64,000 nucleotides of DNA from Umezawaea tangerina (GTDB lineage: Bacteria; Actinomycetota; Actinomycetes; Mycobacteriales; Pseudonocardiaceae). The notes below the pieces were generated by a model, which was given only the letters and a program-made list of their open reading frames with translations, was not told where the DNA came from and searched no databases. The stretch lies in the NCBI RefSeq assembly GCF_003002815.1, contig NZ_PVTF01000009.1, forward strand, positions 310,001 to 374,000. The letters run 5' to 3'. Below, in pieces: positions 1 through 64,000 of the stretch. The position numbers were made by a program, and so were the translations under genes. Position 1 is the stretch's first letter. The number at the start of each line of letters is the position of its first letter.

Positions 1-2
1 GC

Positions 3-746
3 ACGGTCGTCGGCTACTCGCAGGAGACGACCCTGACCCACTACCGGGCGTTCCGCTCGACCGGCACCGCGCTGACGGCGCTGCCGGAGCCCGCGGGCGT
101 CGACTCGTCGTGGGCGACCGGTGTCAACGACAACGGCGACATCGTCGGGCACGTCGGCACGGACTTCCAGCAGGGCACCACCATCTACACCGTGCACACG
201 GCGGTGCTGTGGCCAGCGAGCGCGCCGGGCACCGTGGTGAAGCTGTCCGGTGGCCTGCCGACCACGGGGCAGACGATCGCGACGGGGATCGACCAGGACG
301 GGACGGTGCTGGTCGAGCACTTCCCGACGCAGACCGACGCGTTCACGGCGACCAACCTGTACCTGTGGAAGGCCTCCGCGGCGCGCAAGCTGGTGCTCCC
401 CTCCGGCACGGCGTCGGTCGAGGGCGAGTCGATCTCCAACGGCCGGGTGGCGGGGACGACCTACTCCTCCAGCACGTCCGCGGGCAAGGGCGTGCTGTGG
501 GACCAGAGCGGTGCCGCGGTGCTCCCGACGAGCTCGGCGGCCCTGCACTCGGTCAACCGCTCCGGGCAGTCCACCGGGTTCACCACCGCCACCTCGCTGA
601 CGTTCGGGGTGTGGCAGCTCGGCACGGCGACCACGACGCTCTCGGGCACGCTGGGCGTGAACGTGTCCGCCGACAACGGTGCCGTGGCGGGCTGGAGCCG
701 GGCGACCGGGTCCAACAACCAGCCGACGGTCTGGCGCTGCACCTGA
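3..746 (+). CDS. HAF-repeat-type extracellular protein, C-terminal part
   Basis: The frame is open from the left edge, so the N-terminus is missing and about 247 residues remain. ATGVNDNGDIVG near the left edge matches the short G-x-N-D-x-G-x-x-V-G unit of HAF (extracellular) repeats, and a weaker unit (NVSADNGAVAGW) lies near the C-terminus WRCT. The chain is rich in Ser, Thr and Gly, with no membrane segment or catalytic motif visible. It is probably a secreted beta-rich surface protein. It faces the polyketide operon tail-to-tail and is not part of it. The family call rests on the repeat motif only. Confidence 0.6.
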   Translation, partial: TVVGYSQETTLTHYRAFRSTGTALTALPEPAGVDSSWATGVNDNGDIVGHVGTDFQQGTTIYTVHTAVLWPASAPGTVVKLSGGLPTTGQTIATGIDQDGTVLVEHFPTQTDAFTATNLYLWKASAARKLVLPSGTASVEGESISNGRVAGTTYSSSTSAGKGVLWDQSGAAVLPTSSAALHSVNRSGQSTGFTTATSLTFGVWQLGTATTTLSGTLGVNVSADNGAVAGWSRATGSNNQPTVWRCT

Positions 747-759
747 TCTCGCGGAGCAC

Positions 760-806
760 ACGTGGAGCGGCTCCCCGGAGAAGTTCTCCGGGGAGCCGCT
801 CCACGT
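760..806. terminator. bidirectional hairpin terminator
   Basis: A 23-bp near-perfect palindrome, ACGTGGAGCGGCTCCCCGG with its complement, lies between the stops of two convergent genes (746 and 823). The formal loop is a single base, so the real loop will open to 3-5 nt. There is no U-tract, as is common in high-GC actinobacteria. Confidence 0.85.
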
Positions 807-822
807 CGCCAGGTGGTGGATC

Positions 823-1521
823 TCAGCCGCAGCCGCCCGCGTGGCTCTCCTCCGACGAGCGCCCGAGGCCGACCGACGTGGCCGACGCGGGCAGCGCGCC
901 CGCCGGGGCGAGCTTGGAGCGGAGGTGGGTGGCGAACTCGTCGAGCCGGTCCATGCCCCAGAAGCGGGAGAACCGGTGCACGAAGAACGGCACGCCGAAC
1001 ACGCCGTCCTTGCAGATCCGCAGCAGGATCTCCACGCCCTCCTCGCGCAGGGCCCTGTCCGAGGCCGCGGTGGACACCGCGACCGGGTCGAGGCCCAGCG
1101 AGGTCGCCACGTCCGCGATGACCTCCGGGTCGCAGATGTCGCGCCCCAGCTCCCACCGGGTCCGGTAGACGGCGTCGACGTACTCGCGGCCCAGCCCGGC
1201 CCGCCGGGCCACCAGGTAGCCCAGGTGCGGCACCTCCCACACCGGGTCCCGGTCGACCGGCCAGGTCAGCGGCAGGCCGCGGGCCTTCGTCAGCCTGCCG
1301 ACGTCCTGGAGGATGTAGAAGTGCTTCGCGCGCGACATCGCCGAGTACGGGAACTCCTCACCCCGCTCGGTCAGCATCCGCGTGCTCAGCTCGTCGGGCT
1401 CGAAGAACGGCACCCACTCGACGGCCTCGGCCACGTCCGGGTACCTGTCCAGCAGGTCCCGGTAGGCCATCCACGAGTAGGGGCTGCGCAGCGAGAAGTA
1501 GAACCTCGGGTTCTTGCTCAT
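823..1521 (-). CDS. DsbA / 2-hydroxychromene-2-carboxylate isomerase-family protein
   Basis: A 232-aa thioredoxin-fold protein. The N-terminus FYFSLRSPYSWMA carries SPYS where disulfide oxidases have CxxC, so it belongs to the kappa-GST/HCCA-isomerase branch rather than being a thiol oxidase. The cis-Pro loop FGVPFF is at about residue 175-180, after a helical insert. The ATG start is backed by GAGGAGG just upstream. It is the last gene of the polyketide operon, 10 nt after the ketoreductase stop. An inferred job is isomerising a double bond of the ACP-bound chain, because some cinnamoyl/polyene type II clusters are known to need an isomerase. An unrelated isomerase role cannot be excluded. 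Confidence 0.75.
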   Translation of the reverse strand: MSKNPRFYFSLRSPYSWMAYRDLLDRYPDVAEAVEWVPFFEPDELSTRMLTERGEEFPYSAMSRAKHFYILQDVGRLTKARGLPLTWPVDRDPVWEVPHLGYLVARRAGLGREYVDAVYRTRWELGRDICDPEVIADVATSLGLDPVAVSTAASDRALREEGVEILLRICKDGVFGVPFFVHRFSRFWGMDRLDEFATHLRSKLAPAGALPASATSVGLGRSSEESHAGGCG

Positions 1522-1531
1522 GCCGTCCTCC

Positions 1532-2266
1532 TCAGATGACCAGTCCGCCGTCGACCCCGAAGACCTGGCCGGTGACGTAGGAGGCGCGGTCGGAGGCCAG
1601 GAAGGACACCAGGTCGGCGACCTCCTCGGGCGTGCCGAACCGGCCGAGCGGGATCCTCTCGGTCATCCTCGCCACGAAGTCGTCGGCGAGGCCGGCGACC
1701 ATGTCCGTGCCGATGAAGCCGGGCGCGACGGCGTTGACCCGGATGCCGTACTTGCCGACCTCCTTGGACAGCGCCTTGCTGAACCCGATGATCCCGGCCT
1801 TGGACGCCGAGTAGTTGGTCTGCGCGGCGTTGCCGTAGACCCCGGCGACCGAGGACATCGTGACGAGGCTCCCCGCGCGCCGCTTCATCATCGAGAACAC
1901 GGCGGCCTTGCACAGGTGGTAGGTGCCGTCGAGGTTGGTCCGCAGCACCGCCTGCCAGTCGTCCTCCTTGAGCAGCACCAGCGGGTTGTCCCGCACGATG
2001 CCCGCGCAGGAGACCACGGTGTGCAGCGGGCCGAGCTCCTTCTCGGTGCTCTTGACGAACGCCTCGACCTCGCGGCGCTGCGCCACGTCCACCTGCCCGG
2101 CGTGCACCGCGGCGCCCAGCGCCTCGGCCTCCTTGGCCACGACCGCGGCCGCGTCGGCGTTGGACTGGTAGCAGAACGCGACGTCGTAGCCGTCCTCGGC
2201 CAGGCGGGTCACCACCTTGTGGCCGATCCCGCGCGACCCTCCGGTCACCAGTGCGACGCGCCTCAT
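1532..2266 (-). CDS. 3-oxoacyl-ACP reductase (FabG-type ketoreductase)
   Basis: A 244-aa classical short-chain dehydrogenase that reduces beta-ketoacyl-ACP with NAD(P)H. The cofactor loop TGGSRGIG is at residues 8-15 and the NLDG motif near 111. Catalytic Ser sits in TMSSVAG (about 138-139) with Y152 and K156 in NYSASKAG. The C-terminus PEEVADLVSFLASDRASYVTG is typical of FabG. The ATG at 2266 overlaps the preceding dehydratase stop as ATGA, so a much longer upstream frame is not used. It supplies the ketoreduction step of the polyketide cycle encoded by its neighbours. Confidence 0.92.
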   Translation of the reverse strand: MRRVALVTGGSRGIGHKVVTRLAEDGYDVAFCYQSNADAAAVVAKEAEALGAAVHAGQVDVAQRREVEAFVKSTEKELGPLHTVVSCAGIVRDNPLVLLKEDDWQAVLRTNLDGTYHLCKAAVFSMMKRRAGSLVTMSSVAGVYGNAAQTNYSASKAGIIGFSKALSKEVGKYGIRVNAVAPGFIGTDMVAGLADDFVARMTERIPLGRFGTPEEVADLVSFLASDRASYVTGQVFGVDGGLVI

Positions 2267-2742
2267 GCCACCACTCCTCGTTGCGGCCGCAGGACCTCGA
2301 CCCCGCGACGGGCCATAGTGAACGTGCCGACCTCCAGCACCGTGCGCCCGCCGACCACGCTGTGACCGGCCAGGATCGCGGCGTCGTCGACCTCGCGGAC
2401 CAGCCGGACGTGGTGGGTCAGCACGTCGCCGGGGTAGACCGGGGCCAGCAGCGAGACGCCGCGGATCCCGGTGATCAGCTCCACCTTGTCGGCCAGCACG
2501 TCCGGGTTCGGGCTCTCCCAGCGGGTCAGCAGCACGGCGCACTGCGCCCACGACTCCAGCAGCAGGCCGATCGGGTACGCGTGGTCGGCGTCGTCGGCGA
2601 GCCCCTCGTAGCAGGACTCGCGACCGCTGATCGCCTTGTGCGCGACCAGGGTGCGACCGGGGTCCACTTCGGACACCCGGTCGACCAGCAGCACCGGGAA
2701 CCGGTGCGGGATGATCCTCTTGATCCCCTCGACCCCGGTCAC
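2263..2742 (-). CDS. FabZ-like 3-hydroxyacyl-ACP dehydratase, catalytic subunit
   Basis: A 159-aa hot-dog protein. IPHRFPVLLVDRV (His at residue 13) and GLLLESWAQ (Glu at residue 63) match the catalytic His and Glu motifs of FabZ (PHRYPFLLVD and the helix ending in EAxAQ), so this subunit looks active. It would dehydrate beta-hydroxyacyl-ACP to the enoyl form; no enoyl reductase is encoded nearby, so double bonds should accumulate. The GTG start overlaps the upstream gene's stop as GTGA, and its own stop overlaps the ketoreductase ATG. A heterodimer with the next upstream small hot-dog protein is inferred. Confidence 0.85.
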   Translation of the reverse strand: MTGVEGIKRIIPHRFPVLLVDRVSEVDPGRTLVAHKAISGRESCYEGLADDADHAYPIGLLLESWAQCAVLLTRWESPNPDVLADKVELITGIRGVSLLAPVYPGDVLTHHVRLVREVDDAAILAGHSVVGGRTVLEVGTFTMARRGVEVLRPQRGVVA

Positions 2743-3062
2743 GACGCGCTCCCCGAGTAGCGGAGCTTGACCTCGACGACCGGCCCGGTGCCGGTGGACA
2801 CCACGGCGGTCACCAGGACGCTGTCGCCGTCGTCGGCGAACGTCGTGGCGATCAGCAGCGAGTCGCCGGGGAACACAGGGCTGAGGAACTTGGCCCGCTG
2901 CACCGCGCTCACCCGCATGCCGGGCAGCCGGTCGCGGACGGCCTCGTGCACGTGCTGCACGACGAAGAGACCCGGCAGGATGGGGAATCCGGGGTAGTGC
3001 CCGGCGAACACCGGGTCGGCCGGGTCGACGAAGACCCGCGTCCCCTCCTCCACGGCGGTCAT
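2739..3062 (-). CDS. small FabZ/ApeI-like hot-dog protein, probably non-catalytic dehydratase partner
   Basis: A 107-aa single hot-dog domain. FAGHYPGFPILPG corresponds to the FabZ helix-entry motif GHFPGxPIxPG, but the residue aligned with the catalytic Glu is Gln (GLFVVQHVHEA, about residue 36), and there is no N-terminal PHR motif. It is therefore likely a structural or binding subunit paired with the active dehydratase encoded next. The start is the ATG at 3062, which overlaps the CLF stop as ATGA; an in-frame ATG at 3086 would overlap the CLF gene by 28 bp and is less likely. The pairing is inference. Confidence 0.75.
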   Translation of the reverse strand: MTAVEEGTRVFVDPADPVFAGHYPGFPILPGLFVVQHVHEAVRDRLPGMRVSAVQRAKFLSPVFPGDSLLIATTFADDGDSVLVTAVVSTGTGPVVEVKLRYSGSAS

Positions 3063-4150
3063 CCGGCGAGCTCCAGCACCGCGCACCCGACCGTGCCGTC
3101 GCGGTCGACGCCAGTCACCAGCGCGATGCCGCCACCGCCCTTCGCGAGCACGGCGGCCAGCTGGAAACTGGCACCGGCCGCGGAGGTGTCGCCGAAGAGC
3201 TGTCCGCAGCGGACGAACTCCGGCGTGCCGCCGTCGAGCGCGTCGGCGACGCCCGCGTCCTCCGCGGTCTCGAACTCGCCGCCCGCGGGGGCGACCAGCC
3301 GCACGTCGGCGGCGGACACCCCGGCCTGGGCCAGCGCGGCCCGCACGCAGTCGCCGACGGCCTTGCGCGCGTCGACGGTCTCGCCGAACGCCCGGAAGCG
3401 GGTGGCCAGCACGGCGGCGAGCGCCGTGCGGCCCGCGGTCTCGGCGTCGGACTTGGGCTCCAGCAGGAACACCGCGCCGCCCTCGCCCAGCGACGGCGCG
3501 ACGCCGTCACCGGTGCGGCCGTGCCACTCCAGCCAGGCGCGCTGCACCGAGTACTCCTCGGCCGCGCCGAGCAGCGCCCGGTCGCAGTGCCCGCCGCGGT
3601 AGAGCCGCATGGCGTAGCTCAGCGCGAGCAGACCGGTCAGCGCACCACCGGCGATGGTGGTGTTGGGGCCCTTGATGCCGTGCCAGATGGCGCTCTGCCC
3701 GGCGGCGCGGTTCATCACCGTGTTCGGGAACAGCGCCGGGTCGACGTGGTAGGGCTTGGCGCCGGTCAGCGAGTCCTTGGTGAAGTCCATGATGGACTGC
3801 ACGCTGCCGGACCCGGTGCCCAGCACCAGGCCGACCCGGTCGGGCTCGGCCAGCAGCTCGGGACCGCAGTCGTCGATGAGCTGCCCGACGGCCGAGACCG
3901 CGATGGCGGTGACCCGGTCCATCGTGCGGGTCCCCTTGCGGCCCAGCGCTCCGGCGGCGGTGAACTCGGGGACCAGCCCGGCCCGCGGGTACGGGCCGGG
4001 GTAGGTCTCCTGGTCCAGCTCGGTGGTCGCGTCCCGGCCCGCCACGACGCCCGCGGCGAAGGCGTCGCCGCCGATGCCGTACGGCGACACGGCGGACCAG
4101 GCCGAGAAGACGAGTCGACCCGTGCGGTCGACGGGAGTCGTGGCGGTCAT
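3059..4150 (-). CDS. chain-length-factor-like ketosynthase homologue (no catalytic triad)
   Basis: A 363-aa thiolase-fold protein with the overall ketosynthase plan, but the three catalytic positions are lost. The nucleophile region reads TIAGGALTG (Gly near residue 168 in place of Cys). APAGGEFE replaces the SAHGTGT block, and LFGDTSAAGA replaces LGHxxGAAG. Chain length factors of type II synthases typically lose the Cys (Gln in aromatic systems), and here both His are lost too. It should form the KS-CLF heterodimer with the active KS at 5823-7067 and set chain length. The start lies 4 nt after the hot-dog gene stop. Confidence 0.85.
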   Translation of the reverse strand: MTATTPVDRTGRLVFSAWSAVSPYGIGGDAFAAGVVAGRDATTELDQETYPGPYPRAGLVPEFTAAGALGRKGTRTMDRVTAIAVSAVGQLIDDCGPELLAEPDRVGLVLGTGSGSVQSIMDFTKDSLTGAKPYHVDPALFPNTVMNRAAGQSAIWHGIKGPNTTIAGGALTGLLALSYAMRLYRGGHCDRALLGAAEEYSVQRAWLEWHGRTGDGVAPSLGEGGAVFLLEPKSDAETAGRTALAAVLATRFRAFGETVDARKAVGDCVRAALAQAGVSAADVRLVAPAGGEFETAEDAGVADALDGGTPEFVRCGQLFGDTSAAGASFQLAAVLAKGGGGIALVTGVDRDGTVGCAVLELAG

Positions 4151-4154
4151 GGGA

Positions 4155-5117
4155 TCAGACCGTTCCGCGGCCGGAGATCACGCCCGCCTTGCCGGTGAGC
4201 GCGTCGGTGAGCCGGTCGTCGAAGTTGACCAGGCTCCAGTCCTTGCGGTTCTCGATCACGGCCCAGCCGTGGGTGATGCGGCCGGTCGCGGTGGGCACGA
4301 GCACGCCGTCGCGCAGCACGTAGCAGTCCATCCGGGCGGTGAAGGTGTAGCGCTTGAAGACGTTCTCGACGGTGAAGACCGTGTAGAGGGTCTCCTCCAT
4401 CTTCGCCTCGGCCAGGAACGTGATCCGCGAGTGCGGCACGACCGGGATCCAGTTCTGCTCGTCGAGCAGGGTCTTGATGGAGACGCCGCGGTCCTCGACG
4501 AACAGGTCCAGGATCTCCTCCATCTGGCGGAGGTAGCCCGACATCTGCACGCGCTCGGTGAAGTGGCAGTAGAAGTACGGCATCCGCCACGCCCAGCCGA
4601 AGGCGTTGCGGCCCGCGGTGAGCAGGTCGAGCGGGTCGGCGTCGCCGACCGGGATCGGCACGACGGCCTTGTCCTCGGCGGAGATCGAGGCCACGACGTG
4701 CGGGAGCAGCTCGGCGGGCGCGTCCTCGGCGTCGAACCCGTGCGGGTCCAGGCGCAGCGACACGGACACCTTCGACTTGACGGCCTTGACCGGCTTGCCG
4801 CGGTCCACCGTGAACTCGACCGACAGCCGCAGCTCGGGGCCGTCGTGCGCCACCTCGCGGACGGTGGCCGTGGCCAGGTCGTCGATGTGGAACGCGGTGA
4901 GGATCTTGGTGTCCAGGTCGGTGATGTCGGTGCACAGGCCGTAGCGCTCGTAGAGCGCGCCCGCCGGGAACCCGCGCTGGCGCAGGTGGTCCAGCACGGC
5001 TTCCTCGACCATGTAGTTGACGTGCTTGAAACCGATCCAGGTGCAGATGTTCGAGCCCTCGTAGCGGGGCCGGATCTGCGACATCGTCAGGTGTTCGGGG
5101 GTAGCGGTCTGGCTCAC
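4155..5117 (-). CDS. double hot-dog (thioesterase-like) protein
   Basis: A 320-aa protein with two hot-dog halves. The first, at roughly residues 15-110, begins IRPRYEGSNICTWIGFKHVNYMVEEAV and contains FHIDDLATATVREV. The second, at about 205-300, contains SRITFLAEAKMEETLY and TARMDCYVLRDG. Both halves resemble 4HBT/FcbC-type acyl-thioesterases, including the N-terminal Asn/His strand pattern. A likely role is release or proof-reading of the ACP-bound chain, but a dehydratase or isomerase role is possible. A GTG at 5117 and an ATG at 5084 are both candidate starts; GTG is chosen because it follows the hydrolase stop by 1 nt. Confidence 0.65.
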   Translation of the reverse strand: MSQTATPEHLTMSQIRPRYEGSNICTWIGFKHVNYMVEEAVLDHLRQRGFPAGALYERYGLCTDITDLDTKILTAFHIDDLATATVREVAHDGPELRLSVEFTVDRGKPVKAVKSKVSVSLRLDPHGFDAEDAPAELLPHVVASISAEDKAVVPIPVGDADPLDLLTAGRNAFGWAWRMPYFYCHFTERVQMSGYLRQMEEILDLFVEDRGVSIKTLLDEQNWIPVVPHSRITFLAEAKMEETLYTVFTVENVFKRYTFTARMDCYVLRDGVLVPTATGRITHGWAVIENRKDWSLVNFDDRLTDALTGKAGVISGRGTV

Positions 5118-5118
5118 G

Positions 5119-5823
5119 TCAACTCCAGGCGTCGTCGAGGAAATCGCGGATCAGCGCCGCGACCCGGTCGGGCTGTTCCAGCATCGGGAAGTGACCGCAG
5201 CCGTCGAGCAGCTCGAACCGGCCGTGCGGCAACGACTTCGCGAGTGCTCGCCCGTCCTCGGGGCGGGCGGCGATGTCGTCGACACCGGACAGCACGAGCT
5301 GCGGTGCCCCCACTCCGGAGAAGTCGAGGAACGGCGACCGCAGGTAGGTCTCGAACCACCGCATCCAGCCGTAGGGGCCGACCTGGTCGCGCAGCGCGCG
5401 GGCGAGCCACGCACGGCGCCTCTCCGGGAAGCGGGCGGTCTCGCCGACCCGCATGGCCTCTTCGAAGGTGCGGTGGAAGTCGTTCAGGTAGTACGAGATC
5501 GTCGACCAGTCGAACTCGGCGGACGACGACCGGTGGAACGGGCAGAGGAGCACCGACGGCCGCGCGGGCACGCGTCCGTCGGCATAGGCCTCGGCGAGCA
5601 GGGTGGCGCCGAACGAGTGCGCCACCACCACGTCGTGCTCAGGGCGCACCGCGTCCACGACGAGCCGCACCGGGTCGGGGTGGTGGGCCCACGTGCCGTC
5701 GGACATGCCGTGCCACGGCTGCTCGACGTTGGTGACCTCGACGCCGTCGGGCAGCGCCGCGATCATCGGGTCCCACACGGCGGGCTTGCCCGCGAGCCCG
5801 TGCAGCAGCAGGACCTGGACCAT
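5119..5823 (-). CDS. alpha/beta-hydrolase
   Basis: A 234-aa alpha/beta-hydrolase fold. The oxyanion strand is VLLLHGLAGKPAVW (residues 4-17), the nucleophile elbow VVAHSFGA has Ser70, the acid lies in SGVDDIA (D182/183), and His211 is in DGCGHFPMLEQP. The ATG at 5823 overlaps the KS stop as ATGA, so the longer upstream frame is rejected. In this operon it is the best candidate for thioester hydrolysis (chain release) or later tailoring. No signal peptide is seen, so it is cytoplasmic. Confidence 0.85.
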   Translation of the reverse strand: MVQVLLLHGLAGKPAVWDPMIAALPDGVEVTNVEQPWHGMSDGTWAHHPDPVRLVVDAVRPEHDVVVAHSFGATLLAEAYADGRVPARPSVLLCPFHRSSSAEFDWSTISYYLNDFHRTFEEAMRVGETARFPERRRAWLARALRDQVGPYGWMRWFETYLRSPFLDFSGVGAPQLVLSGVDDIAARPEDGRALAKSLPHGRFELLDGCGHFPMLEQPDRVAALIRDFLDDAWS

Positions 5824-7067
5824 CAGACGGCGTCCCGGTACCGACCGAGGATCAGCACCGCGTTGTTGCCCGCGAACGCCAGCGCGTTGTTCTGCACGAC
5901 CTCGAGCTGGGCCTCGCGCGCCACGTTCGGCACGCAGTCGACGCCGCACTCGGGGTCGGTCTCGACGTGGTTGATCGTCGGGGGGATGAACCCCTCCTTG
6001 ATCGCGAGCGCGCAGGCCGCCGAGGCGAGCGCGCTGGCCGCGCCCATGGTGTGCCCGAGCATGCCCTTGATGGAGATGGTCGGCGGCGGCGTGTCGAAGA
6101 CCTGGCGGATGGCACCGGACTCGGTGACGTCGTTGGCCTTCGTGCCGGTGCCGTGGGCGGAGATGAAGTCGACGTCCTCCGGCTTCACGCCCGCGTTGCG
6201 GTGCGCCAGCTCGATGCACCGGGCCAGGCTGTCGCGGTCCGGTGCGACCGGGTGGTTCGCGTCGCAGTTGAGGCCGTAACCGAGCACCTCGGCGTAGATG
6301 CGGGCACCGCGGGCCAGCGCGGAGTCCAGGCTCTCCATGACGAGGATGCCCGCCCCCTCACCGGTGAGGATGCCCTTGCGGTCGCGTTCGAACGGCTGGC
6401 ACACCTCGGGTGCGATCGTGCCGAGCCGGTAGAACCCGGTGAACGTCTTGCGGCACACGGCGTCCGCGCCACCGCACAGGGACACGTCCACGTCCCCGTC
6501 GCGGATCGCGTCGAAGCCGTAGCCGATGGCGTAGTTGCCCGCCGCGCACGCGGTCGGGATGGTGACCGCCTCGACGTCGGTCAGGCCCAGCTCGCGGACG
6601 ATGCTGGAGGACAGCCTGCCCGCCGTCGAACGCCGGGCGACGACCGGGTCGAGCCGTTCGGGGCCCTGCTCGACCTGGACGCCGATCAGGTTGTCCAGGT
6701 CCCGCGACTCGGCGTCGGTCGTGCCGACCGACACCAGCGCCCGGCGGGCCCGCACCTCGTCCAGCGACATGCCGGCGTCGGCGACGGCCATCCGGGCCGC
6801 GGCCGCGGAGAACTGGCTCGCCCGCCCCAACTCCTCCGGCTCCGCCCGCTCCAACCAGTCCGCCGGATCGAACTCGTCGATCTCGGCGCCGTTGGAGTGG
6901 GCGAACCCGGTGGTGTCGAAGGACGTGATCGGCTTGACGCCGCTGCGACCGGCCCGCAGGCCCGCCAGGAACTCGGTCACGCCGATGCCGATGCTCGTGA
7001 CCACACCCAGACCGGTGATCACCACTCGGCGGGGTGACTGGCGCTCTTCGTGCATCGTCTGCTCCAA
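5823..7067 (-). CDS. beta-ketoacyl-ACP synthase (KS-alpha of type II PKS)
   Basis: A 414-aa condensing enzyme of the FabF/type II KS family with an intact Cys-His-His triad: TACAAGN (Cys174), SAHGTGTKAND (His near 310) and MLGHTMGAAS (His near 345). It performs decarboxylative Claisen extension with malonyl-ACP, working with the CLF-like partner at 3059-4150. The gene lies 13 nt after the ACP gene and overlaps the hydrolase gene by 4 bp. No dedicated malonyl transferase is in the locus, so it presumably borrows FabD from primary fatty acid synthesis. Confidence 0.92.
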   Translation of the reverse strand: MEQTMHEERQSPRRVVITGLGVVTSIGIGVTEFLAGLRAGRSGVKPITSFDTTGFAHSNGAEIDEFDPADWLERAEPEELGRASQFSAAAARMAVADAGMSLDEVRARRALVSVGTTDAESRDLDNLIGVQVEQGPERLDPVVARRSTAGRLSSSIVRELGLTDVEAVTIPTACAAGNYAIGYGFDAIRDGDVDVSLCGGADAVCRKTFTGFYRLGTIAPEVCQPFERDRKGILTGEGAGILVMESLDSALARGARIYAEVLGYGLNCDANHPVAPDRDSLARCIELAHRNAGVKPEDVDFISAHGTGTKANDVTESGAIRQVFDTPPPTISIKGMLGHTMGAASALASAACALAIKEGFIPPTINHVETDPECGVDCVPNVAREAQLEVVQNNALAFAGNNAVLILGRYRDAV

Positions 7068-7080
7068 CCGGGCCGAGGGG

Positions 7081-7350
7081 CTACTTGGCGGCTGCTGCTT
7101 CGGCCACGACGGCGATGACGCCCTCGAGGTTGACCATGCGGGTCAGTTCGGCCTGGTCGATCTCGACGCCGAAGGTGCGCTCGAGAGCGGAGAGGATCTC
7201 GATGGCGCCGAGGCTGTCGGCGTCGTGGTCCTCTTTGAACAGGCTGGTGTCGGTCATCTCCGCGGGGTCGATCTCGAGGATTTCCGAGACGATTTCCTTG
7301 ATCTGTGACTTCTGGTTCTCGTCGATCGTCACGGACTGGGAAGTAGTCAT
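7081..7350 (-). CDS. acyl carrier protein (operon copy, ACP1)
   Basis: An 89-aa ACP. The phosphopantetheine site is DADSLGAIEI with Ser46, followed by the helix II/III pattern LSALERTFGVEID. The start ATG at 7350 has GGAGGAA upstream; an in-frame start 39 nt further out lacks a ribosome site. It is the first gene of the minus-strand biosynthetic operon and carries the growing chain. From QIKEIVSEILEIDPAEMT to the EIDQAELTRMVNL block it is almost residue-for-residue identical to ACP2 at 10023-10295, implying a recent duplication or gene conversion. Confidence 0.93.
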   Translation of the reverse strand: MTTSQSVTIDENQKSQIKEIVSEILEIDPAEMTDTSLFKEDHDADSLGAIEILSALERTFGVEIDQAELTRMVNLEGVIAVVAEAAAAK

Positions 7351-7427
7351 TTGTTTCCTCCACGAACGCAGCTTTTTCCTACCGTTCAAGACTGCGCCCG
7401 AGGGCTATATTTGGCCTATGTGCCTGG
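7351..7427 (-). promoter_or_regulatory. promoter/leader region of the polyketide operon
   Basis: The 77 bp between the second SARP stop and ACP1 are AT-richer than the surroundings. On the minus strand AAATATAGC (TATAGC complement at 7404-7409) lies about 54 nt upstream of the ACP1 ATG. ACP2 has CTATAGCG at a similar distance, so this may be a shared -10-like or activator-linked element. The assignment is by similarity of the two leaders only. Confidence 0.45.
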
Positions 7428-8258
7428 TCAGCCCACGCCGACGCGCAGCGCGTGCGGGACCTGGAGGACCGGGTCCGCGGTGAGGATCGCGAGGTGCACC
7501 TGGCGCAGCAGCGAGCCGGGGTCGATGCCCAGCTCGTCGGCCAGCATGCGCCTGCCCTCCTCGTAGAGCACGAGGGCGTCCGCCTGCCTGTTGCAGCGGT
7601 AGAAGGTGGTCATGAGCTGGGCTCGGAACCGCTCCTGCAACGGGTGCTGCCGCACCAGGCGGGTCAGCTCCGGCAGCAGCTGGGCGTGCCTGCCCAGCGC
7701 GAGGTCGGCCTCGATGCGGCTCTCGAGGACCGCGATGCGGGCCTCCTCCAGCCGCGGCCCCTCGGCGTCGGTCAGGTGTTCGGAGACCCCCGACAACGCG
7801 GGACCCCGCCACGACGACAACGCCGAACGCAGCAATCCGGCGGATTCCTCGTACCGCCCGGCCGCCAATGCGTTCTGGCCGAGCCGAGCCTGTTCCTCGA
7901 ATTCCCAGAGGTCGAACCGGCAGTTCCCGAGCCGGATGTCGTAACCGCGTGAACGGCGAGTTATGCCGACCTCGTGGAGCAATGTCTTGCGCAGTCTGGA
8001 CACGTATGTGTAGATCTGCGCGTTGAACGTGGCGGGCGGGTGGTGGCCCCACAGGAAGTCGCTCATCTCCGAGTCGGAGACGGTCCCGTTGTCGGCGAGC
8101 AGCAACGCCGCCAGCACCGTGCGCGGCTTCGAGCCGTCCAGCGGCACCTCCTCCCCGTCGTTCAGCACCTCGACCGGCCCCAGGATCCGGAACTCCAGCA
8201 ACGGACTCACACCCCTCTGCGAAACGATCGACGGCGACGACTGGGCTCCGGGCTTCAC
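7428..8258 (-). CDS. SARP-family transcriptional activator (second of pair)
   Basis: A 276-aa SARP: an OmpR-type winged-helix N-terminal domain (LEFRILGPVEV to RLRKTLLHE, about residues 20-100) followed by a bacterial transcriptional activation domain (FDLWEFEEQARLG to ELGIDPG, about 115-265). It lacks the C-terminal ATPase of the large AfsR-type regulators. The GTG start overlaps the upstream SARP stop as GTGA, so the two are co-translated. It lies directly upstream of ACP1 in the same direction and is the likely pathway-specific activator of the polyketide operon. Confidence 0.88.
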   Translation of the reverse strand: MKPGAQSSPSIVSQRGVSPLLEFRILGPVEVLNDGEEVPLDGSKPRTVLAALLLADNGTVSDSEMSDFLWGHHPPATFNAQIYTYVSRLRKTLLHEVGITRRSRGYDIRLGNCRFDLWEFEEQARLGQNALAAGRYEESAGLLRSALSSWRGPALSGVSEHLTDAEGPRLEEARIAVLESRIEADLALGRHAQLLPELTRLVRQHPLQERFRAQLMTTFYRCNRQADALVLYEEGRRMLADELGIDPGSLLRQVHLAILTADPVLQVPHALRVGVG

Positions 8259-9013
8259 AGCAGCACCTGGTCGTGGACGAGGATCGCCTGGTAGAGCTCG
8301 CGCAGCGCGTGACCGGGCTCGAGGCCGAGCTCGGCGGCGAGCCGCTTGCGGGTGTGGTGGAAGACGTCGAGCGCCTCGGTCTGGCGACCGTTGCGGTAGA
8401 GCGCGACCATGAGCTGCTCGCTGAAGCGCTCGCGCTCGGGGTACTCGGCGGCGAGCTGCTTGAGCTCGGAGACGACGCCGCGGTCCTCGCCGTTGGCGAG
8501 CTTGGCCGCGATGAGGTCCTCCCTGGCGCTCAGGCGGCGCTCGTCGAGGCGGGCGGCCTCGATCCGGAAGCGCAGCCCGTCGCCGACGTCGAACAGGGCC
8601 GGGCCGCGCCACAGCCGCAGCGCGCGCTCCAGCAGGTCGATGGCCTCGGCGGGCCTGCGGGTGACGCAGCTCGACCCGAGGTCGGCCAGGTCGCGGAAGC
8701 GGTACGCGTCGATGGAATCGGCGTCGACGTCGAGCACGTAACCGCTGCCCAGTGTTCGGACCAGTTCATCCCCTGGCCGGTCCGCTACCCCTTCCAACAA
8801 TTTTCGCAAACGCACCACATTTGCCTGTAGTGCATTTCGTGCATTGCCCATCGTCTTTCCGGCCCACAGTTCCTCGACCAGGCGGTCAAATGGGACGGGC
8901 GTTCCAGGAGACAGTGCGAGCAAGGCGAGAAGAGTACGAACCTGCCGGGCAGCGACTCCGATCCGTCGGTCTCCGTGAGCGAGCGCGACGGCACCCAGAA
9001 TCTGAATCTGCAT
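8255..9013 (-). CDS. SARP-family transcriptional activator (first of pair)
   Basis: A 252-aa SARP with a winged-helix domain (MQIQILGAVALAHGD through ANVVRLRKLLEG) and a BTAD domain (IDAYRFRDLADLG to ELGLEPGHALREL). The start is the ATG at 9013, five codons inside a TTG-initiated frame. Its stop overlaps the second SARP start by 4 bp. Two short SARPs in tandem may act as a heteromer or a cascade; the sequence does not decide which. The region upstream holds an inverted repeat at 9042-9058. Confidence 0.88.
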   Translation of the reverse strand: MQIQILGAVALAHGDRRIGVAARQVRTLLALLALSPGTPVPFDRLVEELWAGKTMGNARNALQANVVRLRKLLEGVADRPGDELVRTLGSGYVLDVDADSIDAYRFRDLADLGSSCVTRRPAEAIDLLERALRLWRGPALFDVGDGLRFRIEAARLDERRLSAREDLIAAKLANGEDRGVVSELKQLAAEYPERERFSEQLMVALYRNGRQTEALDVFHHTRKRLAAELGLEPGHALRELYQAILVHDQVLL

Positions 9014-9397
9014 GGCCAGGACCCCCAAGTCCCTCGGCGGTGCGAAGGTGTACTTCGCCGTTCAACCTTTCTTTACCTCCCGCAGACCTTTCGCGGCCGG
9101 TGCGGAGGGTGGTAGAGCGCAGGAATCCAGGCCGTCGACCCACGAATCAGCGGACGGGACGACGACCTGGAATAGTCCTTGTTAAAGCGATCACATGTTG
9201 CCTACGCCGCGACGTTGGGGGGAAATATCATTTGGCTCGCGTCGGGGGCACGCGGGCGGTATGCGGCCGAACGGCGCAGCGGACTGGGCCTTGTGCGACA
9301 ATTCACGTACTGCAACGGCAGTCAGCCAGTTGTTCACAATCCGGCCCCGACCAGCCACGATGGCAGGCCGAAACACATCGCAGAATTATGTTACCGG
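9014..9397. promoter_or_regulatory. SARP promoter region, non-coding, with inverted repeat
   Basis: 384 bp without a convincing gene. GCGAAG-GTGTA-CTTCGC at 9042-9058 is a perfect 6-bp inverted repeat about 30-45 nt upstream of the first SARP start, in operator position. The part from about 9175 to 9420 contains several AT-rich patches (around TTAAAGCGATCACATG and GGAAATATCATTTGG), unusual for this genome and the type of DNA that Lsr2, encoded just beyond, would bind. Confidence 0.5.
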
Positions 9398-9793
9398 TCA
9401 GTTCCATAATCCGCGCGCAGTCGGACGAGGGCTTTTGCGGTCGTTCGGATGAGCCTCTTCATAGGCGCTGAGCACGGCCTCCGACAGCCGTCCACGATCC
9501 GAGACGCTGAACCCCCTGCCGCGGGCCCACGCCCGCACCGCTCGGAGTTCCTCCACGTCAAGGCTGCGCACCGGGCTCGGCCGAGCGCCGCGAGCAGCGG
9601 GTTCGGCATCCCGCAGGCCCGAACGGGCGCACAGCGCATACCTCCGGAGCACCTCGCGGAGCCGAGCCGCGTTCGCCGGGCACAGGTCGATCTCGTACTC
9701 GACGCCGTCCAACCCGAAACTGATGGTGGCGACACCTTCGGCAGTGCTCCCGTCCAGGTCGTCAACGACCTCGACGGTGACCCTTCGACCCAC
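9398..9793 (-). CDS. lsr2: Lsr2-family nucleoid-associated silencer
   Basis: A 131-aa Lsr2 homologue. The N-terminal dimerisation domain reads RVTVEVVDDLDGS...ISFGLDGVEYEIDL. The C-terminal DNA-binding domain has RAVRAWARGRGFSVSDRGRL, including the RGR-type hook that enters the minor groove of AT-rich DNA. Lsr2 bridges DNA and silences AT-rich or acquired genes. Its place between the SARPs and the divergent ACP2 gene, with AT-rich patches on both sides, suggests a local paralogue that silences or insulates this cluster. Whether it is the only Lsr2 of the genome cannot be seen here. Confidence 0.92.
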   Translation of the reverse strand: MGRRVTVEVVDDLDGSTAEGVATISFGLDGVEYEIDLCPANAARLREVLRRYALCARSGLRDAEPAARGARPSPVRSLDVEELRAVRAWARGRGFSVSDRGRLSEAVLSAYEEAHPNDRKSPRPTARGLWN

Positions 9794-10022
9794 GTGTTCC
9801 GCCCTCGATCCGGCTACCGACCGTCACCCGCCCAGGGCTCCGGGACGCGGGGCGGTCGCGTTCCTGGTGCCGTGGCGAAGCTCCGGGATGTTGTTCGGAA
9901 CGCACCGTAGCGGCAATGGGATAGGTCGCGAAACACCGTTTCGGCGGACAACCTGAAGTATAGAAGTGCTATAGCGGGCGCCCGGAGCATTCCTTCGCAG
10001 ATACCGCTCCCGTGGAGGAACC
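9794..10022. promoter_or_regulatory. divergent lsr2 / ACP2 promoter region
   Basis: 229 bp between divergently transcribed lsr2 and ACP2. TATAG-AAGTG-CTATA at 9959-9973 is a perfect 5-bp inverted repeat in an AT-rich patch about 50 nt upstream of the ACP2 ATG, and its right half contains the TATAGC word also found in front of ACP1. A GGAGGAACC ribosome site precedes the ACP2 ATG. Confidence 0.45.
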
Positions 10023-10295
10023 ATGACCGCCTCGCAGGCCACCGTGACGCTCGACGAGAACCAGAGGGCGCAGATCAAGGAAATCGTCTCGGAAATCCTC
10101 GAGATCGACCCCGCGGAGATGACGGCGACGAGCCTGTTCAAAGAGGACCACGACGCGGACAGCCTCGGGGCCATCGAAATCCTGTCGGCGCTGGAACGCA
10201 CCTTCGGCATCGAGATCGACCAGGCCGAGCTGACCCGCATGGTCAACCTCGACGGTGTCGTCACCGTGGTCGAGGAAGCGTCAACCGTCAATTAG
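10023..10295 (+). CDS. acyl carrier protein (orphan copy, ACP2)
   Basis: A 90-aa ACP with the 4'-phosphopantetheine site DADSLGAIEI (Ser47). GGAGGAACC sits right before the ATG. It differs from ACP1 (7081-7350) mainly at the two termini and a handful of conservative core positions (for example V/I after TFG, and E/D after MVNL). It is transcribed away from the operon, beyond the SARPs and lsr2, with its own promoter region. Possible roles are a starter-unit or shuttle ACP, or a dosage copy. The sequence shows duplication but not which role. Confidence 0.92.
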   Translation: MTASQATVTLDENQRAQIKEIVSEILEIDPAEMTATSLFKEDHDADSLGAIEILSALERTFGIEIDQAELTRMVNLDGVVTVVEEASTVN

Positions 10296-10539
10296 CCGGC
10301 TGTTAACCCCCGAGTGGCCGCACGTCCGGCAGCGGACGCCCGGACCCCGCTCCACCGCAGTCCCGCACGAGGCCGGCCGCCCCGGCTCTCGGCTCCCCGA
10401 GAGATGGCGCGGACCCGCGCGTCGACGACCGGTCACCCCCAGCGGGCGCCGACGCCGATCCGGTCCGCGTCATCCTCACCCCTCGGCCCGCCGACCGCCC
10501 CCGGCGGCGCCGGAAGGGGGCGGTGCGAAACTGCCGGCC

Positions 10540-10902
10540 ATGGGACTGTTCACCGTCGCCGAGGCGCGGGCCGTGCTGGCCGACCTCATGCCCGTGCTGC
10601 ACGACATCGTCCGCCTGCGAGCCGACGCCGCGGAGCTCGCCGCCGCGGTGTCCCCCGGCGGCGGACCGTCCCGTCTGGGAGGCCTCCCCGAGTGGAAGGC
10701 CGCACAGGCTGAGCTGGACGAACTGCTCACCTCGGTGCAGCAGACAGGGGCCGAACTGAAGGGGTTCGCCCCCCTCCTCGTAGACTTCCCCTCGGACCTT
10801 GACGGCGCGCCGGTGCTGCTGTGCTGGTTGGAAGGCGACACCGAGCTCAGCTGGTACCACCGTCTCGACCTCGGTTTCGCAGGTAGGCGCCGGTTGGCCT
10901 GA
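10540..10902 (+). CDS. DUF2203 family protein
   Basis: A 120-aa protein matching DUF2203. It has a helical N-terminus FTVAEARAVLADLMPVLHDIV, the conserved ELKGFAPLLVDFPS, the signature VLLCWLEGDTELSWYHR, and the end LGFAGRRRL. The start ATG at 10540 begins the conserved block, although the frame is open further left. The function is unknown. It is the first gene after the polyketide locus and probably marks its boundary. Confidence 0.85.
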   Translation: MGLFTVAEARAVLADLMPVLHDIVRLRADAAELAAAVSPGGGPSRLGGLPEWKAAQAELDELLTSVQQTGAELKGFAPLLVDFPSDLDGAPVLLCWLEGDTELSWYHRLDLGFAGRRRLA

Positions 10903-10965
10903 ACTCTCGCCGAGCAGAACTCGGCCGGTCCGCCACAGTTGATCGGACCTGGAACGAGGAGCTGC

Positions 10966-12687
10966 ATGACCCCCGAAGTGACCGACGTGCCCGACGTTGT
11001 CGACGCCGCCGAGGCGACCGAGGACAGGACCACCTTCGCCGACCTGGCGCTGCGTCCCGAGCTCCTCAAGGCGCTGACGACGCTCGGCTACGAGGAGCCG
11101 ACGCCGATCCAGCGCGAGGCGATCCCGCCGCTGCTGGAGGGCAAGGACCTGCTGGGCCAGGCCGCGACCGGCACCGGCAAGACCGCGGCGTTCGCGCTGC
11201 CGGTGCTGCAGAAGCTCACCGAGTCGGGCCGCCGCACGACCGCCCCGCTCGCGCTGGTGCTCGTCCCGACCCGCGAGCTCGCGGTGCAGGTGTGCGAGGC
11301 GATCCACAAGTACGGCCGCGACCTCGGCGCCCGCGTGCTCCCCATCTACGGCGGCCAGCCCATCGGCCGCCAGCTGCAGGCCCTGGAGCGCGGTGTCGAC
11401 GTCGTCGTCGCCACGCCGGGCCGGGCCATCGACCACATCGGTCGCGGCACGCTGAAGCTCGACGGCCTGGAGATCGTCGTCCTCGACGAGGCCGACGAGA
11501 TGCTCGACATGGGCTTCGCCGAGGACATCGAGAGCATCCTGCAGGAGACCCCCGAGTCCCGGCAGACGGTGCTGTTCTCCGCCACGATGCCGCCGCGCAT
11601 CGACAAGCTGGCCCGCCAGCACCTCAAGGACCCGGTGCGGATCACGATCGGGCGCGAGCAGACCGCGCCCGGCGAGGCCCCCCGCGTCCGGCAGAGCGCC
11701 TACATCGTGCCGCGGGCGCACAAGCCCGCCGCGCTGGGCCGCGTGCTCGACGTCGAGTCGCCCACCGCCGCGATCGTCTTCTGCCGCACCCGCGACGAGG
11801 TCGACCAGCTGACCGAGACCCTCAACGGCCGCGGCTACCGGGCGGAGTCGCTGCACGGCGGCATCAGCCAGGAGCAGCGCGACCGGGTCATGGGCAGGCT
11901 GCGCAACGGCACGGCCGACCTGCTGGTGGCGACCGACGTCGCCGCCCGCGGCCTGGACATCGAGCAGCTCACGCACGTGGTGAACTACAACGTCCCCTCC
12001 GCCCCCGAGTCCTACGTGCACCGCATCGGCCGCGTCGGCCGCGCGGGCCGCGAGGGCGTGGCCATCACGCTGGCCGAGCCCCGCGAGCACGGGATGCTCA
12101 AGACCATCGAGCGGGTCACCAAGCAGCGGATCCCGGTCGAGAAGGTCCCCACCGTCGCGGACCTCAAGGCCCGCAGGCTGGAGCTCACCCGCGCGGCGCT
12201 GCACGAGAGCCTGCTGGAGGACCAGCTCGAGGGCTTCCGGGTGGTCGTGGAGACGCTGACCGACGAGTTCGACCTCATGGAGATCGCCCTCGCCGCCGTG
12301 AAGCTGGCCCACGAGGCCTCCGGTGCCGCCGCGGACGAGGAGGAGGAGATCCCGGACGTGTCCGCGCGCCTGGACCGCCCCGGCCGCGGGTCCGCCGAGC
12401 CCGGCAACCGGCGTGAGCGCAGGCCGCGCACGCCCACCGCGGGCATGACCAGGCTGTTCTTCGGCGCGGGCCGCAGCGCGGGCATCCGGCCGCAGGACCT
12501 GGTCGGCGCCATCGCGGGCGAGGCCAAGCTCAAGGGCCGCGACATCGGCGCGATCGAGATCGCGGACCGGTTCTCGCTGGTGGAGGTGCCCGAGTCGGCG
12601 GCGCAGTCGGTGATCGTGGCCCTGCGCGGTGCGACGGTCAAGGGCCGCAAGGTGTCCGTGCGCCTGGAGCGCGACCAGCTCGGCTAG
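10966..12687 (+). CDS. deaD: DEAD-box ATP-dependent RNA helicase, DeaD/CsdA type
   Basis: A 573-aa RNA helicase that unwinds structured RNA, typically in ribosome assembly or cold adaptation. In order: Q motif (FADLAL...YEEPTPIQ), Walker A ATGTGKT, PTRELA, TPGR, DEADEML, SAT, then the C-lobe motifs RGLDIEQLTHVVNY and HRIGRVGRAGREG. A C-terminal DbpA-like RNA-binding domain starts near MTRLFFGAGRSAGI. The ATG at 10966 is preceded by GAGGAG; an in-frame ATG 27 nt upstream has no ribosome site. A strong terminator follows. Confidence 0.95.
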   Translation: MTPEVTDVPDVVDAAEATEDRTTFADLALRPELLKALTTLGYEEPTPIQREAIPPLLEGKDLLGQAATGTGKTAAFALPVLQKLTESGRRTTAPLALVLVPTRELAVQVCEAIHKYGRDLGARVLPIYGGQPIGRQLQALERGVDVVVATPGRAIDHIGRGTLKLDGLEIVVLDEADEMLDMGFAEDIESILQETPESRQTVLFSATMPPRIDKLARQHLKDPVRITIGREQTAPGEAPRVRQSAYIVPRAHKPAALGRVLDVESPTAAIVFCRTRDEVDQLTETLNGRGYRAESLHGGISQEQRDRVMGRLRNGTADLLVATDVAARGLDIEQLTHVVNYNVPSAPESYVHRIGRVGRAGREGVAITLAEPREHGMLKTIERVTKQRIPVEKVPTVADLKARRLELTRAALHESLLEDQLEGFRVVVETLTDEFDLMEIALAAVKLAHEASGAAADEEEEIPDVSARLDRPGRGSAEPGNRRERRPRTPTAGMTRLFFGAGRSAGIRPQDLVGAIAGEAKLKGRDIGAIEIADRFSLVEVPESAAQSVIVALRGATVKGRKVSVRLERDQLG

Positions 12688-12695
12688 CGGGTCAC

Positions 12696-12725
12696 CCTGG
12701 TGGGTGCCGCTCGGCACCCACCAGG
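12696..12725 (+). terminator. intrinsic terminator of the helicase gene
   Basis: Perfect 13-bp stem CCTGGTGGGTGCC with a GCTC loop, 8 nt after the helicase stop codon. No U-tract. Confidence 0.9.
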
Positions 12726-12758
12726 AATCCCGTCCCCGTCCCGGACGTTCTTGCCGAC

Positions 12759-13529
12759 ATGAGCGATGATCTCCAGGCCGGGTGGACCGAGTGGCACGAC
12801 CGCCGGGAAGCCGAGCTGCGCGGGCCACACGGGTGGCTGAGCCTGGCCGGGCTGCACTGGTTGGACGAACGACCGCGGCGGTTCCCCGGAGTGCCCGGTG
12901 AGTGGCGCGTCGACGGCGGTGCCGCACGGGTGACCGCGACCGCCGCCGAAGGGCTCGTGGTCGACGGCCTCCCGTTCGACGGCTCCGCCGAGGTCACCGT
13001 CGCCGAGCAGGACTCGACGATCTTCGGTTCCTACGGCGACGTGCACCTGGAGGTCGCCCTCCGGTCCGGCCGCTACGCGCTGCGGCCGCGCGACCCGAAC
13101 GCCCCGGTGCTGCGGTCGTTCACCGGCGTCCCCGCGTTCGCCGTGCGGCCGGAGTACGTCGTGGAGGCCGTGTTCACGCCGTACGAGGCACCGCGGACGA
13201 TCGTCGTCGGGTCCGCCCAGGAAGGGCTCGAGCAGGACACCACCGTGCACGGCGAGCTGGTCTTCACCCTCGCCGGCGTCGAGCAGCGGCTGGCCGCCTC
13301 CGTCGACGGCGACACCGTGGACCTCCGGTTCAGCGACCCCACCAGCGGCACGTCGACCGCCGAGTGGCGAGCCCTGACGGGCGCGCTGCGCGACGGCCGC
13401 GCGGTGCTGGACTTCAACCGGGCCAGGAACATGCCCTACGCCTTCTCGCCCTACGGCACCTGCCCACGACCGCCGAAGGGCAACGTGGTCACCGTGCCCG
13501 TCGAGGCGGGCGAGCTGAAGCCCTCCTGA
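12759..13529 (+). CDS. DUF1684 domain-containing protein
   Basis: A 256-aa cytoplasmic protein matching DUF1684. GPHGWLSLAGLHWL at the N-terminus and LDFNRARNMPYAFSPYGTCPRPP near the C-terminus are the two signatures of the family. The second contains the conserved Asp-Phe-Asn-Arg and Cys-Pro residues. No signal peptide. The biochemical function is unknown. It is a single gene between two terminators. Confidence 0.88.
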   Translation: MSDDLQAGWTEWHDRREAELRGPHGWLSLAGLHWLDERPRRFPGVPGEWRVDGGAARVTATAAEGLVVDGLPFDGSAEVTVAEQDSTIFGSYGDVHLEVALRSGRYALRPRDPNAPVLRSFTGVPAFAVRPEYVVEAVFTPYEAPRTIVVGSAQEGLEQDTTVHGELVFTLAGVEQRLAASVDGDTVDLRFSDPTSGTSTAEWRALTGALRDGRAVLDFNRARNMPYAFSPYGTCPRPPKGNVVTVPVEAGELKPS

Positions 13530-13640
13530 GACCGCTCACCAGAGGTCGCGGCCGGGCAGCGAGGTCCGCGGCACCGGGGTGACGCCGGACTGAGTTTTGG
13601 TCTGCACTGAAGCTACTGAGCATCCAGACATTGAGACGGC

Positions 13641-13679
13641 GGAAAGGCGCCGCCCGGAGGACCCGGACGGCGCCTTTCC
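13641..13679. terminator. bidirectional terminator
   Basis: Stem GGAAAGGCGCCG / CGGCGCCTTTCC (12 bp, perfect) enclosing a smaller CCCGG...CCGGG hairpin, between the convergent DUF1684 and beta-helix genes. Confidence 0.88.
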
Positions 13680-13694
13680 CCGTACTGCGCGGAA

Positions 13695-15980
13695 CTACGG
13701 GTAGCTGACCAAGTTCGCGACCGTGGGGTTGTTGGGGCCCACCGTCCCGCCGGTGCTGTTGATGATGTTGCGGATCGTGCCCTGGTTGCCGCCGAGGGAG
13801 ACGGTCACCATGTTGTGGAACTTCACGTTCGGGTTGTTCGGGACCTCGAACGCGTGGGCGTTGACCACGCTGGGGTTGACGTTGAAGAAGCAGTAGCTGC
13901 CCAGCCCCCACGCCTCGTGGCTGGTGACCGAGTTCGCGACCTTGTACGCCGCGTAGCCCTGCGTCGAGCCGTTCATGTACGCCGCCTGGTTCGGCGGGTC
14001 GTAGGGCATCTCGTTCTGGTAGAAGTACGTCCTGCCGCCGTTGCCGTTCCAGATGGTCTGGTACTTCTGGTAGTGCTCGACGAACAGGCCGTACATCGTC
14101 ACGTCGTCGCCGTTGACGATCAGCCCGGTGTCCGAGGTGTTGAGGTTCCAGCCCACCCCGTTGCCGGTGCTGTCGCCGTGGTCACCGCGCCAGATCCACA
14201 TGTGGTCGCCGATGACGTTGTCGCTGTTGATGACGAGGTTCGTCGTGGCCCGGCCGACCACCGCGCCGCCGACCCGGAAGAACACGTCGTTGAGCGAGGT
14301 CGGGTTGGCCGCGTGGTTCGCGCTGGACCCGGTCGGGCCGATCTCCATCAGCAGGGTGGAGTTCGTGGGGCCCGCGTCGATCAGGATGCCCGCGATCTTC
14401 ACGCCGTCGACGTCCGCGACGGTCATCGCGGTCACGCCGTTGTCCGGGATCAGCGTCGCCAGGCCGAGGCCGAGCACGACGGTGTCGGGACGGGTGACCT
14501 TGATCGTCTCGCTCAGGTGGTAGACGCCAGGTCCGAAGACCAGGTCCTTGCCGGAGGCGAGTGCGGCGTTGATGGCGCTCGCCGACGTGCCCGGCTTGGC
14601 CACGAAGAACTGGCTGATCGGCAGGTTCTGGCCCGCGGCCGCGCCGTTCGTCCAGCTGGCACCGGTGGAGTTGGTGCGCAGCGCCGGGACGAACACGTTG
14701 TAGTTGCCCGCCGCGTCGATGTTGAGGAACGGCTTCTCGCGGACCTGCGGGGTCTGCGAGACCTTCGTGTACGGCGGGTTCGGGAACGTGCCCGCGGGGG
14801 CGTTGGTGGCGCCCACGAACACCATGTTCCAGTTGGAGCCCGTCCAGCTGCCCATCTCGGAGTTGCGGGTCAGCCACTGCTGCTGCGACCCGGACCGGAC
14901 CTGGCCGTCGATCTTGCTGTCGGCCAGCAGACCACCGCTGGACCAGCCGCCGTCGTCGAGCGCCAGGTTGCCGCGCAGGTGCATCCGCCGGTACGGCGCC
15001 GCCTGCGACACCGCCCAGCGGTCGTTGCCCCCGGTGGGCGTGACCGACAGGTTCTCCGCCGCGCGCCAGAAGTTCTGCGTCGCGTTCTGGTCACCCAGCC
15101 AGTCGGCCTCGACGTGCACCGACCCGTTGATGTTCACGTCGTCCGGGTTCTTGCCCAGGCCGAGAACGTGGGTGTAGAAGCCGACGTTCACGTTCGCGTT
15201 GTACGTGCCCGGCTTGAACATCAGCGCGTACCGCTGCTGCCCGAACTGGTTGCGCTCCTGCTGGGCGAAGATCTGGTCGACCCTGCTCTGGATCGTCGCC
15301 GCCGACATGGACGGGTCGAAGACGATCGCGTTCGGGCCGAAGTCCGGAGTACCGGGCACTGGGGGCACGGGGGTGGTTCCTCCTGCGGGGACAAGGGTGA
15401 ACGACTGCGCGCTCGACCCGGTGCACCCCCACTGCTGGAGCTGCACGCTGTCGGCCGTGGACGAGCCGGGCACGTCCAGGCACTTCCCGCTCAGCCTGCT
15501 GACGAAGCGGTAGGAGCCGCCCGCCTGTTCTACCGCCTGCCATTGTTGGTTGTTCCCACCACCATAGGTCCAGAGGTGGATGAGTCCACCGTCGGCGGTG
15601 GACACGTTCGAGACGTCCCACACCTGCGCGGCGTCGCCCCGCGCGTTCACCCTGCTGAACCCGCCGCTGGTGGCCTGGAACTGCCACAGCTGGGCGTCGG
15701 TCCCGTTGCAGGTGTACTGCTGGAGCGCCGTTCCGTTCGCCGTCGCGGCCGAACGCGCGTCGACGCACTTGCCGGTCGCCTGGTTCACGACCGTGTACCA
15801 GACCGACGGGTCGACGGCGGCGTTCGCGGCGGGCGAGCCCACGGACAGGAACGTGACCATGCCCGCGATCACCGCCAGCACCGCGGCGAAAGCCGTTCGT
15901 CGACCGCGCGGCACGCGGCCCTTGGGACGTGGAAGCACTGTGGGAACCCTCCTCGGCCGCGGCGCGCGCGGCGTCGTCAC
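13695..15980 (-). CDS. secreted ricin-B-type lectin plus parallel beta-helix protein
   Basis: 761 aa. A basic N-terminus is followed by a hydrophobic signal (FAAVLAVIAGMVTFLSV) with an Ala-rich cleavage region (PAANAA). Residues about 55-200 form a ricin-type beta-trefoil (CBM13-like), with GKCVDARSA and GKCLDVPGS plus repeated QLWQF/QQWQA motifs. A Pro-rich linker then leads to a long C-terminal region typical of right-handed beta-helix, pectate-lyase-like secreted proteins of actinomycetes (GDHMWIWRGDHGDSTG, LIVNGDDVTMYGLFVEHYQKYQ). It probably binds and acts on a plant or fungal polysaccharide. The catalytic class is not decided. The start is a GTG at 15980. Confidence 0.8.
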   Translation of the reverse strand: MTTPRAPRPRRVPTVLPRPKGRVPRGRRTAFAAVLAVIAGMVTFLSVGSPAANAAVDPSVWYTVVNQATGKCVDARSAATANGTALQQYTCNGTDAQLWQFQATSGGFSRVNARGDAAQVWDVSNVSTADGGLIHLWTYGGGNNQQWQAVEQAGGSYRFVSRLSGKCLDVPGSSTADSVQLQQWGCTGSSAQSFTLVPAGGTTPVPPVPGTPDFGPNAIVFDPSMSAATIQSRVDQIFAQQERNQFGQQRYALMFKPGTYNANVNVGFYTHVLGLGKNPDDVNINGSVHVEADWLGDQNATQNFWRAAENLSVTPTGGNDRWAVSQAAPYRRMHLRGNLALDDGGWSSGGLLADSKIDGQVRSGSQQQWLTRNSEMGSWTGSNWNMVFVGATNAPAGTFPNPPYTKVSQTPQVREKPFLNIDAAGNYNVFVPALRTNSTGASWTNGAAAGQNLPISQFFVAKPGTSASAINAALASGKDLVFGPGVYHLSETIKVTRPDTVVLGLGLATLIPDNGVTAMTVADVDGVKIAGILIDAGPTNSTLLMEIGPTGSSANHAANPTSLNDVFFRVGGAVVGRATTNLVINSDNVIGDHMWIWRGDHGDSTGNGVGWNLNTSDTGLIVNGDDVTMYGLFVEHYQKYQTIWNGNGGRTYFYQNEMPYDPPNQAAYMNGSTQGYAAYKVANSVTSHEAWGLGSYCFFNVNPSVVNAHAFEVPNNPNVKFHNMVTVSLGGNQGTIRNIINSTGGTVGPNNPTVANLVSYP

Positions 15981-16268
15981 CGACGCGCACGCGAACCGAC
16001 CGACCCCCTTCGTACTGGGGGCCGACGGGCAGGGACGGGCGTGCCGGCGATCCGTCGGACAACTGTCAGCGGGGTGGAACGGACCGACGGGCGCCGTGCG
16101 GCGGAACCGCGCCCTGGAAGTGCACTACCGAGGAGCTCCGGTCATGGCGCCCAGCCGACGTCTTCCAACGACCTCGGATCTGCTCACCACGACCCCTTTC
16201 TCCGTGGTCAGGACGCTATGACTGTTACAGCCAGGTGTCAATACATCACTTAAACTAAGTCTTGAACC
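15981..16268. promoter_or_regulatory. divergent intergenic region, non-coding
   Basis: 288 bp between the divergent beta-helix and 16269 genes. The last 70 bp (16200-16268) are markedly AT-richer, around GTTACAGCCAGGTGTCAATA, and probably hold the promoter of the rightward gene. No known operator was recognised. Confidence 0.4.
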
Positions 16269-17009
16269 ATGTTCCGGAGCACTCCCGGAGCTGCCCGGAA
16301 CACCCTGTCCATAGGATGCCGGGGGGTGGCTTCCCTGGCGTTCGAGACCGTCTTCCGCGACACCCCTCCTCCGCGCGACGGCGCCTACCTGCTCGACCAG
16401 GCGACCACCTTCGTGAAGGGCCACTGGCTCGACCACCTCCCCGACCGCGCCTACTGGCCCCCGGAACTGGACGACCGCACCACCGTCGACCGCCGCACCC
16501 TCTTCACCATCGGCACCCGCGCCGACACCCCCTTGGGCGCCATCCACACCCTCGTCGCCACCACCGTCTGGACCACCGGCACCAAGTGGCGCAACGCCCC
16601 CAAACTCGGCGCCGTCTTCACCGCCAACCCCACCAACCTGGGCGAAAACCTCTCACTCGCCATCCGCACCACCCGCTCGGAGTCCCCAACCTCCGGCTAC
16701 ACCCTCCTCAGCAAACGCGGCCCCCACCCCCTCCCCGCACTGAGCACCGCCGCCACCACCCGCGTCCTCCACTTCGGCGCCTACACCCCCACCACCAACG
16801 GCCCGCTCATCCTCGACCACAACATCACCATCGCCATCAACGCCCTACGCGGCAGCACCTGGCACCCAGACGGCCCCTGGTCGACCGAGCAGTACACGGA
16901 CTACCTCAACTACGCCTCCGCTTGGGCAACCCGCTGGTCCCCCCACACCCCAACCGACCTAGTCGAACGCACCCTCTCCGCCGCCGGCCAAGCCCTGGGC
17001 CGCGCCTAA
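16269..17009 (+). CDS. conserved protein, possible OGG-fold DNA glycosylase-like family
   Basis: A 246-aa protein. The C-terminal pattern TRVLHFGAY, then PLILDHNITIAIN and WSTEQYTDYLNYASAWA resembles the actinobacterial family annotated as 8-oxoguanine DNA glycosylase OGG-fold, as I remember it. No helix-hairpin-helix or catalytic Lys/Asp is clearly visible, so activity is not claimed. The ATG at 16269 lacks a strong ribosome site; a GTG at 16326 is an alternative. Codon third positions are overwhelmingly C (ACC, CTC, ATC), part of the local strand bias around the neighbouring repeat element. Confidence 0.5.
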   Translation: MFRSTPGAARNTLSIGCRGVASLAFETVFRDTPPPRDGAYLLDQATTFVKGHWLDHLPDRAYWPPELDDRTTVDRRTLFTIGTRADTPLGAIHTLVATTVWTTGTKWRNAPKLGAVFTANPTNLGENLSLAIRTTRSESPTSGYTLLSKRGPHPLPALSTAATTRVLHFGAYTPTTNGPLILDHNITIAINALRGSTWHPDGPWSTEQYTDYLNYASAWATRWSPHTPTDLVERTLSAAGQALGRA

Positions 17010-17078
17010 CCCACTAGGCGAAGCCCAACGCACAGCAAGAACGCCCCACCCACCAGCAACCCGAGCACAGACAACCCC

Positions 17079-17312
17079 GGCGGGCGCAGCCCGCCAGCGC
17101 CCACCCGGCGCGAAGCGCCTGGGGCCCTGTCCGACGCGCAGCGAGGATGCCTTCCCTGTCCAACGGCGCAGCCGAGGATCCCCCACTGGGCGCAGCCCGC
17201 CAGCGCGCATCCGGCGCGGAGCGCCTGGGGCCTCGTCCGCCGCGCAGCAAGGATGCCTGGTCCGACGGCGCAGCCGAGGATGCCCTGTCCGTCGCGGAGC
17301 GTCGGATGCCCT
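17079..17312. repeat. GCATC/GGATGC mini-hairpin array, copy 1
   Basis: A run of degenerate 20-30-bp units, each a tiny hairpin such as GGCGGGCGCAGCCCGCC or GGCGCGAAGCGCC joined by GGATGCC or GTCCGAC words. The same unit types recur at 33675-33893, 39574-39786 and 49911-50285. In every copy the array lies on the same side of the palindrome (here at 17355). There is no open reading frame of known type. Confidence 0.75.
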
Positions 17313-17354
17313 CCCCACCCACACCCCCCCACGCACCCCGACGAGAAGCCATCT

Positions 17355-17415
17355 CTATACCCACCCGCGCTTGTCAAGACAGCCCTACCGTCTTGACAAG
17401 CGCGGGTGGGTATAG
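17355..17415. repeat. perfect 26-bp-arm palindrome, copy 1
   Basis: Left arm CTATACCCACCCGCG followed by CTTGTCAAGAC (17355-17380), 9-nt loop AGCCCTACC, then the exact complement (17390-17415). The inner 11 bp are the same in all four copies of the window, whereas the outer arm is unique to each copy but always fully complementary. The loop is identical to that of copy 2. The right flank AGAACACTCGGCGACCGGGGTG is shared with copies 2 and 4. Confidence 0.92.
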
Positions 17416-17459
17416 AACACTCGGCGACCGGGGTGCCCCACCCCCAGTACGCTCCCGCG

Positions 17460-18503
17460 ATGACCGCCACCACCGCGGGCCACCTCAACGCCATCACCGA
17501 CATCCCCGGAATCCGCGTAGGCAACGCCACCAGAACCCACAACGGCGCCCTCACCGGCACCACCGTCGTCCTCCTCCCACCCGGCACACTCGCCACAGCG
17601 GACGTCCGCGGCGGCGCACCAGCCACCAGGGAAACCACCGCCCTCGACCCCCGCTACGGCGGCCGCGAGGTCCCCGCGATCGTCCTCACCGGCGGCAGCT
17701 CCTACGGCCTCTCCGCAGCCGACGGCGTCCAGACCTGGCTGGGCACCCCCACCCCCCTGGTCCCAGCCGCCGCCCTCTTCGACCTGGGCCGCGGCGGCAA
17801 CTTCACCCTCCACCCCGATCCCACCCTCGGCATGGAAGCCGCAGAAGCCGCCAAAACCGCCAACCCCCACTTCCCCACCGGCAACGCAGGCGCAGGCACC
17901 GGCGCCGTCAACGCCGGCCTCAAAGGCGGCCTGGGCACCGCCAGCGCCGTCCTCCCCGACGGCACCGTCATCGCCGCCCTGGCCGCCCTCAACGCCGTCG
18001 GCACCTCCGTCGACCCCGACACCGGCCTCCCCCACGCCGCGTCGACCGGCGTGCACCACCGCTGGCGCGACGGCGAACCGGTGGCCTGGCAGGAGTTCCC
18101 GACCGCCGGCGGCGACGACCTGACCGCCGCACGATCCCACCTGATGCCGTCAAACCCGTCGACCCCGTCGAACCCGTTGAACACCGTGATCGGCGTCATC
18201 GCGACCAACGCCCGACTGACCCCGGCCCAGCTCTTCCGCTTGGCCAACTCCGCCCACGACGGCCTCGCGCTCGCGGTGCGACCCGCCCACGGCCTGTTCG
18301 ACGGCGACACGGTGTTCGCGGTCGCCACCGGCACCGAGGACACCGACGCCGAGGCGGTGGTCGCGGCGGGCGCGGAGGTGTTCGCCCGCGCGCTGGTGCA
18401 CGGGCTGCTGGCGGCCGAGTCGGTGACCACCGGGTGGCGCCACGTGCCCGCCTACCGCGAGCTGTACCCGCGGACAGCGGCCTCCTACCAGGCCCGATGG
18501 TGA
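17460..18503 (+). CDS. P1 family (DmpA/NylC-type) peptidase
   Basis: A 347-aa Ntn-like hydrolase of the P1/S58 family (aminopeptidase DmpA, 6-aminohexanoate-oligomer hydrolase NylC). Conserved blocks are ITDIPGIRVGN, TVVLLPPGTLATADVRGGAP, VLTGGSSYGLSAADGV and FPTGNAGAGTGAV. The autoprocessing site is NTVIGVIATNA (about residue 240-250), where cleavage before Thr creates the N-terminal nucleophile. No signal peptide. The start ATG at 17460 lies only 45 bp after the palindrome. Its first two thirds are strongly C-biased at wobble positions, then revert to normal usage. Confidence 0.88.
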   Translation: MTATTAGHLNAITDIPGIRVGNATRTHNGALTGTTVVLLPPGTLATADVRGGAPATRETTALDPRYGGREVPAIVLTGGSSYGLSAADGVQTWLGTPTPLVPAAALFDLGRGGNFTLHPDPTLGMEAAEAAKTANPHFPTGNAGAGTGAVNAGLKGGLGTASAVLPDGTVIAALAALNAVGTSVDPDTGLPHAASTGVHHRWRDGEPVAWQEFPTAGGDDLTAARSHLMPSNPSTPSNPLNTVIGVIATNARLTPAQLFRLANSAHDGLALAVRPAHGLFDGDTVFAVATGTEDTDAEAVVAAGAEVFARALVHGLLAAESVTTGWRHVPAYRELYPRTAASYQARW

Positions 18504-18524
18504 TTCCATGCGACACTTCCCCGC

Positions 18525-18725
18525 GTGACCGAACCAGTGAAGGGCCCGGCGTCCTACTTCCCGTCGATCGAGAAGAAGTACGGCCGCCCGATCGCGGAGT
18601 GGAAGGACCTGATCCGCGCGTCGCCGCTGACCAAGCACATGGAGCTGGTGAACTGGCTCAAGACCGAGCACGGTCTGGGCCACGGGCACGCGAACGCACT
18701 GGTCGCGCACACGCTCGCCGAATAG
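18525..18725 (+). CDS. DUF4287 domain-containing protein
   Basis: A 66-aa protein starting at GTG, 21 nt after the peptidase stop. YFPSIEKKYGRPIAEW and KHMELVNWLKTEHGLGHGHANALVAH are the complete DUF4287 signature. It is small, soluble and helical, with no known activity. Its end faces the carotenoid oxygenase gene. Confidence 0.88.
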   Translation: MTEPVKGPASYFPSIEKKYGRPIAEWKDLIRASPLTKHMELVNWLKTEHGLGHGHANALVAHTLAE

Positions 18726-18729
18726 CCGG

Positions 18730-20088
18730 CTAGCTGGCCGCGGTGTGCACGGTGGCCGTGCCGCCCAAGTGCGGGACGGCGACGCGCGCGAGCTCCTCGA
18801 AGGAGTGGGCGTCCAGGACGACCATGCCCGCATGGCCGTCGCGGCCGTCGAGGACCACGGACAGCAGCACGCCGTCGTCCTCGTGGCGGGCGGTCGGCGA
18901 GGGCACGAAGACGGGTTCGCCGGGGTGCCCGCCGGGCTCGTGCCAGATCGAGGTCTCGCCGGACTGCACGTCGAGCTTCACCAGGCGGTCGAACACGTCG
19001 GCGCCGCGCGGGCCCGGAACGCCCACGCCGTAGGCGAAGCGGTAGTCGCCGCCGTTGTGCGCGCGGTAGGAGATGCGGGGCAGCTCGAACGCCTGGGCGG
19101 CGAGTCTTCGGGTGTGCAGGACACCGCCGAGCAGGTCGATCTCGTAGCGCGTGGGCAGCGCCAGCGGGAGCTCGCCGCGCCACCGGGCCGGGCGAGGGGC
19201 GTTGACGGCGTCCGCGTTGGCGTAGGTGCAGATGTCGAGCACCACGCGGTGTCCGGCGTCGCGGGCGTTGATGTGGTGGAAGGCGAAGAACGCCTCGGTG
19301 CGGTGGTCGGCGACGATCCGCCCGTCGGCTTGGTCGACCACGATGAAGCGGGTGCCGAGGTCGGGGCGCCAGCGGTGGTTGGCGATGAACGGCCTGCCGG
19401 GCGCGAGCGGGTGCCGGGGGTCGGCGACGAACGGGTACTCGACCAGCACGACGAACCGGTCGGTCACCGCGAAGCTGTGCAGGTAGCCGGGGTGCTCGGT
19501 GGGGATGGCGACCAGCAGGTCGCGGACCCGGCCGCCGGGGCGGCGGCGGTGGACGCGGTACTCGCTGCGCTCGCCGAAGCTGAGCACGTAGTCGAGGACG
19601 TCACCGGTGAGCGGGGCGTGGTGCGGGCGGGCACCGGGGGCGACGGGGTCCAGGCCGCCGGAGATGCCGACGCCGTCGAGCACACCTGGCTCGAAGTCGA
19701 CCGCTATCGGCGTCTCGTGGCGGGCCCACTGGCGGTCGGCGAGCGACAGCACGTTCGCGGCGGCGTTGGGGGTGACGCGGTAGCGGGTGAAGAAGCGGGA
19801 GAACAGCGCCAGGCACGGGTCGACCGTGAACTCGGCGAAGTCGATGCGGCCGTGGCCCCGCCGCGTCGTGCGGGAGTCCAGCAGGCCGGTGCGGTAGGAC
19901 ACGCGTCCGCCGCCGAAACCGAAGCGGTGCAACGCGGACGGCCCGCCGAGCCAGTTGCGGAAGGCGCTCGGGGAGGTGGCGGGACCGGTGCGCAGCAGGG
20001 TGCCCGTGAGCCACTTCGGCACGGTCCCCTCGACCGGGAGGACGGGCGCCGGAACCCCGTCGACCACCCCGTCCTCGACGCCGCTCAT
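18730..20088 (-). CDS. carotenoid oxygenase (RPE65/CCD family)
   Basis: A 452-aa non-haem iron enzyme that cleaves carotenoid or related alkene double bonds. TGTLLRTGPA and HRFGFGGGRVSYRTGLLDS are the N-terminal blade motifs. Candidate Fe ligands are the His in TEHPGYLHSFAVT, FFAFHHINA and the C-terminal GGTATVHTAAS, plus one near the middle. The ATG at 20088 is chosen: the frame continues to 20151 but has no usable start there. The AraC regulator gene starts upstream in the same direction. It may process apocarotenoids or aromatic alkenes; the substrate is unknown. Confidence 0.85.
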   Translation of the reverse strand: MSGVEDGVVDGVPAPVLPVEGTVPKWLTGTLLRTGPATSPSAFRNWLGGPSALHRFGFGGGRVSYRTGLLDSRTTRRGHGRIDFAEFTVDPCLALFSRFFTRYRVTPNAAANVLSLADRQWARHETPIAVDFEPGVLDGVGISGGLDPVAPGARPHHAPLTGDVLDYVLSFGERSEYRVHRRRPGGRVRDLLVAIPTEHPGYLHSFAVTDRFVVLVEYPFVADPRHPLAPGRPFIANHRWRPDLGTRFIVVDQADGRIVADHRTEAFFAFHHINARDAGHRVVLDICTYANADAVNAPRPARWRGELPLALPTRYEIDLLGGVLHTRRLAAQAFELPRISYRAHNGGDYRFAYGVGVPGPRGADVFDRLVKLDVQSGETSIWHEPGGHPGEPVFVPSPTARHEDDGVLLSVVLDGRDGHAGMVVLDAHSFEELARVAVPHLGGTATVHTAAS

Positions 20089-20147
20089 AGCAGACCCACT
20101 CCCGATAGGGGAAACCTCGTTATGGAACACCGTTGCCAATGGTCCAG

Positions 20148-20939
20148 TCAAGCAGGTGGTGCGGGATACCTCGCGGCGTAACGGGTCGGTGACTCACCGA
20201 CCATCGCGGTGAAGTCGCGGGCCAGGTGCGCCTGGTCCGCGTACCCCAGCTCAGCGGCCACACCGGCCCAGTCCACGGCACCGGAACGGGCCATCCGGTC
20301 GGTCACCTCGCGCAGCCGGTACCGGCGGATCACCCACTTCGGGCCGACTCCGACGTACTCGGCGAACAGCCGCTGCACCGAGCGGACGTGCGTGTCGAGG
20401 CGTTCGGCGAGCACGTCGACCCGCGTGATCCCCGGCTCGGCGGCGACCAGCGCCACGACGTCCGCGACGTGCTCGGCGGTCGGGTCCCGCTCCGGGCGCA
20501 CCGAGCGCAGGAAGTCCTGCGCCACCAGCACTTGCGCGGCCTCGTCGGGTGCCTCGGCCATCGCCCGCGCGGGCACGTCCGGGAACAGGTCGGCCGCGGC
20601 CAGCACGCGGTCGGTGATCGTGGACGCGGGCCTCCCGAGGAACGGCCGGAAGCAGCCGGGCCGGAAGGCCACGCCGAACACCCGGCCCACGCCGTCGAGC
20701 ACCTTGAAGCCGGACCGGCGGCCAACGCCGTGCACCTCGGCGCCACCGGCGCGGAAGGACAGCTGCACGGTCGGGTTCGGCACGACCAGCTGGCGGTACG
20801 GCGGCTGCCCGGTCAGGTCCCAGGTGACGGCCCAGAAGTGGTCGACGAACGGCGCCAGGTCCGGCGCGGGCTCGGGGAACGAGTGGTGCTGGAAGCTCGC
20901 CCACGCACCACCCAGTTCCCGGACGTCCCGGTCGGCCAC
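20148..20939 (-). CDS. AraC-family transcriptional regulator
   Basis: 263 aa. An N-terminal DUF6597-like sensor region (FVDHFWAVTWDL, PNPTVQLSFR, VFGVAFRPGCFRPFLGRP) is followed by a C-terminal AraC DNA-binding domain with two helix-turn-helix motifs (VRSVQRLFAEYVGVGPKWVIRRYRL and WAGVAAELGYADQAHLARDF). GTG start. It lies 60 bp upstream of the carotenoid oxygenase in the same direction, so it may control that gene. Confidence 0.88.
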   Translation of the reverse strand: MADRDVRELGGAWASFQHHSFPEPAPDLAPFVDHFWAVTWDLTGQPPYRQLVVPNPTVQLSFRAGGAEVHGVGRRSGFKVLDGVGRVFGVAFRPGCFRPFLGRPASTITDRVLAAADLFPDVPARAMAEAPDEAAQVLVAQDFLRSVRPERDPTAEHVADVVALVAAEPGITRVDVLAERLDTHVRSVQRLFAEYVGVGPKWVIRRYRLREVTDRMARSGAVDWAGVAAELGYADQAHLARDFTAMVGESPTRYAARYPAPPA

Positions 20940-21035
20940 CAGCCGATCCTAGTGTCGCGTTAGTCCAAGACACCCCCCGCGACGCGCCCCTACGGTGACG
21001 GCGCAACGACGACGAACGGGTGAGGAGCACGGCGG

Positions 21036-21596
21036 ATGGCACGGGGATCGCTGGTCGGCGGCGCGGTTTCGACGACGGTGGGGGTGGTGCGGGGCGTGCG
21101 GGAGCTGGACGCGCCGACGCCGTGCGCCGAGTTCGACGTGCGCGCGCTGGTGGAGCACATGCTGACGTGGGGACCGGCGCTGGCCGGTGCCGGGCGCAAG
21201 GAAGGGGTGCCGCCGAGGGAGGGCGTGCGCGTCGGCGACGACTGGACGGCCGAGCTGGAGGCGGTGCTGGACGACCTCGTCGTGGCGTGGGGCGACGACG
21301 GCGCGTGGCAGGGCACGACGCACATGGGCGGGCCGACGGAGATGCCCGCCGACCTGGTGGGCGGGATGGTGCTCGTGGAGGTGCTGGTGCACGGCTGGGA
21401 CCTCGCTCGGGCGAGCGGGCAGCACCCGGAGTGGGACGACGACGTCCTGGAGTTCGCCCTCGGCGAGGTGGCGAAGACCGCGGACCAGGGCCGCGCCATG
21501 GGGGTGTACGGCGCGGAGGTCGTCGTGCCCGACGGGGCGTCCACGGTGGACCGGGTGCTCGGGTTGACCGGGCGCGATCCGCGGTGGAAGCCGTAA
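21036..21596 (+). CDS. TIGR03086-family metal-binding (DinB/MDMPI-like) protein
   Basis: 186 aa, related to the N-terminal domain of mycothiol-dependent maleylpyruvate isomerase. It has LDAPTPCAEFDVRALVEHML (metal-ligand His in the VEHM motif), MPADLVGGMVLVEVLVHGWDLARA (the usual HxWDLA motif), and an end near LGLTGRDPRW, as in TIGR03086 proteins. It is probably a mycothiol-linked small-molecule transferase of unknown substrate. It is convergent with hisG, with only 7 nt between stops. Confidence 0.85.
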   Translation: MARGSLVGGAVSTTVGVVRGVRELDAPTPCAEFDVRALVEHMLTWGPALAGAGRKEGVPPREGVRVGDDWTAELEAVLDDLVVAWGDDGAWQGTTHMGGPTEMPADLVGGMVLVEVLVHGWDLARASGQHPEWDDDVLEFALGEVAKTADQGRAMGVYGAEVVVPDGASTVDRVLGLTGRDPRWKP

Positions 21597-21603
21597 CAGC
21601 GTG

Positions 21604-22467
21604 TCAGATCCGGCAGGCTTCCAATTTCGTCACGAGAATCGCCTCGGCGCCGATCTTCGTCAGCTCGTCCATGCGCCGCTGAATTCCCTGGCGCTCGACG
21701 AGGGAACGCACGGCCACCCACCCTTCTTTCGCCAGTGGTGACAACGTCGGCGATTCGCGACCAGGGGTCAATTCGCACGCGCGGTCCACCACGTCGGTGC
21801 GGCAGACGTAATCGATCAACACGAATTCCCGCGCGTGCAGCACGCCTTGCAAGCGCTGGACCAGTACCTCTACGGCGACCTCCAACTCGGGTGACAACTT
21901 TCCGCCTTCCGTGCGGGCGAGCACCGCCTCCGAGGCCAGGATGGGCTCGCCGAACGCGACCAGGCCCGCGTTGCGCAGGGACGTCCCCGTCTCCACGACG
22001 TCGGCCACCGCGTCGGCGAGCCCGAGCTTCACGGCGTTCTCCACGGCGCCCTCGAGCTTGACCAGGTTGGCGGTCACACCCCGTCCGACCAGGTACTTCC
22101 CGACCAGGGTGGGGTAGCTCGTCGCCACCCGCCGACCGTCGAGCGCGGCGACGTCGGAGACGCCGCCCGGCTTGGCGGCGAACCGGAACTTCGACTTGGC
22201 GAAGCCCAGCGGCAGGATTTCCTTGGCGGCCTCGCCCGAGTCCATCAGCAGGTCGCGGCCGGTGATGCCGACGTCGAGGGCACCACTTCCCACGTAGACG
22301 GCGATGTCCTTCGGGCGCTGGAAGAAGAATTCCACCCCGTTCGCGCGATCGAGCATCGAAAGCTCGCGATTGTTGCGGTGCAGTTGATAACCGGCGTCGG
22401 TCAACAACTGCATGGCAGCGGCACTCAAAGAACCCTTGTTCGGTACCGCGACACGAAGCAGAGTCAT
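21604..22467 (-). CDS. hisG: ATP phosphoribosyltransferase, long form with regulatory domain
   Basis: A 287-aa HisG, catalysing the first step of histidine synthesis (ATP + PRPP to phosphoribosyl-ATP). RVAVPNKGSLS at the N-terminus, EFFFQRPKDIAVYVGSGALDVGITGRDL, GLADAVADVVETGTSL (PRPP loop) and the C-terminal ACT-like regulatory part (ESPTLSPLAKEGWVAVRSLV...MDELTKIGAEAILVT) show the hexameric long form. The start is the ATG at 22467. In many actinobacteria hisE lies just upstream; here the 620 bp upstream hold only repeats, so hisE is elsewhere or this is a second hisG. Confidence 0.95.
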   Translation of the reverse strand: MTLLRVAVPNKGSLSAAAMQLLTDAGYQLHRNNRELSMLDRANGVEFFFQRPKDIAVYVGSGALDVGITGRDLLMDSGEAAKEILPLGFAKSKFRFAAKPGGVSDVAALDGRRVATSYPTLVGKYLVGRGVTANLVKLEGAVENAVKLGLADAVADVVETGTSLRNAGLVAFGEPILASEAVLARTEGGKLSPELEVAVEVLVQRLQGVLHAREFVLIDYVCRTDVVDRACELTPGRESPTLSPLAKEGWVAVRSLVERQGIQRRMDELTKIGAEAILVTKLEACRI

Positions 22468-22739
22468 GATCCAATGGTCGCACAAGGCATCCGGCATTCC
22501 ACAATCCACACCGGTGGGGTTCGTGTGGGTGGACGGACTGACCGGTCTCACCCTCCGTGCATGGTGGTGGTGGGGCAGGTGGGAGGGGTCCGGTGATCGT
22601 GTTGGGGGGATCGTCGGGGCTGGGGTGCCGGGGGCTGAGGATCGGCTGTGCCGGGGATCCTTCGTCGTGCTGGTCTGGCTGCTCGTTGTGCTGGTCGGAC
22701 AGTGGAGGGTGGTTCCAGGGGGTGGTTGCGTGGGTGGGT
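22468..22739. other. non-coding G-rich stretch upstream of hisG
   Basis: 272 bp with no supportable gene. It contains the hisG promoter, whose position is not obvious, and an increasingly G/T-rich plus strand (runs such as GGTGGTGGTGGGGCAGG) that continues into the structured and tandem repeats downstream. Confidence 0.4.
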
Positions 22740-22856
22740 GTGGTCGATTTGACTTGGGGCCCCTCTTTTTGGGCCTCGTCGGGCGAAAAAGGGCAGGTGG
22801 TAGAGCCTGCCCGCCGACTCATTGTAGGCCCAAAAACCCCAAGTAAAATCGACCAC
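22740..22856. repeat. 117-bp folded inverted-repeat element
   Basis: Nested arms: GTGGTCGATTTGACTTGGGG (22740-22759) pairs with 22837-22856 with one mismatch. TTTTTGGGCCT (22766-22776) pairs exactly with AGGCCCAAAAA (22826-22836), and GGGCAGG pairs with CCTGCCC around a TGGTAGAG loop. One 6-nt bulge separates the outer stems. It may be a structured RNA, a terminator for the thiolase gene, or a small foldback element. Confidence 0.7.
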
Positions 22857-22877
22857 GCTTGCGTGCTTTTGTTGCGT

Positions 22878-23090
22878 ACCAGCGGGTTCAGTGTGCTGGT
22901 GCTGGTGCTGGTACCAGCGGGTTGGGTGTACTGGTGCTGGTACCAGCGGGTTGGGTGTGCTGGTCCTGTGCCAGCGGGTCTGGCGTGGTTGTCCTGCGTG
23001 TCAGTGGGTTCGCCGTGCTTGTCCTGCTTGCCGGCGGGTTCGCCGTGGTTGTCTTGCGTGCCAGCGGGTTCGTGGTGCTTCTCTTGCTAC
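22878..23090. repeat. degenerate 30-bp tandem repeat (about 7 units)
   Basis: About seven head-to-tail units beginning ACCAGCGGGTT and continuing with GTGCTGGTCCTG-type sequence; spacing is 35, 29, 29, 30, 30, 30 bp. The early units contain the palindrome CTGGTACCAG. The array runs up to the stop codon of the thiolase gene. A long open frame through it is a by-product of the 30-bp period. Confidence 0.8.
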
Positions 23091-24265
23091 ACCCGTTCGA
23101 TCAGCATCGAGACGCCTTGGCCTACGCCTACGCAGAGCGTGGCCAGGCCGCGGGAGGTGTGGTCGCGTTCGAGGCGTCCCAGCAGGGTGACCAGGAGGCG
23201 GGCGCCGGAGGCGCCGAGGGGGTGGCCGAGGGCGATGGCGCCGCCGTCGGCGTTGACCTTCTCCTCGTCGAGTTTCAGGCGGCGGAAGACGGCGAGGCTT
23301 TGGACGGCGAAGGCTTCGTTGAGTTCGACGGCGTCCAGCTGGTCGGTGCGCCAGCCGGTGCGTGCCAGCACCTTCTCCGTGGCGGGTACGGGGCCCAGGC
23401 CCATGAGGTGCGGGGAGACGCCGGCGCCGGCGCCGGCGACGATGCGGGCGCGGGGGGTGAGGTCGTGGCGGCGGACGGCTTCCTCGCTGGCGAGGACAAG
23501 TGCGCTGGCGCCGTCGGACAGCGGGGAGGAGGAGCCCGCGGTGACGACGCCGCCGTCGCGGAAGACGGTCTTCAACGAGGCCAGCTTCTCCAGCGTGCTG
23601 CCGCGCCGGGGTCCTTCGTCGACCTCGAACACGCCGCCCTTCACCGGCACCGGGACGATCTCGGGGCTGAACCGGCCCGCGTCGGCGGCGGCGACGGCGC
23701 GGTCGTGGGAGCGCAGGGCGAAGGCGTCGGACTCGGCCCTGGTGATGCCGTCCAGGGCGGCGACCTCCTCGGCGGTCTCGCCCATGGACAACGTGGTGCC
23801 CGCGTCGAAGCGCGGGTTGGTGAAGCGCCAGCCCAGCGACGTGTCGGACACCTCGCCGGGCTTGGCCCAGGGGGTGCCGGGCTTGGCCATGACCCAGGGG
23901 GCGCGGGTCATGGACTCGACGCCGCCCGCGACGACCACGTCGGCCTCGCCAGCGCGGATGGCCTGGGCGGCGGAGGCGACGGCGGTCAACCCGCTGGCGC
24001 ACAAGCGGTTCACGGTGTAACCGGGCACCTCCTGCGGGAGCCCGGCGAGCAGCACGGCCATGCGGGCCACGTTGCGGTTGTCCTCACCCGCCTGGTTGGC
24101 CGCGCCCAGCACCACCTCGTCGACGGCGTCGCCCGGCACACCCGTGCGCCGCAGCACCTCCGCGACCACCAGCGCGGCAAGGTCGTCGGGGCGGACCTGG
24201 GCGAGCGCCCCGCCGTAGCGGCCTTGGGCGGTGCGGACTCCGTCGACCAGGTAGACCTCGGGCAT
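23087..24265 (-). CDS. thiolase (acetyl-CoA / 3-oxoadipyl-CoA acyltransferase)
   Basis: A 392-aa degradative-type thiolase that cleaves 3-oxoacyl-CoA or condenses acetyl-CoA. The nucleophile Cys is in [12 protein letters not shown] (about residue 88), the His in [13 protein letters not shown] and [13 protein letters not shown], and the second Cys in [21 protein letters not shown] and [12 protein letters not shown] resemble PcaF/PaaJ, so beta-ketoadipyl or phenylacetate catabolism is plausible but not proven. The ATG start at 24265 faces a TetR gene, with a palindromic operator between them. Confidence 0.9.
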
Positions 24266-24300
24266 CAGGGTTCCCTTCCTCGGCAGGGCACTCATTATCC

Positions 24301-24314
24301 ACCGTCCGTTCGGT
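24301..24314. promoter_or_regulatory. candidate TetR operator
   Basis: ACCGTCCGTTCGGT has perfectly symmetric half-sites (ACCGnnCG/CGnnCGGT). It lies in the 80-bp divergent region between the thiolase gene and the TetR gene, so the regulator would control both. Confidence 0.65.
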
Positions 24315-24346
24315 CAGGAAACGAGACCTGGGCGACAATGCCGACC

Positions 24347-24943
24347 ATGACCACGAAGCCCGTCCGTCGCGGCCGTCCCGGCTACGACCTGGAGTCGCTC
24401 CTCCAGGTGGCCGTGAAGCTGTTCAACGAGCGCGGCTACGACGGCACGAGCATGGAGGACCTGGCGCGGAAGCTGGGCATCACGAAGTCGGCGATCTACT
24501 ACCACGTGCCGAGCAAGGACGAGCTGCTGCGGCTGGCGGTGGACCGGGCGCTGGACGGGCTGTTCGCGGTGGTGGCGGAGATCGAGGACGTGCCGGGCCG
24601 GGCGATCGACCGGCTGGAGCACGTGCTGCGCGGCAGCGTGGCCGTGCTGGTCGAGCAGCTGCCTTTCGTCACGCTCCTGCTGCGGGTGCGCGGCAACACG
24701 AAGGTCGAACGGGCGGCGCTCGCGCGGCGGCGCGAGTTCGACCACCTCGTCACGGACCTGGTCAAGCAGGCCGAGTCCGAGGGCGACGTGCGCGAGGGCC
24801 TGGAGCCCGCGACGGTGGCGCGGCTGCTGTTCGGCATGGTCAACTCGCTGACCGAGTGGTACCGCCCGCGCAAGGGCTCCGACCACGTCGACCTGGCCGA
24901 CGCGGTGTGCCGCGTGGCGTTCGACGGGATCCGCAAGAGCTAG
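24347..24943 (+). CDS. TetR-family transcriptional regulator
   Basis: 198 aa. The N-terminal helix-turn-helix is ESLLQVAVKLFNERGYDGTSMEDLARKLGITKSAIYYHVPSKDEL (residues about 16-62). The C-terminal ligand domain contains LVEQLPFVTLLLRVRGNTKVE and MVNSLTEWYRP, as in KstR2/PaaR-like acyl-CoA-responsive TetR proteins. An ATG at 24338 (three codons earlier) is an equally possible start. It is divergent from the thiolase gene, so a repressor responding to an acyl-CoA is the natural inference. Confidence 0.9.
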   Translation: MTTKPVRRGRPGYDLESLLQVAVKLFNERGYDGTSMEDLARKLGITKSAIYYHVPSKDELLRLAVDRALDGLFAVVAEIEDVPGRAIDRLEHVLRGSVAVLVEQLPFVTLLLRVRGNTKVERAALARRREFDHLVTDLVKQAESEGDVREGLEPATVARLLFGMVNSLTEWYRPRKGSDHVDLADAVCRVAFDGIRKS

Positions 24944-24944
24944 T

Positions 24945-24970
24945 GCGGCGGGTCCGGGTGGACCCGCCGC
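24945..24970. terminator. bidirectional terminator
   Basis: Perfect 11-bp stem GCGGCGGGTCC / GGACCCGCCGC with a GGGT loop, right after the TetR stop and before the convergent DHFR-like gene. Confidence 0.88.
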
Positions 24971-24992
24971 CGACGACAGCGGGAGTCCGGCC

Positions 24993-25625
24993 TCAGACGC
25001 CGGGATCGGGTGCGCTCATGTCCCCCGTCCCCGGCGTGCCGTCGACCAGCCCGTAGCGCAGGTACACCGCACCCATCGGGCCCGCCACCGGCGGCGCGAG
25101 GAGCGCCAGGTTCGTGGGCACCGCGCCGTCGTCGAACACCTTCCTGCCGACGCCGAGCACGATCGGGTGCACCAGGAGGTCGAGGCGGTCCACGAGCTTC
25201 TCGCGCAGCAGGGTCTGCGCGAGGTCGAGGCTGCCGATGACCTTCACGTGCTCGTGCCGGTCGCGGATCTCGCGGACGGCGGCCACCAGGTCCGGGCCGA
25301 GGTGGGTCGAGGAGCTCCAGGCGAGGTCGGGGGTGCCGCGGGAGGCCACGTACTTCGGGACCTTGTTGAACCGGACCGCGGTCTCGCCGATCGGGCCGTC
25401 TTCCTGGTGCGGCCAGAAGCCGGCGAACACGTCGTAGGTCTTCCGGCCGAGCAGGAGGGCGTCCATGCCCTCGTGCCCGGTGTCGATCCCGGCCCCGTCG
25501 ATCTCGCCCAGCATCGGCACCTGCCAGCCGCTGAACGGGAACTCCGGCGAGTCCTCGTCGGGGCCGCCGGGCGCCTGCGCGACGAGGTCGAGGGTCGTGA
25601 ACAGCTCGAGGTGGACGAGGCCCAT
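24993..25625 (-). CDS. dihydrofolate reductase-like (RibD C-terminal domain) protein
   Basis: A 210-aa protein of the RibD-C/DHFR-like superfamily. ELFTTLDLVAQAPGG at the N-terminus, DALLLGRKTYDVFAGFWP, KYVASRGTPDLAWSSST and KVIGSLDLAQTLLREKLVDRLDLLVHPIVLGVG are the standard blocks. The nucleotide loop is VIGSLDLA. These proteins use NADPH, but substrates are generally unknown; a role in folate or riboflavin synthesis is not implied. The ATG start is clear. Confidence 0.85.
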   Translation of the reverse strand: MGLVHLELFTTLDLVAQAPGGPDEDSPEFPFSGWQVPMLGEIDGAGIDTGHEGMDALLLGRKTYDVFAGFWPHQEDGPIGETAVRFNKVPKYVASRGTPDLAWSSSTHLGPDLVAAVREIRDRHEHVKVIGSLDLAQTLLREKLVDRLDLLVHPIVLGVGRKVFDDGAVPTNLALLAPPVAGPMGAVYLRYGLVDGTPGTGDMSAPDPGV

Positions 25626-25699
25626 GGGGTGCTCCCGGCGGTGGGGGTGGTCAGCGGTCGGGAGGTAGACCCGAGGGCGCCGGGAAACTCATCGCGGCC

Positions 25700-26209
25700 T
25701 CAGACGGCCCGCCAGTACAGCCCGGCGTCGCGGAGCAGCAGACCGGCGTCGACCAGGTACCGGCGCAACGTCACGTGGTCGGCCTCCCCGCCCTCGCACC
25801 AGGCGACCAGCGTCGCGTTGACCTCGGACTCCGGGTAGCGGCGGCCCGGCTCGAACGAGTCGGCGACGTGCTCCAGCACGGTGCGCCGCTTGGTCTCCTG
25901 CGCCGGGAAGCGGACCAGCCTGCCGCCGCGGACGAACGTGCGCAGCACCTGGTCCTCGTGCTCGACGGCGGGCGCCACCGCCGAGGCCGCCACCTCCTTG
26001 AACAGCTCCGCGTGCAGCACGACGCCGTCCGGGCGCGACGACACCAGACCACCCGCCTCCAGCCTCCCCAGCGCCTTGACCACCACGCGGGCGTCCAGCG
26101 CGGCGGCGGTGGCGATCTCGGACGGCGTGCGGGCGCCGAGGACGACGGCGGCCACGACGCGGAGGCGGTCCGGTTCGGCGAGCAGGCCGACGAGCAGTTC
26201 GGGCGTCAT
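25700..26209 (-). CDS. DUF2087-containing HTH regulator
   Basis: 169 aa. An ArsR-like winged helix occupies the first 65 residues (PDRLRVVAAVVLGARTPSEIATAAALDARVVVKALGRLEAGGLVSS). The DUF2087 block follows (GRLVRFPAQETKRRTVLEHVADSFEPGRRYPESEVNATL, then DHVTLRRYLVDAGLLLRD). The ATG at 26209 is the only sensible start before the wing. It is divergent from the MarR gene. The ligand is unknown. Confidence 0.85.
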   Translation of the reverse strand: MTPELLVGLLAEPDRLRVVAAVVLGARTPSEIATAAALDARVVVKALGRLEAGGLVSSRPDGVVLHAELFKEVAASAVAPAVEHEDQVLRTFVRGGRLVRFPAQETKRRTVLEHVADSFEPGRRYPESEVNATLVAWCEGGEADHVTLRRYLVDAGLLLRDAGLYWRAV

Positions 26210-26259
26210 GGGAGTCGAGCTAACCCCATGCGCGTCCGGGGTCACACTCCAATTTTTAC

Positions 26260-26271
26260 TTGGTGTACCAA
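26260..26271. promoter_or_regulatory. candidate MarR/OhrR operator
   Basis: TTGGTGTACCAA, a perfect palindrome with 5-bp arms, followed by a second partial site (TTTGGTACGC). It lies 20-30 nt upstream of the MarR gene ATG in an AT-rich patch of the divergent promoter. Confidence 0.65.
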
Positions 26272-26290
26272 TCTTTGGTACGCTAACCAC

Positions 26291-26731
26291 ATGGAAGAGG
26301 ACCCGCTGGCGCTGGAGAACCAGGTCTGCTTCGCGCTGTCGATCGCGGCGCGCGGGGTCGTGGCCGTCTACAAGCCACTGCTGGAACCGATGGGCCTCAC
26401 GCACCCGCAGTACCTCGTGATGCTCGCCCTGTGGCAGCGCGACCCGTTGTCCGGCAAGGAGCTCTGCCGCCTGCTGCGGCTGGACCCCGGCACCCTCTCG
26501 CCCCTGCTCAAGCGCCTCGAGGCCGCCGGCTACCTCACCCGCGACCGCGACCGCGGCGACGAACGCGCGCTCGCGGTGACGTTGACGCCCGCCGGACGGG
26601 CGTTGCGCGACGAGGCGTTGAAGATCCCGCCCGCGATCGTCTCCAGGCTCGACATGGGCCTGGACGAGCTGCGGACCCTGCACAGCTCGCTCACCCGCGT
26701 GATCGCCGCGGCACACCAGGAGTCGTCATGA
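26291..26731 (+). CDS. MarR-family regulator, OhrR-like one-Cys type
   Basis: 146 aa. LENQVCFALSIAARGVVAVYKPLLEPMGLTHPQYLVMLALW is the OhrR signature, with the redox-sensing Cys at residue 13. The winged helix is LCRLLRLDPGTLSPLLKRLEAAGYLTRDRDRGDERAL. OhrR repressors release DNA when this Cys is oxidised by organic hydroperoxide. The expected partner ohr is not adjacent; instead the stop overlaps a DUF5313 gene as ATGA. Confidence 0.88.
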   Translation: MEEDPLALENQVCFALSIAARGVVAVYKPLLEPMGLTHPQYLVMLALWQRDPLSGKELCRLLRLDPGTLSPLLKRLEAAGYLTRDRDRGDERALAVTLTPAGRALRDEALKIPPAIVSRLDMGLDELRTLHSSLTRVIAAAHQESS

Positions 26732-27111
26732 CACCGAACCCGTTCCTGCACCTGTGGTACCTGCTCGGCGGGAGGCTGCCGCGGCGCTACCGCGAGTGGG
26801 TGTTCGCCGACGTGACCAGGAAGGACTGGCTGGTCCGGTTCACCGTCCGCGCGCTGCTCCAGGTGCTGCCGCTGAGCCTGGCCATCGCCCTGGTCCTCGT
26901 GCTGGCGCTCGGCTCGCCCGTCGGGCTGGCCGTGGCGTGCGGCGGGATCGGGCTGATCGTCGGGGTGTACTTCTCGCTGTCGTACGCGGCGGAGAGCGTG
27001 GAGAACCGGGTGACGAAGTACGGGTACCCGCGCGGGTCGGCGGGCGAGTACCGCCGGAGCCACCACGACAAGGACGAGGAAGACCGCTACAACTCGACCT
27101 GGCGGAGCTGA
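26728..27111 (+). CDS. DUF5313 membrane protein
   Basis: 127 aa. It begins LHLWYLLGGRLPRRYREWVFADVTRKDWLVR, as in DUF5313 proteins. Two adjacent transmembrane helices follow (about residues 43-62 and 66-84) and a charged tail. Translation is coupled to the OhrR-like gene by an ATGA overlap. Its last 25 bp overlap the convergent AraC gene. The function is unknown; redox control through OhrR is an inference from coupling. Confidence 0.85.
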   Translation: MTPNPFLHLWYLLGGRLPRRYREWVFADVTRKDWLVRFTVRALLQVLPLSLAIALVLVLALGSPVGLAVACGGIGLIVGVYFSLSYAAESVENRVTKYGYPRGSAGEYRRSHHDKDEEDRYNSTWRS

Positions 27112-28031
27112 CCGGTCCGGTACTCCTGCGGGCTGACCCCGTGTTCGCGCTTGAACGCGGTGCTCAGCGCGAACGGGCTGCCGTAGCCGACCTGCCGGGC
27201 GACGGCGCCGACGGTGGCGTCGGACTCGCGGAGCAGGTCCGCGGCCAGCGCGAGCCGCCACCCGGTGAGGAACGCCATCGGGGGCTCGCCGACCAGCTCG
27301 GTGAACCGCCGGGCCAGCGCCGCGCGGGACACGCCCGTCTTCGCGGCCAGCCCGGCGACGGTCCACGGGTGCGCGGGGTCGTGGTGCAGCAGCCGCACGG
27401 CCTGCCCGACGACCGGGTCGCCCAGCGCGCGGTACCAGGGCGGGGCGTCGGAGCGGGCGAACCAGGCGCGCAGCACGGCGATCAGCAGCAGGTCGAGGAG
27501 GCGGTCCAGGACGACCTCCTGGCCGGGGTCGTCCTTCACGATCTCGGCCGCCAGCAACGGGACCACCGGGCAGTCCCAGTCGCCCTCGGCGAGCACCAGC
27601 AACCGCGGCAGGGCGTCGAGCAGCCGTCGGCCGATCTCGCCGCGCATCGGGTACGCGCCGGTGAGCATGACCATCGCGCCGTCGGGGTCGGTGCCCCAGG
27701 TGCGGACGCCGAGCGCCATCTCCTGCGCCAGGCCGCGGCCGTCGGGGGTCTCGCAGCGCTGGCCGGGGTGGATCACGGCCAGCGGCGGGGTGGTCGGGTC
27801 GTCGGCGACGGTGTATGGGTCGGGGCCGAGGACCACGGCGACGTCACCCGCGGCCAGGCGCACCGGGGTGCCGGTGTCGTGCACGATCCAGGCGTGCCCG
27901 CGCACCACCGACACGACGGTGAGCGGCGCCTCGTCCTGGATGCGGACCGACCACGGCGGGTCTAGGACGGTGCGCAGGAGGAACGCGCCGCGGGCGCGCG
28001 GACCGTCCAGGAGCCCCGCCAGTGCGTCCAC
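27087..28031 (-). CDS. AraC-family regulator with cupin-type sensor
   Basis: 314 aa. The N-terminal AraC-binding-like cupin domain runs LAGLLDGPRARGAFLLRTVLDPPWSVRIQDEAPL to about residue 170. The C-terminal DNA-binding domain has WTVAGLAAKTGVSRAALARRFTELVGEPPMAFLTGWRL and GAVARQVGYGSPFALSTAFKREHGVSPQEYR. GTG start at 28031. It is divergent from the DUF1772 membrane gene 80 bp away, its probable target. Confidence 0.9.
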   Translation of the reverse strand: MDALAGLLDGPRARGAFLLRTVLDPPWSVRIQDEAPLTVVSVVRGHAWIVHDTGTPVRLAAGDVAVVLGPDPYTVADDPTTPPLAVIHPGQRCETPDGRGLAQEMALGVRTWGTDPDGAMVMLTGAYPMRGEIGRRLLDALPRLLVLAEGDWDCPVVPLLAAEIVKDDPGQEVVLDRLLDLLLIAVLRAWFARSDAPPWYRALGDPVVGQAVRLLHHDPAHPWTVAGLAAKTGVSRAALARRFTELVGEPPMAFLTGWRLALAADLLRESDATVGAVARQVGYGSPFALSTAFKREHGVSPQEYRTGQLRQVEL

Positions 28032-28111
28032 CCGACCAGCGTAGACGGACGCGCACAGCGGTGAGCGCCTCGACGATGGTCCGGGCGCGCCGACCCGCCG
28101 ACACTCGGCGC

Positions 28112-28585
28112 ATGGACACGTTGCGCGGCGCCTCGCTGGTCGGGGCCACCCTCACCACCGGCCTCATGGCGGGCCTCTTCTTCGCCTACACCTGCTCGGT
28201 CATGCCCGCGCTCAAGGGCGCGGACGACCGGACGTTCGTCGACGCGATGCAGCGGGTCAACGTCGCGATCGTCAACGGGTGGTTCCTGCTCGCGTTCCTG
28301 GGCGCGGCCGTGCTGGGGGTGCTGGCGGCGTTCCTGCACCTCGGCCGCGCCGGGTTCGGCTGGGTGCTGGCGGGCGCGGTGCTCTACCTGGCCGCGATCG
28401 CCGTGACGGCCGCGGTCAACATCCCGTTGAACAACGCGCTCGACGCCGCGGGCGACCCGGCGGCGATCACCGACCTGGCCGCGGTGCGCACGCGGTTCGA
28501 GACCACCTGGGTCCCGTGGAACCTCGTGCGCACCCTGACGTCCACGGCCGGTTTCGCCTGCCTCGCCTGGGCTCTGCGCGTCTAG
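28112..28585 (+). CDS. DUF1772 (anthrone oxygenase-like) membrane protein
   Basis: 157 aa with four predicted transmembrane helices (about residues 7-28, 55-75, 83-105 and 135-152). The conserved LMAGLFFAYTCSVMPAL, VDAMQRVNVAIVN and NIPLNNAL motifs define DUF1772. Some members act as cofactor-free oxygenases or membrane enzymes, but most are uncharacterised. The ATG at 28112 is preferred over upstream in-frame codons that would add an unstructured basic stretch. Confidence 0.85.
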   Translation: MDTLRGASLVGATLTTGLMAGLFFAYTCSVMPALKGADDRTFVDAMQRVNVAIVNGWFLLAFLGAAVLGVLAAFLHLGRAGFGWVLAGAVLYLAAIAVTAAVNIPLNNALDAAGDPAAITDLAAVRTRFETTWVPWNLVRTLTSTAGFACLAWALRV

Positions 28586-28615
28586 ACGGGCACGTGCCCG
28601 GTGCGGTGGTGATCC

Positions 28616-29488
28616 CTACTCGGTGAACATGGTGAACGACCGCATCCGGTCGAAGCGCCGCGCGGCGAGGTCGTCCGGGCCGATCAGGAAGCACCCGTGG
28701 TAGAACTCGCTCGCCGTGGGGAACTGGGCCAGCGGCACCCAGTCACGGGTCAACCGGTGCGCCTCCTCGGGCAGCAGGCGGAACAGCTCCTCCCTCGCCG
28801 TGCCGCGGCCGTCGAGGTCGTCGAACGCCATCTGCGTCCACGGGTCGTCCTGGCCGCCGATCCCGCGGCCGTACCCGCCGAGGCGAAGCGTGCAGGAGCG
28901 GTCCTGGTCCGGCCAGAGGTCCTCGACGAGCGCGCACAACCCGTCGACGTGCTTCAGCTCGTCGTACAACCGCTTCACGGAGTCCGCCTCGGAGTCTGCG
29001 TCGCGGTCGACGATCCACTCCGGCAGCACCGGTCGCACCCACGCGGCGAGCGCGTGCTCGGGGAGGAGGAACGGGACCTCCTCGTGGAAGGACGTCCTGG
29101 TGTCGTGGCCGGGCGGCGGTGGGGCCACCTCCGTCTCCGTGCCCGCCGGGACGTGCAGGACTCGGGAGAACTCGGTGGTGGGGTGTTCCTCCATGTCCTC
29201 CTCGTGGTGCAGGAAGAACAGCAGCGAGCCGTCTTCCGGCAGGTCGAGTCCATCGGCCCGAGGCAGGGCCGCGCAGTCGACGGAGCCGATGAACGGCAGG
29301 GGGTCACCCGGCCACGCCACGCCCACCGGGAGCCGGGGAAGCCCTCCGAACTGCCCGACGACCCGGTCCCCGGCACCGCTCGGCCCCGCCCAGATCGCGA
29401 ACCGGAGCTGGTGGGCGAACTTGTCGACCTCGTCCCGCGGGATGCCCAGATCGACCGCCGCACCACGAAACCGCTCATATCGCTGCAT
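28616..29488 (-). CDS. DUF1963 (YwqG-like) protein
   Basis: 290 aa. SQFGGLP-type motif VVGQFGGLPRLPVGVAWP, then GSVDCAALP, GSLLFFLHHEED, LRLGGYGRGIGGQDDPWTQM and a conserved end YHGCFLIGPDDLAARRFDRM identify DUF1963/YwqG. It is a soluble protein of unknown function. Its start is followed upstream by the foldback element at 29561. Confidence 0.85.
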   Translation of the reverse strand: MQRYERFRGAAVDLGIPRDEVDKFAHQLRFAIWAGPSGAGDRVVGQFGGLPRLPVGVAWPGDPLPFIGSVDCAALPRADGLDLPEDGSLLFFLHHEEDMEEHPTTEFSRVLHVPAGTETEVAPPPPGHDTRTSFHEEVPFLLPEHALAAWVRPVLPEWIVDRDADSEADSVKRLYDELKHVDGLCALVEDLWPDQDRSCTLRLGGYGRGIGGQDDPWTQMAFDDLDGRGTAREELFRLLPEEAHRLTRDWVPLAQFPTASEFYHGCFLIGPDDLAARRFDRMRSFTMFTE

Positions 29489-29560
29489 GGCGGAGCATGA
29501 TCGCAGATCGGTGGAAGCGCTCCCTCTCCCCCGGAGTCCAGGACTCGGGGGCCTGCTGGA

Positions 29561-29729
29561 CTAGGGCGTGTGTCGAAGTCTCGTTCGATGGGAGTCGCGC
29601 CTGAGGTGGTTCCTGGCGGTGCGGCCGACTGGCCCGCATGCCGCTGTTGTATGCGGGCCAGTCGGCCGTGCCCCCAGGGGCCGCCTCAGGCCCGGCTACC
29701 GCGAACACGGACTTCGACACACGCCCTAG
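29561..29729. mobile_element. 169-bp MITE-like foldback element
   Basis: Perfect 20-bp terminal inverted repeats CTAGGGCGTGTGTCGAAGTC (29561-29580 and 29710-29729). A strong central stem pairs GCGGCCGACTGGCCCGCAT with 29651-29668 and beyond. No coding capacity. The ends begin with CTAG, a common target of IS5-type transposases, so a non-autonomous derivative of such an IS is likely. The right end contains the stop codon of the E2 gene. Confidence 0.8.
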
Positions 29730-30925
29730 AGGTCGCCCAGCGCGGTGATCGGCGACTCGACGCAGTCGGCGACGTACCGCAGGAACCCGCCCGCGGTGGC
29801 GCCGTCGCAGACGCGGTGGTCGAACGCCAGCGTCAGCTCGCACACCTTGCGCACCGCGAGCTGCCCGTCCACCACCCACGGCCGGTCGATGATCCGGCCC
29901 ATGCCGAGGATCGCGGCCTCCGGGTGGTTGATGATCGCGGCCGAGCCGTCCACGCCGAACACGCCGTAGTTGTTGACCGTGAAGGTGCCGCCGGTCAGGT
30001 CGGCGGGGGCGAGCCTGCCAGCCCTGGCCGCCGCCGTGCGCTCGGCCAGTGCCGCCGACAACGCGCTCGCGGTCAGCTCCTGGGCGTCCCGCACGACCGG
30101 CACGACCAGGCCGCGGTCGGTCTGCGCGGCGAACCCGAGGTGCACCCGGTCCAGCACGACGATCTCGTCGCCCTCGACGCGGGAGTTCAGCTCGGGGAAC
30201 TTCCTGAGCCCCAGCACGGTGAACCGGGCCAGCAGCGCCAGCAGGCCGACGTCCTTGAGCGCGGCGCGCGCCTCCAGGAACGCGGTGGCGTCGACATCCA
30301 CCCACACGGTCGCCTCGGGGATCTCCCGGCGGGACGTGGAGAGCTTGTCCGCGACGGTCTTGCGCAGTCCCTTCAACGGGATCCGGCGCCCTTCCGCGGC
30401 GGGGGCGGTGGCCGCGCGCTTCGCCAGCTCCTGCTCGACGTCGTGGCGGCGGATGATGCCGGACGGCCCGGTGCCGGTGACCCGGTCGAGGTCGACGCCG
30501 TTCTCCCGTGCCAGCCGCCGGACCAGCGGCGAGATGACGCCGGGCCGCGCCGTCACGACCGGCGCCGACGTCATGACCTGCGCCGCCCGTGCGCGGCGGC
30601 GCCTGCGCGGGGCCTCCGACGTGCCGTAGCCGATCAGCACGTTGCCGCTGCCCTGCTCGGGCACGACCACACCGGGCTCCTGGAACCCCTCGTCCCCGCC
30701 GACCGTCAGCAGCACCGCGCCGACGGCCAGCGACTCGCCCGCCTTGCCGTGCGTGGCCGTGACGACGCCCTCGAACGGGCACGGCACCTCGACGACCGCC
30801 TTCGCGGTCTCCACCTCGACCACGGGCTGGTCGACGGACACCTTGTCCCCCACCGACACCAGCCACGTGACGATCTCGCCCTCGGTCAGGCCCTCGCCGA
30901 GGTCGGGCAGCAGGAAGTCAGGCAC
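29726..30925 (-). CDS. bkdC: 2-oxoacid dehydrogenase E2 (lipoamide acyltransferase)
   Basis: 399 aa. One lipoyl domain (residues 1-75, lipoyl-Lys in VEVETAKAVVEV), a peripheral subunit-binding domain (VISPLVRRLARENGVDLDRVTGTGPSGIIRRHDV, about 130-165), then the acyltransferase core ending with AFDHRVCDGA (catalytic His/Asp). It moves branched acyl groups to CoA, giving isobutyryl- and isovaleryl-type starter units. GTG start, overlapping the E1beta stop by 8 bp. Its TAG stop lies inside the CTAG end of the MITE. Confidence 0.92.
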   Translation of the reverse strand: MPDFLLPDLGEGLTEGEIVTWLVSVGDKVSVDQPVVEVETAKAVVEVPCPFEGVVTATHGKAGESLAVGAVLLTVGGDEGFQEPGVVVPEQGSGNVLIGYGTSEAPRRRRRARAAQVMTSAPVVTARPGVISPLVRRLARENGVDLDRVTGTGPSGIIRRHDVEQELAKRAATAPAAEGRRIPLKGLRKTVADKLSTSRREIPEATVWVDVDATAFLEARAALKDVGLLALLARFTVLGLRKFPELNSRVEGDEIVVLDRVHLGFAAQTDRGLVVPVVRDAQELTASALSAALAERTAAARAGRLAPADLTGGTFTVNNYGVFGVDGSAAIINHPEAAILGMGRIIDRPWVVDGQLAVRKVCELTLAFDHRVCDGATAGGFLRYVADCVESPITALGDL

Positions 30926-31922
30926 CGCGACCAGCCCCCACGACCTCGTCGTCCCACTGCAGGCGGCCGATCGCGTCCAGGATCCGGTCCACGCCGGGCA
31001 GGTGGTGCTCCTCCAGCTTCGGCGGCGGGTAGGGGATGTCGAACCCGGTCACCCGCAGCACGGGCGCGTGCAGGTGGTGGAAGCAGCGCTCGGTGACCCG
31101 TGCGACGACCTCCGCGCCGTACCCGCCGAACCCGGACGCCTCGTGCACGACGACCGCGCGCCCGGTGCGCCGCACCGACGCGCACACGGTCTCGTCGTCG
31201 AACGGCGACAGGCTGCGCAGGTCGACGACCTCGACGTCCCAGCCCTCCTCGGTCGCGGCCTCGGCGGTCTCCAGTGCCGTCGCGACCATCGGGCCGTAGG
31301 CGATCAGCGTGACGTCCCGGCCGGGCCTGCGCACGACCGCGCGGTCGAACCCGACCCGGTCCGCGCCGGGCGTGACCTCGCCCTTGGACCAGTAGCGCCG
31401 CTTGGGTTCGAGGAAGATCACCGGGTCCGGCGAGTCGATCGCGTCGCGCAGCAGGTCGTAGGCGTCCTGCGGGGTGCCGGGCGTGACGACGCGCAGGCCG
31501 GACGTGTGCGTGTAGTAGGCCTCCGACGAGTCGCAGTGGTGCTCGACGCCGCCGATGCCGCCGCCGTAGGGGATGCGGATGACCACGGGCACCTCGACCT
31601 TGCCGCGGGTGCGGTTGCGCATCTTGGCCAGGTGGCTGGTGATCTGCTCGAACGCCGGGTAGGCGAACGCGTCGAACTGCATCTCCACCACGGGCCGCAT
31701 CCCGTTCATGGCCATGCCGATCGCCGTGCCGACGATGCCGGACTCGGCCAGCGGGGTGTCGAACACCCGCCGGTCGCCGAACCGCGCGGCCAGCCCGTCG
31801 GTGATCCGGAAGACGCCGCCGAGCGGGCCGACGTCCTCGCCGAACACGAGCACCCGGTCGTCCGCCTCCAGCGCGTCCGCGAGGGCGCGGTTCAGCGCGC
31901 CGGACATGGACAGCGCGCTCAT
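30918..31922 (-). CDS. bkdB: 2-oxoacid dehydrogenase E1 component, beta subunit
   Basis: 334 aa transketolase-like beta subunit. VLVFGEDVGPLGGVFRITDGL, FDTPLAESGIVGTAIGMAMNG, RIPYGGGIGGVEHHCDSSEAYY and the C-terminal DIPYPPPKLEEHHLP are diagnostic of branched-chain (BkdB-like) E1beta. The ATG overlaps the E1alpha stop as ATGA. Together with E1alpha it decarboxylates branched 2-oxoacids using thiamine diphosphate. Confidence 0.93.
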   Translation of the reverse strand: MSALSMSGALNRALADALEADDRVLVFGEDVGPLGGVFRITDGLAARFGDRRVFDTPLAESGIVGTAIGMAMNGMRPVVEMQFDAFAYPAFEQITSHLAKMRNRTRGKVEVPVVIRIPYGGGIGGVEHHCDSSEAYYTHTSGLRVVTPGTPQDAYDLLRDAIDSPDPVIFLEPKRRYWSKGEVTPGADRVGFDRAVVRRPGRDVTLIAYGPMVATALETAEAATEEGWDVEVVDLRSLSPFDDETVCASVRRTGRAVVVHEASGFGGYGAEVVARVTERCFHHLHAPVLRVTGFDIPYPPPKLEEHHLPGVDRILDAIGRLQWDDEVVGAGRGA

Positions 31923-33010
31923 GCCAGCTCCTCCGCGAGCATCGCCGCCTGCTCCTGGAGGTGGCTGGTCGGCTGGGCGTACACGTGCGCGAACAGCTCC
32001 GCCGGGTCGACCTCGACGTCGGTGTTCATCACCTCGCGGACCGACGCGGCGAACGCCTCCGCCTCCTGCGCGACGGCCGCGCGCCGCGCGTCGTCCAGCA
32101 GGCCCTTCGCCGCCAGGTGGCTCTCGATCCGGTCCACCGGGTCGCGGTCCAGCCACGCCGCCACCTCGTCGGCGTCGCGGTAGCGGGTCGCGTCGTCGGC
32201 GTTGGTGTGCGCCTCGACCCGGTAGGTCAGCGCCTCGACCAATGTCGGGCCCCCGCCCTCGGCGGCCGTGCGGACCGCGTCGCGCACCACCGCGTACACC
32301 GCGGCCGGGTCGTTGCCGTCGACCAGCACCGACGGCACCCCGTAGCCGACTCCCTTGTGCGCCAACGAGGGCGCGGCGTTCTGCTTGCTCATCGGCACGC
32401 TGATCGCGTAACCGTTGTTCTGCACCAGGAACACCACCGGCGCCTTCCACACCCCGGCGAAGTTCAAGGCCTCGTGCGTGTCGCCCTCGCTCGTCGCGCC
32501 GTCGCCGACCAGCACCAGCGCCACGGTGTCCTCGCCCTTGAGCGACGCCGCCTGCGCCAGGCCCACCGCGTGCAGGGTGTTCGTCGCCAACGGCGTGCAC
32601 TGCGGCCCCACCCGGTGCTCGTACGGGTCGTACCCCAGGTGCCACCCGCCCTGCAGCAGCGTCAACGTCTCCCCCGCCGGCACTCCCCTGGTCACCAGCG
32701 CCACCGAGTCGCGGTAGGTCGGGAACAACCAGTCCTGCTCCCGCAGGGCCAGCACCGCCCCCACCTCGCACGCCTCCTGGCCACGCGACGACGGGTACAC
32801 CGCCAGCCGTCCCTGCCGCGTCAACGCCGTCGCCTGCGTGTCGAACCGCCGCCCCACCACCATCTTGCGGTGCAGCTCCAGCAGCACGTCGTCCCCCGGC
32901 ATCTCCAGCACCGGGTCCGCCACCGGCTCACCGGTCTTCGTCAACAACGACAACGGCTCGTCGGTCGGCAGCAGTGAACGCTCCCGCGCGGGCAGGCTGG
33001 TGCGCACCAT
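31919..33010 (-). CDS. bkdA: 2-oxoacid dehydrogenase E1 component, alpha subunit
   Basis: 363 aa. The thiamine-diphosphate/Mg motif GDGATSEGDTHEALNFAGVWKAPVVFLVQNN is at about residues 168-198. The substrate-channel region RGQEACEVGAVLAL and TYRVEAHTNADDATRYR with regulatory-loop residues follow. It is the first gene of the bkdA-B-C operon. The complex provides branched acyl-CoA starters for iso/anteiso fatty acids and possibly for secondary metabolites. No E3 (lipoamide dehydrogenase) gene is in the operon. Confidence 0.93.
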   Translation of the reverse strand: MVRTSLPARERSLLPTDEPLSLLTKTGEPVADPVLEMPGDDVLLELHRKMVVGRRFDTQATALTRQGRLAVYPSSRGQEACEVGAVLALREQDWLFPTYRDSVALVTRGVPAGETLTLLQGGWHLGYDPYEHRVGPQCTPLATNTLHAVGLAQAASLKGEDTVALVLVGDGATSEGDTHEALNFAGVWKAPVVFLVQNNGYAISVPMSKQNAAPSLAHKGVGYGVPSVLVDGNDPAAVYAVVRDAVRTAAEGGGPTLVEALTYRVEAHTNADDATRYRDADEVAAWLDRDPVDRIESHLAAKGLLDDARRAAVAQEAEAFAASVREVMNTDVEVDPAELFAHVYAQPTSHLQEQAAMLAEELA

Positions 33011-33124
33011 CGGTGTCCTCCTCGACCCTGGGAAGGCCCATGGTGAACTGGCTCACAGCCAATGTTCTAGTTCTCGGGCGTTTTCCTGGACGAACGGCTC
33101 CCACCAGCACATATCGTTGGCCAC
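33011..33124. promoter_or_regulatory. divergent bkd operon / Lrp regulator promoter region
   Basis: 114 bp between divergent starts. A GGTGTCCTCCTC ribosome-site complement lies close to the E1alpha start, and an AT-richer core with CCAATGTTCTAGTTCTCG near 33060-33077 is the likely Lrp-binding and promoter zone. Confidence 0.5.
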
Positions 33125-33610
33125 ATGCCCACCAAGCCACGCGCCAAGGCCCCCACCCCTGGACGTCTGGACCCCTTGGACGACACCGACCGCCGCATCG
33201 TCGAAGAGCTCCGCACCGACGGCCGCCTCTCCATGCGCACCCTCGCCGAACGCCTGCACATCTCCCGCGCCGGCGCCTACTCCAGGGTCGACCGCCTGCA
33301 CCGCGACGGCGTCATCACCGGCTACAGCGCCGACATCGACCCGGAACGCTACGGCTTCGGCATCTCCGCCTACGTCTACCTCAAGATCAGCCAGCACTCC
33401 TGGAAAGCCGTCCGCAGACGCATCCAGGAAATCCCCGAGGTCTGGCACGGCGCCCTCGTCTCAGGCGACTACGACCTGGTCCTCCTCGTCCGCGCCCCCG
33501 ACGCCCACAGCCTCCGCGACCTCGTCCTCAACCGCCTGCAAACCATGCCAGACGTCACTTCCAGCCACACAGTGCTGATCCTCGACGAACTACACACCCC
33601 CACAACCTGA
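33125..33610 (+). CDS. bkdR: Lrp/AsnC-family regulator (BkdR-like)
   Basis: 161 aa. The N-terminal winged helix is LDPLDDTDRRIVEELRTDGRLSMRTLAERLHISRAGAYSRVDRLHRDGVITGYSADID. The C-terminal RAM/ACT-like domain (AYVYLKISQHSWKAVRRRIQ, VSGDYDLVLLVRAPDAHSLRDLVL) binds an effector, typically a branched-chain amino acid. Divergent to bkdA-B-C, which matches the known regulation of bkd operons by Lrp-type BkdR. Its codons are strongly C-biased at third positions. Confidence 0.9.
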   Translation: MPTKPRAKAPTPGRLDPLDDTDRRIVEELRTDGRLSMRTLAERLHISRAGAYSRVDRLHRDGVITGYSADIDPERYGFGISAYVYLKISQHSWKAVRRRIQEIPEVWHGALVSGDYDLVLLVRAPDAHSLRDLVLNRLQTMPDVTSSHTVLILDELHTPTT

Positions 33611-33674
33611 CAACCCCAACCCCAGGTCCCCCACTCGTGAAGACCCCCAAACGAAACCGAGGTTTACCCGCCGG

Positions 33675-33893
33675 ACCAAGCCCGCTACCGCGCATCCGAC
33701 GCGAAGCGCCCCACCGCCTTGTCCAAAGCGCAGCAAGGATGCCCGTCCGACGCGTAGCGAGGACCCCCCAACGGGGCGCAGCCCGCCACCCCCAACCGGC
33801 GCGGAGCGCCCGCCCGCCTTGTCCGACGCGCAGCGAGGATTGCCCGGTCGGCGCCAGCCGATGTCCTGTCAGGCGCAGCCTGATGCCCTCGGA
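33675..33893. repeat. GCATC/GGATGC mini-hairpin array, copy 2
   Basis: Degenerate units such as GCGCATCCGACGCGAAGCGCC, AGCGCAGCAAGGATGCCC and GGCGCAGCCTGATGCCC, the same unit family and relative orientation as copy 1. It lies directly left of the palindrome at 33937, separated by the shared CCCGACGAGAAAGCCATCT flank. Confidence 0.75.
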
Positions 33894-33936
33894 AACCCAC
33901 CCTTCCCCCCCGCACACCCCGACGAGAAAGCCATCT

Positions 33937-33997
33937 CTATGCCCACTCCTGCTTGTCAAGACAGCCCTACCGTCTTGACAAGCAGGAGTGGGCATAG
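33937..33997. repeat. perfect 26-bp-arm palindrome, copy 2
   Basis: Left arm CTATGCCCACTCCTG followed by CTTGTCAAGAC (33937-33962), loop AGCCCTACC, exact complement 33972-33997. Compared with copy 1 the outer arm differs at several positions, and every change is matched on the other arm. Confidence 0.92.
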
Positions 33998-34099
33998 AAC
34001 ACTCGGCGAGCCGGGGTGAACCCCCTCACGAACACCCCAAACCAAGGGTCCCCCAACCCAGAAGACCCCCCAATACACAAGGTACTCAAGAGGTCCGAC
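33998..34099. repeat. conserved 100-bp flanking module, copy 2
   Basis: Runs from AACACTCGGCGAGCCGGGGTG through CAAACCAAGGGTCCCCCAAC to CAATACACAAGGTACTCA and GGTCCGAC. It is almost identical, in reverse complement, to 49706-49805. The hairpin of that copy (GACCCCC/GGGGGTC) is partly decayed here (GAGGTC). Confidence 0.85.
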
Positions 34100-34139
34100 A
34101 ACCCCACCAAACCCACACCCCCCAACCAGAAACCCCACC

Positions 34140-35054
34140 ATGCCCCCCACCACCAGGATCACCTGGCCCGACCTCCCCCTCCACATCCGCTCCACCGTCG
34201 AATCCATCCTCGGCGACACCGTCACCACCGCCGTCTCCCAACAAGGCGGCTTCTCCCCCGGCACAGCCGACCGCGTCACCACCTCCACCGGCCTCCGCGC
34301 GTTCGTCAAAGCCGTCAGCACAGCCCAGAACGCCCACTCCCCCGCCCTGCACCGCCGCGAGATCCTCGCCACCAGCACCCTCCCCTCCACCGTCCCCGCC
34401 CCTCACCTCCTCGGCTCCCACGACGACGGCGACTGGGTCGTCCTGGTCCTCGAGGACATCGAAGGCCGCCACCCCAAAACCCCGTGGACACAAGAAGAAC
34501 TGACCCTGGTCCTCACAGCACTCACAGAGATGGCGAGAACGACGACCCCGTCCCCCACCCTGGAAACCACCGCCGAACGCCTCCAGGAGGACTTCCAAGG
34601 CTGGCACCGAGTCGTCGAAAAACCGACCACTCTGGACCCGTGGACCAACACCCACCTGGACGACCTGCGCGCACTCGCCGACCACGGCCTGGCAGCCCTC
34701 ACCGGTGACACCCTCGTCCACACCGACATCCGCGCCGACAACATCCTCCTGGGCCCCGACGACAGCGTGACCATCGTCGACTGGCCGTGGGCCTGCCGCG
34801 GACCGGCGTGGATGGACTCCCTGCTGACACTCGTCAACGTCCGCCTGCACGGCGGCCACGACACCACCAGGCTCCTGGACCGCCTCGACGTGGACCGCGC
34901 GGACGCCATCGGCGTCCTGGCCGGCCTCGCCGGCTTCTTCACCGACGGCGCCCGGCTCCCCGCACCACCCGGCCTACCGACCCTCCGCGCGTTCCAACGC
35001 GCCCAGGCCACCTCGACGCTCTCCTGGATCCGCGAACTGCTCGACGAACACTGA
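34140..35054 (+). CDS. aminoglycoside phosphotransferase (APH)-family kinase
   Basis: A 304-aa protein-kinase-like small-molecule kinase. RAFVKAVS provides the ATP-binding Lys (about residue 55), VLVLEDIEGRHP the hinge, LVHTDIRADNILL the catalytic HxDxxxxN loop (about residue 195) and VDWPWA the Mg-binding Asp. The substrate is unknown; resistance is not implied, as the family is broad. It starts 40 bp after the repeat module. Its codon third positions are extremely C-rich, like the other genes flanking this repeat. Confidence 0.88.
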   Translation: MPPTTRITWPDLPLHIRSTVESILGDTVTTAVSQQGGFSPGTADRVTTSTGLRAFVKAVSTAQNAHSPALHRREILATSTLPSTVPAPHLLGSHDDGDWVVLVLEDIEGRHPKTPWTQEELTLVLTALTEMARTTTPSPTLETTAERLQEDFQGWHRVVEKPTTLDPWTNTHLDDLRALADHGLAALTGDTLVHTDIRADNILLGPDDSVTIVDWPWACRGPAWMDSLLTLVNVRLHGGHDTTRLLDRLDVDRADAIGVLAGLAGFFTDGARLPAPPGLPTLRAFQRAQATSTLSWIRELLDEH

Positions 35055-35134
35055 CGCGATGCCTGCCCCAGAAACCAGGCAGCAACGAACCAGGCAGCAG
35101 CGAACCGGGCCCCAGCAAACAGGGCAGAAACAGG

Positions 35135-35169
35135 TCAGGCACCCGAGATGCAGGGTCCCGGGTGCCTGA
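35135..35169. terminator. bidirectional terminator
   Basis: Perfect 11-bp stem TCAGGCACCCG / CGGGTGCCTGA with a 13-nt loop, between the convergent APH and CAP genes. Just before it, at about 35068-35115, lie three imperfect copies of a 16-17-bp unit (AACCAGGCAGCA-type). Confidence 0.85.
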
Positions 35170-35201
35170 GCCTCAAGCCCGGAGGTCCGGGCGGGAAACG
35201 G

Positions 35202-35945
35202 CTACCAGCCGAAGTTCTGGGTCCAGTAGATGCCGAACGAGCCGCCCTTGGCCACGCCGACACCGAGCGCCTTCAGTCCGCAGTTGAGGATGTTCGCGCG
35301 GTGCCCCGGCGACTCCATCCAGCTCTTCATCACGTCGGCCGGGGTCTGCTGGCCGGCGGCGATGTTCTCCGCGCCGGGACTCGGGTAGCCGGCGGCCTTG
35401 ATGCGGTCGACGAACGTGCGGCCGTCCTTGGAGACGTGGTCGAAGTAGTTCTGGTTCGCCATGTCCTGGCTGTGCCCGCGGGCGGAGGTGCCGAGCCGCT
35501 TGTCGGCGACCAGCGGGGCGCACCCGGCGTTGGAGCGCTCCTTGTTGGTGAGCTCGACGACCTTCGCCTCCTGCGCGTCGGCCTCGGTGGGCGTCGGGGC
35601 GGGAGGTGCGGGTGGGTCGGCGGGCTTCTCCGTCGTCTGCGGCGGGGCCTGGGGCGCGGGCGTGGTCGTCGAGGTCTCGGTGGTGGTCGTCGTCGGTGGA
35701 GCCGAGGAGACCGCGCTGGAACTGCTGGGCGCGCTGGAGCTGCCGGACGGCGAGGAGGAGCTGGGGCCGGTCAGGGCGTCCGGGGACGACGGCGAGGTGG
35801 CCGTCGTGGGACTGGGGGTCTGGGTCACCCAACCACCACCACCGCCACCCGCTGCGACGGTGCCACCGCCTTCGCAGCCGGCGACCAGCAACACGGTGCT
35901 GGCGACCAGGAGGAACGAGCGAACGGCAGTCGTGGTGCGTGGCAC
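35202..35945 (-). CDS. CAP-domain (SCP/PR-1) lipoprotein
   Basis: About 247 aa. A lipoprotein signal with lipobox LLVAGC (Cys near residue 24) is followed by a long Ser/Thr/Pro linker (about 35-125) and a C-terminal CAP domain with NKERSNAGCAPLVADKRL, HSQDMANQNYFDHVSKDG, GAENIAAG and WMESPGHRANILN. Membrane-anchored extracellular protein of unknown activity (YkwD-like). A GTG at 35945 with AGAGGA upstream is preferred over a TTG at 35969. Confidence 0.88.
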   Translation of the reverse strand: MPRTTTAVRSFLLVASTVLLVAGCEGGGTVAAGGGGGGWVTQTPSPTTATSPSSPDALTGPSSSSPSGSSSAPSSSSAVSSAPPTTTTTETSTTTPAPQAPPQTTEKPADPPAPPAPTPTEADAQEAKVVELTNKERSNAGCAPLVADKRLGTSARGHSQDMANQNYFDHVSKDGRTFVDRIKAAGYPSPGAENIAAGQQTPADVMKSWMESPGHRANILNCGLKALGVGVAKGGSFGIYWTQNFGW

Positions 35946-36080
35946 AGCGAGCGTCCTCTTCTGCGGCAAGTGACGAATTAATGGCCACGCAAAACACTAG
36001 CCGCATTCGAAACAATGTCAAGGAGCATTTATTTATGGAACATTTAATGTTCACATCAGGAAAAGAAAAGGCGACTTGAC
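35946..36080. promoter_or_regulatory. AT-rich promoter island with palindrome
   Basis: A strikingly AT-rich 110 bp in a GC-rich genome, upstream of the CAP lipoprotein and downstream of the sensor kinase. GAACATT-T-AATGTTC at 36038-36052 is a perfect palindrome suited to a dimeric regulator. TTAATTCGTCAC and CATTTATTT are further AT tracts that could attract Lsr2. Confidence 0.55.
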
Positions 36081-37367
36081 CTAATCCGGCAGCCGGACGA
36101 GCCGCAGCTGGACCCTGGTGCCGCCCAGCGGCCCCCGGTCGATCCGCAGCGACCCGCCGGTCGCCTCGGCCGCGCGCCGGACGATGTCCATGCCCAGCCC
36201 GGTCGACCCCGCCCCGCTCACGCCCCTGCGCAGCGCGGCCTCGGTGTCCGGGATGCCGGGACCGGCGTCCTCGATCACGATGACCACGCGCTCCGCCTGG
36301 TGGAACAGCGCGACGACGAAGTTCGTGCCCTCCGGGGTGTGCCGGAAGATGTTGCCGATCACGGCGTCCATCGCGGCCGCGAGGTCGGACCGCGCGAGCC
36401 CGACCATGGCCCGCTTCTCGGTGCCGCGCAGGTTCCACAGGCGCTGCTGGTCGTCGGCCAGCGCCGACCAGAAGACCAACCGGTCCTGCACGACGAGAGC
36501 GGCGTCGCACCGGTTGCTGTCCGGGTCCGTCAGCTCACGGCGGGCCGCGCGGATGAGCTCGTTCACCTCGCGCTCCAACGCGTGCACGGCCTGCCGCACG
36601 CGATTGGCGCTGCTGTCGGTGCCGAGGGTTTCGGAATCGAGACGCAATGCCGTCAACGGGGTGCGGAGGCGGTGCGAAAGATCGGCGAGCACTTCACGTT
36701 CGGATGCGACCAGTTGGCCTATCCGTGCGGCCATCCGGTTGAACGCGCCACCGGCCTCGACCAGCTCCGGCGGCCCGGTCGGCTCCACGCGCGCGGTCAG
36801 GTCGCCCTGCTCCATCTTCCGCGCGCCGTCGGCCAGCGCCTGCGCGGCGCTCACGACCCGCGCGCCCAGCCGGTCGGCGACCAGCACCGACCCGAGGACC
36901 AGCACGATCGCCACCCCGGACAGCGCGAGCCACGCCGACTCGACCCCCCTGGACAGGTCCGCCTCCGGGATGAACGCCTCGACGACGGCCACCCGGCCGC
37001 GGTCGAGCACCACGGGCTGGAGGTAGACGCGGCCGTCGGACACCGAGGCGGTGAACGACTTGCCCTCCTCCTTCGCGGTCGCGAGCTGCTCGGGGGTCGA
37101 CTTCACGAACCCGAGCACCTGCCCGCTGGGCAAGTGCACCGCGATGCGGCCCGCGCCGCCGAACTGCGTGCTGGCGAGCGCCTGTTCGATGGCCTTCGGC
37201 TCGTTGGTGATGACCAGGACCGGGGTGAGGGCCACGGCCTGGCGTTCGGCGTCGGCGAGTGCGCGGTCCTCGGCGAGCTGCGCCACGACCAGCGCCAAGG
37301 GGATGAGGAACGCCAACGCGATCATGGAGGTGACCGCGAGGGCGACCAGCGCGAGCGAGCGTCTCAC
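36081..37367 (-). CDS. two-component sensor histidine kinase
   Basis: 428 aa. TM1 (residues 9-31), an extracytoplasmic sensor of about 115 residues, TM2 (about 145-165), HAMP (QALADGARKMEQGDLTARVEPTGPPELVEAG), dimerisation box ADLSHRLRTPLTALRLD with the phospho-His, and an ATPase domain with N-box GNIFRHTPEGTN and G-boxes EDAGPGIPD and STGLGMDIV. GTG start overlapping the response regulator stop (GTGA), so the pair is co-translated. Confidence 0.93.
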   Translation of the reverse strand: MRRSLALVALAVTSMIALAFLIPLALVVAQLAEDRALADAERQAVALTPVLVITNEPKAIEQALASTQFGGAGRIAVHLPSGQVLGFVKSTPEQLATAKEEGKSFTASVSDGRVYLQPVVLDRGRVAVVEAFIPEADLSRGVESAWLALSGVAIVLVLGSVLVADRLGARVVSAAQALADGARKMEQGDLTARVEPTGPPELVEAGGAFNRMAARIGQLVASEREVLADLSHRLRTPLTALRLDSETLGTDSSANRVRQAVHALEREVNELIRAARRELTDPDSNRCDAALVVQDRLVFWSALADDQQRLWNLRGTEKRAMVGLARSDLAAAMDAVIGNIFRHTPEGTNFVVALFHQAERVVIVIEDAGPGIPDTEAALRRGVSGAGSTGLGMDIVRRAAEATGGSLRIDRGPLGGTRVQLRLVRLPD

Positions 37368-38044
37368 CCAGCCGCCGTGAGCTTGAACCCGACACCGCGG
37401 ACGGTGTGCAGGTAACGGGGCGCCGCCGCGCGCTCACCGAGCTTGCGGCGCAGCCAGGACAGGTGGACGTCCAGCGTCTGGTCGTCCTGGTTGCCGGGCA
37501 TGTTCCACAGGTTCGCCAGCAGCTCGCCGCGCGGCACGACCTTGCCCTCGCGGGCGGCCAGGTACGCGAGGAGGTCGAACTCCTTGCGCGTCAACGCGAG
37601 CACCCGGCCGCTCAGCGCGGCCTCGCGGCGTTCCAGGTCCACCACCAGCTCGCCGACCCGCAACGGCTCGTGCGCGTCGTCGCGCCGGGCCCGGCGCAGC
37701 ACGGCGGCCAACCGCGCGGCCAGGTGGTCGCTGGAGAACGGCTTCACGAGGTAGTCGTCCGCGCCCGCGTTCAGCAACCGCACGATCTCGGTCTCGTCGT
37801 CGCGGGCGGTCGCCACGATCACGGGCACGTCGCACACGCCGCGCATCATGCGCAGCGCGTCGCCGCCGTCCATGTCCGGCAGACCCAGGTCCAGCACGAC
37901 CACGTCGAACGTCCCCGACGTGATCTCCCGCAACGCGTCCAGCGCGGTCCCGACGGGGGTGACCGCGTTGCCGAGTGCGGTGAGGGCTCTGGTCACGGCC
38001 GAGCGCACGACCGGATCGTCCTCGACGAGCAGCACCGAAGGCAT
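37364..38044 (-). CDS. OmpR/PhoB-family response regulator
   Basis: 226 aa. Receiver domain with acidic pocket VEDD (residues 7-10), phospho-acceptor Asp in VVLDLGLPDMDGG (D52), Thr in VIVATARDD and Lys in LVKPFSSD. A C-terminal winged helix follows (LTRKEFDLLAYLAAREGKVVPRGELL, DQTLDVHLSWLRRKLGE, LHTVRGVGFKL). Partner of the downstream kinase. The target is unknown; the divergent 38065 membrane protein is a candidate. Confidence 0.94.
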   Translation of the reverse strand: MPSVLLVEDDPVVRSAVTRALTALGNAVTPVGTALDALREITSGTFDVVVLDLGLPDMDGGDALRMMRGVCDVPVIVATARDDETEIVRLLNAGADDYLVKPFSSDHLAARLAAVLRRARRDDAHEPLRVGELVVDLERREAALSGRVLALTRKEFDLLAYLAAREGKVVPRGELLANLWNMPGNQDDQTLDVHLSWLRRKLGERAAAPRYLHTVRGVGFKLTAAG

Positions 38045-38064
38045 GGGAGGACGGTACTGGCAGG

Positions 38065-38628
38065 ATGCAACCCGTGGCACATGGCATCCGGTACATCGCG
38101 GCCTGGCTCGCGTCGACGGCGGTCGCCGTGGCGCTGTCCTGGCTGGGCGTGCGCTCGGTGCTCGACGCGGGCGTGCAGCAACGCCCCCAGGTGGTGACCG
38201 GCCGCACCCTGGAGACCAGCAGCGCCACCACCACCGCGACCACCACCCGCCCCTCCAGCCCGCCACCGCCCTCCTCGGTCACGTCCGCGCCCAGCACCAC
38301 CAGCAGCACCCCGTCCTCCTCCGCGGTCTCCTCCACCAACCCCTCGACGCCCGCACGGCTGGCGTCCACGGAGGGCAGCTGGTCGGAGGAGAACGGCAAG
38401 CAGGTCTACGTCCGCAGCTTCCAGCTCGACGGCGGCGAGGTCGCCGTCCGCTTCACCGCGGACTCCGTCCAGACCATCTCCGCCACCCCCCGCCAGGGTT
38501 TCGCGGTGTCGGTCCAGCAGCCGACGGGCACGTCGCTGGTGGTCGAGTTCCAGAGCTCGGCGGAGAAGTCGAAGCTCGAGGCGAACTGGCAGGACGGCCC
38601 CCGCTGGAAGATCACCGAGACCGGCTGA
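38065..38628 (+). CDS. membrane-anchored hypothetical protein
   Basis: 187 aa. One N-terminal transmembrane helix (residues 9-30) is followed by a Thr/Ser/Pro-rich spacer (about 50-95) and a small C-terminal beta-rich domain (VRSFQLDGGEVAVRFTADSVQTISATPRQGFAVSVQQ). No family recognised. Divergent from the response regulator gene with 20 bp between starts, so it shares that promoter region. Confidence 0.75.
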   Translation: MQPVAHGIRYIAAWLASTAVAVALSWLGVRSVLDAGVQQRPQVVTGRTLETSSATTTATTTRPSSPPPPSSVTSAPSTTSSTPSSSAVSSTNPSTPARLASTEGSWSEENGKQVYVRSFQLDGGEVAVRFTADSVQTISATPRQGFAVSVQQPTGTSLVVEFQSSAEKSKLEANWQDGPRWKITETG

Positions 38629-38672
38629 CGGCCCGAGCGGCCGACCGGACGCGTTCGTGATGTGATCGCGGC

Positions 38673-39377
38673 ATGGCGCACCCCGGTGAACCCCATCACG
38701 ACGGCCTCGCGGGCAGGTTGAACTGGTTGCGGGCGGGGGTGCTGGGCGCGAACGACGGGATCGTGTCGACCGCCGGACTCGTCGTCGGGGTGGCCGGTGC
38801 GACGACGGACCGGACGGCGATCCTCGCGGCCGGGGTGGCGGGACTGGTCGCGGGGTCGCTGTCGATGGCGGGCGGGGAGTACGTGTCGGTGAGCACTCAG
38901 CGCGACACCGAGCAGGCGGCGCTGGCGCTGGAGCGGCAGGAACTGCGGGAGATGCCGGTCGAGGAGGAGCAGGAGCTCGCCGGGATCTACCAGGACAAGG
39001 GGCTGTCGGCGGAGCTGGCGGCGCAGGTGGCGCGGGAGCTGACGCGCGCGGACCCGTTGCGGGCGCACGCCGAGGCCGAGTTGGGCATCGATCCGGACGA
39101 ACTGACCAGTCCGTGGCAGGCGGCGGGGGCGTCGTTGGTGTCGTTCGCGGTGGGGGCGCTGGTGCCGGTGGTGGCGATCACCGCGCCGCCGACTTCGTGG
39201 CGTGTGTGGACGTGCGTGGTGGCGGTGTTGGTGGGGTTGGTGGGGACTGGGGTGGTCAGTGCGTGGGTGGGGGGTGGAGGGGTTCGGAGGGCTGTGGTGA
39301 GGAATGTGGTGGTGGGGGCGGTGACGATGGTGGTGACTTATTACATCGGGGTGTTGTTTGGGGTGACTGTGGGGTGA
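38673..39377 (+). CDS. VIT1/CCC1-family transporter
   Basis: A 234-aa membrane protein of the vacuolar iron transporter-like family (Fe/Mn). RAGVLGANDGIVSTAGLVVGVAGA forms TM1 with the conserved Asp-Gly. SMAGGEYVSVSTQRDTE is the TM2/linker signature. A cytoplasmic helical segment rich in Glu (residues 85-145) provides metal sites, and three more helices follow. It probably exports or sequesters divalent metal. The last quarter of the gene becomes very G-rich at wobble positions as it approaches the repeat element. Confidence 0.9.
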   Translation: MAHPGEPHHDGLAGRLNWLRAGVLGANDGIVSTAGLVVGVAGATTDRTAILAAGVAGLVAGSLSMAGGEYVSVSTQRDTEQAALALERQELREMPVEEEQELAGIYQDKGLSAELAAQVARELTRADPLRAHAEAELGIDPDELTSPWQAAGASLVSFAVGALVPVVAITAPPTSWRVWTCVVAVLVGLVGTGVVSAWVGGGGVRRAVVRNVVVGAVTMVVTYYIGVLFGVTVG

Positions 39378-39487
39378 GGGGGGGTGGCGCTGGTGAAGTT
39401 GGGTTGCGGCCGTCCCGCCCTGCGAGTTTGGCTTTCGGCCCTCTCACCCTCCGGGGAAGCCCGGCCCCCGGCGCGCGATTGTCTCAA

Positions 39488-39542
39488 TGCTTGATCTTGC
39501 TTGTCAAGACGGTGAAGCTGTCTTGACAAGCAAGATCAAGCA
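39488..39542. repeat. perfect 23-bp-arm palindrome, copy 3
   Basis: TGCTTGATCTTG followed by CTTGTCAAGAC (39488-39510), loop GGTGAAGCT, exact complement 39520-39542. It shares the inner 11-bp core with the other copies, but its outer arm is unrelated to theirs and it lacks their ATAGAACACTCGG flank, so it is the divergent member. Confidence 0.9.
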
Positions 39543-39573
39543 GGAGGGCGCTGTGGATCGGGGGCAGAGGGGG

Positions 39574-39786
39574 AGTCTGGCTTCGCCAGCATCGGACTCC
39601 GTCCGACTCGGGCATCGGGCTCCGCCCGACACTGCATCCTCGGCTTCGCCGTCGGACGAGGCATCCTCGCTGCGCGTTGGACAAAGCATCCGCACTGCGC
39701 GTCGGACAGAGCATCCTTGCTTCGCGGCGGACAAGGCCCCAGGCGCTTCGCGCCGGATGCGCGCTGGCGGGCTGCGCCCATCGGGG
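39574..39786. repeat. GCATC mini-hairpin array, copy 3
   Basis: The clearest array: about seven units of 20-28 bp, each GCATC plus a micro-hairpin (CGGGCTCCGCCCG, CGGCTTCGCCG, CGCTGCGCG) plus a GGACA-type spacer. It ends in GGCGGGCTGCGCCC at the point where an acetyltransferase gene fragment begins. Confidence 0.8.
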
Positions 39787-39927
39787 TGGGGTGGCGTGGG
39801 TGAGGACGGCGTGTCGGTCGGGTGGGCGGTAGACCTGCGGTTCCAAGGCGATGTGGGCCTCGGCGGTGGCGAAGCGCAGGGCTACCAGGGAGTCTAGGTC
39901 GGTGGCGGTCGCTTGGCGCATGATCAT
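39787..39927 (-). pseudogene. truncated GNAT acetyltransferase, N-terminal remnant
   Basis: Reading leftwards from the ATG at 39927, the first 45 or so residues (MRQATATDLDSLVALRFATAEAH, then PQVYRPPDRHAVLTHA) look like the start of a GNAT acetyltransferase. The frame then passes straight into the mini-hairpin array and loses all similarity: no acetyl-CoA-binding motif follows. The rest of the gene appears to have been replaced or cut away by the repeat. Confidence 0.65.
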
Positions 39928-39948
39928 GGGGGTGATGGTGCGCTACGG

Positions 39949-40758
39949 CTAGAGGGTGACGAGCAAGGTCGCGGTGTAGCCGGTGGTGGGGGTGCCGGTG
40001 ACGGTGGCCAGTTGGGTGTCGTGGCCGTCGGCGAAGACCATGTCGGAGTCCAATGAGGTCGACGCGAGGTTGCGGATGCTGGCGGTGTAGCCGTCGGTGG
40101 CGTAGACGGTGTCGCAGACGTCCTTCGGGAAGGCGAGCTGGGTGGTCTTGACGGGGTCGCCCGCCCTGGTGGCCTCGGAGAGGGTCGGGTAGACCTCGAA
40201 GTGGGCGTGGGGCCAGCGGCCGGAGTAGGCGGCGGGGAAGACGGTGGTGAAGGTGACCTTGCCGTCCGCGTCGGCCTCCTGGACGCCGCGCAGGTAGTTC
40301 TGGTCGGTGACGCCCTTGGAGTACATCGAGTAGTTGCCGTCGCGGTCGCAGTGCCACAGGTACACGGCGGCGCCGGTGTAGGCCTTGCAGTCCTTCTGCA
40401 CGGTGAGCGCGATGGTCAGCGGCACGCCCTGGGCGGTGCCCGAGGAGGCGCCGAAGCTGGAGCGGATGTCGGTGCGGACGATGCCGCTCTCGGTGAGGAC
40501 GTTCGGGCCGTTGGTGCCGTCGCCGGGATAGGGGCCGGCGGTCTCGTCGGGGATCTCGGTGGCGCAGGCGGTCGCGGAGGCGGAGGCCGCGGCGGAAGTG
40601 GTGCCGGAGGTCGCGGTGGCGGCACCGGTGGAGCCACTGGCGCAGCCGACGAGGGTGGCGAGTCCGGCGCCGCCGAACAGGGCGAGGACGCGACGGCGGT
40701 TCAGGGTCGCCAGGTCGAAGGCGAGGCCCCGGTCGTGGTCAGGTGTGTGTCCGCTCAT
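39949..40758 (-). CDS. secreted intradiol ring-cleavage dioxygenase-like protein
   Basis: 269 aa. The export signal has a twin-arginine-like RRR followed by VLALFGGAGLATLVGC (lipobox Cys), so it is probably a Tat-exported lipoprotein. An Ala/Ser/Thr-rich linker leads to the intradiol dioxygenase fold: DETAGPYPGDG, YLWHCDRDGNYSMYS, NYLRGVQEADADGKVTF and the Fe-ligand GRWPHAHFEVYP. It may oxidise catechols outside the cell. The ATG at 40758 has a GTGGAGG ribosome site. Confidence 0.88.
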   Translation of the reverse strand: MSGHTPDHDRGLAFDLATLNRRRVLALFGGAGLATLVGCASGSTGAATATSGTTSAAASASATACATEIPDETAGPYPGDGTNGPNVLTESGIVRTDIRSSFGASSGTAQGVPLTIALTVQKDCKAYTGAAVYLWHCDRDGNYSMYSKGVTDQNYLRGVQEADADGKVTFTTVFPAAYSGRWPHAHFEVYPTLSEATRAGDPVKTTQLAFPKDVCDTVYATDGYTASIRNLASTSLDSDMVFADGHDTQLATVTGTPTTGYTATLLVTL

Positions 40759-40871
40759 GACCTCCACTTTCGCCGCTTCACCCCGTTCGCGCGCTGTGTC
40801 CCGGCTGTACGTTTCCTGTGCAGGTCGACGGGTATCCGGCGACAACACGGCGGACCTGGGGGCATGGCGAG

Positions 40872-42047
40872 ATGGCGGACCCGGACAGCAAGGCCGCGGA
40901 GGCGCACCACGACCTGGTGGCGCAGCCGCACGAGGAAGAGGCCGAGGGCCCGATCGCGGACGCCGAGGCGGCGGCAGCGGAGATGAGCAGCGACGAGCGG
41001 CCGCTGGGACGTCCCGGTCGGCCGCTCAACCGGAGGTCGCCGTTCTTCGTCGGCATGATCGGCGCGGCGGGCGTGGCGGTGACCTACGGGCTGTCGCAGC
41101 TCCTGCTGAGCACGCGGGACGTGCTGGTGATGATCGGGCTGGCGTTCTTCCTGGCCGTGGGGCTCGAACCCGCCGTGTCGTGGCTGGCGCAGCACCGGTG
41201 GCGGCGCGGGCTGGCGGTGTCGGCGGTGCTGCTCACCCTGGTCGGGATCCTGGTGGGGTTCCTGGTCATGGCGATCACGCCGCTGGTCGACCAGGCGACC
41301 CAGTTCGCCGCCCACGCGCCCGAGTACCTCAAGGACCTGACCTCGAAGGGGTCGGTGCTGACCGAGCTGAACACCCGCTTCGACCTGCAGAACAGGGTCC
41401 AGGAGCTGGTGACCAAGAACCAGGACACCCTGATGAACGGGATCCTGGGCGCGGGCGCGATGGTGTTCGGGGCGCTGACCAACACCGTCATCGTGCTGAT
41501 CCTGACCGCGTACTTCCTGGGCAACCTCCCGGCGATCCGCCGCACGATCTACCGGTTCGTGCCGAGCACGCGCAGGCCGAGGGCGATCCTGATCGGCGAC
41601 CAGATGTTCGCCAAGATCGGCGGCTACGTCCTGGGCAACGTGCTCATCTCGCTCATCGCGGGAGGCGTGACGTTCGTCTGGCTGATCGTCTTCGGCGTCC
41701 CCTACGCGCTGCTGCTCGCCATCGGCGTGATGATCCTGGACCTCATCCCGGCCGTCGGCGCCACGATCGCCGCGGTCGTCGTCAGCCTGATCGCACTGAC
41801 GGTGTCACTCCCCGTAGGCATCGCGACCGCCGTCTTCTTCGTCGTGTACCAGACGGTCGAGAACTACTACCTCTCGCCGAAGGTGATGGGTCGGGTCGTG
41901 GAGATCCCGGACGTCGTCACGGTCGCGGCCGTCCTCATCGGCGGCACCCTCCTCGGCGTAATCGGAGCAATCGTCGCAATTCCGCTGGCAGCGGCGGTGC
42001 TGCTGCTACTCAGAGAGGTTTTGTTCCCCAGATTGGACCGCGCCTGA
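40872..42047 (+). CDS. AI-2E transporter family permease
   Basis: A 391-aa membrane protein of the AI-2E/PerM (UPF0118) family. An acidic N-terminal tail (about 60 residues) precedes seven or eight helices. Signatures are RDVLVMIGLAFFLAVGLEPAVSWL, GNVLISLIAGGVTFVWLIVFGVPYALLLA, DLIPAVGATIAAVVV and VVYQTVENYYLSPKVMGR. The physiological substrate is unsettled in the family (signals, Na+/H+, small solutes). The start ATG follows GGCGAG; an in-frame upstream start would extend the tail by 18 aa. Confidence 0.88.
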   Translation: MADPDSKAAEAHHDLVAQPHEEEAEGPIADAEAAAAEMSSDERPLGRPGRPLNRRSPFFVGMIGAAGVAVTYGLSQLLLSTRDVLVMIGLAFFLAVGLEPAVSWLAQHRWRRGLAVSAVLLTLVGILVGFLVMAITPLVDQATQFAAHAPEYLKDLTSKGSVLTELNTRFDLQNRVQELVTKNQDTLMNGILGAGAMVFGALTNTVIVLILTAYFLGNLPAIRRTIYRFVPSTRRPRAILIGDQMFAKIGGYVLGNVLISLIAGGVTFVWLIVFGVPYALLLAIGVMILDLIPAVGATIAAVVVSLIALTVSLPVGIATAVFFVVYQTVENYYLSPKVMGRVVEIPDVVTVAAVLIGGTLLGVIGAIVAIPLAAAVLLLLREVLFPRLDRA

Positions 42048-42162
42048 CCGTCCGGCTCGCGAAAACGACCACTCGTCGGATCCAGGAGTGAATCGGACGA
42101 GAACGGGGTAACCCGGCTCGCACCCTCGCCGATATGGGTGTCACAGGACCAGGAGGTGCCAC

Positions 42163-42366
42163 TTGTTGGAGCAGACGGTTACCCACCGCGTTCGTCACGG
42201 CCATCACAGCGCGTGGCTGCTTCCCGCCGTCCTGTTCGCCCTCACCGGAGTGGTGAACATCGGCATCGCGATCACCTCGTCGACGGTGTGGCCCGCGGTC
42301 CTCGCCGCGACGCTGCTGATCGCCGCGGCCGCGTGCGTGCGCGGCGCCATCGCCGAACAGGGGTAG
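42163..42366 (+). CDS. small membrane protein, two helices
   Basis: 67 aa starting at TTG with an excellent AGGAGGT ribosome site 6 nt upstream. Two transmembrane helices (SAWLLPAVLFALTGVVNIGIAI and VWPAVLAATLLIAAAACVR) follow a His-rich N-terminus (HRVRHGHH). No family recognised. It lies alone between the AI-2E permease and cobF. Confidence 0.65.
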   Translation: MLEQTVTHRVRHGHHSAWLLPAVLFALTGVVNIGIAITSSTVWPAVLAATLLIAAAACVRGAIAEQG

Positions 42367-42388
42367 GACGACTGGCAGACTCGCGCCC

Positions 42389-43144
42389 GTGAAGCAGATC
42401 CTCGTCATCGGCATCGGAGCGGGCGACCCCGACTACGTGACCATCCAGGCGGTCAAGGCCCTCAACCGCGTCGACGTGTTCTTCGTCCTGGACAAGGGCG
42501 AGGTCAAGCAGGACCTGGTGGACGTCCGCCAGGAGATCCTGGACCGGCACGTCGACCGGGCCTACCGCGTGGTCGAGGCGCGCGACCCGGAACGGGACCG
42601 GAGCACGCCCGCGTACGCCGAGGCCGTGCACGACTGGCGCAGGCGGCGCGCGGACGTGTGCGAGGAGCTGATCCGCGCCGAACTGGCCGACGGCCAGACC
42701 GGCGCGTTCCTCGTGTGGGGCGACCCGGCCCTCTACGACAGCACGCTGGCCATCGTCGAGGACATCCTGGCGCGCGGCGGCGTGGAGTTCGACTACGAGG
42801 TCATCCCCGGCATCACCAGCGTCCAGGCGCTGGTCGCGAAGCACCGGACCAGCCTGAACCGGGTGGGCCGCCCCGTGCAGGTCACGACCGGGCGCAGGCT
42901 CGCCGAGGGCTTCCCCGACGGGGTGGACGACGTCGTGGTGATGCTGGACGCGCACAACTCGTTCACCGGCGTGGCCGACCAGGACGTCGACATCTACTGG
43001 GGCGCCTACGTCGGCACGCCGGACGAGCTGCTCGTCTCCGGCCCCGTCCACGAGGTCGCCGAGCGGATCGTGGCCACCCGCGCGGAGGCTCGGGAGCGCA
43101 AGGGCTGGATCATGGACACCTACCTGCTGAGGCGCCGTCGTTAG
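42389..43144 (+). CDS. cobF: precorrin-6A synthase (deacetylating)
   Basis: A 251-aa SAM-dependent methyltransferase of aerobic cobalamin synthesis (methylates C1 of precorrin-5 with loss of acetate). The tetrapyrrole-methylase start is ILVIGIGAGDPDYVTIQAVKALN, with VWGDPALYDSTLAI in the middle, VIPGITSVQALVAKH and MLDAHNSFTGV. The GTG at 42389 directly precedes the first strand. No other cob genes are visible in the window, so it stands apart from the main pathway cluster. Confidence 0.92.
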   Translation: MKQILVIGIGAGDPDYVTIQAVKALNRVDVFFVLDKGEVKQDLVDVRQEILDRHVDRAYRVVEARDPERDRSTPAYAEAVHDWRRRRADVCEELIRAELADGQTGAFLVWGDPALYDSTLAIVEDILARGGVEFDYEVIPGITSVQALVAKHRTSLNRVGRPVQVTTGRRLAEGFPDGVDDVVVMLDAHNSFTGVADQDVDIYWGAYVGTPDELLVSGPVHEVAERIVATRAEARERKGWIMDTYLLRRRR

Positions 43145-43172
43145 GACCACGCGCACCGGTGGACCTGCCGGA

Positions 43173-43208
43173 ACACCCGTTCGCTGCGCCGTTCGGCCGA
43201 ACGGGTGT
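43173..43208 (+). terminator. terminator after cobF
   Basis: Perfect 11-bp stem ACACCCGTTCG / CGAACGGGTGT with a 14-nt loop, 28 nt after the cobF stop. Confidence 0.85.
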
Positions 43209-43563
43209 CGGTTCCACCTGCCGGGAGCTTGTCAACACGGGGTGGGATTTCCCACGAGCCCTGGACGGACTAGAGCCATAACGACGAATTCACACTATCG
43301 TCACAAGACCGGGTCACCCCCGGCGCAGCACCCAGGCGCACCACGATCCGCCATCCGGCCGCGTGCGCATGCACCACGCAGTGCCTCCCGCACAACGGCG
43401 TGCGGTCACCACCTGTAGATCAGCCGGCTTCCACCCGGCGCTTTGCGGTACCCGCTCAGGCCGTGCCCCCGTCACCTCGTCGTGCTGGGGCCCGGCCACC
43501 GACGTGTGCCCGAACGACATGTGTGCCCCTTTGTCAGCACTAGCCATGGGAGGGCCGCAGGCT
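43209..43563 (+). promoter_or_regulatory. gltB leader region, non-coding
   Basis: 355 bp before the chosen gltB start. The part around 43265-43310 (CCATAACGACGAATTCACAC) is AT-richer and is the likely promoter. The remaining 250 bp are a long leader. An in-frame extension exists, but its translation (Cys/His/Pro-rich) shows no similarity to glutamate synthase. I recognised no riboswitch. Confidence 0.45.
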
Positions 43564-48094
<4,531 letters not shown>

Positions 48095-48102
<8 letters not shown>

Positions 48103-49546
48103 CCCGAGGGGTTTTCTCACCACCCGGCGCGAGGTGCCGACCACCCGGCCGGTGTTCCTGCGCCTGAAGGACTGGCGCGAGGTCTACGAGGAGTTCGAGG
48201 GGCAGCGGCTGGAGAAGCAGGCCGGGCGCTGCATGGACTGCGGCATCCCGTTCTGCCACCAGGGCTGCCCGCTGGGCAACCTCATCCCCGAGTGGAACAC
48301 CCTGGTGTGGCGGGAGGACTGGCGGCAGGCCGCCGAGCGCCTGCACGCCACCAACAACTTCCCGGAGTTCACCGGGACGTTGTGCCCCGCCCCGTGCGAG
48401 ACCGCGTGCGTCGTCGGCATCAACGGCGATCCGGTGACCATCAAGCGGGTCGAGATCTCGATCATCGACCGCGCGTGGGACGAGGGCTGGGTGACCCCGC
48501 AGGTCCCCGAGGTCCGCACCGGCAAGAAGGTCGCCGTCGTCGGCTCCGGGCCCGCGGGCCTGGCCGCCGCGCAGCAGCTGACGCGCGCCGGTCACGACGT
48601 CGTGGTGCTGGAGCGCGCCGACGCGATCGGCGGGCTGCTGCGGTACGGCATCCCGGAGTTCAAGATGGAGAAGTGGCGGCTCGACCGGCGGCTCGACCAG
48701 ATGCGGGCCGAGGGCACCGAGTTCCGCGTCTCGGTCAACGTCGGCGTGGACGTCACCGTCGAGGAGCTGCGCGAGTCCTACGACGCAGTCGTGCTCGCGG
48801 GCGGCGCCACGGCGTGGCGCGACCTGCCGATCCCCGGCCGCTCGCTGTCCGGGGTGCACCAGGCCATGGAGTACCTGCCGCCCGCGAACCGGGTGGCACG
48901 GGGCGACCTCGAGCAGTCGCCCATCCACGCGGGCGGGAAGCACGTCGTCGTGATCGGGGGCGGTGACACCGGCGCGGACTGCGTCGGCACCGCGCACCGG
49001 CAGGGCGCGGCCTCGGTGACCCAACTCGAGATCATGCCCCGCCCTCCGGAGGTGCGCTCTGCCACCAACCCGTGGCCCACCTACTCGATGATCTACCGCG
49101 TGTCCTCGGCCCACGAAGAGGGTGGGGAGCGCGTCTACGCGGTGTCCACGGTGGAGTTCCGGGGAGACGAAAACGGTGCTGTGCAGTCGTTGCAGCTCGT
49201 CGAGGTCGCCTTCGAGGGTGGGAAGTTCGTGCCGGTGGAGGGGACTGAGCGGGTGATCCCGGCTCAGCTGGTGACCCTGGCGATGGGGTTCCTCGGGCCC
49301 GAGAGGGCTGGGTTGATCGAGGAGCTGGGGGTGGAGCTGGATGGTCGGGGGAATGTGGCGCGGGATCGGTCGTTCGCCACGTCGGTGGACGGGGTGTTCG
49401 TGGCGGGGGACATGGGGAGGGGGCAGTCGTTGATCGTGTGGGCGATTGCGGAGGGGAGGTCGGCGGCGGCGGGGGTGGATGCTTATTTGACCGGTAGGGA
49501 TTTGTTGCCTCGGCCGATCGGGCCGGGTGATCGGCCGATGGTGTGA
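48095..49546 (+). CDS. gltD: glutamate synthase, small (beta) subunit
   Basis: 483 aa. N-terminal Fe-S region with [17 protein letters not shown] and [12 protein letters not shown]-binding [13 protein letters not shown] (about residue 150) and NADPH-binding [13 protein letters not shown] (about 290). It delivers NADPH electrons to GltB. The ATG overlaps the gltB stop by 8 bp. From about 49140 to the stop, codon third positions shift to G/T (GTGGCGGGGG-like runs), in contrast to the first two thirds, and the shift continues into the repeat region downstream. Confidence 0.95.
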
Positions 49547-49621
49547 TGTTGGGCTGACGGGTGTTGGGCTGACGGGTGTTGGGCTGGGGCCCTCGGGGAC
49601 GGTGTTGTCCTCGGGGGCCCT

Positions 49622-49690
49622 TGGGTTTGAGGGGGTTTGGGTTTGGGGGGTTTGGGTTTGGGGGGTTTGGGTTTGGGGGGTTTGGGTTTC
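49622..49690. repeat. G-rich 17-bp tandem repeat
   Basis: Four near-identical head-to-tail units of GGGTTTGGGTTTGGGGG type. Runs of 3-6 G separated by TTT make the plus strand a strong G-quadruplex candidate. The minus-strand Pro/Lys frame through it is a by-product of the repeat. Confidence 0.85.
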
Positions 49691-49705
49691 TGGGGGCCCG
49701 GAATT

Positions 49706-49805
49706 GTCGGACCCCCTGAGTACCTTGTGTATTGGGGGGTCTTCTGGGTTGGGGGACCCTTGGTTTGGGGTTTTCGTGAGGGGTTCACCCCGGTCGCCGA
49801 GTGTT
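49706..49805. repeat. conserved 100-bp flanking module, copy 4
   Basis: Starts GTCGGACCCCCTGAGTACCT and ends CGGTCGCCGAGTGTT next to the palindrome. GACCCCC (49710-49716) pairs with GGGGGTC (49735-49741), leaving the loop TGAGTACCTTGTGTATTG. It is the reverse complement of 33998-34099; the first 50 bp occur a third time at 50436-50488. Confidence 0.88.
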
Positions 49806-49866
49806 CTATGACCACCGCCGCTTGTCAAGACGATAGCGCTGTCTTGACAAGCGGCGGTGGTCATAG
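49806..49866. repeat. perfect 26-bp-arm palindrome, copy 4
   Basis: Left arm CTATGACCACCGCCG followed by CTTGTCAAGAC (49806-49831), loop GATAGCGCT, exact complement 49841-49866. Followed by the shared AGATGGCTTCTCGTCGGGGT flank and the hairpin array, so its orientation is inverted relative to copies 1 and 2. Confidence 0.92.
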
Positions 49867-49910
49867 AGATGGCTTCTCGTCGGGGTGCGTGGGGGACGAG
49901 TGGTTGAGAG

Positions 49911-50285
49911 GGCATCAGGCTCCGCCTGACAGGGCATCGGCTTCGCCGACCGGGCATCCTCGCTGCGCGTCGGACAAGGCCCCTGGCGCTCCGCGCCGGT
50001 TGGGGGTGGCGGGCTGCGCCCCGCTGGGGATCCTCGCTACGCGTCGGACAGGACCCCAGGCGCTCCGCGCCGGATGGGGGTGGCGGGCTTCGCCCATCAG
50101 GGAATCCTCGCTGCGCGCCTGGTACAGGCATCGGCTGCGCCGATAAGGCCCTGGGCGCTGCGCGCCGGATGCGCGTTGGCGGGCTTCGCCCATCTGCGGA
50201 GCCTTGGCTTCGCCGTCGGACACTGCGTCCTCGCCGCGCGTCGGATGGAGAAGGCGGGCGCTCCGCGCCGGATGCGAGGTGGCGG
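49911..50285. repeat. GCATC mini-hairpin array, copy 4 (longest)
   Basis: About 375 bp of micro-hairpin units: GCATCAGGCTCCGCCTGAC, GCATCGGCTTCGCCGAC, CATCCTCGCTGCGCGTCGG, GGCGCTCCGCGCC and GGCGGGCTTCGCCC in varying order. Units are similar in design rather than sequence, and several loops are TTCG or CTCC. No gene is contained. Confidence 0.8.
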
Positions 50286-50435
50286 ATGGGCCAGGTCGCA
50301 TCCGGTGCGGTGGGTGGCGGGTGGTGGGCATTTGTCGGGTTAGGCGCTTGTCGTGTCGTGTGGAGGGTCGTCAAGTAGTAGCTGGTGTTTCCGAAGATCA
50401 AGTAGCCGTGTGCCGAATTTGGCGCGCCGAAAATG

Positions 50436-50488
50436 TCGGACCCCCTGAGTACCTTGTGCATCGGGGGGTCTTCACGGTCAGGGGACCT
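50436..50488. repeat. partial second copy of the flanking module
   Basis: GTCGGACCCCCTGAGTACCT, TGTGCATCGGGGGGTCTTC and GGGGACC repeat the start of the 49706 module in the same orientation, with the hairpin preserved (its loop changes two bases, TATTG to CATCG). It ends about 20 bp from the stop of the CBM2 gene. Confidence 0.85.
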
Positions 50489-50509
50489 CCGATTGGTGTG
50501 CCCTGGTGG

Positions 50510-51664
50510 TTAGCAGCCGATGGCGGAGTTGGCGATTACCACGTCGTCGTACCAGAGGGTGTCGGAGCCTTCGCCGTAGCTTTCCCAGCCGAGGCGCAGG
50601 TCGACTGGGGTGGGGTGCCAGTTGGTGCGGGAGAGCCATTGTTGGTCGATGTCGGGGGTGGGGGTGCCGTCGACTTTCAGGCCGGTGATCTCGTGGGAGT
50701 CGAGCCAGGTGCGGAGGGTACCGGTGCGGTCGATTTCGAATTCGACGCAGTTCCACTGGTTGAGCGGGAGCGGGACGCTTTGCGCCACGCCTGCCGGGCT
50801 TTGGGCGGGGAGGGTGGCGTCGTCGGATTCGCGGTTCCACTGGAGGGCTTGGTTTTGGCCGCCGAAGCGGAGGTCGCGGTTGTTGTCGGAGGTGTCCTTC
50901 AACGCCGCGGTGGTGATGTGGCTGGTGGGTAGTGCGGTGGTGTGGCGGAGGTAGTAGCGGACGCGGACCGGGCCGGAGATGGACACGGCGGTGCCGAAGA
51001 AGATGTGGTTGCAGTAGCCGGCTTTGCCGTCGACGCGGATGGAGCGGGTGCCGCCGTGGGCGACGGCGGTGTCGACGGAGACGGTTCCGGCGCCCGTGCA
51101 GTTGGCCGCGCCGACGGTCCACAGGCCCGAGGGGGTCGTGCCGGTCTGGTTTTCGAAGTTGTCGCAGACGGCGCCGGTCGGGCACGTGCCCGGAACCGGG
51201 GGTGTGGTGGTCGTCGTCGTCGTGGTGGTGGTTGTCGTCGTGGTGGTCGTGGGCGGTTGGCCGTTGCAGGAGACGCCGTTGAACGCGTAGTCGACCGGGG
51301 CGTCGTTGGTGCCCTGGAAGGTCGCCTGGAAACCGAACTGGGTGCTGGCGCCGGTGCCCAGGGTGCCGTTGTGGGCGGCGTTCTTCGCCGTGACGACCTT
51401 GCCGGACTGGGTGACGGTCGCGTTCCACGCGGAGGTCACCACCTGGCTGCCGGTGTAGGTCCAGGTGAGCGTCCACGCGGTGACCGGCGCGCCGCCGTTG
51501 GTGACGGTGACGTTCGCGGTGAACCCGCCCTGCCACTGGTTCGGTTGGTAGACGACGGCGCAGGCGGGTGCGGCCGAGGCGGAGGAGTGGCCGCCGACCA
51601 CGACCAGTGCCACGACGGACAGACCGGACATGACGGCGGCGAGCACGCGCAGCAGGGTTCGCAC
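50510..51664 (-). CDS. secreted CBM2 plus Cip1-like (beta-jelly-roll) protein
   Basis: 384 aa. Signal peptide (LLRVLAAVMSGLSVVALVVV, then SASAAPACAVVY). A CBM2 cellulose-binding domain follows (QWQGGFTANVTVTNGGAPV, TWTYTGSQVVTSAWNATVTQ, GFQATFQGTNDAPV), then a poly-Thr linker (about residues 138-155) and a C-terminal domain resembling the fungal Cip1/glucuronan-lyase-like jelly roll (YCNHIFFGTAVSISGPVRVRYYLR, QWNCVEFEIDRTGTLRTWLD, DTLWYDDVVIA). It probably acts on plant cell wall glucuronides or cellulose. A CebR-like box lies in its promoter. Confidence 0.85.
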   Translation of the reverse strand: MRTLLRVLAAVMSGLSVVALVVVGGHSSASAAPACAVVYQPNQWQGGFTANVTVTNGGAPVTAWTLTWTYTGSQVVTSAWNATVTQSGKVVTAKNAAHNGTLGTGASTQFGFQATFQGTNDAPVDYAFNGVSCNGQPPTTTTTTTTTTTTTTTTPPVPGTCPTGAVCDNFENQTGTTPSGLWTVGAANCTGAGTVSVDTAVAHGGTRSIRVDGKAGYCNHIFFGTAVSISGPVRVRYYLRHTTALPTSHITTAALKDTSDNNRDLRFGGQNQALQWNRESDDATLPAQSPAGVAQSVPLPLNQWNCVEFEIDRTGTLRTWLDSHEITGLKVDGTPTPDIDQQWLSRTNWHPTPVDLRLGWESYGEGSDTLWYDDVVIANSAIGC

Positions 51665-51682
51665 GGTTACTCCTCACGTTTC

Positions 51683-51696
51683 TGGGAACGCTCCCA
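51683..51696. promoter_or_regulatory. CebR-like operator (cellulose utilisation box)
   Basis: TGGGAACGCTCCCA matches the CebR/CelR palindrome TGGGAGCGCTCCCA at 13 of 14 positions. It lies 19 nt upstream of the CBM2 protein start, where a bound repressor would block transcription. Cellobiose-responsive control is the direct inference. Confidence 0.8.
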
Positions 51697-51749
51697 GACA
51701 CTGACCGTAACGAGTTCGTCATCTGTGCGGAAGAGACCGAGCGCACCAA

Positions 51750-52622
51750 CTACGAGGCGACGACCGCCAGCGCGCCGGGGCGGCAGTCGACCGAGAGGGG
51801 TAGTTCGGCGATGCGCTCGCCGTCGGCGTAGCCGACCCAGCCGTTGTCGCCGCCGAGGCGGACGGACCGGGCGCGCAGGGTGCGGACGGCCAGGTGTTCG
51901 ACGTGGCCGCCGGTGCGCAGGGTGGGCAGCATCCGGACCAGGGCGGTGCGGCTGACCTCGGTGACGACGGTGAGGTCGAACAGACCGTCGGTCGGGTCGG
52001 CGTCGGGGCAGACGGGGATGCCGCCGCCGTAGCAGGGGGTGTTGCCGATCGCGACCAGCGTCGCGTCCAGCTCCTCGACGCCGTGCTCGGTCTCCACGAC
52101 CAGCGGCGCCGCCCGCAGCGCGGCCAGCTCGGCCAGGATCGCCAGGTCGTACCGGCGGGGTCCGGCGGGCCAGCGCATCGCGTTCGCGCGTTCGTTCACG
52201 GCCGAGTCGAACCCGGCGCACAGCACGGTCGCGAACCAGGTGCCGGTCGAGACCCGGCCGAGGTCGAACCGCTTGCGGGCGCCCGAACGCAGGTTCGCCA
52301 CCACGTCGTCCACGGTCGCCGTGCCGAGCACGGCCGCGAAGTCGTTGCCGGTGCCCGCGGGGACCACGGCCAGCGCGGTCGGGGTCTCCGCGCACGCCTG
52401 GACGCCGAGGTGCGCGCCGCCGTCGCCACCCAGGACGACGAGCACGTCCACGCCGTCGGCCACGGCCTTGCGGGCCAGTCGGGCGGTGTCCCCGGCGCTG
52501 TAGCCGACGTGCAGGTCGAGCCGGTCCACGGCCTCCCGCAGGCCCGCCGCGACCGTGCCCGCGATCCGCGCCGCCCTGCCCTTACCCGAGGCCGGGCACA
52601 CCAGCAGGGCCGCGTGGGTCAT
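51750..52622 (-). CDS. diacylglycerol/lipid kinase-family protein
   Basis: 290 aa. DAGK catalytic domain: LLVCPASGKGRA (nucleotide loop), VLVVLGGDGGAHLGVQA (the GGDGT motif, here GGDGGA), VVPAGTGNDFAAVLG, and a beta-sandwich C-terminal part (CAGFDSAVNERANAMRWPAGPRRYD, TLVAIGNTPCYGGGIPVCPDADPTDGLFDL). It probably phosphorylates diacylglycerol or a related lipid using ATP. The Gly in place of the usual Thr in the GGDGT motif is unusual but seen in some homologues. Lies immediately downstream of tatC, separated by a terminator. Confidence 0.88.
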   Translation of the reverse strand: MTHAALLVCPASGKGRAARIAGTVAAGLREAVDRLDLHVGYSAGDTARLARKAVADGVDVLVVLGGDGGAHLGVQACAETPTALAVVPAGTGNDFAAVLGTATVDDVVANLRSGARKRFDLGRVSTGTWFATVLCAGFDSAVNERANAMRWPAGPRRYDLAILAELAALRAAPLVVETEHGVEELDATLVAIGNTPCYGGGIPVCPDADPTDGLFDLTVVTEVSRTALVRMLPTLRTGGHVEHLAVRTLRARSVRLGGDNGWVGYADGERIAELPLSVDCRPGALAVVAS

Positions 52623-52703
52623 CGGTCGTTTCCCCGTTCGGTCAGCCGTTCCGCCGTCGCGAGCATACCCACGTGGGCGTGCCCGGAACCCCTGCGGAAG
52701 AAC

Positions 52704-52745
52704 GACCGCGGGCCGCGCCGGTGGAGCTCGGCACGGCCCGCGGTC
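52704..52745 (-). terminator. terminator of the tat operon
   Basis: Perfect 12-bp stem GACCGCGGGCCG / CGGCCCGCGGTC with an 18-nt loop, just downstream of the tatC stop (minus strand). Confidence 0.85.
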
Positions 52746-52756
52746 AGGACTTCGGG

Positions 52757-53734
52757 TCAGGTCGCGTCGTCGTAGTCCGGGCGCTTCCGCGGGGTCGCGG
52801 GCGCCTCGACGGGCTCCTCCTCGATCGAGGAGGGCGTGTAGTCGAACGGCGCGGGCTCGTTGTCGTCGAGCTCCGCCAGCCCTTCGGCGGCGAGCCGCTT
52901 GGCCGCCCGGCGGTCGTGCACGCGGGCCATCTGGATCGCGAGCTCGAACAGCAGCGTCAACGCCACGGCGAGGAAGACCATCGAGATCGGGTCGGTACCC
53001 GGCGTGGCGATGGCGGCGAAGACGAACAGGGCGAAGATGATGCCGCGGCGCCACTTGTTCAGCTTCTCGTAGCTCACCACGCCGACCTGGTTGAGCATGA
53101 CCACGACCAGCGGCAGCTCGAAGCTGACGCCGAAGATGAGCAGCAGCGCCAGGACGAAGTTGATGTACGCGCCACCGGACAGCGCGGTCAGGAACTTCTC
53201 GTCGCCGAAGCCGACCAGGACGTTCAGGCCCTGGGGCACGACGTAGAAGGCCAGCACCGCGCCGCAGATGAACAGCACGGACGCCGCGAACACGAAGACC
53301 AGCGCGAACTTGCGCTCCTTCGAGTACAGGCCGGGCGCGATGAACCGCCACACCTGGTTCAGCCACAGCGGCGACGTCAGGGCCATGCCCGCCGCCGCGC
53401 CGACCTTCAGGCGGATCATGAAGCCCTCGAACGGCTCCGTCTGCAGCAGCTGGCAGGCGACGTCGCCCTGGTGCAGCCGGTTGTCCAGCGGGATGCCGCA
53501 GTACGGGGCGATGACGACGTCACCGAGGCTGGGCAGGCCGAAGAGCCGCCACTGCCACCAGAAGAAGCCGAAGATCGCGCCGATGGCGATGAACAGCAGA
53601 CCCCACGCGAGCCTGCTGCGCAGGTCGTAGAGGTGGTCCTTGAGGGACATCGTGCCATCGGGGTTCGCCCGACGGCTGGTCTTGTTCCTGCGGTCCCGGA
53701 GCTGACCCAGCCACCGGACGGGACTTGCGCCCAC
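52757..53734 (-). CDS. tatC: Sec-independent protein translocase TatC
   Basis: 325 aa, six transmembrane helices. MSLKDHLYDLRSRLAWGL is the conserved amphipathic N-terminus preceding TM1, with the signal-recognising Glu/Asp face. TSPLWLNQVWRFIAPGLYSKER is the first cytoplasmic loop motif, and FGVSFELPLVVVMLNQVGVV lies in TM4. An acidic Pro-rich tail of about 70 residues ends the protein. The chosen GTG start at 53734 (AAGGACGG upstream) adds a 28-residue basic extension; the internal ATG of MSLKD is an alternative. TatC is the receptor for twin-arginine signal peptides. Confidence 0.94.
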   Translation of the reverse strand: MGASPVRWLGQLRDRRNKTSRRANPDGTMSLKDHLYDLRSRLAWGLLFIAIGAIFGFFWWQWRLFGLPSLGDVVIAPYCGIPLDNRLHQGDVACQLLQTEPFEGFMIRLKVGAAAGMALTSPLWLNQVWRFIAPGLYSKERKFALVFVFAASVLFICGAVLAFYVVPQGLNVLVGFGDEKFLTALSGGAYINFVLALLLIFGVSFELPLVVVMLNQVGVVSYEKLNKWRRGIIFALFVFAAIATPGTDPISMVFLAVALTLLFELAIQMARVHDRRAAKRLAAEGLAELDDNEPAPFDYTPSSIEEEPVEAPATPRKRPDYDDAT

Positions 53735-53754
53735 CGTGCGGTCCGTCCTTCAGC

Positions 53755-54078
53755 TCAGTTGTTGGGGTTCTTCTGGTCCACGGGCTGCTGCTGCACGACC
53801 GGCTGCGGCTGCGCGACGGGCGGCTGCACGACCTGGGGCTGTGCGGGCGGCAGCTGCTGGGGCGGGGCCTGCTGGACCGGCGGCTGCGGCGCGTACTGCT
53901 GCGGGGGCGCCTGGTGCTGCGTCTGGTCGTCGTCCTCGCGCAGGCCCTTGGTCTCCGCCTTGAGGATCTTCGCCGACTTGCCGAGCGAACGCGCCATGTC
54001 CGGCAGCTTCTTCGCACCGAACAGCAGGATGATCACCACGGCGATGATGATCAGCTCTGTAGCTCCGAGGTTACCCAC
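53755..54078 (-). CDS. tatA: twin-arginine translocase subunit TatA
   Basis: 107 aa. GATELIIIAVVIILLFGAKKLPDMARSLGKSAKILKAE is the transmembrane plus amphipathic helix with the hinge FGAKKLP. A Gln/Pro-rich tail follows (repeated QPPV/QQ). GTG start with AGGAGG 8 nt upstream. Forms the protein-conducting oligomer with TatC, which follows 20 bp downstream. Confidence 0.93.
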   Translation of the reverse strand: MGNLGATELIIIAVVIILLFGAKKLPDMARSLGKSAKILKAETKGLREDDDQTQHQAPPQQYAPQPPVQQAPPQQLPPAQPQVVQPPVAQPQPVVQQQPVDQKNPNN

Positions 54079-54322
54079 GGTGGTCCTCCTGTCTCCCCCG
54101 GTCCGTCGATCGCACGCGGGGCTGATCCGAACGCCGTTCCGCGAAGGCAACGCCGAGCGCGGCCGTCCGCGCCTTCAGCAAACCCACGCCGTTGCCCACA
54201 TTGTCACCCACCAGGGTGCTGGCCCCTGTGAAGCGGCGCAACGACCGGGTCACTCGGATCGCTATCACCACCAGGGCGACCACTCCGATGACCACGAGCA
54301 CCAGGCTGGGCAAGTACGGCAC
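54071..54322 (-). CDS. small membrane protein upstream of tatA
   Basis: 83 aa with one N-terminal transmembrane helix (LPSLVLVVIGVVALVVIAIRV), a basic short helix and a polar tail. The stop overlaps the tatA start by 8 bp, and the pafC stop lies 18 nt upstream, so it belongs to the paf-tat operon. Similar small proteins between pafC and tatA are common in actinobacteria, but no function is known. Confidence 0.8.
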   Translation of the reverse strand: MPYLPSLVLVVIGVVALVVIAIRVTRSLRRFTGASTLVGDNVGNGVGLLKARTAALGVAFAERRSDQPRVRSTDRGRQEDHRG

Positions 54323-54340
54323 CCCCTCACCGTACTGGTC

Positions 54341-55312
54341 TCAGGTGGACGGCAGGTGTTCCGCCCGCCGCAACGCGGCGGTGGACTGCCTGATGACCTC
54401 GTCGGCGAGCTCCGCCGGGTGCTCCACGCGCACGTCCCCGCCGAGGCCCAGGGCCAGCCTGACCATCCACGACAGGTCCGCGTAGCGCATCATCACGCGC
54501 GCCCGGCCCGCGCCGAGCTCGATCACGTCGTCGACCGGGTAGTACTCGGCGATCCAGCGCGCGTCCGGCTCCAGCACGAGCACGGCCATCCGCTGCGACG
54601 GGTCGGGCCGGAACAACCCCTCCGAAGTGTCGGTGAGCTGGGCGTGCGGCGGCGGGGCCGCGCCCTCCTCCAGCACCTCGACCTCGTCGATCCGGTCGAG
54701 CCGGAACAACCGGACGCCGTCGGCTCCCCGGCACCAGGCCTCGAGGTAGCTGTGACCCTCCACGAGGAGCATCCGCATCGGGTCGACGACCCGGTCGGTG
54801 ATCTCGTCCCGTGACGGGGTGTAGTAGCGCAGCCGCAGCGCCCGACCGCGCCGGACGCCGTCCTGGAGCGCGTCGCGGACCTTCGCGGTCTCCGGTGCCT
54901 CGCGCAGCGCCAGCCCGACCGCCACGCCCGCGGGCTGGGCCTGCCCCACGGCCGCCTCGATCTTCGCCACGGCCCGCTGGACCGCCTCGGCGTCCAGCAT
55001 GCCCGGCGTGTCGCTCAGCGCGCGCAGCGCCACCAGCAGCGACGTGGCCTCGGCGGCGGTCAGCCGCAGCGGCCTGCTCATGCCCGCGTCGAAGCCCACG
55101 GTGACCGTGTCGCCCTCGAACGACAGGTCGATCAGGTCGCCGGGGCCGTAGCCGGGCAGCCCGCACATCCAGAGCAGCTCCAGGTCCTTGCGCAGCTGCT
55201 TCTCGGGCACGTCGAAGTCCGCCGCCACCTCGCGCAGCGGGATGCCCGGTCTGGCCAGCAGGTACGGCACCAGGGCGAGCAGCCGGGGCACCCGTTCCGA
55301 GGACGCGCTCAC
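54341..55312 (-). CDS. pafC: WYL-domain regulator PafC
   Basis: 323 aa. N-terminal winged helix (VPRLLALVPYLLARPGIPLREVAADFDVPEKQLRKDLELLWMCGLPGY), WYL domain (LRLRYYTPSRDEITDRVVDPMRMLLVEGHSYLEAWCRGADGVRLFRLDRI) and the WCX extension. PafB and PafC form the heterodimer that drives the RecA/LexA-independent DNA-damage response of actinobacteria. GTG start overlapping the pafB stop (GTGA). Confidence 0.92.
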   Translation of the reverse strand: MSASSERVPRLLALVPYLLARPGIPLREVAADFDVPEKQLRKDLELLWMCGLPGYGPGDLIDLSFEGDTVTVGFDAGMSRPLRLTAAEATSLLVALRALSDTPGMLDAEAVQRAVAKIEAAVGQAQPAGVAVGLALREAPETAKVRDALQDGVRRGRALRLRYYTPSRDEITDRVVDPMRMLLVEGHSYLEAWCRGADGVRLFRLDRIDEVEVLEEGAAPPPHAQLTDTSEGLFRPDPSQRMAVLVLEPDARWIAEYYPVDDVIELGAGRARVMMRYADLSWMVRLALGLGGDVRVEHPAELADEVIRQSTAALRRAEHLPST

Positions 55313-56301
55313 CGACCCACCTCCGCACCGCGCTGGGTGCTCAGCGCGCCCAGCAGCCGTTCCCGCACCGACTTCGCCAGCACCTCGGGCTCCAGCACCA
55401 GCACGTCCGGGCCGAAGCCCGCGATCCACTTGGCCGCCGAGTCCGGGAAGCGCAGCTCGATCTCCACCAGGTCGCCCGGCTCGCCCTCGACCACCTGCTC
55501 GCCGACGAGCCGCGCGCGCCTGCGCAGCCCGTGCGCCCGGCCCTTGGCCACCCACAGCCTGGTGGGCGCGCTGGGCGGGGCGTCGCGCTGGCTGGTCGCG
55601 ACGAAGCTCAGCAGGTCCACGTCCTCCGGCCGCTGCACGACTCCGGGCTTGCCGACCGTGCGCACCTCCCCGACCACGCGGGACAGCCGGAAGCAGCGGG
55701 CGGCGCCGCGGTCGCGGTCGTGGCCGACCAGGTACCAGCGGCCGCGCCAGGCGACCACGCCCCACGGCTCGATGGTGCGGGTGGCCACGTCGGTCGCGAC
55801 CGGGCGCCGGTAGTCGAACTCGACGACCTGACCGGCCTGCACCGCCGCCAGCAGCGACGGGAACGCCGGCTCGCTGGTGCGCACCTTCGGCTCCACGGCC
55901 GCGTGCACGTCCTGGTCCACGTCCACGCCCGCCGCGCGCAGCTTGATCAGCGCCCCGTGCGCGGCACCGGTGAACTGCGGCGAGTCCCACAGCCGGGCGG
56001 CCAGCGCGACCGCGGCGGCCTCGTCGGGCTCCAGGTCGATGTCGCCCAGCTCGTAGTCGCGGCGCGCGATCCGGTACCCGTCCGTCGTCTCGAACGACTG
56101 GGTCTTGCCGACCTCCAGCGGCACGCCGAGGTCCCGCAGCTCGGTCTTGTCCCGTTCGAACATGCGGAAGAACGCCTCGTCGCTGAGCGCGTCGGCGTAG
56201 CCGGGGACGATGCCGCGGATGCGCTCGGCGCTCAGGAACTGGCGGGTCGACAGCAGGCACAACACCAGGTTGACGAGCCGTTCGGCGCGGGTGGTGGACA
56301 C
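55309..56301 (-). CDS. pafB: WYL-domain regulator PafB
   Basis: 330 aa. Starts TTRAERLVNLVLCLLSTRQFLSAERIR (winged helix). The WYL domain has VEFDYRRPVATDVATRTIEPWGVVAWRGRWYLVGHDRDRGAARCFRLSRV. The C-terminal WCX domain ends VLAKSVRERLLGALS. Translationally coupled to pafC. The usual pafA-pafB adjacency is interrupted by the YCF48-like gene. Confidence 0.92.
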   Translation of the reverse strand: MSTTRAERLVNLVLCLLSTRQFLSAERIRGIVPGYADALSDEAFFRMFERDKTELRDLGVPLEVGKTQSFETTDGYRIARRDYELGDIDLEPDEAAAVALAARLWDSPQFTGAAHGALIKLRAAGVDVDQDVHAAVEPKVRTSEPAFPSLLAAVQAGQVVEFDYRRPVATDVATRTIEPWGVVAWRGRWYLVGHDRDRGAARCFRLSRVVGEVRTVGKPGVVQRPEDVDLLSFVATSQRDAPPSAPTRLWVAKGRAHGLRRRARLVGEQVVEGEPGDLVEIELRFPDSAAKWIAGFGPDVLVLEPEVLAKSVRERLLGALSTQRGAEVGR

Positions 56302-56391
56302 CGTCCAACCCTAACCCCGTCGGACGACCGGACGTCCTGCCTCCCCGGCACGAGCACCGCCGAACGGACCGTTCACGGCGTCGGAAGCGGC

Positions 56392-57423
56392 TCAGCCCTT
56401 CAGCACGCCGACCCGCCCCTTGGCGCCCGAGGCCCAGCAGACCCGCAGCGGCGTGCAGTCCACGGTGTCGAAGCCGCCCGTGTCGAAGGACCGCCAGTGC
56501 CTGCCGCCGTCGGTGCTCAGGTCGCTGCCGGTGGGTCCGACGGCGATGACCGAGCCGCCGCGCCACGCCGCTCCCGACCGGTAGCCGAGGGGCGCCTGAG
56601 GCGGCACCTTCCAGCTCCGGCCGCCGTCGGCCGTCAACGCGAGCGCGGGCACCGGCTCCGCGGGCCGCGCGTAGTCGCCGCCGATCGCGAGCCCCTGCCA
56701 CGGCGTCCGGAACGCCACCGCGAACACGCCCGCGGACGGCAGGCTCAGCAGCGGGGTGTCGGTGGCCTGCCAGTGCCTGCCGCCGTCGCCGGAGTGCAGC
56801 ACGCGGGCCGTCGCGCCGCCGCCGGTGGCGAACCAGGCGTCGAACGGGCCCGCGGTGGCCACGCACTGGCCGCTGGCGGCGAACCCGGCCTCGCCCGCCA
56901 GCGCCGGCGGGAAGTTCTCCTCCGGCACGAGCGACCAGCTGCGGCCGCCGTCGTGGGTGGACAGGATCCGGAACCTCCCGTCGACCGGGTCGCCCATGGC
57001 CAGGCCCCGGAAGCGGTCGAAGAAGGCCACGCAGTCGTAGAACGCGGCCTCCTCGGTGTTGCGGAAGGCCAGGTCCCAGGTCCGGCCGCCGTCGGAGGTC
57101 CGGTAGATCCGGGAGGAGTCGCCGGGGCCGATGGACAGCACCACGGCGTGCAGCGCGTCGAACGCCTCGACGTCGCGGAACTCCAGGGTCGCGGTGTCCG
57201 GCGGGGCGACCGGGGCCCAGGTGGCGCCGCCGTCGACCGTCCGCAGCACGGTGCCCTTGCTGCCGCTGACCCACGCGACTCGGCCGTCCACGGCCGACAG
57301 CCCGCGCAGCTGGGCGTCCACGCCGGTCGGCCGCACGACCCACGAGGGCCCTCCGGAGGCCGACGCCACCCCCGGTACCAGCAACGACAGCAGCACCGCG
57401 ACCACAACGCCCAACGCCCGCAT
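56392..57423 (-). CDS. secreted YCF48/BNR-type beta-propeller protein
   Basis: 343 aa. A signal peptide (LGVVVAVLLSLLVPGVASA) is followed by repeated propeller blades with the Asp-box motif: TVDGGATW, TSDGGRTW, THDGGRSW, SGDGGRHW, TADGGRSW, STDGGRHW. It resembles photosynthesis-assembly-factor (YCF48)-related and sialidase-like BNR propellers, usually annotated as oxidoreductase-like; no catalytic residues are obvious. The ATG at 57423 is preceded by GAGAGGGG. It lies between pafA and pafB. Confidence 0.88.
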   Translation of the reverse strand: MRALGVVVAVLLSLLVPGVASASGGPSWVVRPTGVDAQLRGLSAVDGRVAWVSGSKGTVLRTVDGGATWAPVAPPDTATLEFRDVEAFDALHAVVLSIGPGDSSRIYRTSDGGRTWDLAFRNTEEAAFYDCVAFFDRFRGLAMGDPVDGRFRILSTHDGGRSWSLVPEENFPPALAGEAGFAASGQCVATAGPFDAWFATGGGATARVLHSGDGGRHWQATDTPLLSLPSAGVFAVAFRTPWQGLAIGGDYARPAEPVPALALTADGGRSWKVPPQAPLGYRSGAAWRGGSVIAVGPTGSDLSTDGGRHWRSFDTGGFDTVDCTPLRVCWASGAKGRVGVLKG

Positions 57424-57468
57424 GTCCGCCCCTCTCGGTTGGCGATCATGCTGCCCCACCCGACGGCA

Positions 57469-57502
57469 GGAGGGGACCCCTACCGAAGTAGGGATCCCCT
57501 CC
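57469..57502 (-). terminator. hairpin terminator after pafA
   Basis: 15-bp stem with one mismatch, GGAGGGGACCCCTAC pairing with GTAGGGATCCCCTCC, loop CGAA, 16 nt after the pafA stop (minus strand). Confidence 0.85.
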
Positions 57503-57517
57503 GCGTCTCGACAGGTA

Positions 57518-58876
57518 CTACAGCGAGGCGATGAGCCGTTCGACGCGCTCGTCGACCGCGCGGAACGGGTCCTTGCACAGCACGGTGCGCTGCGCCTGGT
57601 CGTTCAGCTTCAGGTGCACCCAGTCGACCGTGAAGTCACGGCCCGCGGCCTGCGCGGCGGCGATGAAGTCGCCGCGCAGCTTCGCCCGCGTGGTCTGCGG
57701 CGGGGTGTCCTTGGCGGCCTCGATCTCGCCGTCATCGGTGACCCGCTCCACCTGGCCCTTGCGCTGCAGGAGGTCGAAGATCCCCCGGCCGCGCCGGATG
57801 TCGTGGTAGGCGAGGTCGATCTGGGCGATGCGCGGGTTGGACAGGTCCATGTCGTGCTTGGTCTGGTAGCGCTGCATCAGCCGGTGCTTGATGGCCCAGT
57901 CGATCTCGCGGTCGATCTTGGACAGGTCCTCGGCCTCGATCGCGTCGAGCGTGCGGCCCCACAGCTCGAGCACGCGCTCGGCCATCGGGTCCGGGGAGCG
58001 CTTGGCGACGTGCTCGACGGCCCGCTCGTAGTACTCGCGCTGGATGTCCAGCGCCGAGGCCTCCTTGCCGCCCGCGAGCCGGACGGTGCGCCGGCCGGTG
58101 AGGTCGTGGCTGATCTCGCGGATGGCCCTTATCGGGTTGTCCAGGGAGAAGTCCCGGAACTGCACCCCCTGCTCGATCATCTCCAGCACGAGGTTCGCGC
58201 TGCCCACCTTGAGCAGGGTCGTGACCTCGGACATGTTGGAGTCGCCGACGATGACGTGGAGCCTGCGGTAGCGCTCGGCGTCGGCGTGCGGCTCGTCGCG
58301 GGTGTTGATGATCGGCCGGGAGCGGGTCGTCGCGCTGGAGACGCCCTCCCAGATGTGCTCGGCCCGCTGCGAGAGGCAGAACACGGCTCCGCGGGGAGTC
58401 TGGAGGACCTTCCCCGCTCCGCAGATGAGCTGCCGGGTCACCAGGAACGGCAGCAGGACGTCCGCGATGCGGGAGAACTCCCCCGCGCGGGCGACCAGGT
58501 AGTTCTCGTGGCAGCCGTAGGAGTTGCCCGCCGAGTCGGTGTTGTTCTTGAACAGGAAGATGTCCCCGCCGATGCCCTCGTCGGCGAGCCTGCGTTCGGC
58601 GTCGACGAGCAGGTCTTCGAGGATCCGCTCCCCCGCCTTGTCGTGGGTGACGAGCTGGGCCAGGTCGTCGCACTCGGCCGTCGCGTACTCCGGGTGGGAG
58701 CCCACGTCGAGGTACAGCCGGGAGCCGTTGCGCAGGAACACGTTCGAGGAACGCCCCCACGACACGACCCGGCGGAACAGATACCGCGCGACCTCATCCG
58801 GGGACAACCTGCGCTGCCCGTGGAAGGTGCAGGTCACCCCGAACTCAGTCTCAATGCCGAAGATCCGCCGCTGCAT
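57518..58876 (-). CDS. pafA: proteasome accessory factor A, Pup-protein ligase
   Basis: 452 aa, the usual length. [14 protein letters not shown] carries the Mg/ATP-binding Glu (Glu in GIETEFG) at the N-terminus. [19 protein letters not shown] and [39 protein letters not shown] are the catalytic blocks of the glutamine-synthetase-like fold. It attaches Pup through its C-terminal Glu to target lysines, marking them for the mycobacterial-type proteasome. No pup, dop, prcA or prcB is in the window. Confidence 0.96.
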
Positions 58877-58955
58877 CCCTCAACAGTAGGCGCAAAACCC
58901 CCCGCGATCAGTGATCCAAACGGGCGGCGTGCCCGATTCGGGCTAACGTCGTCGT

Positions 58956-60404
58956 GTGTTGAGACGAGTGCGCAAGTCGGGTATGCGGGTCGGGCAGATC
59001 GACCAGAAGCTGGTTCGGAAGAGTGCGAACCTGCCTCTGACCTCGGCGGACGCGGTGCTGATGAGGCTGACGAAGACGGCGAACCACGGTGTGCTGTGGT
59101 TCGCGATCGCCGGTCTGCTGGCCACGCGGAAAGGAATAACGCGCAAGGCCGCGCTGCGCGGCGTGGTGGCCATCGCGGGCGCCAGCTTCAGCGCGAACGC
59201 GGTCGGCAAGACCCTGTTCCCGCGCCGCAGGCCGGCCGCCGACCTGGTGCCGATGGCCCGCAGGCTGACCAAGCGGCCCACCTCCTCGTCGTTCCCGTCG
59301 GGGCACGCGGCCTCGGCGGCGGCGTTCACCACCGCCATCGCGATGGACTCGCCGAAGGTCGCGGTCGCGATCGCCCCGATCGCGGCGGCCGTGGCGTACT
59401 CGCGCGTCCACACGGGGGTGCACTGGCCGTCCGACGTGGCCGCCGGTGCCGCGATCGGCGTCGGCGCGGGCCTGCTGACCCGCCGCTGGTGGCCGCTCGG
59501 CCGCGAGGAGGCCGCGACCGCCTACGAGCACACGACGCTGGAACCGCTGGCCGAGGGCGAGGGCCTCGTGGTGGTCGTCAACCCCGGCTCGGGGCCCACC
59601 ACGACCGACCCGACCGAGCAGATCCAGCAGGCGTGGCCGAAGGCCACCGTCATCGCGATCGACGGCCTCGACACCGTCGTCGAGGACCACCACCCGCTCG
59701 CACTGGGCGTCGCGGGCGGCGACGGGTCCGTCGCCGCGGTGGCCGCCGTGGCCGCCGAGCACGACCTGCCGCTGGTGCTCGTGCCCGCGGGCACGCTCAA
59801 CCACTTCGCCCGCGACATCGGCGTCGAGGGTCTGGCCGACGCGGAGACCGCGGTCGCGGCGGGCGACGGCGTGCGGGTCGACCTGTCGGCCGTGGAGGTC
59901 GACGGCGGTGACCGGATCTGGTTCGTCAACACCGCGAGCCTCGGCGGCTACCCGGACATGGTGCGGGTGCGCGAGAAGCTGGAGAAGCGCTGGGGCAAGT
60001 GGCCCGCGGCGGGCATGGCGATGGCCAAGGTGCTGCGGACGTCGCAGCCGCTGGACATGGAGCTCAACGGCGAGCCGCACCGCGTGTGGATGCTGTTCGT
60101 CGGCAACGGCCCGTACCTGCCCAAGGGCTTCGCCCCGACCACCCGCCCGAAGCTCGACACCGGGCTGATGGACGTGCGGTTCATCCGCGCGGACACCCGG
60201 TACTCGCGGATCCGGTTCCTCATCGGCGCCCTGCTGGGCTCGCTGCACCGCAGCCGCACCTACCGCCACATGGAGACCAGGACGCTGGACGTCCGCGTGT
60301 TCGGCTCCGACGTGGCCATCGCGACCGACGGCGAGGTCGGCCCCACCGGCGACCGCTTCCGGTTCCGCTCGCACCCCGCGGCCCTGGCGATCTACCGCCC
60401 CTGA
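58956..60404 (+). CDS. PAP2 phosphatase / diacylglycerol kinase fusion
   Basis: 482 aa with two domains. Residues about 30-185 are a PAP2 phosphatase with KTLFPRRRP (Kx6RP), SFPSGHAAS (PSGH) and SRVHTGVHWPSD (SRx5Hx3D), on a membrane-bound helical bundle. Residues about 200-480 are a diacylglycerol kinase catalytic domain with VVNPGSG, LGVAGGDGSVAAVAAVA, LVPAGTLNHFARDIG and NTASLGGYP. It could interconvert phosphatidate and diacylglycerol or act on polyprenyl lipids. GTG start. Divergent from pafA. Confidence 0.9.
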   Translation: MLRRVRKSGMRVGQIDQKLVRKSANLPLTSADAVLMRLTKTANHGVLWFAIAGLLATRKGITRKAALRGVVAIAGASFSANAVGKTLFPRRRPAADLVPMARRLTKRPTSSSFPSGHAASAAAFTTAIAMDSPKVAVAIAPIAAAVAYSRVHTGVHWPSDVAAGAAIGVGAGLLTRRWWPLGREEAATAYEHTTLEPLAEGEGLVVVVNPGSGPTTTDPTEQIQQAWPKATVIAIDGLDTVVEDHHPLALGVAGGDGSVAAVAAVAAEHDLPLVLVPAGTLNHFARDIGVEGLADAETAVAAGDGVRVDLSAVEVDGGDRIWFVNTASLGGYPDMVRVREKLEKRWGKWPAAGMAMAKVLRTSQPLDMELNGEPHRVWMLFVGNGPYLPKGFAPTTRPKLDTGLMDVRFIRADTRYSRIRFLIGALLGSLHRSRTYRHMETRTLDVRVFGSDVAIATDGEVGPTGDRFRFRSHPAALAIYRP

Positions 60405-60428
60405 GGACCCGCACCCGACTTCACGCCC

Positions 60429-60460
60429 GGAGGCCGCGCCGCGACATCGGCGCGGCCTCC
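60429..60460. terminator. bidirectional terminator
   Basis: Perfect 13-bp stem GGAGGCCGCGCCG / CGGCGCGGCCTCC with a 6-nt loop, followed on the plus strand by CCTTTC, between two convergent genes. Confidence 0.9.
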
Positions 60461-60500
60461 CCTTTCGGAAGTCGGCGACAAGGCGGCGCGGGGCCGCGGG

Positions 60501-61364
60501 TCAGATGGGGTCCTCGGTGCCGCGCACGTGGTTGTGCACGGTCGGGGGGATCCGCAGCCGCTCGTCGAGGAACAGCTCCCGCAGTTCGGCGGCCGACTCG
60601 TCCGGGGTCAGCGTCAGCGTCGCCAGCCGGTCGAACAGGGCCGTCAGATCGTCGGTGATCTCCTCGTCCGGCCCCGGCATCGCGCCCCAGCCGTCCCACG
60701 GCAGCACCTCGGTGCCCAGCAGGGCCGCCGCGTCGCGGACGAGGTTGCCCGCGATCCACCACATCCCGGTCTCGCCGATCACGGCCAGGCCGAACCCGTC
60801 CGGGTCCGCCGTGCCCGCCCGGCAGCGCAGCCAGGCGTCGCCCGCGACCAGGAAGCGGTCGCGCGGCACGTCCAGCGGGTCGAAGTCGATCGGGAACATC
60901 CCGCGCTGCACGTCGTCGATCTGGCCGTCGACCAGGACCCAGCGGTCCTGCTCGGCGTCGTGGTACTCGGCGACCCAGTGGTCCTCGAACGTGCCGCCGC
61001 CGAAGTACCCGCCGAACCCGCAGCGCGCCCTGGCGGGCACCCCTCGAGCCCGCAGAGCGGTCACCAGCAGGACGGTGAAGTGCCTGCAGTTGCCCGCGAC
61101 CCGGTCCCGCGGCTCCCTGGCCTCGGTGAGGGGCCGGTCGTCGCGCGAGGCGATCCGGTCCAGCAGGTCTTCGACCCGCCGCAGGTGCACCGGGGCGCGG
61201 TCGGCGGCGGACAGCTCCACGCCGTAGTTCGGCGCGATGTGCTCGTGGATCAGCAGCCCGTGCCCCGCGGACACCAGGCCCGCGAGGTCGTCGGGCAGCT
61301 GCTCCAGCAGCGCCGAGTGCCTGCCGGCGGACGTCATCGGCCCCGGAGTCGTGTACCCGCTCAC
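60501..61364 (-). CDS. transglutaminase-like superfamily protein
   Basis: 287 aa. Catalytic Cys in VAGNCRHFTVLLVTALRARGVPARARCGFGGYF (about residue 92), His in FEDHWVAEYHD and Asp in WVLVDGQIDD form the transglutaminase/protease triad. The rest is alpha-helical. The GTG start overlaps the MerR stop (GTGA), so it is co-expressed with the regulator, which therefore probably controls it. Substrate unknown. Confidence 0.85.
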   Translation of the reverse strand: MSGYTTPGPMTSAGRHSALLEQLPDDLAGLVSAGHGLLIHEHIAPNYGVELSAADRAPVHLRRVEDLLDRIASRDDRPLTEAREPRDRVAGNCRHFTVLLVTALRARGVPARARCGFGGYFGGGTFEDHWVAEYHDAEQDRWVLVDGQIDDVQRGMFPIDFDPLDVPRDRFLVAGDAWLRCRAGTADPDGFGLAVIGETGMWWIAGNLVRDAAALLGTEVLPWDGWGAMPGPDEEITDDLTALFDRLATLTLTPDESAAELRELFLDERLRIPPTVHNHVRGTEDPI

Positions 61365-62128
61365 GTCCGCGCCTCCCGCGCCCGCCGCACGTAGTCCACC
61401 AGGTCAGGGCCGTCGCCCGGCGCGGGCCAGCCGAGCTGCCGGTTCAGGCTCTCCTTGGACCCCTCGTAGGCCGCGTCGGTCGCCGCCACGATCGCCGTGT
61501 CACCGCCGTGGAAGGCGGTGCCGATCTCGTCCCACCTCTTCGTCATCTCCTGCACGCGCGGATCGTCCACCGGCACGTCCTGGGCCTGCAACCCCATCAA
61601 CCGCCGGGCCAGGCCGAACCACTCGACCTTCATGGCCTCGATCGCCGCCGGGCCCAGCTCCGTCCTCTTCCGGGCCATGAGGTCCTGCTGGGCGGGGGTG
61701 TAGTGGTCGTCCATCCTCGAGATCGCCTCCAGGGTCGCCGTGAACCTCTCCGGACCGGGCATGCCCTCGTCCAGGCTCGCCAGCAGGCCGGCGACCTGCT
61801 CGCGCAGCCTGGACACGCGCACCGCCTGCTCGTCCAGGTGGGCCAACTGGCCTTCCAGGACCGCCCGCAGCGCGGACACGTCGTCGACGTCACGGGCGAG
61901 CACGGTGGCGATCTCCTCCAGCGACAGCCCGAGCCCGCGCAACGCGCGCACCCGGTACAGCCGCCGCAGGTCGGCCTCCGCGTACCTGCGGTGCCCCGCG
62001 GCCGTCCGCTCGCTGGCCGTGACCAGCCCGATGTCGTCGTAGTGGTGCAGCGCGCGCACGGTGAGGCCGGTCGCGCGGGCCAGCTCCCCCACGCTCCACC
62101 GCTGCTCAGGGCCTTGCCGTCCGGTCAT
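61361..62128 (-). CDS. MerR-family regulator with TipAS-like domain
   Basis: 255 aa. MerR winged helix (WSVGELARATGLTVRALHHYDDIGLVTASERTAAGHRRYAEADL), a coiled dimerisation helix (about 75-120) and a C-terminal TipAS-like ligand domain (YTPAQQDLMARKRTELG, WFGLARRLMGLQAQDVPVDDPRVQEM, AFHGGD). TipA proteins bind thiopeptide or other bulky antibiotics and activate their own promoter, consistent with the 19-bp-spacer promoter just upstream. Confidence 0.9.
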   Translation of the reverse strand: MTGRQGPEQRWSVGELARATGLTVRALHHYDDIGLVTASERTAAGHRRYAEADLRRLYRVRALRGLGLSLEEIATVLARDVDDVSALRAVLEGQLAHLDEQAVRVSRLREQVAGLLASLDEGMPGPERFTATLEAISRMDDHYTPAQQDLMARKRTELGPAAIEAMKVEWFGLARRLMGLQAQDVPVDDPRVQEMTKRWDEIGTAFHGGDTAIVAATDAAYEGSKESLNRQLGWPAPGDGPDLVDYVRRAREART

Positions 62129-62135
62129 GGAGGCG

Positions 62136-62166
62136 ACGCTACGACCTCACGCGACGTGAGGGTCAA
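62136..62166 (-). promoter_or_regulatory. MerR-type promoter with 19-bp spacer
   Basis: On the minus strand TTGACC (-35, complement at 62161-62166) and TAGCGT (-10, complement at 62136-62141) are separated by exactly 19 bp. The spacer contains the palindrome CCTCACG-CGA-CGTGAGG. An over-long spacer holding the operator is the hallmark of MerR-activated promoters. Confidence 0.85.
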
Positions 62167-62201
62167 GTTTCCCGGACGGGTGGTCGCGTCCGCTATTGTC
62201 G

Positions 62202-62214
62202 TTGACTCTGTCAA
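62202..62214. promoter_or_regulatory. candidate MarR autoregulatory operator
   Basis: TTGAC-TCT-GTCAA, a perfect 5-bp-arm palindrome 24 nt upstream of the MarR-GNAT ATG, followed by related half-sites (AAGACTCAGTTGA). Confidence 0.6.
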
Positions 62215-62237
62215 AGACTCAGTTGAGGCGGTCAACG

Positions 62238-63158
62238 ATGACGGTCGGCCAGGTCCGCGGGTTCACCCGCTTCTACACCCGCGTGATCGGCCTGCTCGAC
62301 CGCTGCTACCTCGACTCCCCGTACTCGGCCACCGAGGCCAGGGTGCTGTTCGAGCTGGCCACCCGCGACCACTGCGAGGTCACCGACCTGCGCGCGGACC
62401 TCGGCGTGGACGCCGGCTACCTGAGCCGGATCCTCACCCGGTTCGAACGCGACGGGCTCGCCGTGCGCGAGCCGTCCCCCACCGACGGCCGCCGCCAGTC
62501 CGCCGGGCTGACCGACCGGGGCCGCGAGGTGTTCGCCGCGCTGGACGAGCGGTCATCGGCGGAGGTGGGCGCCCTGCTGGCGGACGTCCCCGAGTCCGAC
62601 CGGCGCAGGCTGACCGCCGCGATGGCGACCGTCCAGCGGGTGCTGGGCCGCACTCCCCCGTCCTCCTACGTGCTGCGCCCGCCGCGGCCCGGCGACCTGG
62701 GGTGGGTCGTGCACCGGCACGGCGTGCGCTACGCGGAGGAGAGCGGGTTCGACGGCACGTTCGAGGCGCTCGTCGCCGAGGTCGTCGCGGACTTCGGCCG
62801 GGGGCACGACCCCGAGCGCGAGGCGGCGTGGATCGCGGAGGTCGACGGCGAGCCGGTCGGCTCGGTGCTGTGCGTGCGCCTGGACGACACGACGGCGAAG
62901 CTGCGGCTGCTGCTCGTGGAGCCGTCCGCGCGCGGTCTCGGCATCGGCGCGCGCCTGGTGGAGGAGTGCCTGCGCTTCGCCGAGCGGGCCGGGTACCGGT
63001 CGATCACGCTGTGGACCGTGGCCGGGCTCGACTCGGCCCGGCGCGTCTACGAACGGGCCGGGTTCACCCTGCGGGAGGAGCGGCCGGACCGGCTCTTCGG
63101 ACGCGACGTGATCGGCCAGACGTGGCAGCGCCCGCTCGGCGGCGAATGGAGCCGATAG
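62238..63158 (+). CDS. MarR regulator fused to GNAT acetyltransferase
   Basis: 306 aa. Residues 1-150 are a MarR winged helix (DLGVDAGYLSRILTRFERDGLAVREPSPTDGRRQ). Residues 155-306 are a GNAT domain with the acetyl-CoA motif RLLLVEPSARGLGIGARLVEECLRFAERAGY and WTVAGLDSARRVYERAGF. Such fusions occur in actinobacteria, and the acetyl acceptor is unknown. The ATG at 62238 follows the palindromic operator. It is divergent from the MerR gene. Confidence 0.9.
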   Translation: MTVGQVRGFTRFYTRVIGLLDRCYLDSPYSATEARVLFELATRDHCEVTDLRADLGVDAGYLSRILTRFERDGLAVREPSPTDGRRQSAGLTDRGREVFAALDERSSAEVGALLADVPESDRRRLTAAMATVQRVLGRTPPSSYVLRPPRPGDLGWVVHRHGVRYAEESGFDGTFEALVAEVVADFGRGHDPEREAAWIAEVDGEPVGSVLCVRLDDTTAKLRLLLVEPSARGLGIGARLVEECLRFAERAGYRSITLWTVAGLDSARRVYERAGFTLREERPDRLFGRDVIGQTWQRPLGGEWSR

Positions 63159-63248
63159 GCGATCGCCATTGCGGTGATCGACAGCATTCCGCCGTTCACT
63201 TACGATCGCGTTTCCGACTTCCGTGGATCGGAAACGAGGAGAACCCGA

Positions 63249-64000
63249 GTGGGAAACGTCGTCGACCCGGAAGCCCCGCCACCCATAACCGCAGGTAGAC
63301 GGAACGAAATAGGCAAACTCACCGAGGTTTTGGGCCGATTGGCACAGAGCCGTCCGCAAGTGGTGGAGATCCACGGCGAAACCGGAATCGGCAAGACCCG
63401 ATTACTCGACGAACTCGCCCGAATGGCCGCAGACCACGGAATGGAATTGGTATCGGGTCGAGCGGGCGAATACGAGCGCGATGTCCCTTTCGGGATGGTC
63501 GCCGAGGCGGTCGACCGGCTCGCGACCGCCGGTGGCGACGGCGAGACGCGCGCGGTCGTGGACGCCCTGTCCCCCGATCCCGCGACCGGGGTGACAGCGG
63601 GCGCCGAGCGGTACCGGCTGTACCGGGCCGTGCGGCGGGTGGCCGTCCGGTACGCCCGCACGCCCGGCCTGGTCGTGCTGCTCGACGACCTGCACTGGGC
63701 CGACGAGGCGTCGCTGGAGCTGCTGGAGCACGTCCTGCTGGACATGCCGAGGGTGCCGCTGCTGGTGGCGCTGGCCTACCGCGGCCACCACGTGCCGCCG
63801 GGCCTGCCCGCCGCGCTGGCCAGGACGCGCGCGGAGGTGACCCGGCTCGCGCCCGGCCCGTTGGGGGCCGCGGACGTGGCCCGGCTGCTGCCGGACGTGC
63901 CCGCGCGGCGCAGGCGGCTGCTGCTCGCGGCCAGCGGCGGCAACCCGCTCTACCTGGACGCGCTGGCGCGGGTGGACGACCAGACCGTGGCCGCGCTCGC
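63249..64000 (+). CDS. LuxR-type large ATPase regulator (LAL), 5' part
   Basis: 250 residues are visible; the frame is open at the right edge. GTG start with GAGGAGAAC ribosome site. The N-terminus is an AAA/MalT-like ATPase: Walker A in HGETGIGKTRLLDELA (about residue 45), Walker B in GLVVLLDDLHWADEASLELL (about 140) and sensor motif ASGGNPLYLDALAR. This arrangement is typical of LAL regulators, whose C-terminal LuxR helix-turn-helix lies beyond the window. An AT-rich promoter and operator region precedes it. Confidence 0.85.
   Translation, partial: MGNVVDPEAPPPITAGRRNEIGKLTEVLGRLAQSRPQVVEIHGETGIGKTRLLDELARMAADHGMELVSGRAGEYERDVPFGMVAEAVDRLATAGGDGETRAVVDALSPDPATGVTAGAERYRLYRAVRRVAVRYARTPGLVVLLDDLHWADEASLELLEHVLLDMPRVPLLVALAYRGHHVPPGLPAALARTRAEVTRLAPGPLGAADVARLLPDVPARRRRLLLAASGGNPLYLDALARVDDQTVAAL

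Follow-up and report, generated by a model that had tools for sequence, protein, structure and literature searches.

How do four hairpins in one stretch of an actinomycete genome keep their two arms perfectly matched while the arm sequences differ from copy to copy? The window analyzed here is a 64-kb (64,000-nucleotide) stretch of a contig of Umezawaea tangerina. A sequence-only reading had singled out in it four palindromes with a 9-nt loop, an invariant inner 11 bp and covarying outer arms, and had proposed that either the fold is maintained or the arms are copied from each other. All four are present at the places given, perfect and with a loop of 9 nt. The limits of the third, 39488-39542 (minus strand, 23-bp arms), were exact; the other three, all with 27-bp arms, extend one base further on each side, to 17354-17416 (plus strand, loop AGCCCTACC), 33936-33998 (plus strand), and 49805-49867 (minus strand). 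A further perfect inverted repeat, of 23 bp with a 1-nt spacer, lies between two convergent genes at 760-806 and is without the core of the hairpin family.

The palindrome forms the inner part of a larger element of about 117 nt, which in the U. tangerina genome belongs in turn to a composite. The covariance model R1, built from alignment A1 of 38 diverse copies, matches the whole unit four times in the window with scores from 88.9 to 105.9 bits: copy 1 at 17328-17443 (plus strand, 105.9 bits), copy 2 at 33909-34026 (plus strand, 102.8 bits), copy 3 at 39456-39571 (minus strand, 88.9 bits, of the subfamily with the ATTGAGACAAT flank), and copy 4 at 49778-49893 (minus strand, 103.1 bits). Its further matches in the window are four wrong-strand shadows at the same places (45 to 53 bits) and one chance match (15.5 bits). 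Since 5 of the 43 loci picked (L080, L077, L037, L105, and L103) were left out of model building, R1 leans towards paired copies; of these, L080 folds back over a longer stretch at the end of a contig and probably arose in assembly.

From the outside inwards, an outer stem of CACCCCGA and TCGGGGTG (94.6% of cells paired) and conserved flanks enclose a variable paired stem, which ends in the fixed TTGTCAAGRC tip and the 9-nt loop. With the orientation fixed from the asymmetric loop and the flanks, the order on the 5' side is CACCCCGATnCGAAGCC, a short unpaired stretch, the variable stem, and TTGTCAAGRC; after the loop follow GYCTTGACAA, the variable stem, a short stretch with ACAAT or ACACT, and CGGGGTG. 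The foot carries CCCCGATnCGAAGCC on its 5' side and ACAAT...CGGGG on its 3' side. Genome-wide, the near-constant part covers 10 bp (TTGTCAAGAC, with AAGAT in some copies) rather than the 11 bp seen in the window, and the adjoining pair covaries (C-G, T-A, G-C). Folded as RNA, copy 1 is a single long hairpin of -73.5 kcal/mol (z -13.1). The set of 125 U. tangerina copies used below was obtained from 132 fuzzy matches, 7 of which were dropped for want of the core; identical 111-bp stretches are collapsed in it, and copies with more than three mismatches per core arm are missed. In this set the 3' flank is TTGAGACAAT in 82 copies and of the TAGAACACT type in 41.

The copies in U. tangerina sit behind arrays of mini-hairpins. 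At least one perfect C(GNA)G mini-hairpin was found in the 300 bp tested on the 5' side of all 124 testable copies, with a mean of 3.6; on the 3' side the mean falls to 0.016, and shuffled sequence gives 0.008. These mini-hairpins comprise 36 different perfect sequences, the arms of which differ yet match. Because they accompany every testable copy, the unit in this genome is a composite of element and 5' array, about 350 bp long by estimate. In the window, with limits drawn approximately by eye, the arrays cover 17075-17305 at copy 1 (plus strand, many C(GNA)G loops), 33695-33885 at copy 2 (plus strand), 39575-39790 at copy 3 (minus strand), and 49905-50270 at copy 4 (minus strand). They are practically missing around 82 copies on contigs of other genomes (mean 0.02), of which the titled ones are Amycolatopsis and Umezawaea endophytica. 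Other small repeats were seen nearby. A GTCGGACCCCCTGAGTACCTTGTGTATTGGGGGGTCTTC-like repeated hairpin occurs on either side of copy 4, at about 49695-49740 and about 50455-50495, as well as near 34055-34100 and downstream of other copies; a G-rich minisatellite of GGGTTTGGGGGGTTT repeats at 49610-49690 adjoins copy 4; and in Amycolatopsis loci such as L043 and L044, the element is flanked by a CCCAATGTGGCATTGGG-like repeat upstream and a GCAATGTCGCCGCCAGGCGAC small hairpin downstream.

A covariance-model search of this and related genomes, as the sequence-only reading had suggested, bore out a family with shared flanks. The 10.68-Mb U. tangerina genome holds at least 150 R1 matches, all those listed scoring 70 bits or more; the 125-copy set is a subset of these. 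The core pattern with up to three mismatches occurs 176 times in this genome and not once in the reversed control, and the family is therefore not a product of chance. With up to two mismatches, the pattern is found in 8 of 297 genomes and 3 of 46 genera of the bacterial family, in 151, 61, and 10 copies in the genus of the window and in 85, 41, 11, 9, and 1 elsewhere. R1, with at most 12 matches scored per genome, reaches E ≤ 1e-4 in 69 of 294 genomes of the family and 13 of 46 genera. The best match has E ≤ 1e-9 in 41 of these 69 genomes, from 8 genera; in the other 28, where the best E exceeds 1e-9, the matches may partly be any long hairpin. At 20 R1-matched loci inspected, one per genome and from 5 genera, the tip is present in all and the foot motifs are recognizable in nearly all. 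The carriers named among the matches listed are seven Amycolatopsis species and Umezawaea endophytica.

Across the class, the model R2 matches 5 of 394 genomes at E ≤ 1e-5, U. tangerina included; of the other four, one is a strong match of 82 bits in another family, and three score close to 45 bits, in the range of wrong-strand shadows. The strong match, L368 (G349:C23:3631-3751), could be a transfer or a stray contig. Carriage by viruses, phages or plasmids was rejected: the exact core pattern has no match in viral contigs, and blastn returned nothing from phages and plasmids with one 119-nt copy or from plasmids with a 384-nt composite. The patchy distribution may speak for a mobile palindrome. 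It also bears on the idea that the palindrome is a double-stranded DNA binding site, required in long and perfect form by a nucleoid, gyrase or segregation protein. Such a site would suit the fixed palindromic core TTGTCAAG-CTTGACAA, the many dispersed copies and a pairing without clear wobble preference, but it would have no use for complementarity between the variable middle arms, and the same pattern gives 151, 61, and 10 copies within one genus and none in 289 of the 297 genomes. We therefore regard a binding site as highly improbable.

The covariation itself is strong. In alignment A3 (32 sequences), 95.5% of cells pair, and 22 of 32 pairs show changes on both sides. The both-sided changed cells number 216, versus a shuffled mean of 61.6 (sd 6.7); none of 500 shuffles reaches 216, and slid structures give 48 to 58. 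Five covariation measures were computed, and in one of them, the number of further pair types, the alignment does not stand out (56 versus 51.8, reached in 47 of 500 shuffles). Among the 125 U. tangerina copies, 108 are perfect across 12 outer pairs, with 61 different perfect arms, and 90 of the 98 copies from other genomes (loci L016-L020 and L043-L150) are perfect in 10 pairs. The statement that changes on one arm always match the other is thus right for most copies and too strong for the 17 imperfect ones of this genome, chimeras L301 and L304 included; copies with noncomplementary arms, which the sequence-only reading had named as counterevidence, do occur, in a minority. The variation is concentrated in the stem. 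In a 37-copy subset, stem diversity rises to 0.5, in a symmetrical manner on the two arms, whereas most flank positions stay at 0. A 44-copy subset has stem values of up to 0.70, and most positions of its near flanks do not exceed 0.09; in the TAGAACACT type, stem and flank contrast less, and some flank positions are above 0.3.

Covariation is commonly taken as a sign of selected RNA structure; here the paired changes look like a product of copying between DNA arms. Four observations carry this view. In an RNA helix, G·U should do far less harm than A·C, whereas the stem mismatches of both sets, few as they are, comprise 17 G·T and 11 A·C over 2,480 cells, without a clear wobble preference: 13 G·T, 7 A·C, and 13 others in the 1,500 cells of the U. 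tangerina copies, and 4, 4, and 13, respectively, in the 980 cells of the other-genome set. Copies with one or two mismatches give 8 G·T, 9 A·C, and 7 others, and A3 gives 15 G·U versus 14 A·C. Next, 19 of the 56 single-pair steps between perfect haplotypes are transversions (11 of 39 in U. tangerina and 8 of 17 in the other-genome set), which a single G·U intermediate does not explain. Nearest haplotypes differ mainly by both-sided changes, with 78 both-sided versus 13 one-sided in U. tangerina and 36 versus 12 in the other-genome set, reciprocal nearest pairs counting twice in each; in U. tangerina, a single base pair altered in both arms is the most frequent difference (48 of 72 counted). 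Finally, in the 37-copy subset, the two arms of the stem vary symmetrically next to largely constant flanks. On this evidence, copying between DNA arms is a better account of the pairing than selection on RNA.

Some of the same counts lean the other way. In the U. tangerina copies alone, G·T leads A·C by 13 to 7, and 28 of the 39 steps are transitions, as a route through G·U would also give. In addition, one subfamily has T·G adjoining the loop, and that pair is G·T in 18 and A·C in 1 of the 132 matches. We rejected this excess as an RNA signal and left the position out of the stem, since it is confined to copies with AAGAT before the loop and may equally reflect a larger loop.

Matching arms could also be spread ready-made. 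If homologous recombination exchanged whole hairpin haplotypes, this might in principle be the sole source of the match, with no present copying from arm to arm. The chimeric copies, with breakpoints in the core, agree with such exchange: L301 and L304 in U. tangerina combine the left arm of one haplotype with the right arm of another, and L077, in another genome, is a third chimera of this kind. So does the observation that related species often have different common haplotypes at matched sites. In Amycolatopsis, both flanks could be aligned at 11 sites, one of which contributes three loci; of the resulting 13 locus pairs, 9 differ in arm haplotype and 4 have the same one, with copy L045 carrying a single mismatch. 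However, exchange creates no new paired haplotypes, while the commonest nearest-neighbor difference is a single pair changed on both sides, and at one site shared with the related genome G022 (C9 455657 versus G022 2421808), two single pairs differ, each on both arms. Judging from the sequences, haplotype exchange between copies also happens; as the only cause of the match, we consider it quite unlikely.

The copies occupy a characteristic place, behind stop codons and in a preferred orientation. With genes called by a custom codon-usage gene caller, the gene 5' of the element reads toward it at 103 of 123 copies and at 87 of 92 where the gap is at most 450 bp, and a median of 89 nt (n = 87) separates the stop codon from the first mini-hairpin. 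The flanking gene pairs are +- in 68 cases, ++ in 34, -- in 13, and -+ in 7, with 3 of 125 copies having no call on one side.

This orientation and position give real support to the main rival reading, that of a sense-strand RNA element of 3' ends, either a terminator without a U-tract or a 3'-end stabilizer, whose fold is kept by compensatory mutation. The 34 ++ versus 13 -- tandem settings, the stable fold of copy 1, a covariation that no shuffle equals and the predominance of transitions among the U. tangerina steps all agree with it, and in Streptomyces, long stable hairpins with weak U-tracts are frequent among terminators, according to the available part of PMC12207403. On the other hand, convergent genes flank 68 of the 122 copies with both neighbors called, a setting in which a hairpin acting in both directions would show no preferred orientation. 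The 10 nt after the stem contain 2.3 T on average and 3 at most in the 125 copies, in none of which a U-tract was found. G·T and A·C mismatches are nearly equal, transversion steps are frequent, and most of the sites compared turn over between species at 91% identity. We judge the RNA element unlikely, although it is the alternative to be taken most seriously. The outcome in which the hairpins are ordinary terminators without shared flanks did not occur, as flanks are shared and a T-tract is missing. A known Rfam family was likewise rejected: Rfam 15 gives no match at the gathering score in the window or in 7 other loci, and the 12 matches below it, at 6 loci, comprise 10 to microRNA models, 1 to an sRNA and 1 to another model, such as any long hairpin may give.

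The 3' half of the element also invites comparison with a promoter. The spacing between TTGAC and ACAAT or ACACT resembles that of a weak sigma-70 promoter, for example at 39478-39507 (minus strand) of the window. An outward promoter would use TTGAC of the 3' core arm as -35, ACAAT or ACACT as -10, and the variable stem as spacer, and the motifs are indeed 16 to 19 bp apart in 234 of 243 copies (121 of 125 in U. tangerina, 94 of 98 in other genomes, and 19 of 20 in a broad set); a promoter scan of part of the window flagged one copy, versus 0.5 expected. Yet the -10-like hexamer starts with T in none of the 234, the downstream gene is oriented the wrong way in 83 of 124 copies, and a promoter would leave the left arm free to vary alone, all of which makes this function very improbable.

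Comparison with G022 reveals how readily the sites change. A 546-kb contig of U. tangerina aligns with it in order, in 86 blocks covering 438 kb at 90.8% mean identity. After removal of chance matches without the core (5 of 18 and 3 of 10 regex matches), the contig has 13 real copies, of which 4 have an element at the matching site in G022 and 9 have none; the 7 copies of G022 are these 4 shared ones, 2 without an element in U. tangerina, and 1 outside the chain. R2 has no match in G022 at the nine matching sites, four from the window and five others, nor in U. tangerina at the two unshared sites of G022. All four window copies thus lack an element at the matching G022 site. At copies 1, 2, and 4, homology ends no more than 2 bp from the stop codon upstream; at copy 3 it continues for about 160 bp beyond that codon. 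The relative holds other DNA, sometimes other genes, in their place, and the window copies thus mark points at which sister species differ in gene content or in intergenic DNA. A second genome, G060, from the genus of the window, has no model match at the four window sites. It does have two matches, one of them truncated where a contig ends; they adjoin the position that corresponds to about 56.3 kb of the window, and U. tangerina has none there. At the four sites shared with G022, the arms are unrelated haplotypes at two, partly broken at one, and changed in two pairs on both arms at one.

Part of this turnover is general intergenic turnover, because gaps make up 19.7% of the 546-kb contig. 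At the cleanest filled and empty site, 445 bp stand opposite 3 bp, with nonrepeat DNA flanking the element. The relative may have lost its copy here, or entire intergenic regions may have been exchanged, and the turnover as a whole may reflect gain as well as loss. Three such comparisons by eye revealed extra nonrepeat DNA and no clear target-site duplication. On contig C9 of U. tangerina, an 11.2-kb segment without a G022 counterpart (380821-392069) ends next to an element copy at 391696. The fetched Amycolatopsis loci include no empty site, a count that is uninformative since these loci were chosen for carrying the element. Of the two mechanisms first proposed, selection for an RNA fold accounts less well for the data than arm-to-arm copying does: mismatches of the G·T kind are almost as rare as those of the A·C kind, pairs are often swapped by transversion, and the close relative lacks an element at most of the sites compared.

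We propose that the family consists of noncoding, nonautonomous mobile palindromes of the REPIN or MITE kind, in which tip and foot are fixed and the stem serves as its own template, a reading to which we give an even chance. Its support includes the 9 of 13 copies absent in the relative, the 2 of the relative's 6 assessable copies absent here, and the diversity of the neighboring genes. The family and its anatomy, the covariation without clear wobble preference, the presence or absence of copies between close species and their placement at 3' ends are observed; mobility as a unit, the enzyme and the copying of arms are what we infer. Within the family of bacteria that holds Amycolatopsis and Umezawaea, the tip (TTGTCAAGRC with its 9-nt loop) and the foot motifs would be kept near constant, probably through recognition by a trans-acting enzyme, and the stem between them would have self-complementarity as its sole requirement. 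After a mutation in one arm, a polymerase would fold back at the fixed core and copy one arm into the other, either by quasipalindrome template switching or by hairpin-primed synthesis during mobility, and conversion of whole hairpins between copies would spread the haplotypes. New copies would land behind stop codons, mostly in the sense of the upstream gene and, in U. tangerina, together with the mini-hairpin array.

Several observations weigh against a mobile palindrome. The searches yielded neither a transposase nor a clear target duplication, and 4 of 13 sites are shared; the preference for 3' ends and for one orientation could mean selection at the transcript level, and the conservation of tip and foot in five genera could reflect a cellular function. 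Nevertheless, the proposal can be taken one step further, and here we are tentative and rather doubtful: the 10-bp tip might act as a snap-back primer at each round of mobility or replication, one arm being written from the other, and the element might be moved by an enzyme unlike RAYT/IS200 that reads tip and foot. The two arms of the stem would then change in step without loss of the perfect hairpin, and a class of dispersed repeats would be defined by its shape and tip and not by its stem sequence. For those who search for new RNA structures, the family is a practical caution, and it provides a natural setting in which to study template switching.

The sequence-only reading did not recognize a described element, and neither Rfam nor the full-text literature searched for such repeats in actinomycetes, Amycolatopsis, Saccharopolyspora and Pseudonocardiaceae, a search with subscription journals largely outside its scope, yielded a description. 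Nor does the element fit any of the described repeat families with which it was compared. It shares with intrinsic terminators its position after stop codons in sense orientation, and GC-rich actinobacterial terminators also combine a long stable hairpin with weak U content (PMC12207403, available part). It differs from them in a tip conserved over several genera, in conserved foot motifs and in the turnover of its sites.

Miniature inverted-repeat transposable elements (MITEs), of which ERIC is an example, are likewise short, noncoding, intergenic inverted repeats of high copy number. The present element has terminal inverted repeats and no coding capacity, and at about 117 nt it should be too short to encode a transposase. 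In contrast to MITEs, its terminal repeat is just CACCCCGA/TCGGGGTG, and neither a parent insertion sequence nor a clear target duplication was found; a search for a parent transposon among the neighboring genes, 90 of 243 of which were sampled, gave no common family, none of 149 Pfam families occurring in more than 3 of them, and a parent may lie elsewhere in the genome.

The GTAG- and CGTC-tagged REP superfamilies are palindromic repeats, with subfamilies that have alternative complementary stems. Their stems of 5 to 13 bp, with G·T pairing often observed, differ from the 23 to 27 bp found in the window and from a G·T count hardly above A·C (for the REP superfamilies, available part of PMC3733652, in the text of which the word actinobacteria is absent). 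At the 3' foot, the other-genome set has CGTC in 69 and GTAG in 22 of 98 copies, A3 has GTAG in 10 of 32, and U. tangerina has GTAG in 3 and CGTC in none of 125; these tags are thus not conserved family-wide, and a distant link to REPs through them is possible. The process that we propose for the stem has its counterpart in E. coli. Template switching that makes imperfect inverted repeats perfect is established at quasipalindrome hotspots there, for single loci and reporters, according to the available part of PMC7202029, and not as a force shaping a genome-wide repeat family.

REPINs, the hairpins associated with RAYT (TnpA-REP, Y1_Tnp), come closest. A RAYT/Y1 transposase was rejected as the driver in the eight strong pattern carriers, none of which has Y1_Tnp (PF01797; positive in 5 of 14 controls); among 33 genomes searched, PF01797 was found only in G007, itself without an element match. 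Y2_Tnp (IS91-type) was found in none of 24 genomes, the control genomes likewise being without a match. A REPIN is an inverted doublet of REPs with conserved ends and a less conserved spacer, whereas the present element is a single hairpin of about 117 nt in which tip and foot are fixed and the stem between them is free. Both are dispersed, extragenic, noncoding and nonautonomous hairpins in many copies, and compensatory arm changes are described as common in REPINs (PMC3116915, available part). REPINs are therefore the nearest relatives in kind of this element, a prolific palindromic repeat of actinomycetes without the transposase that drives them.
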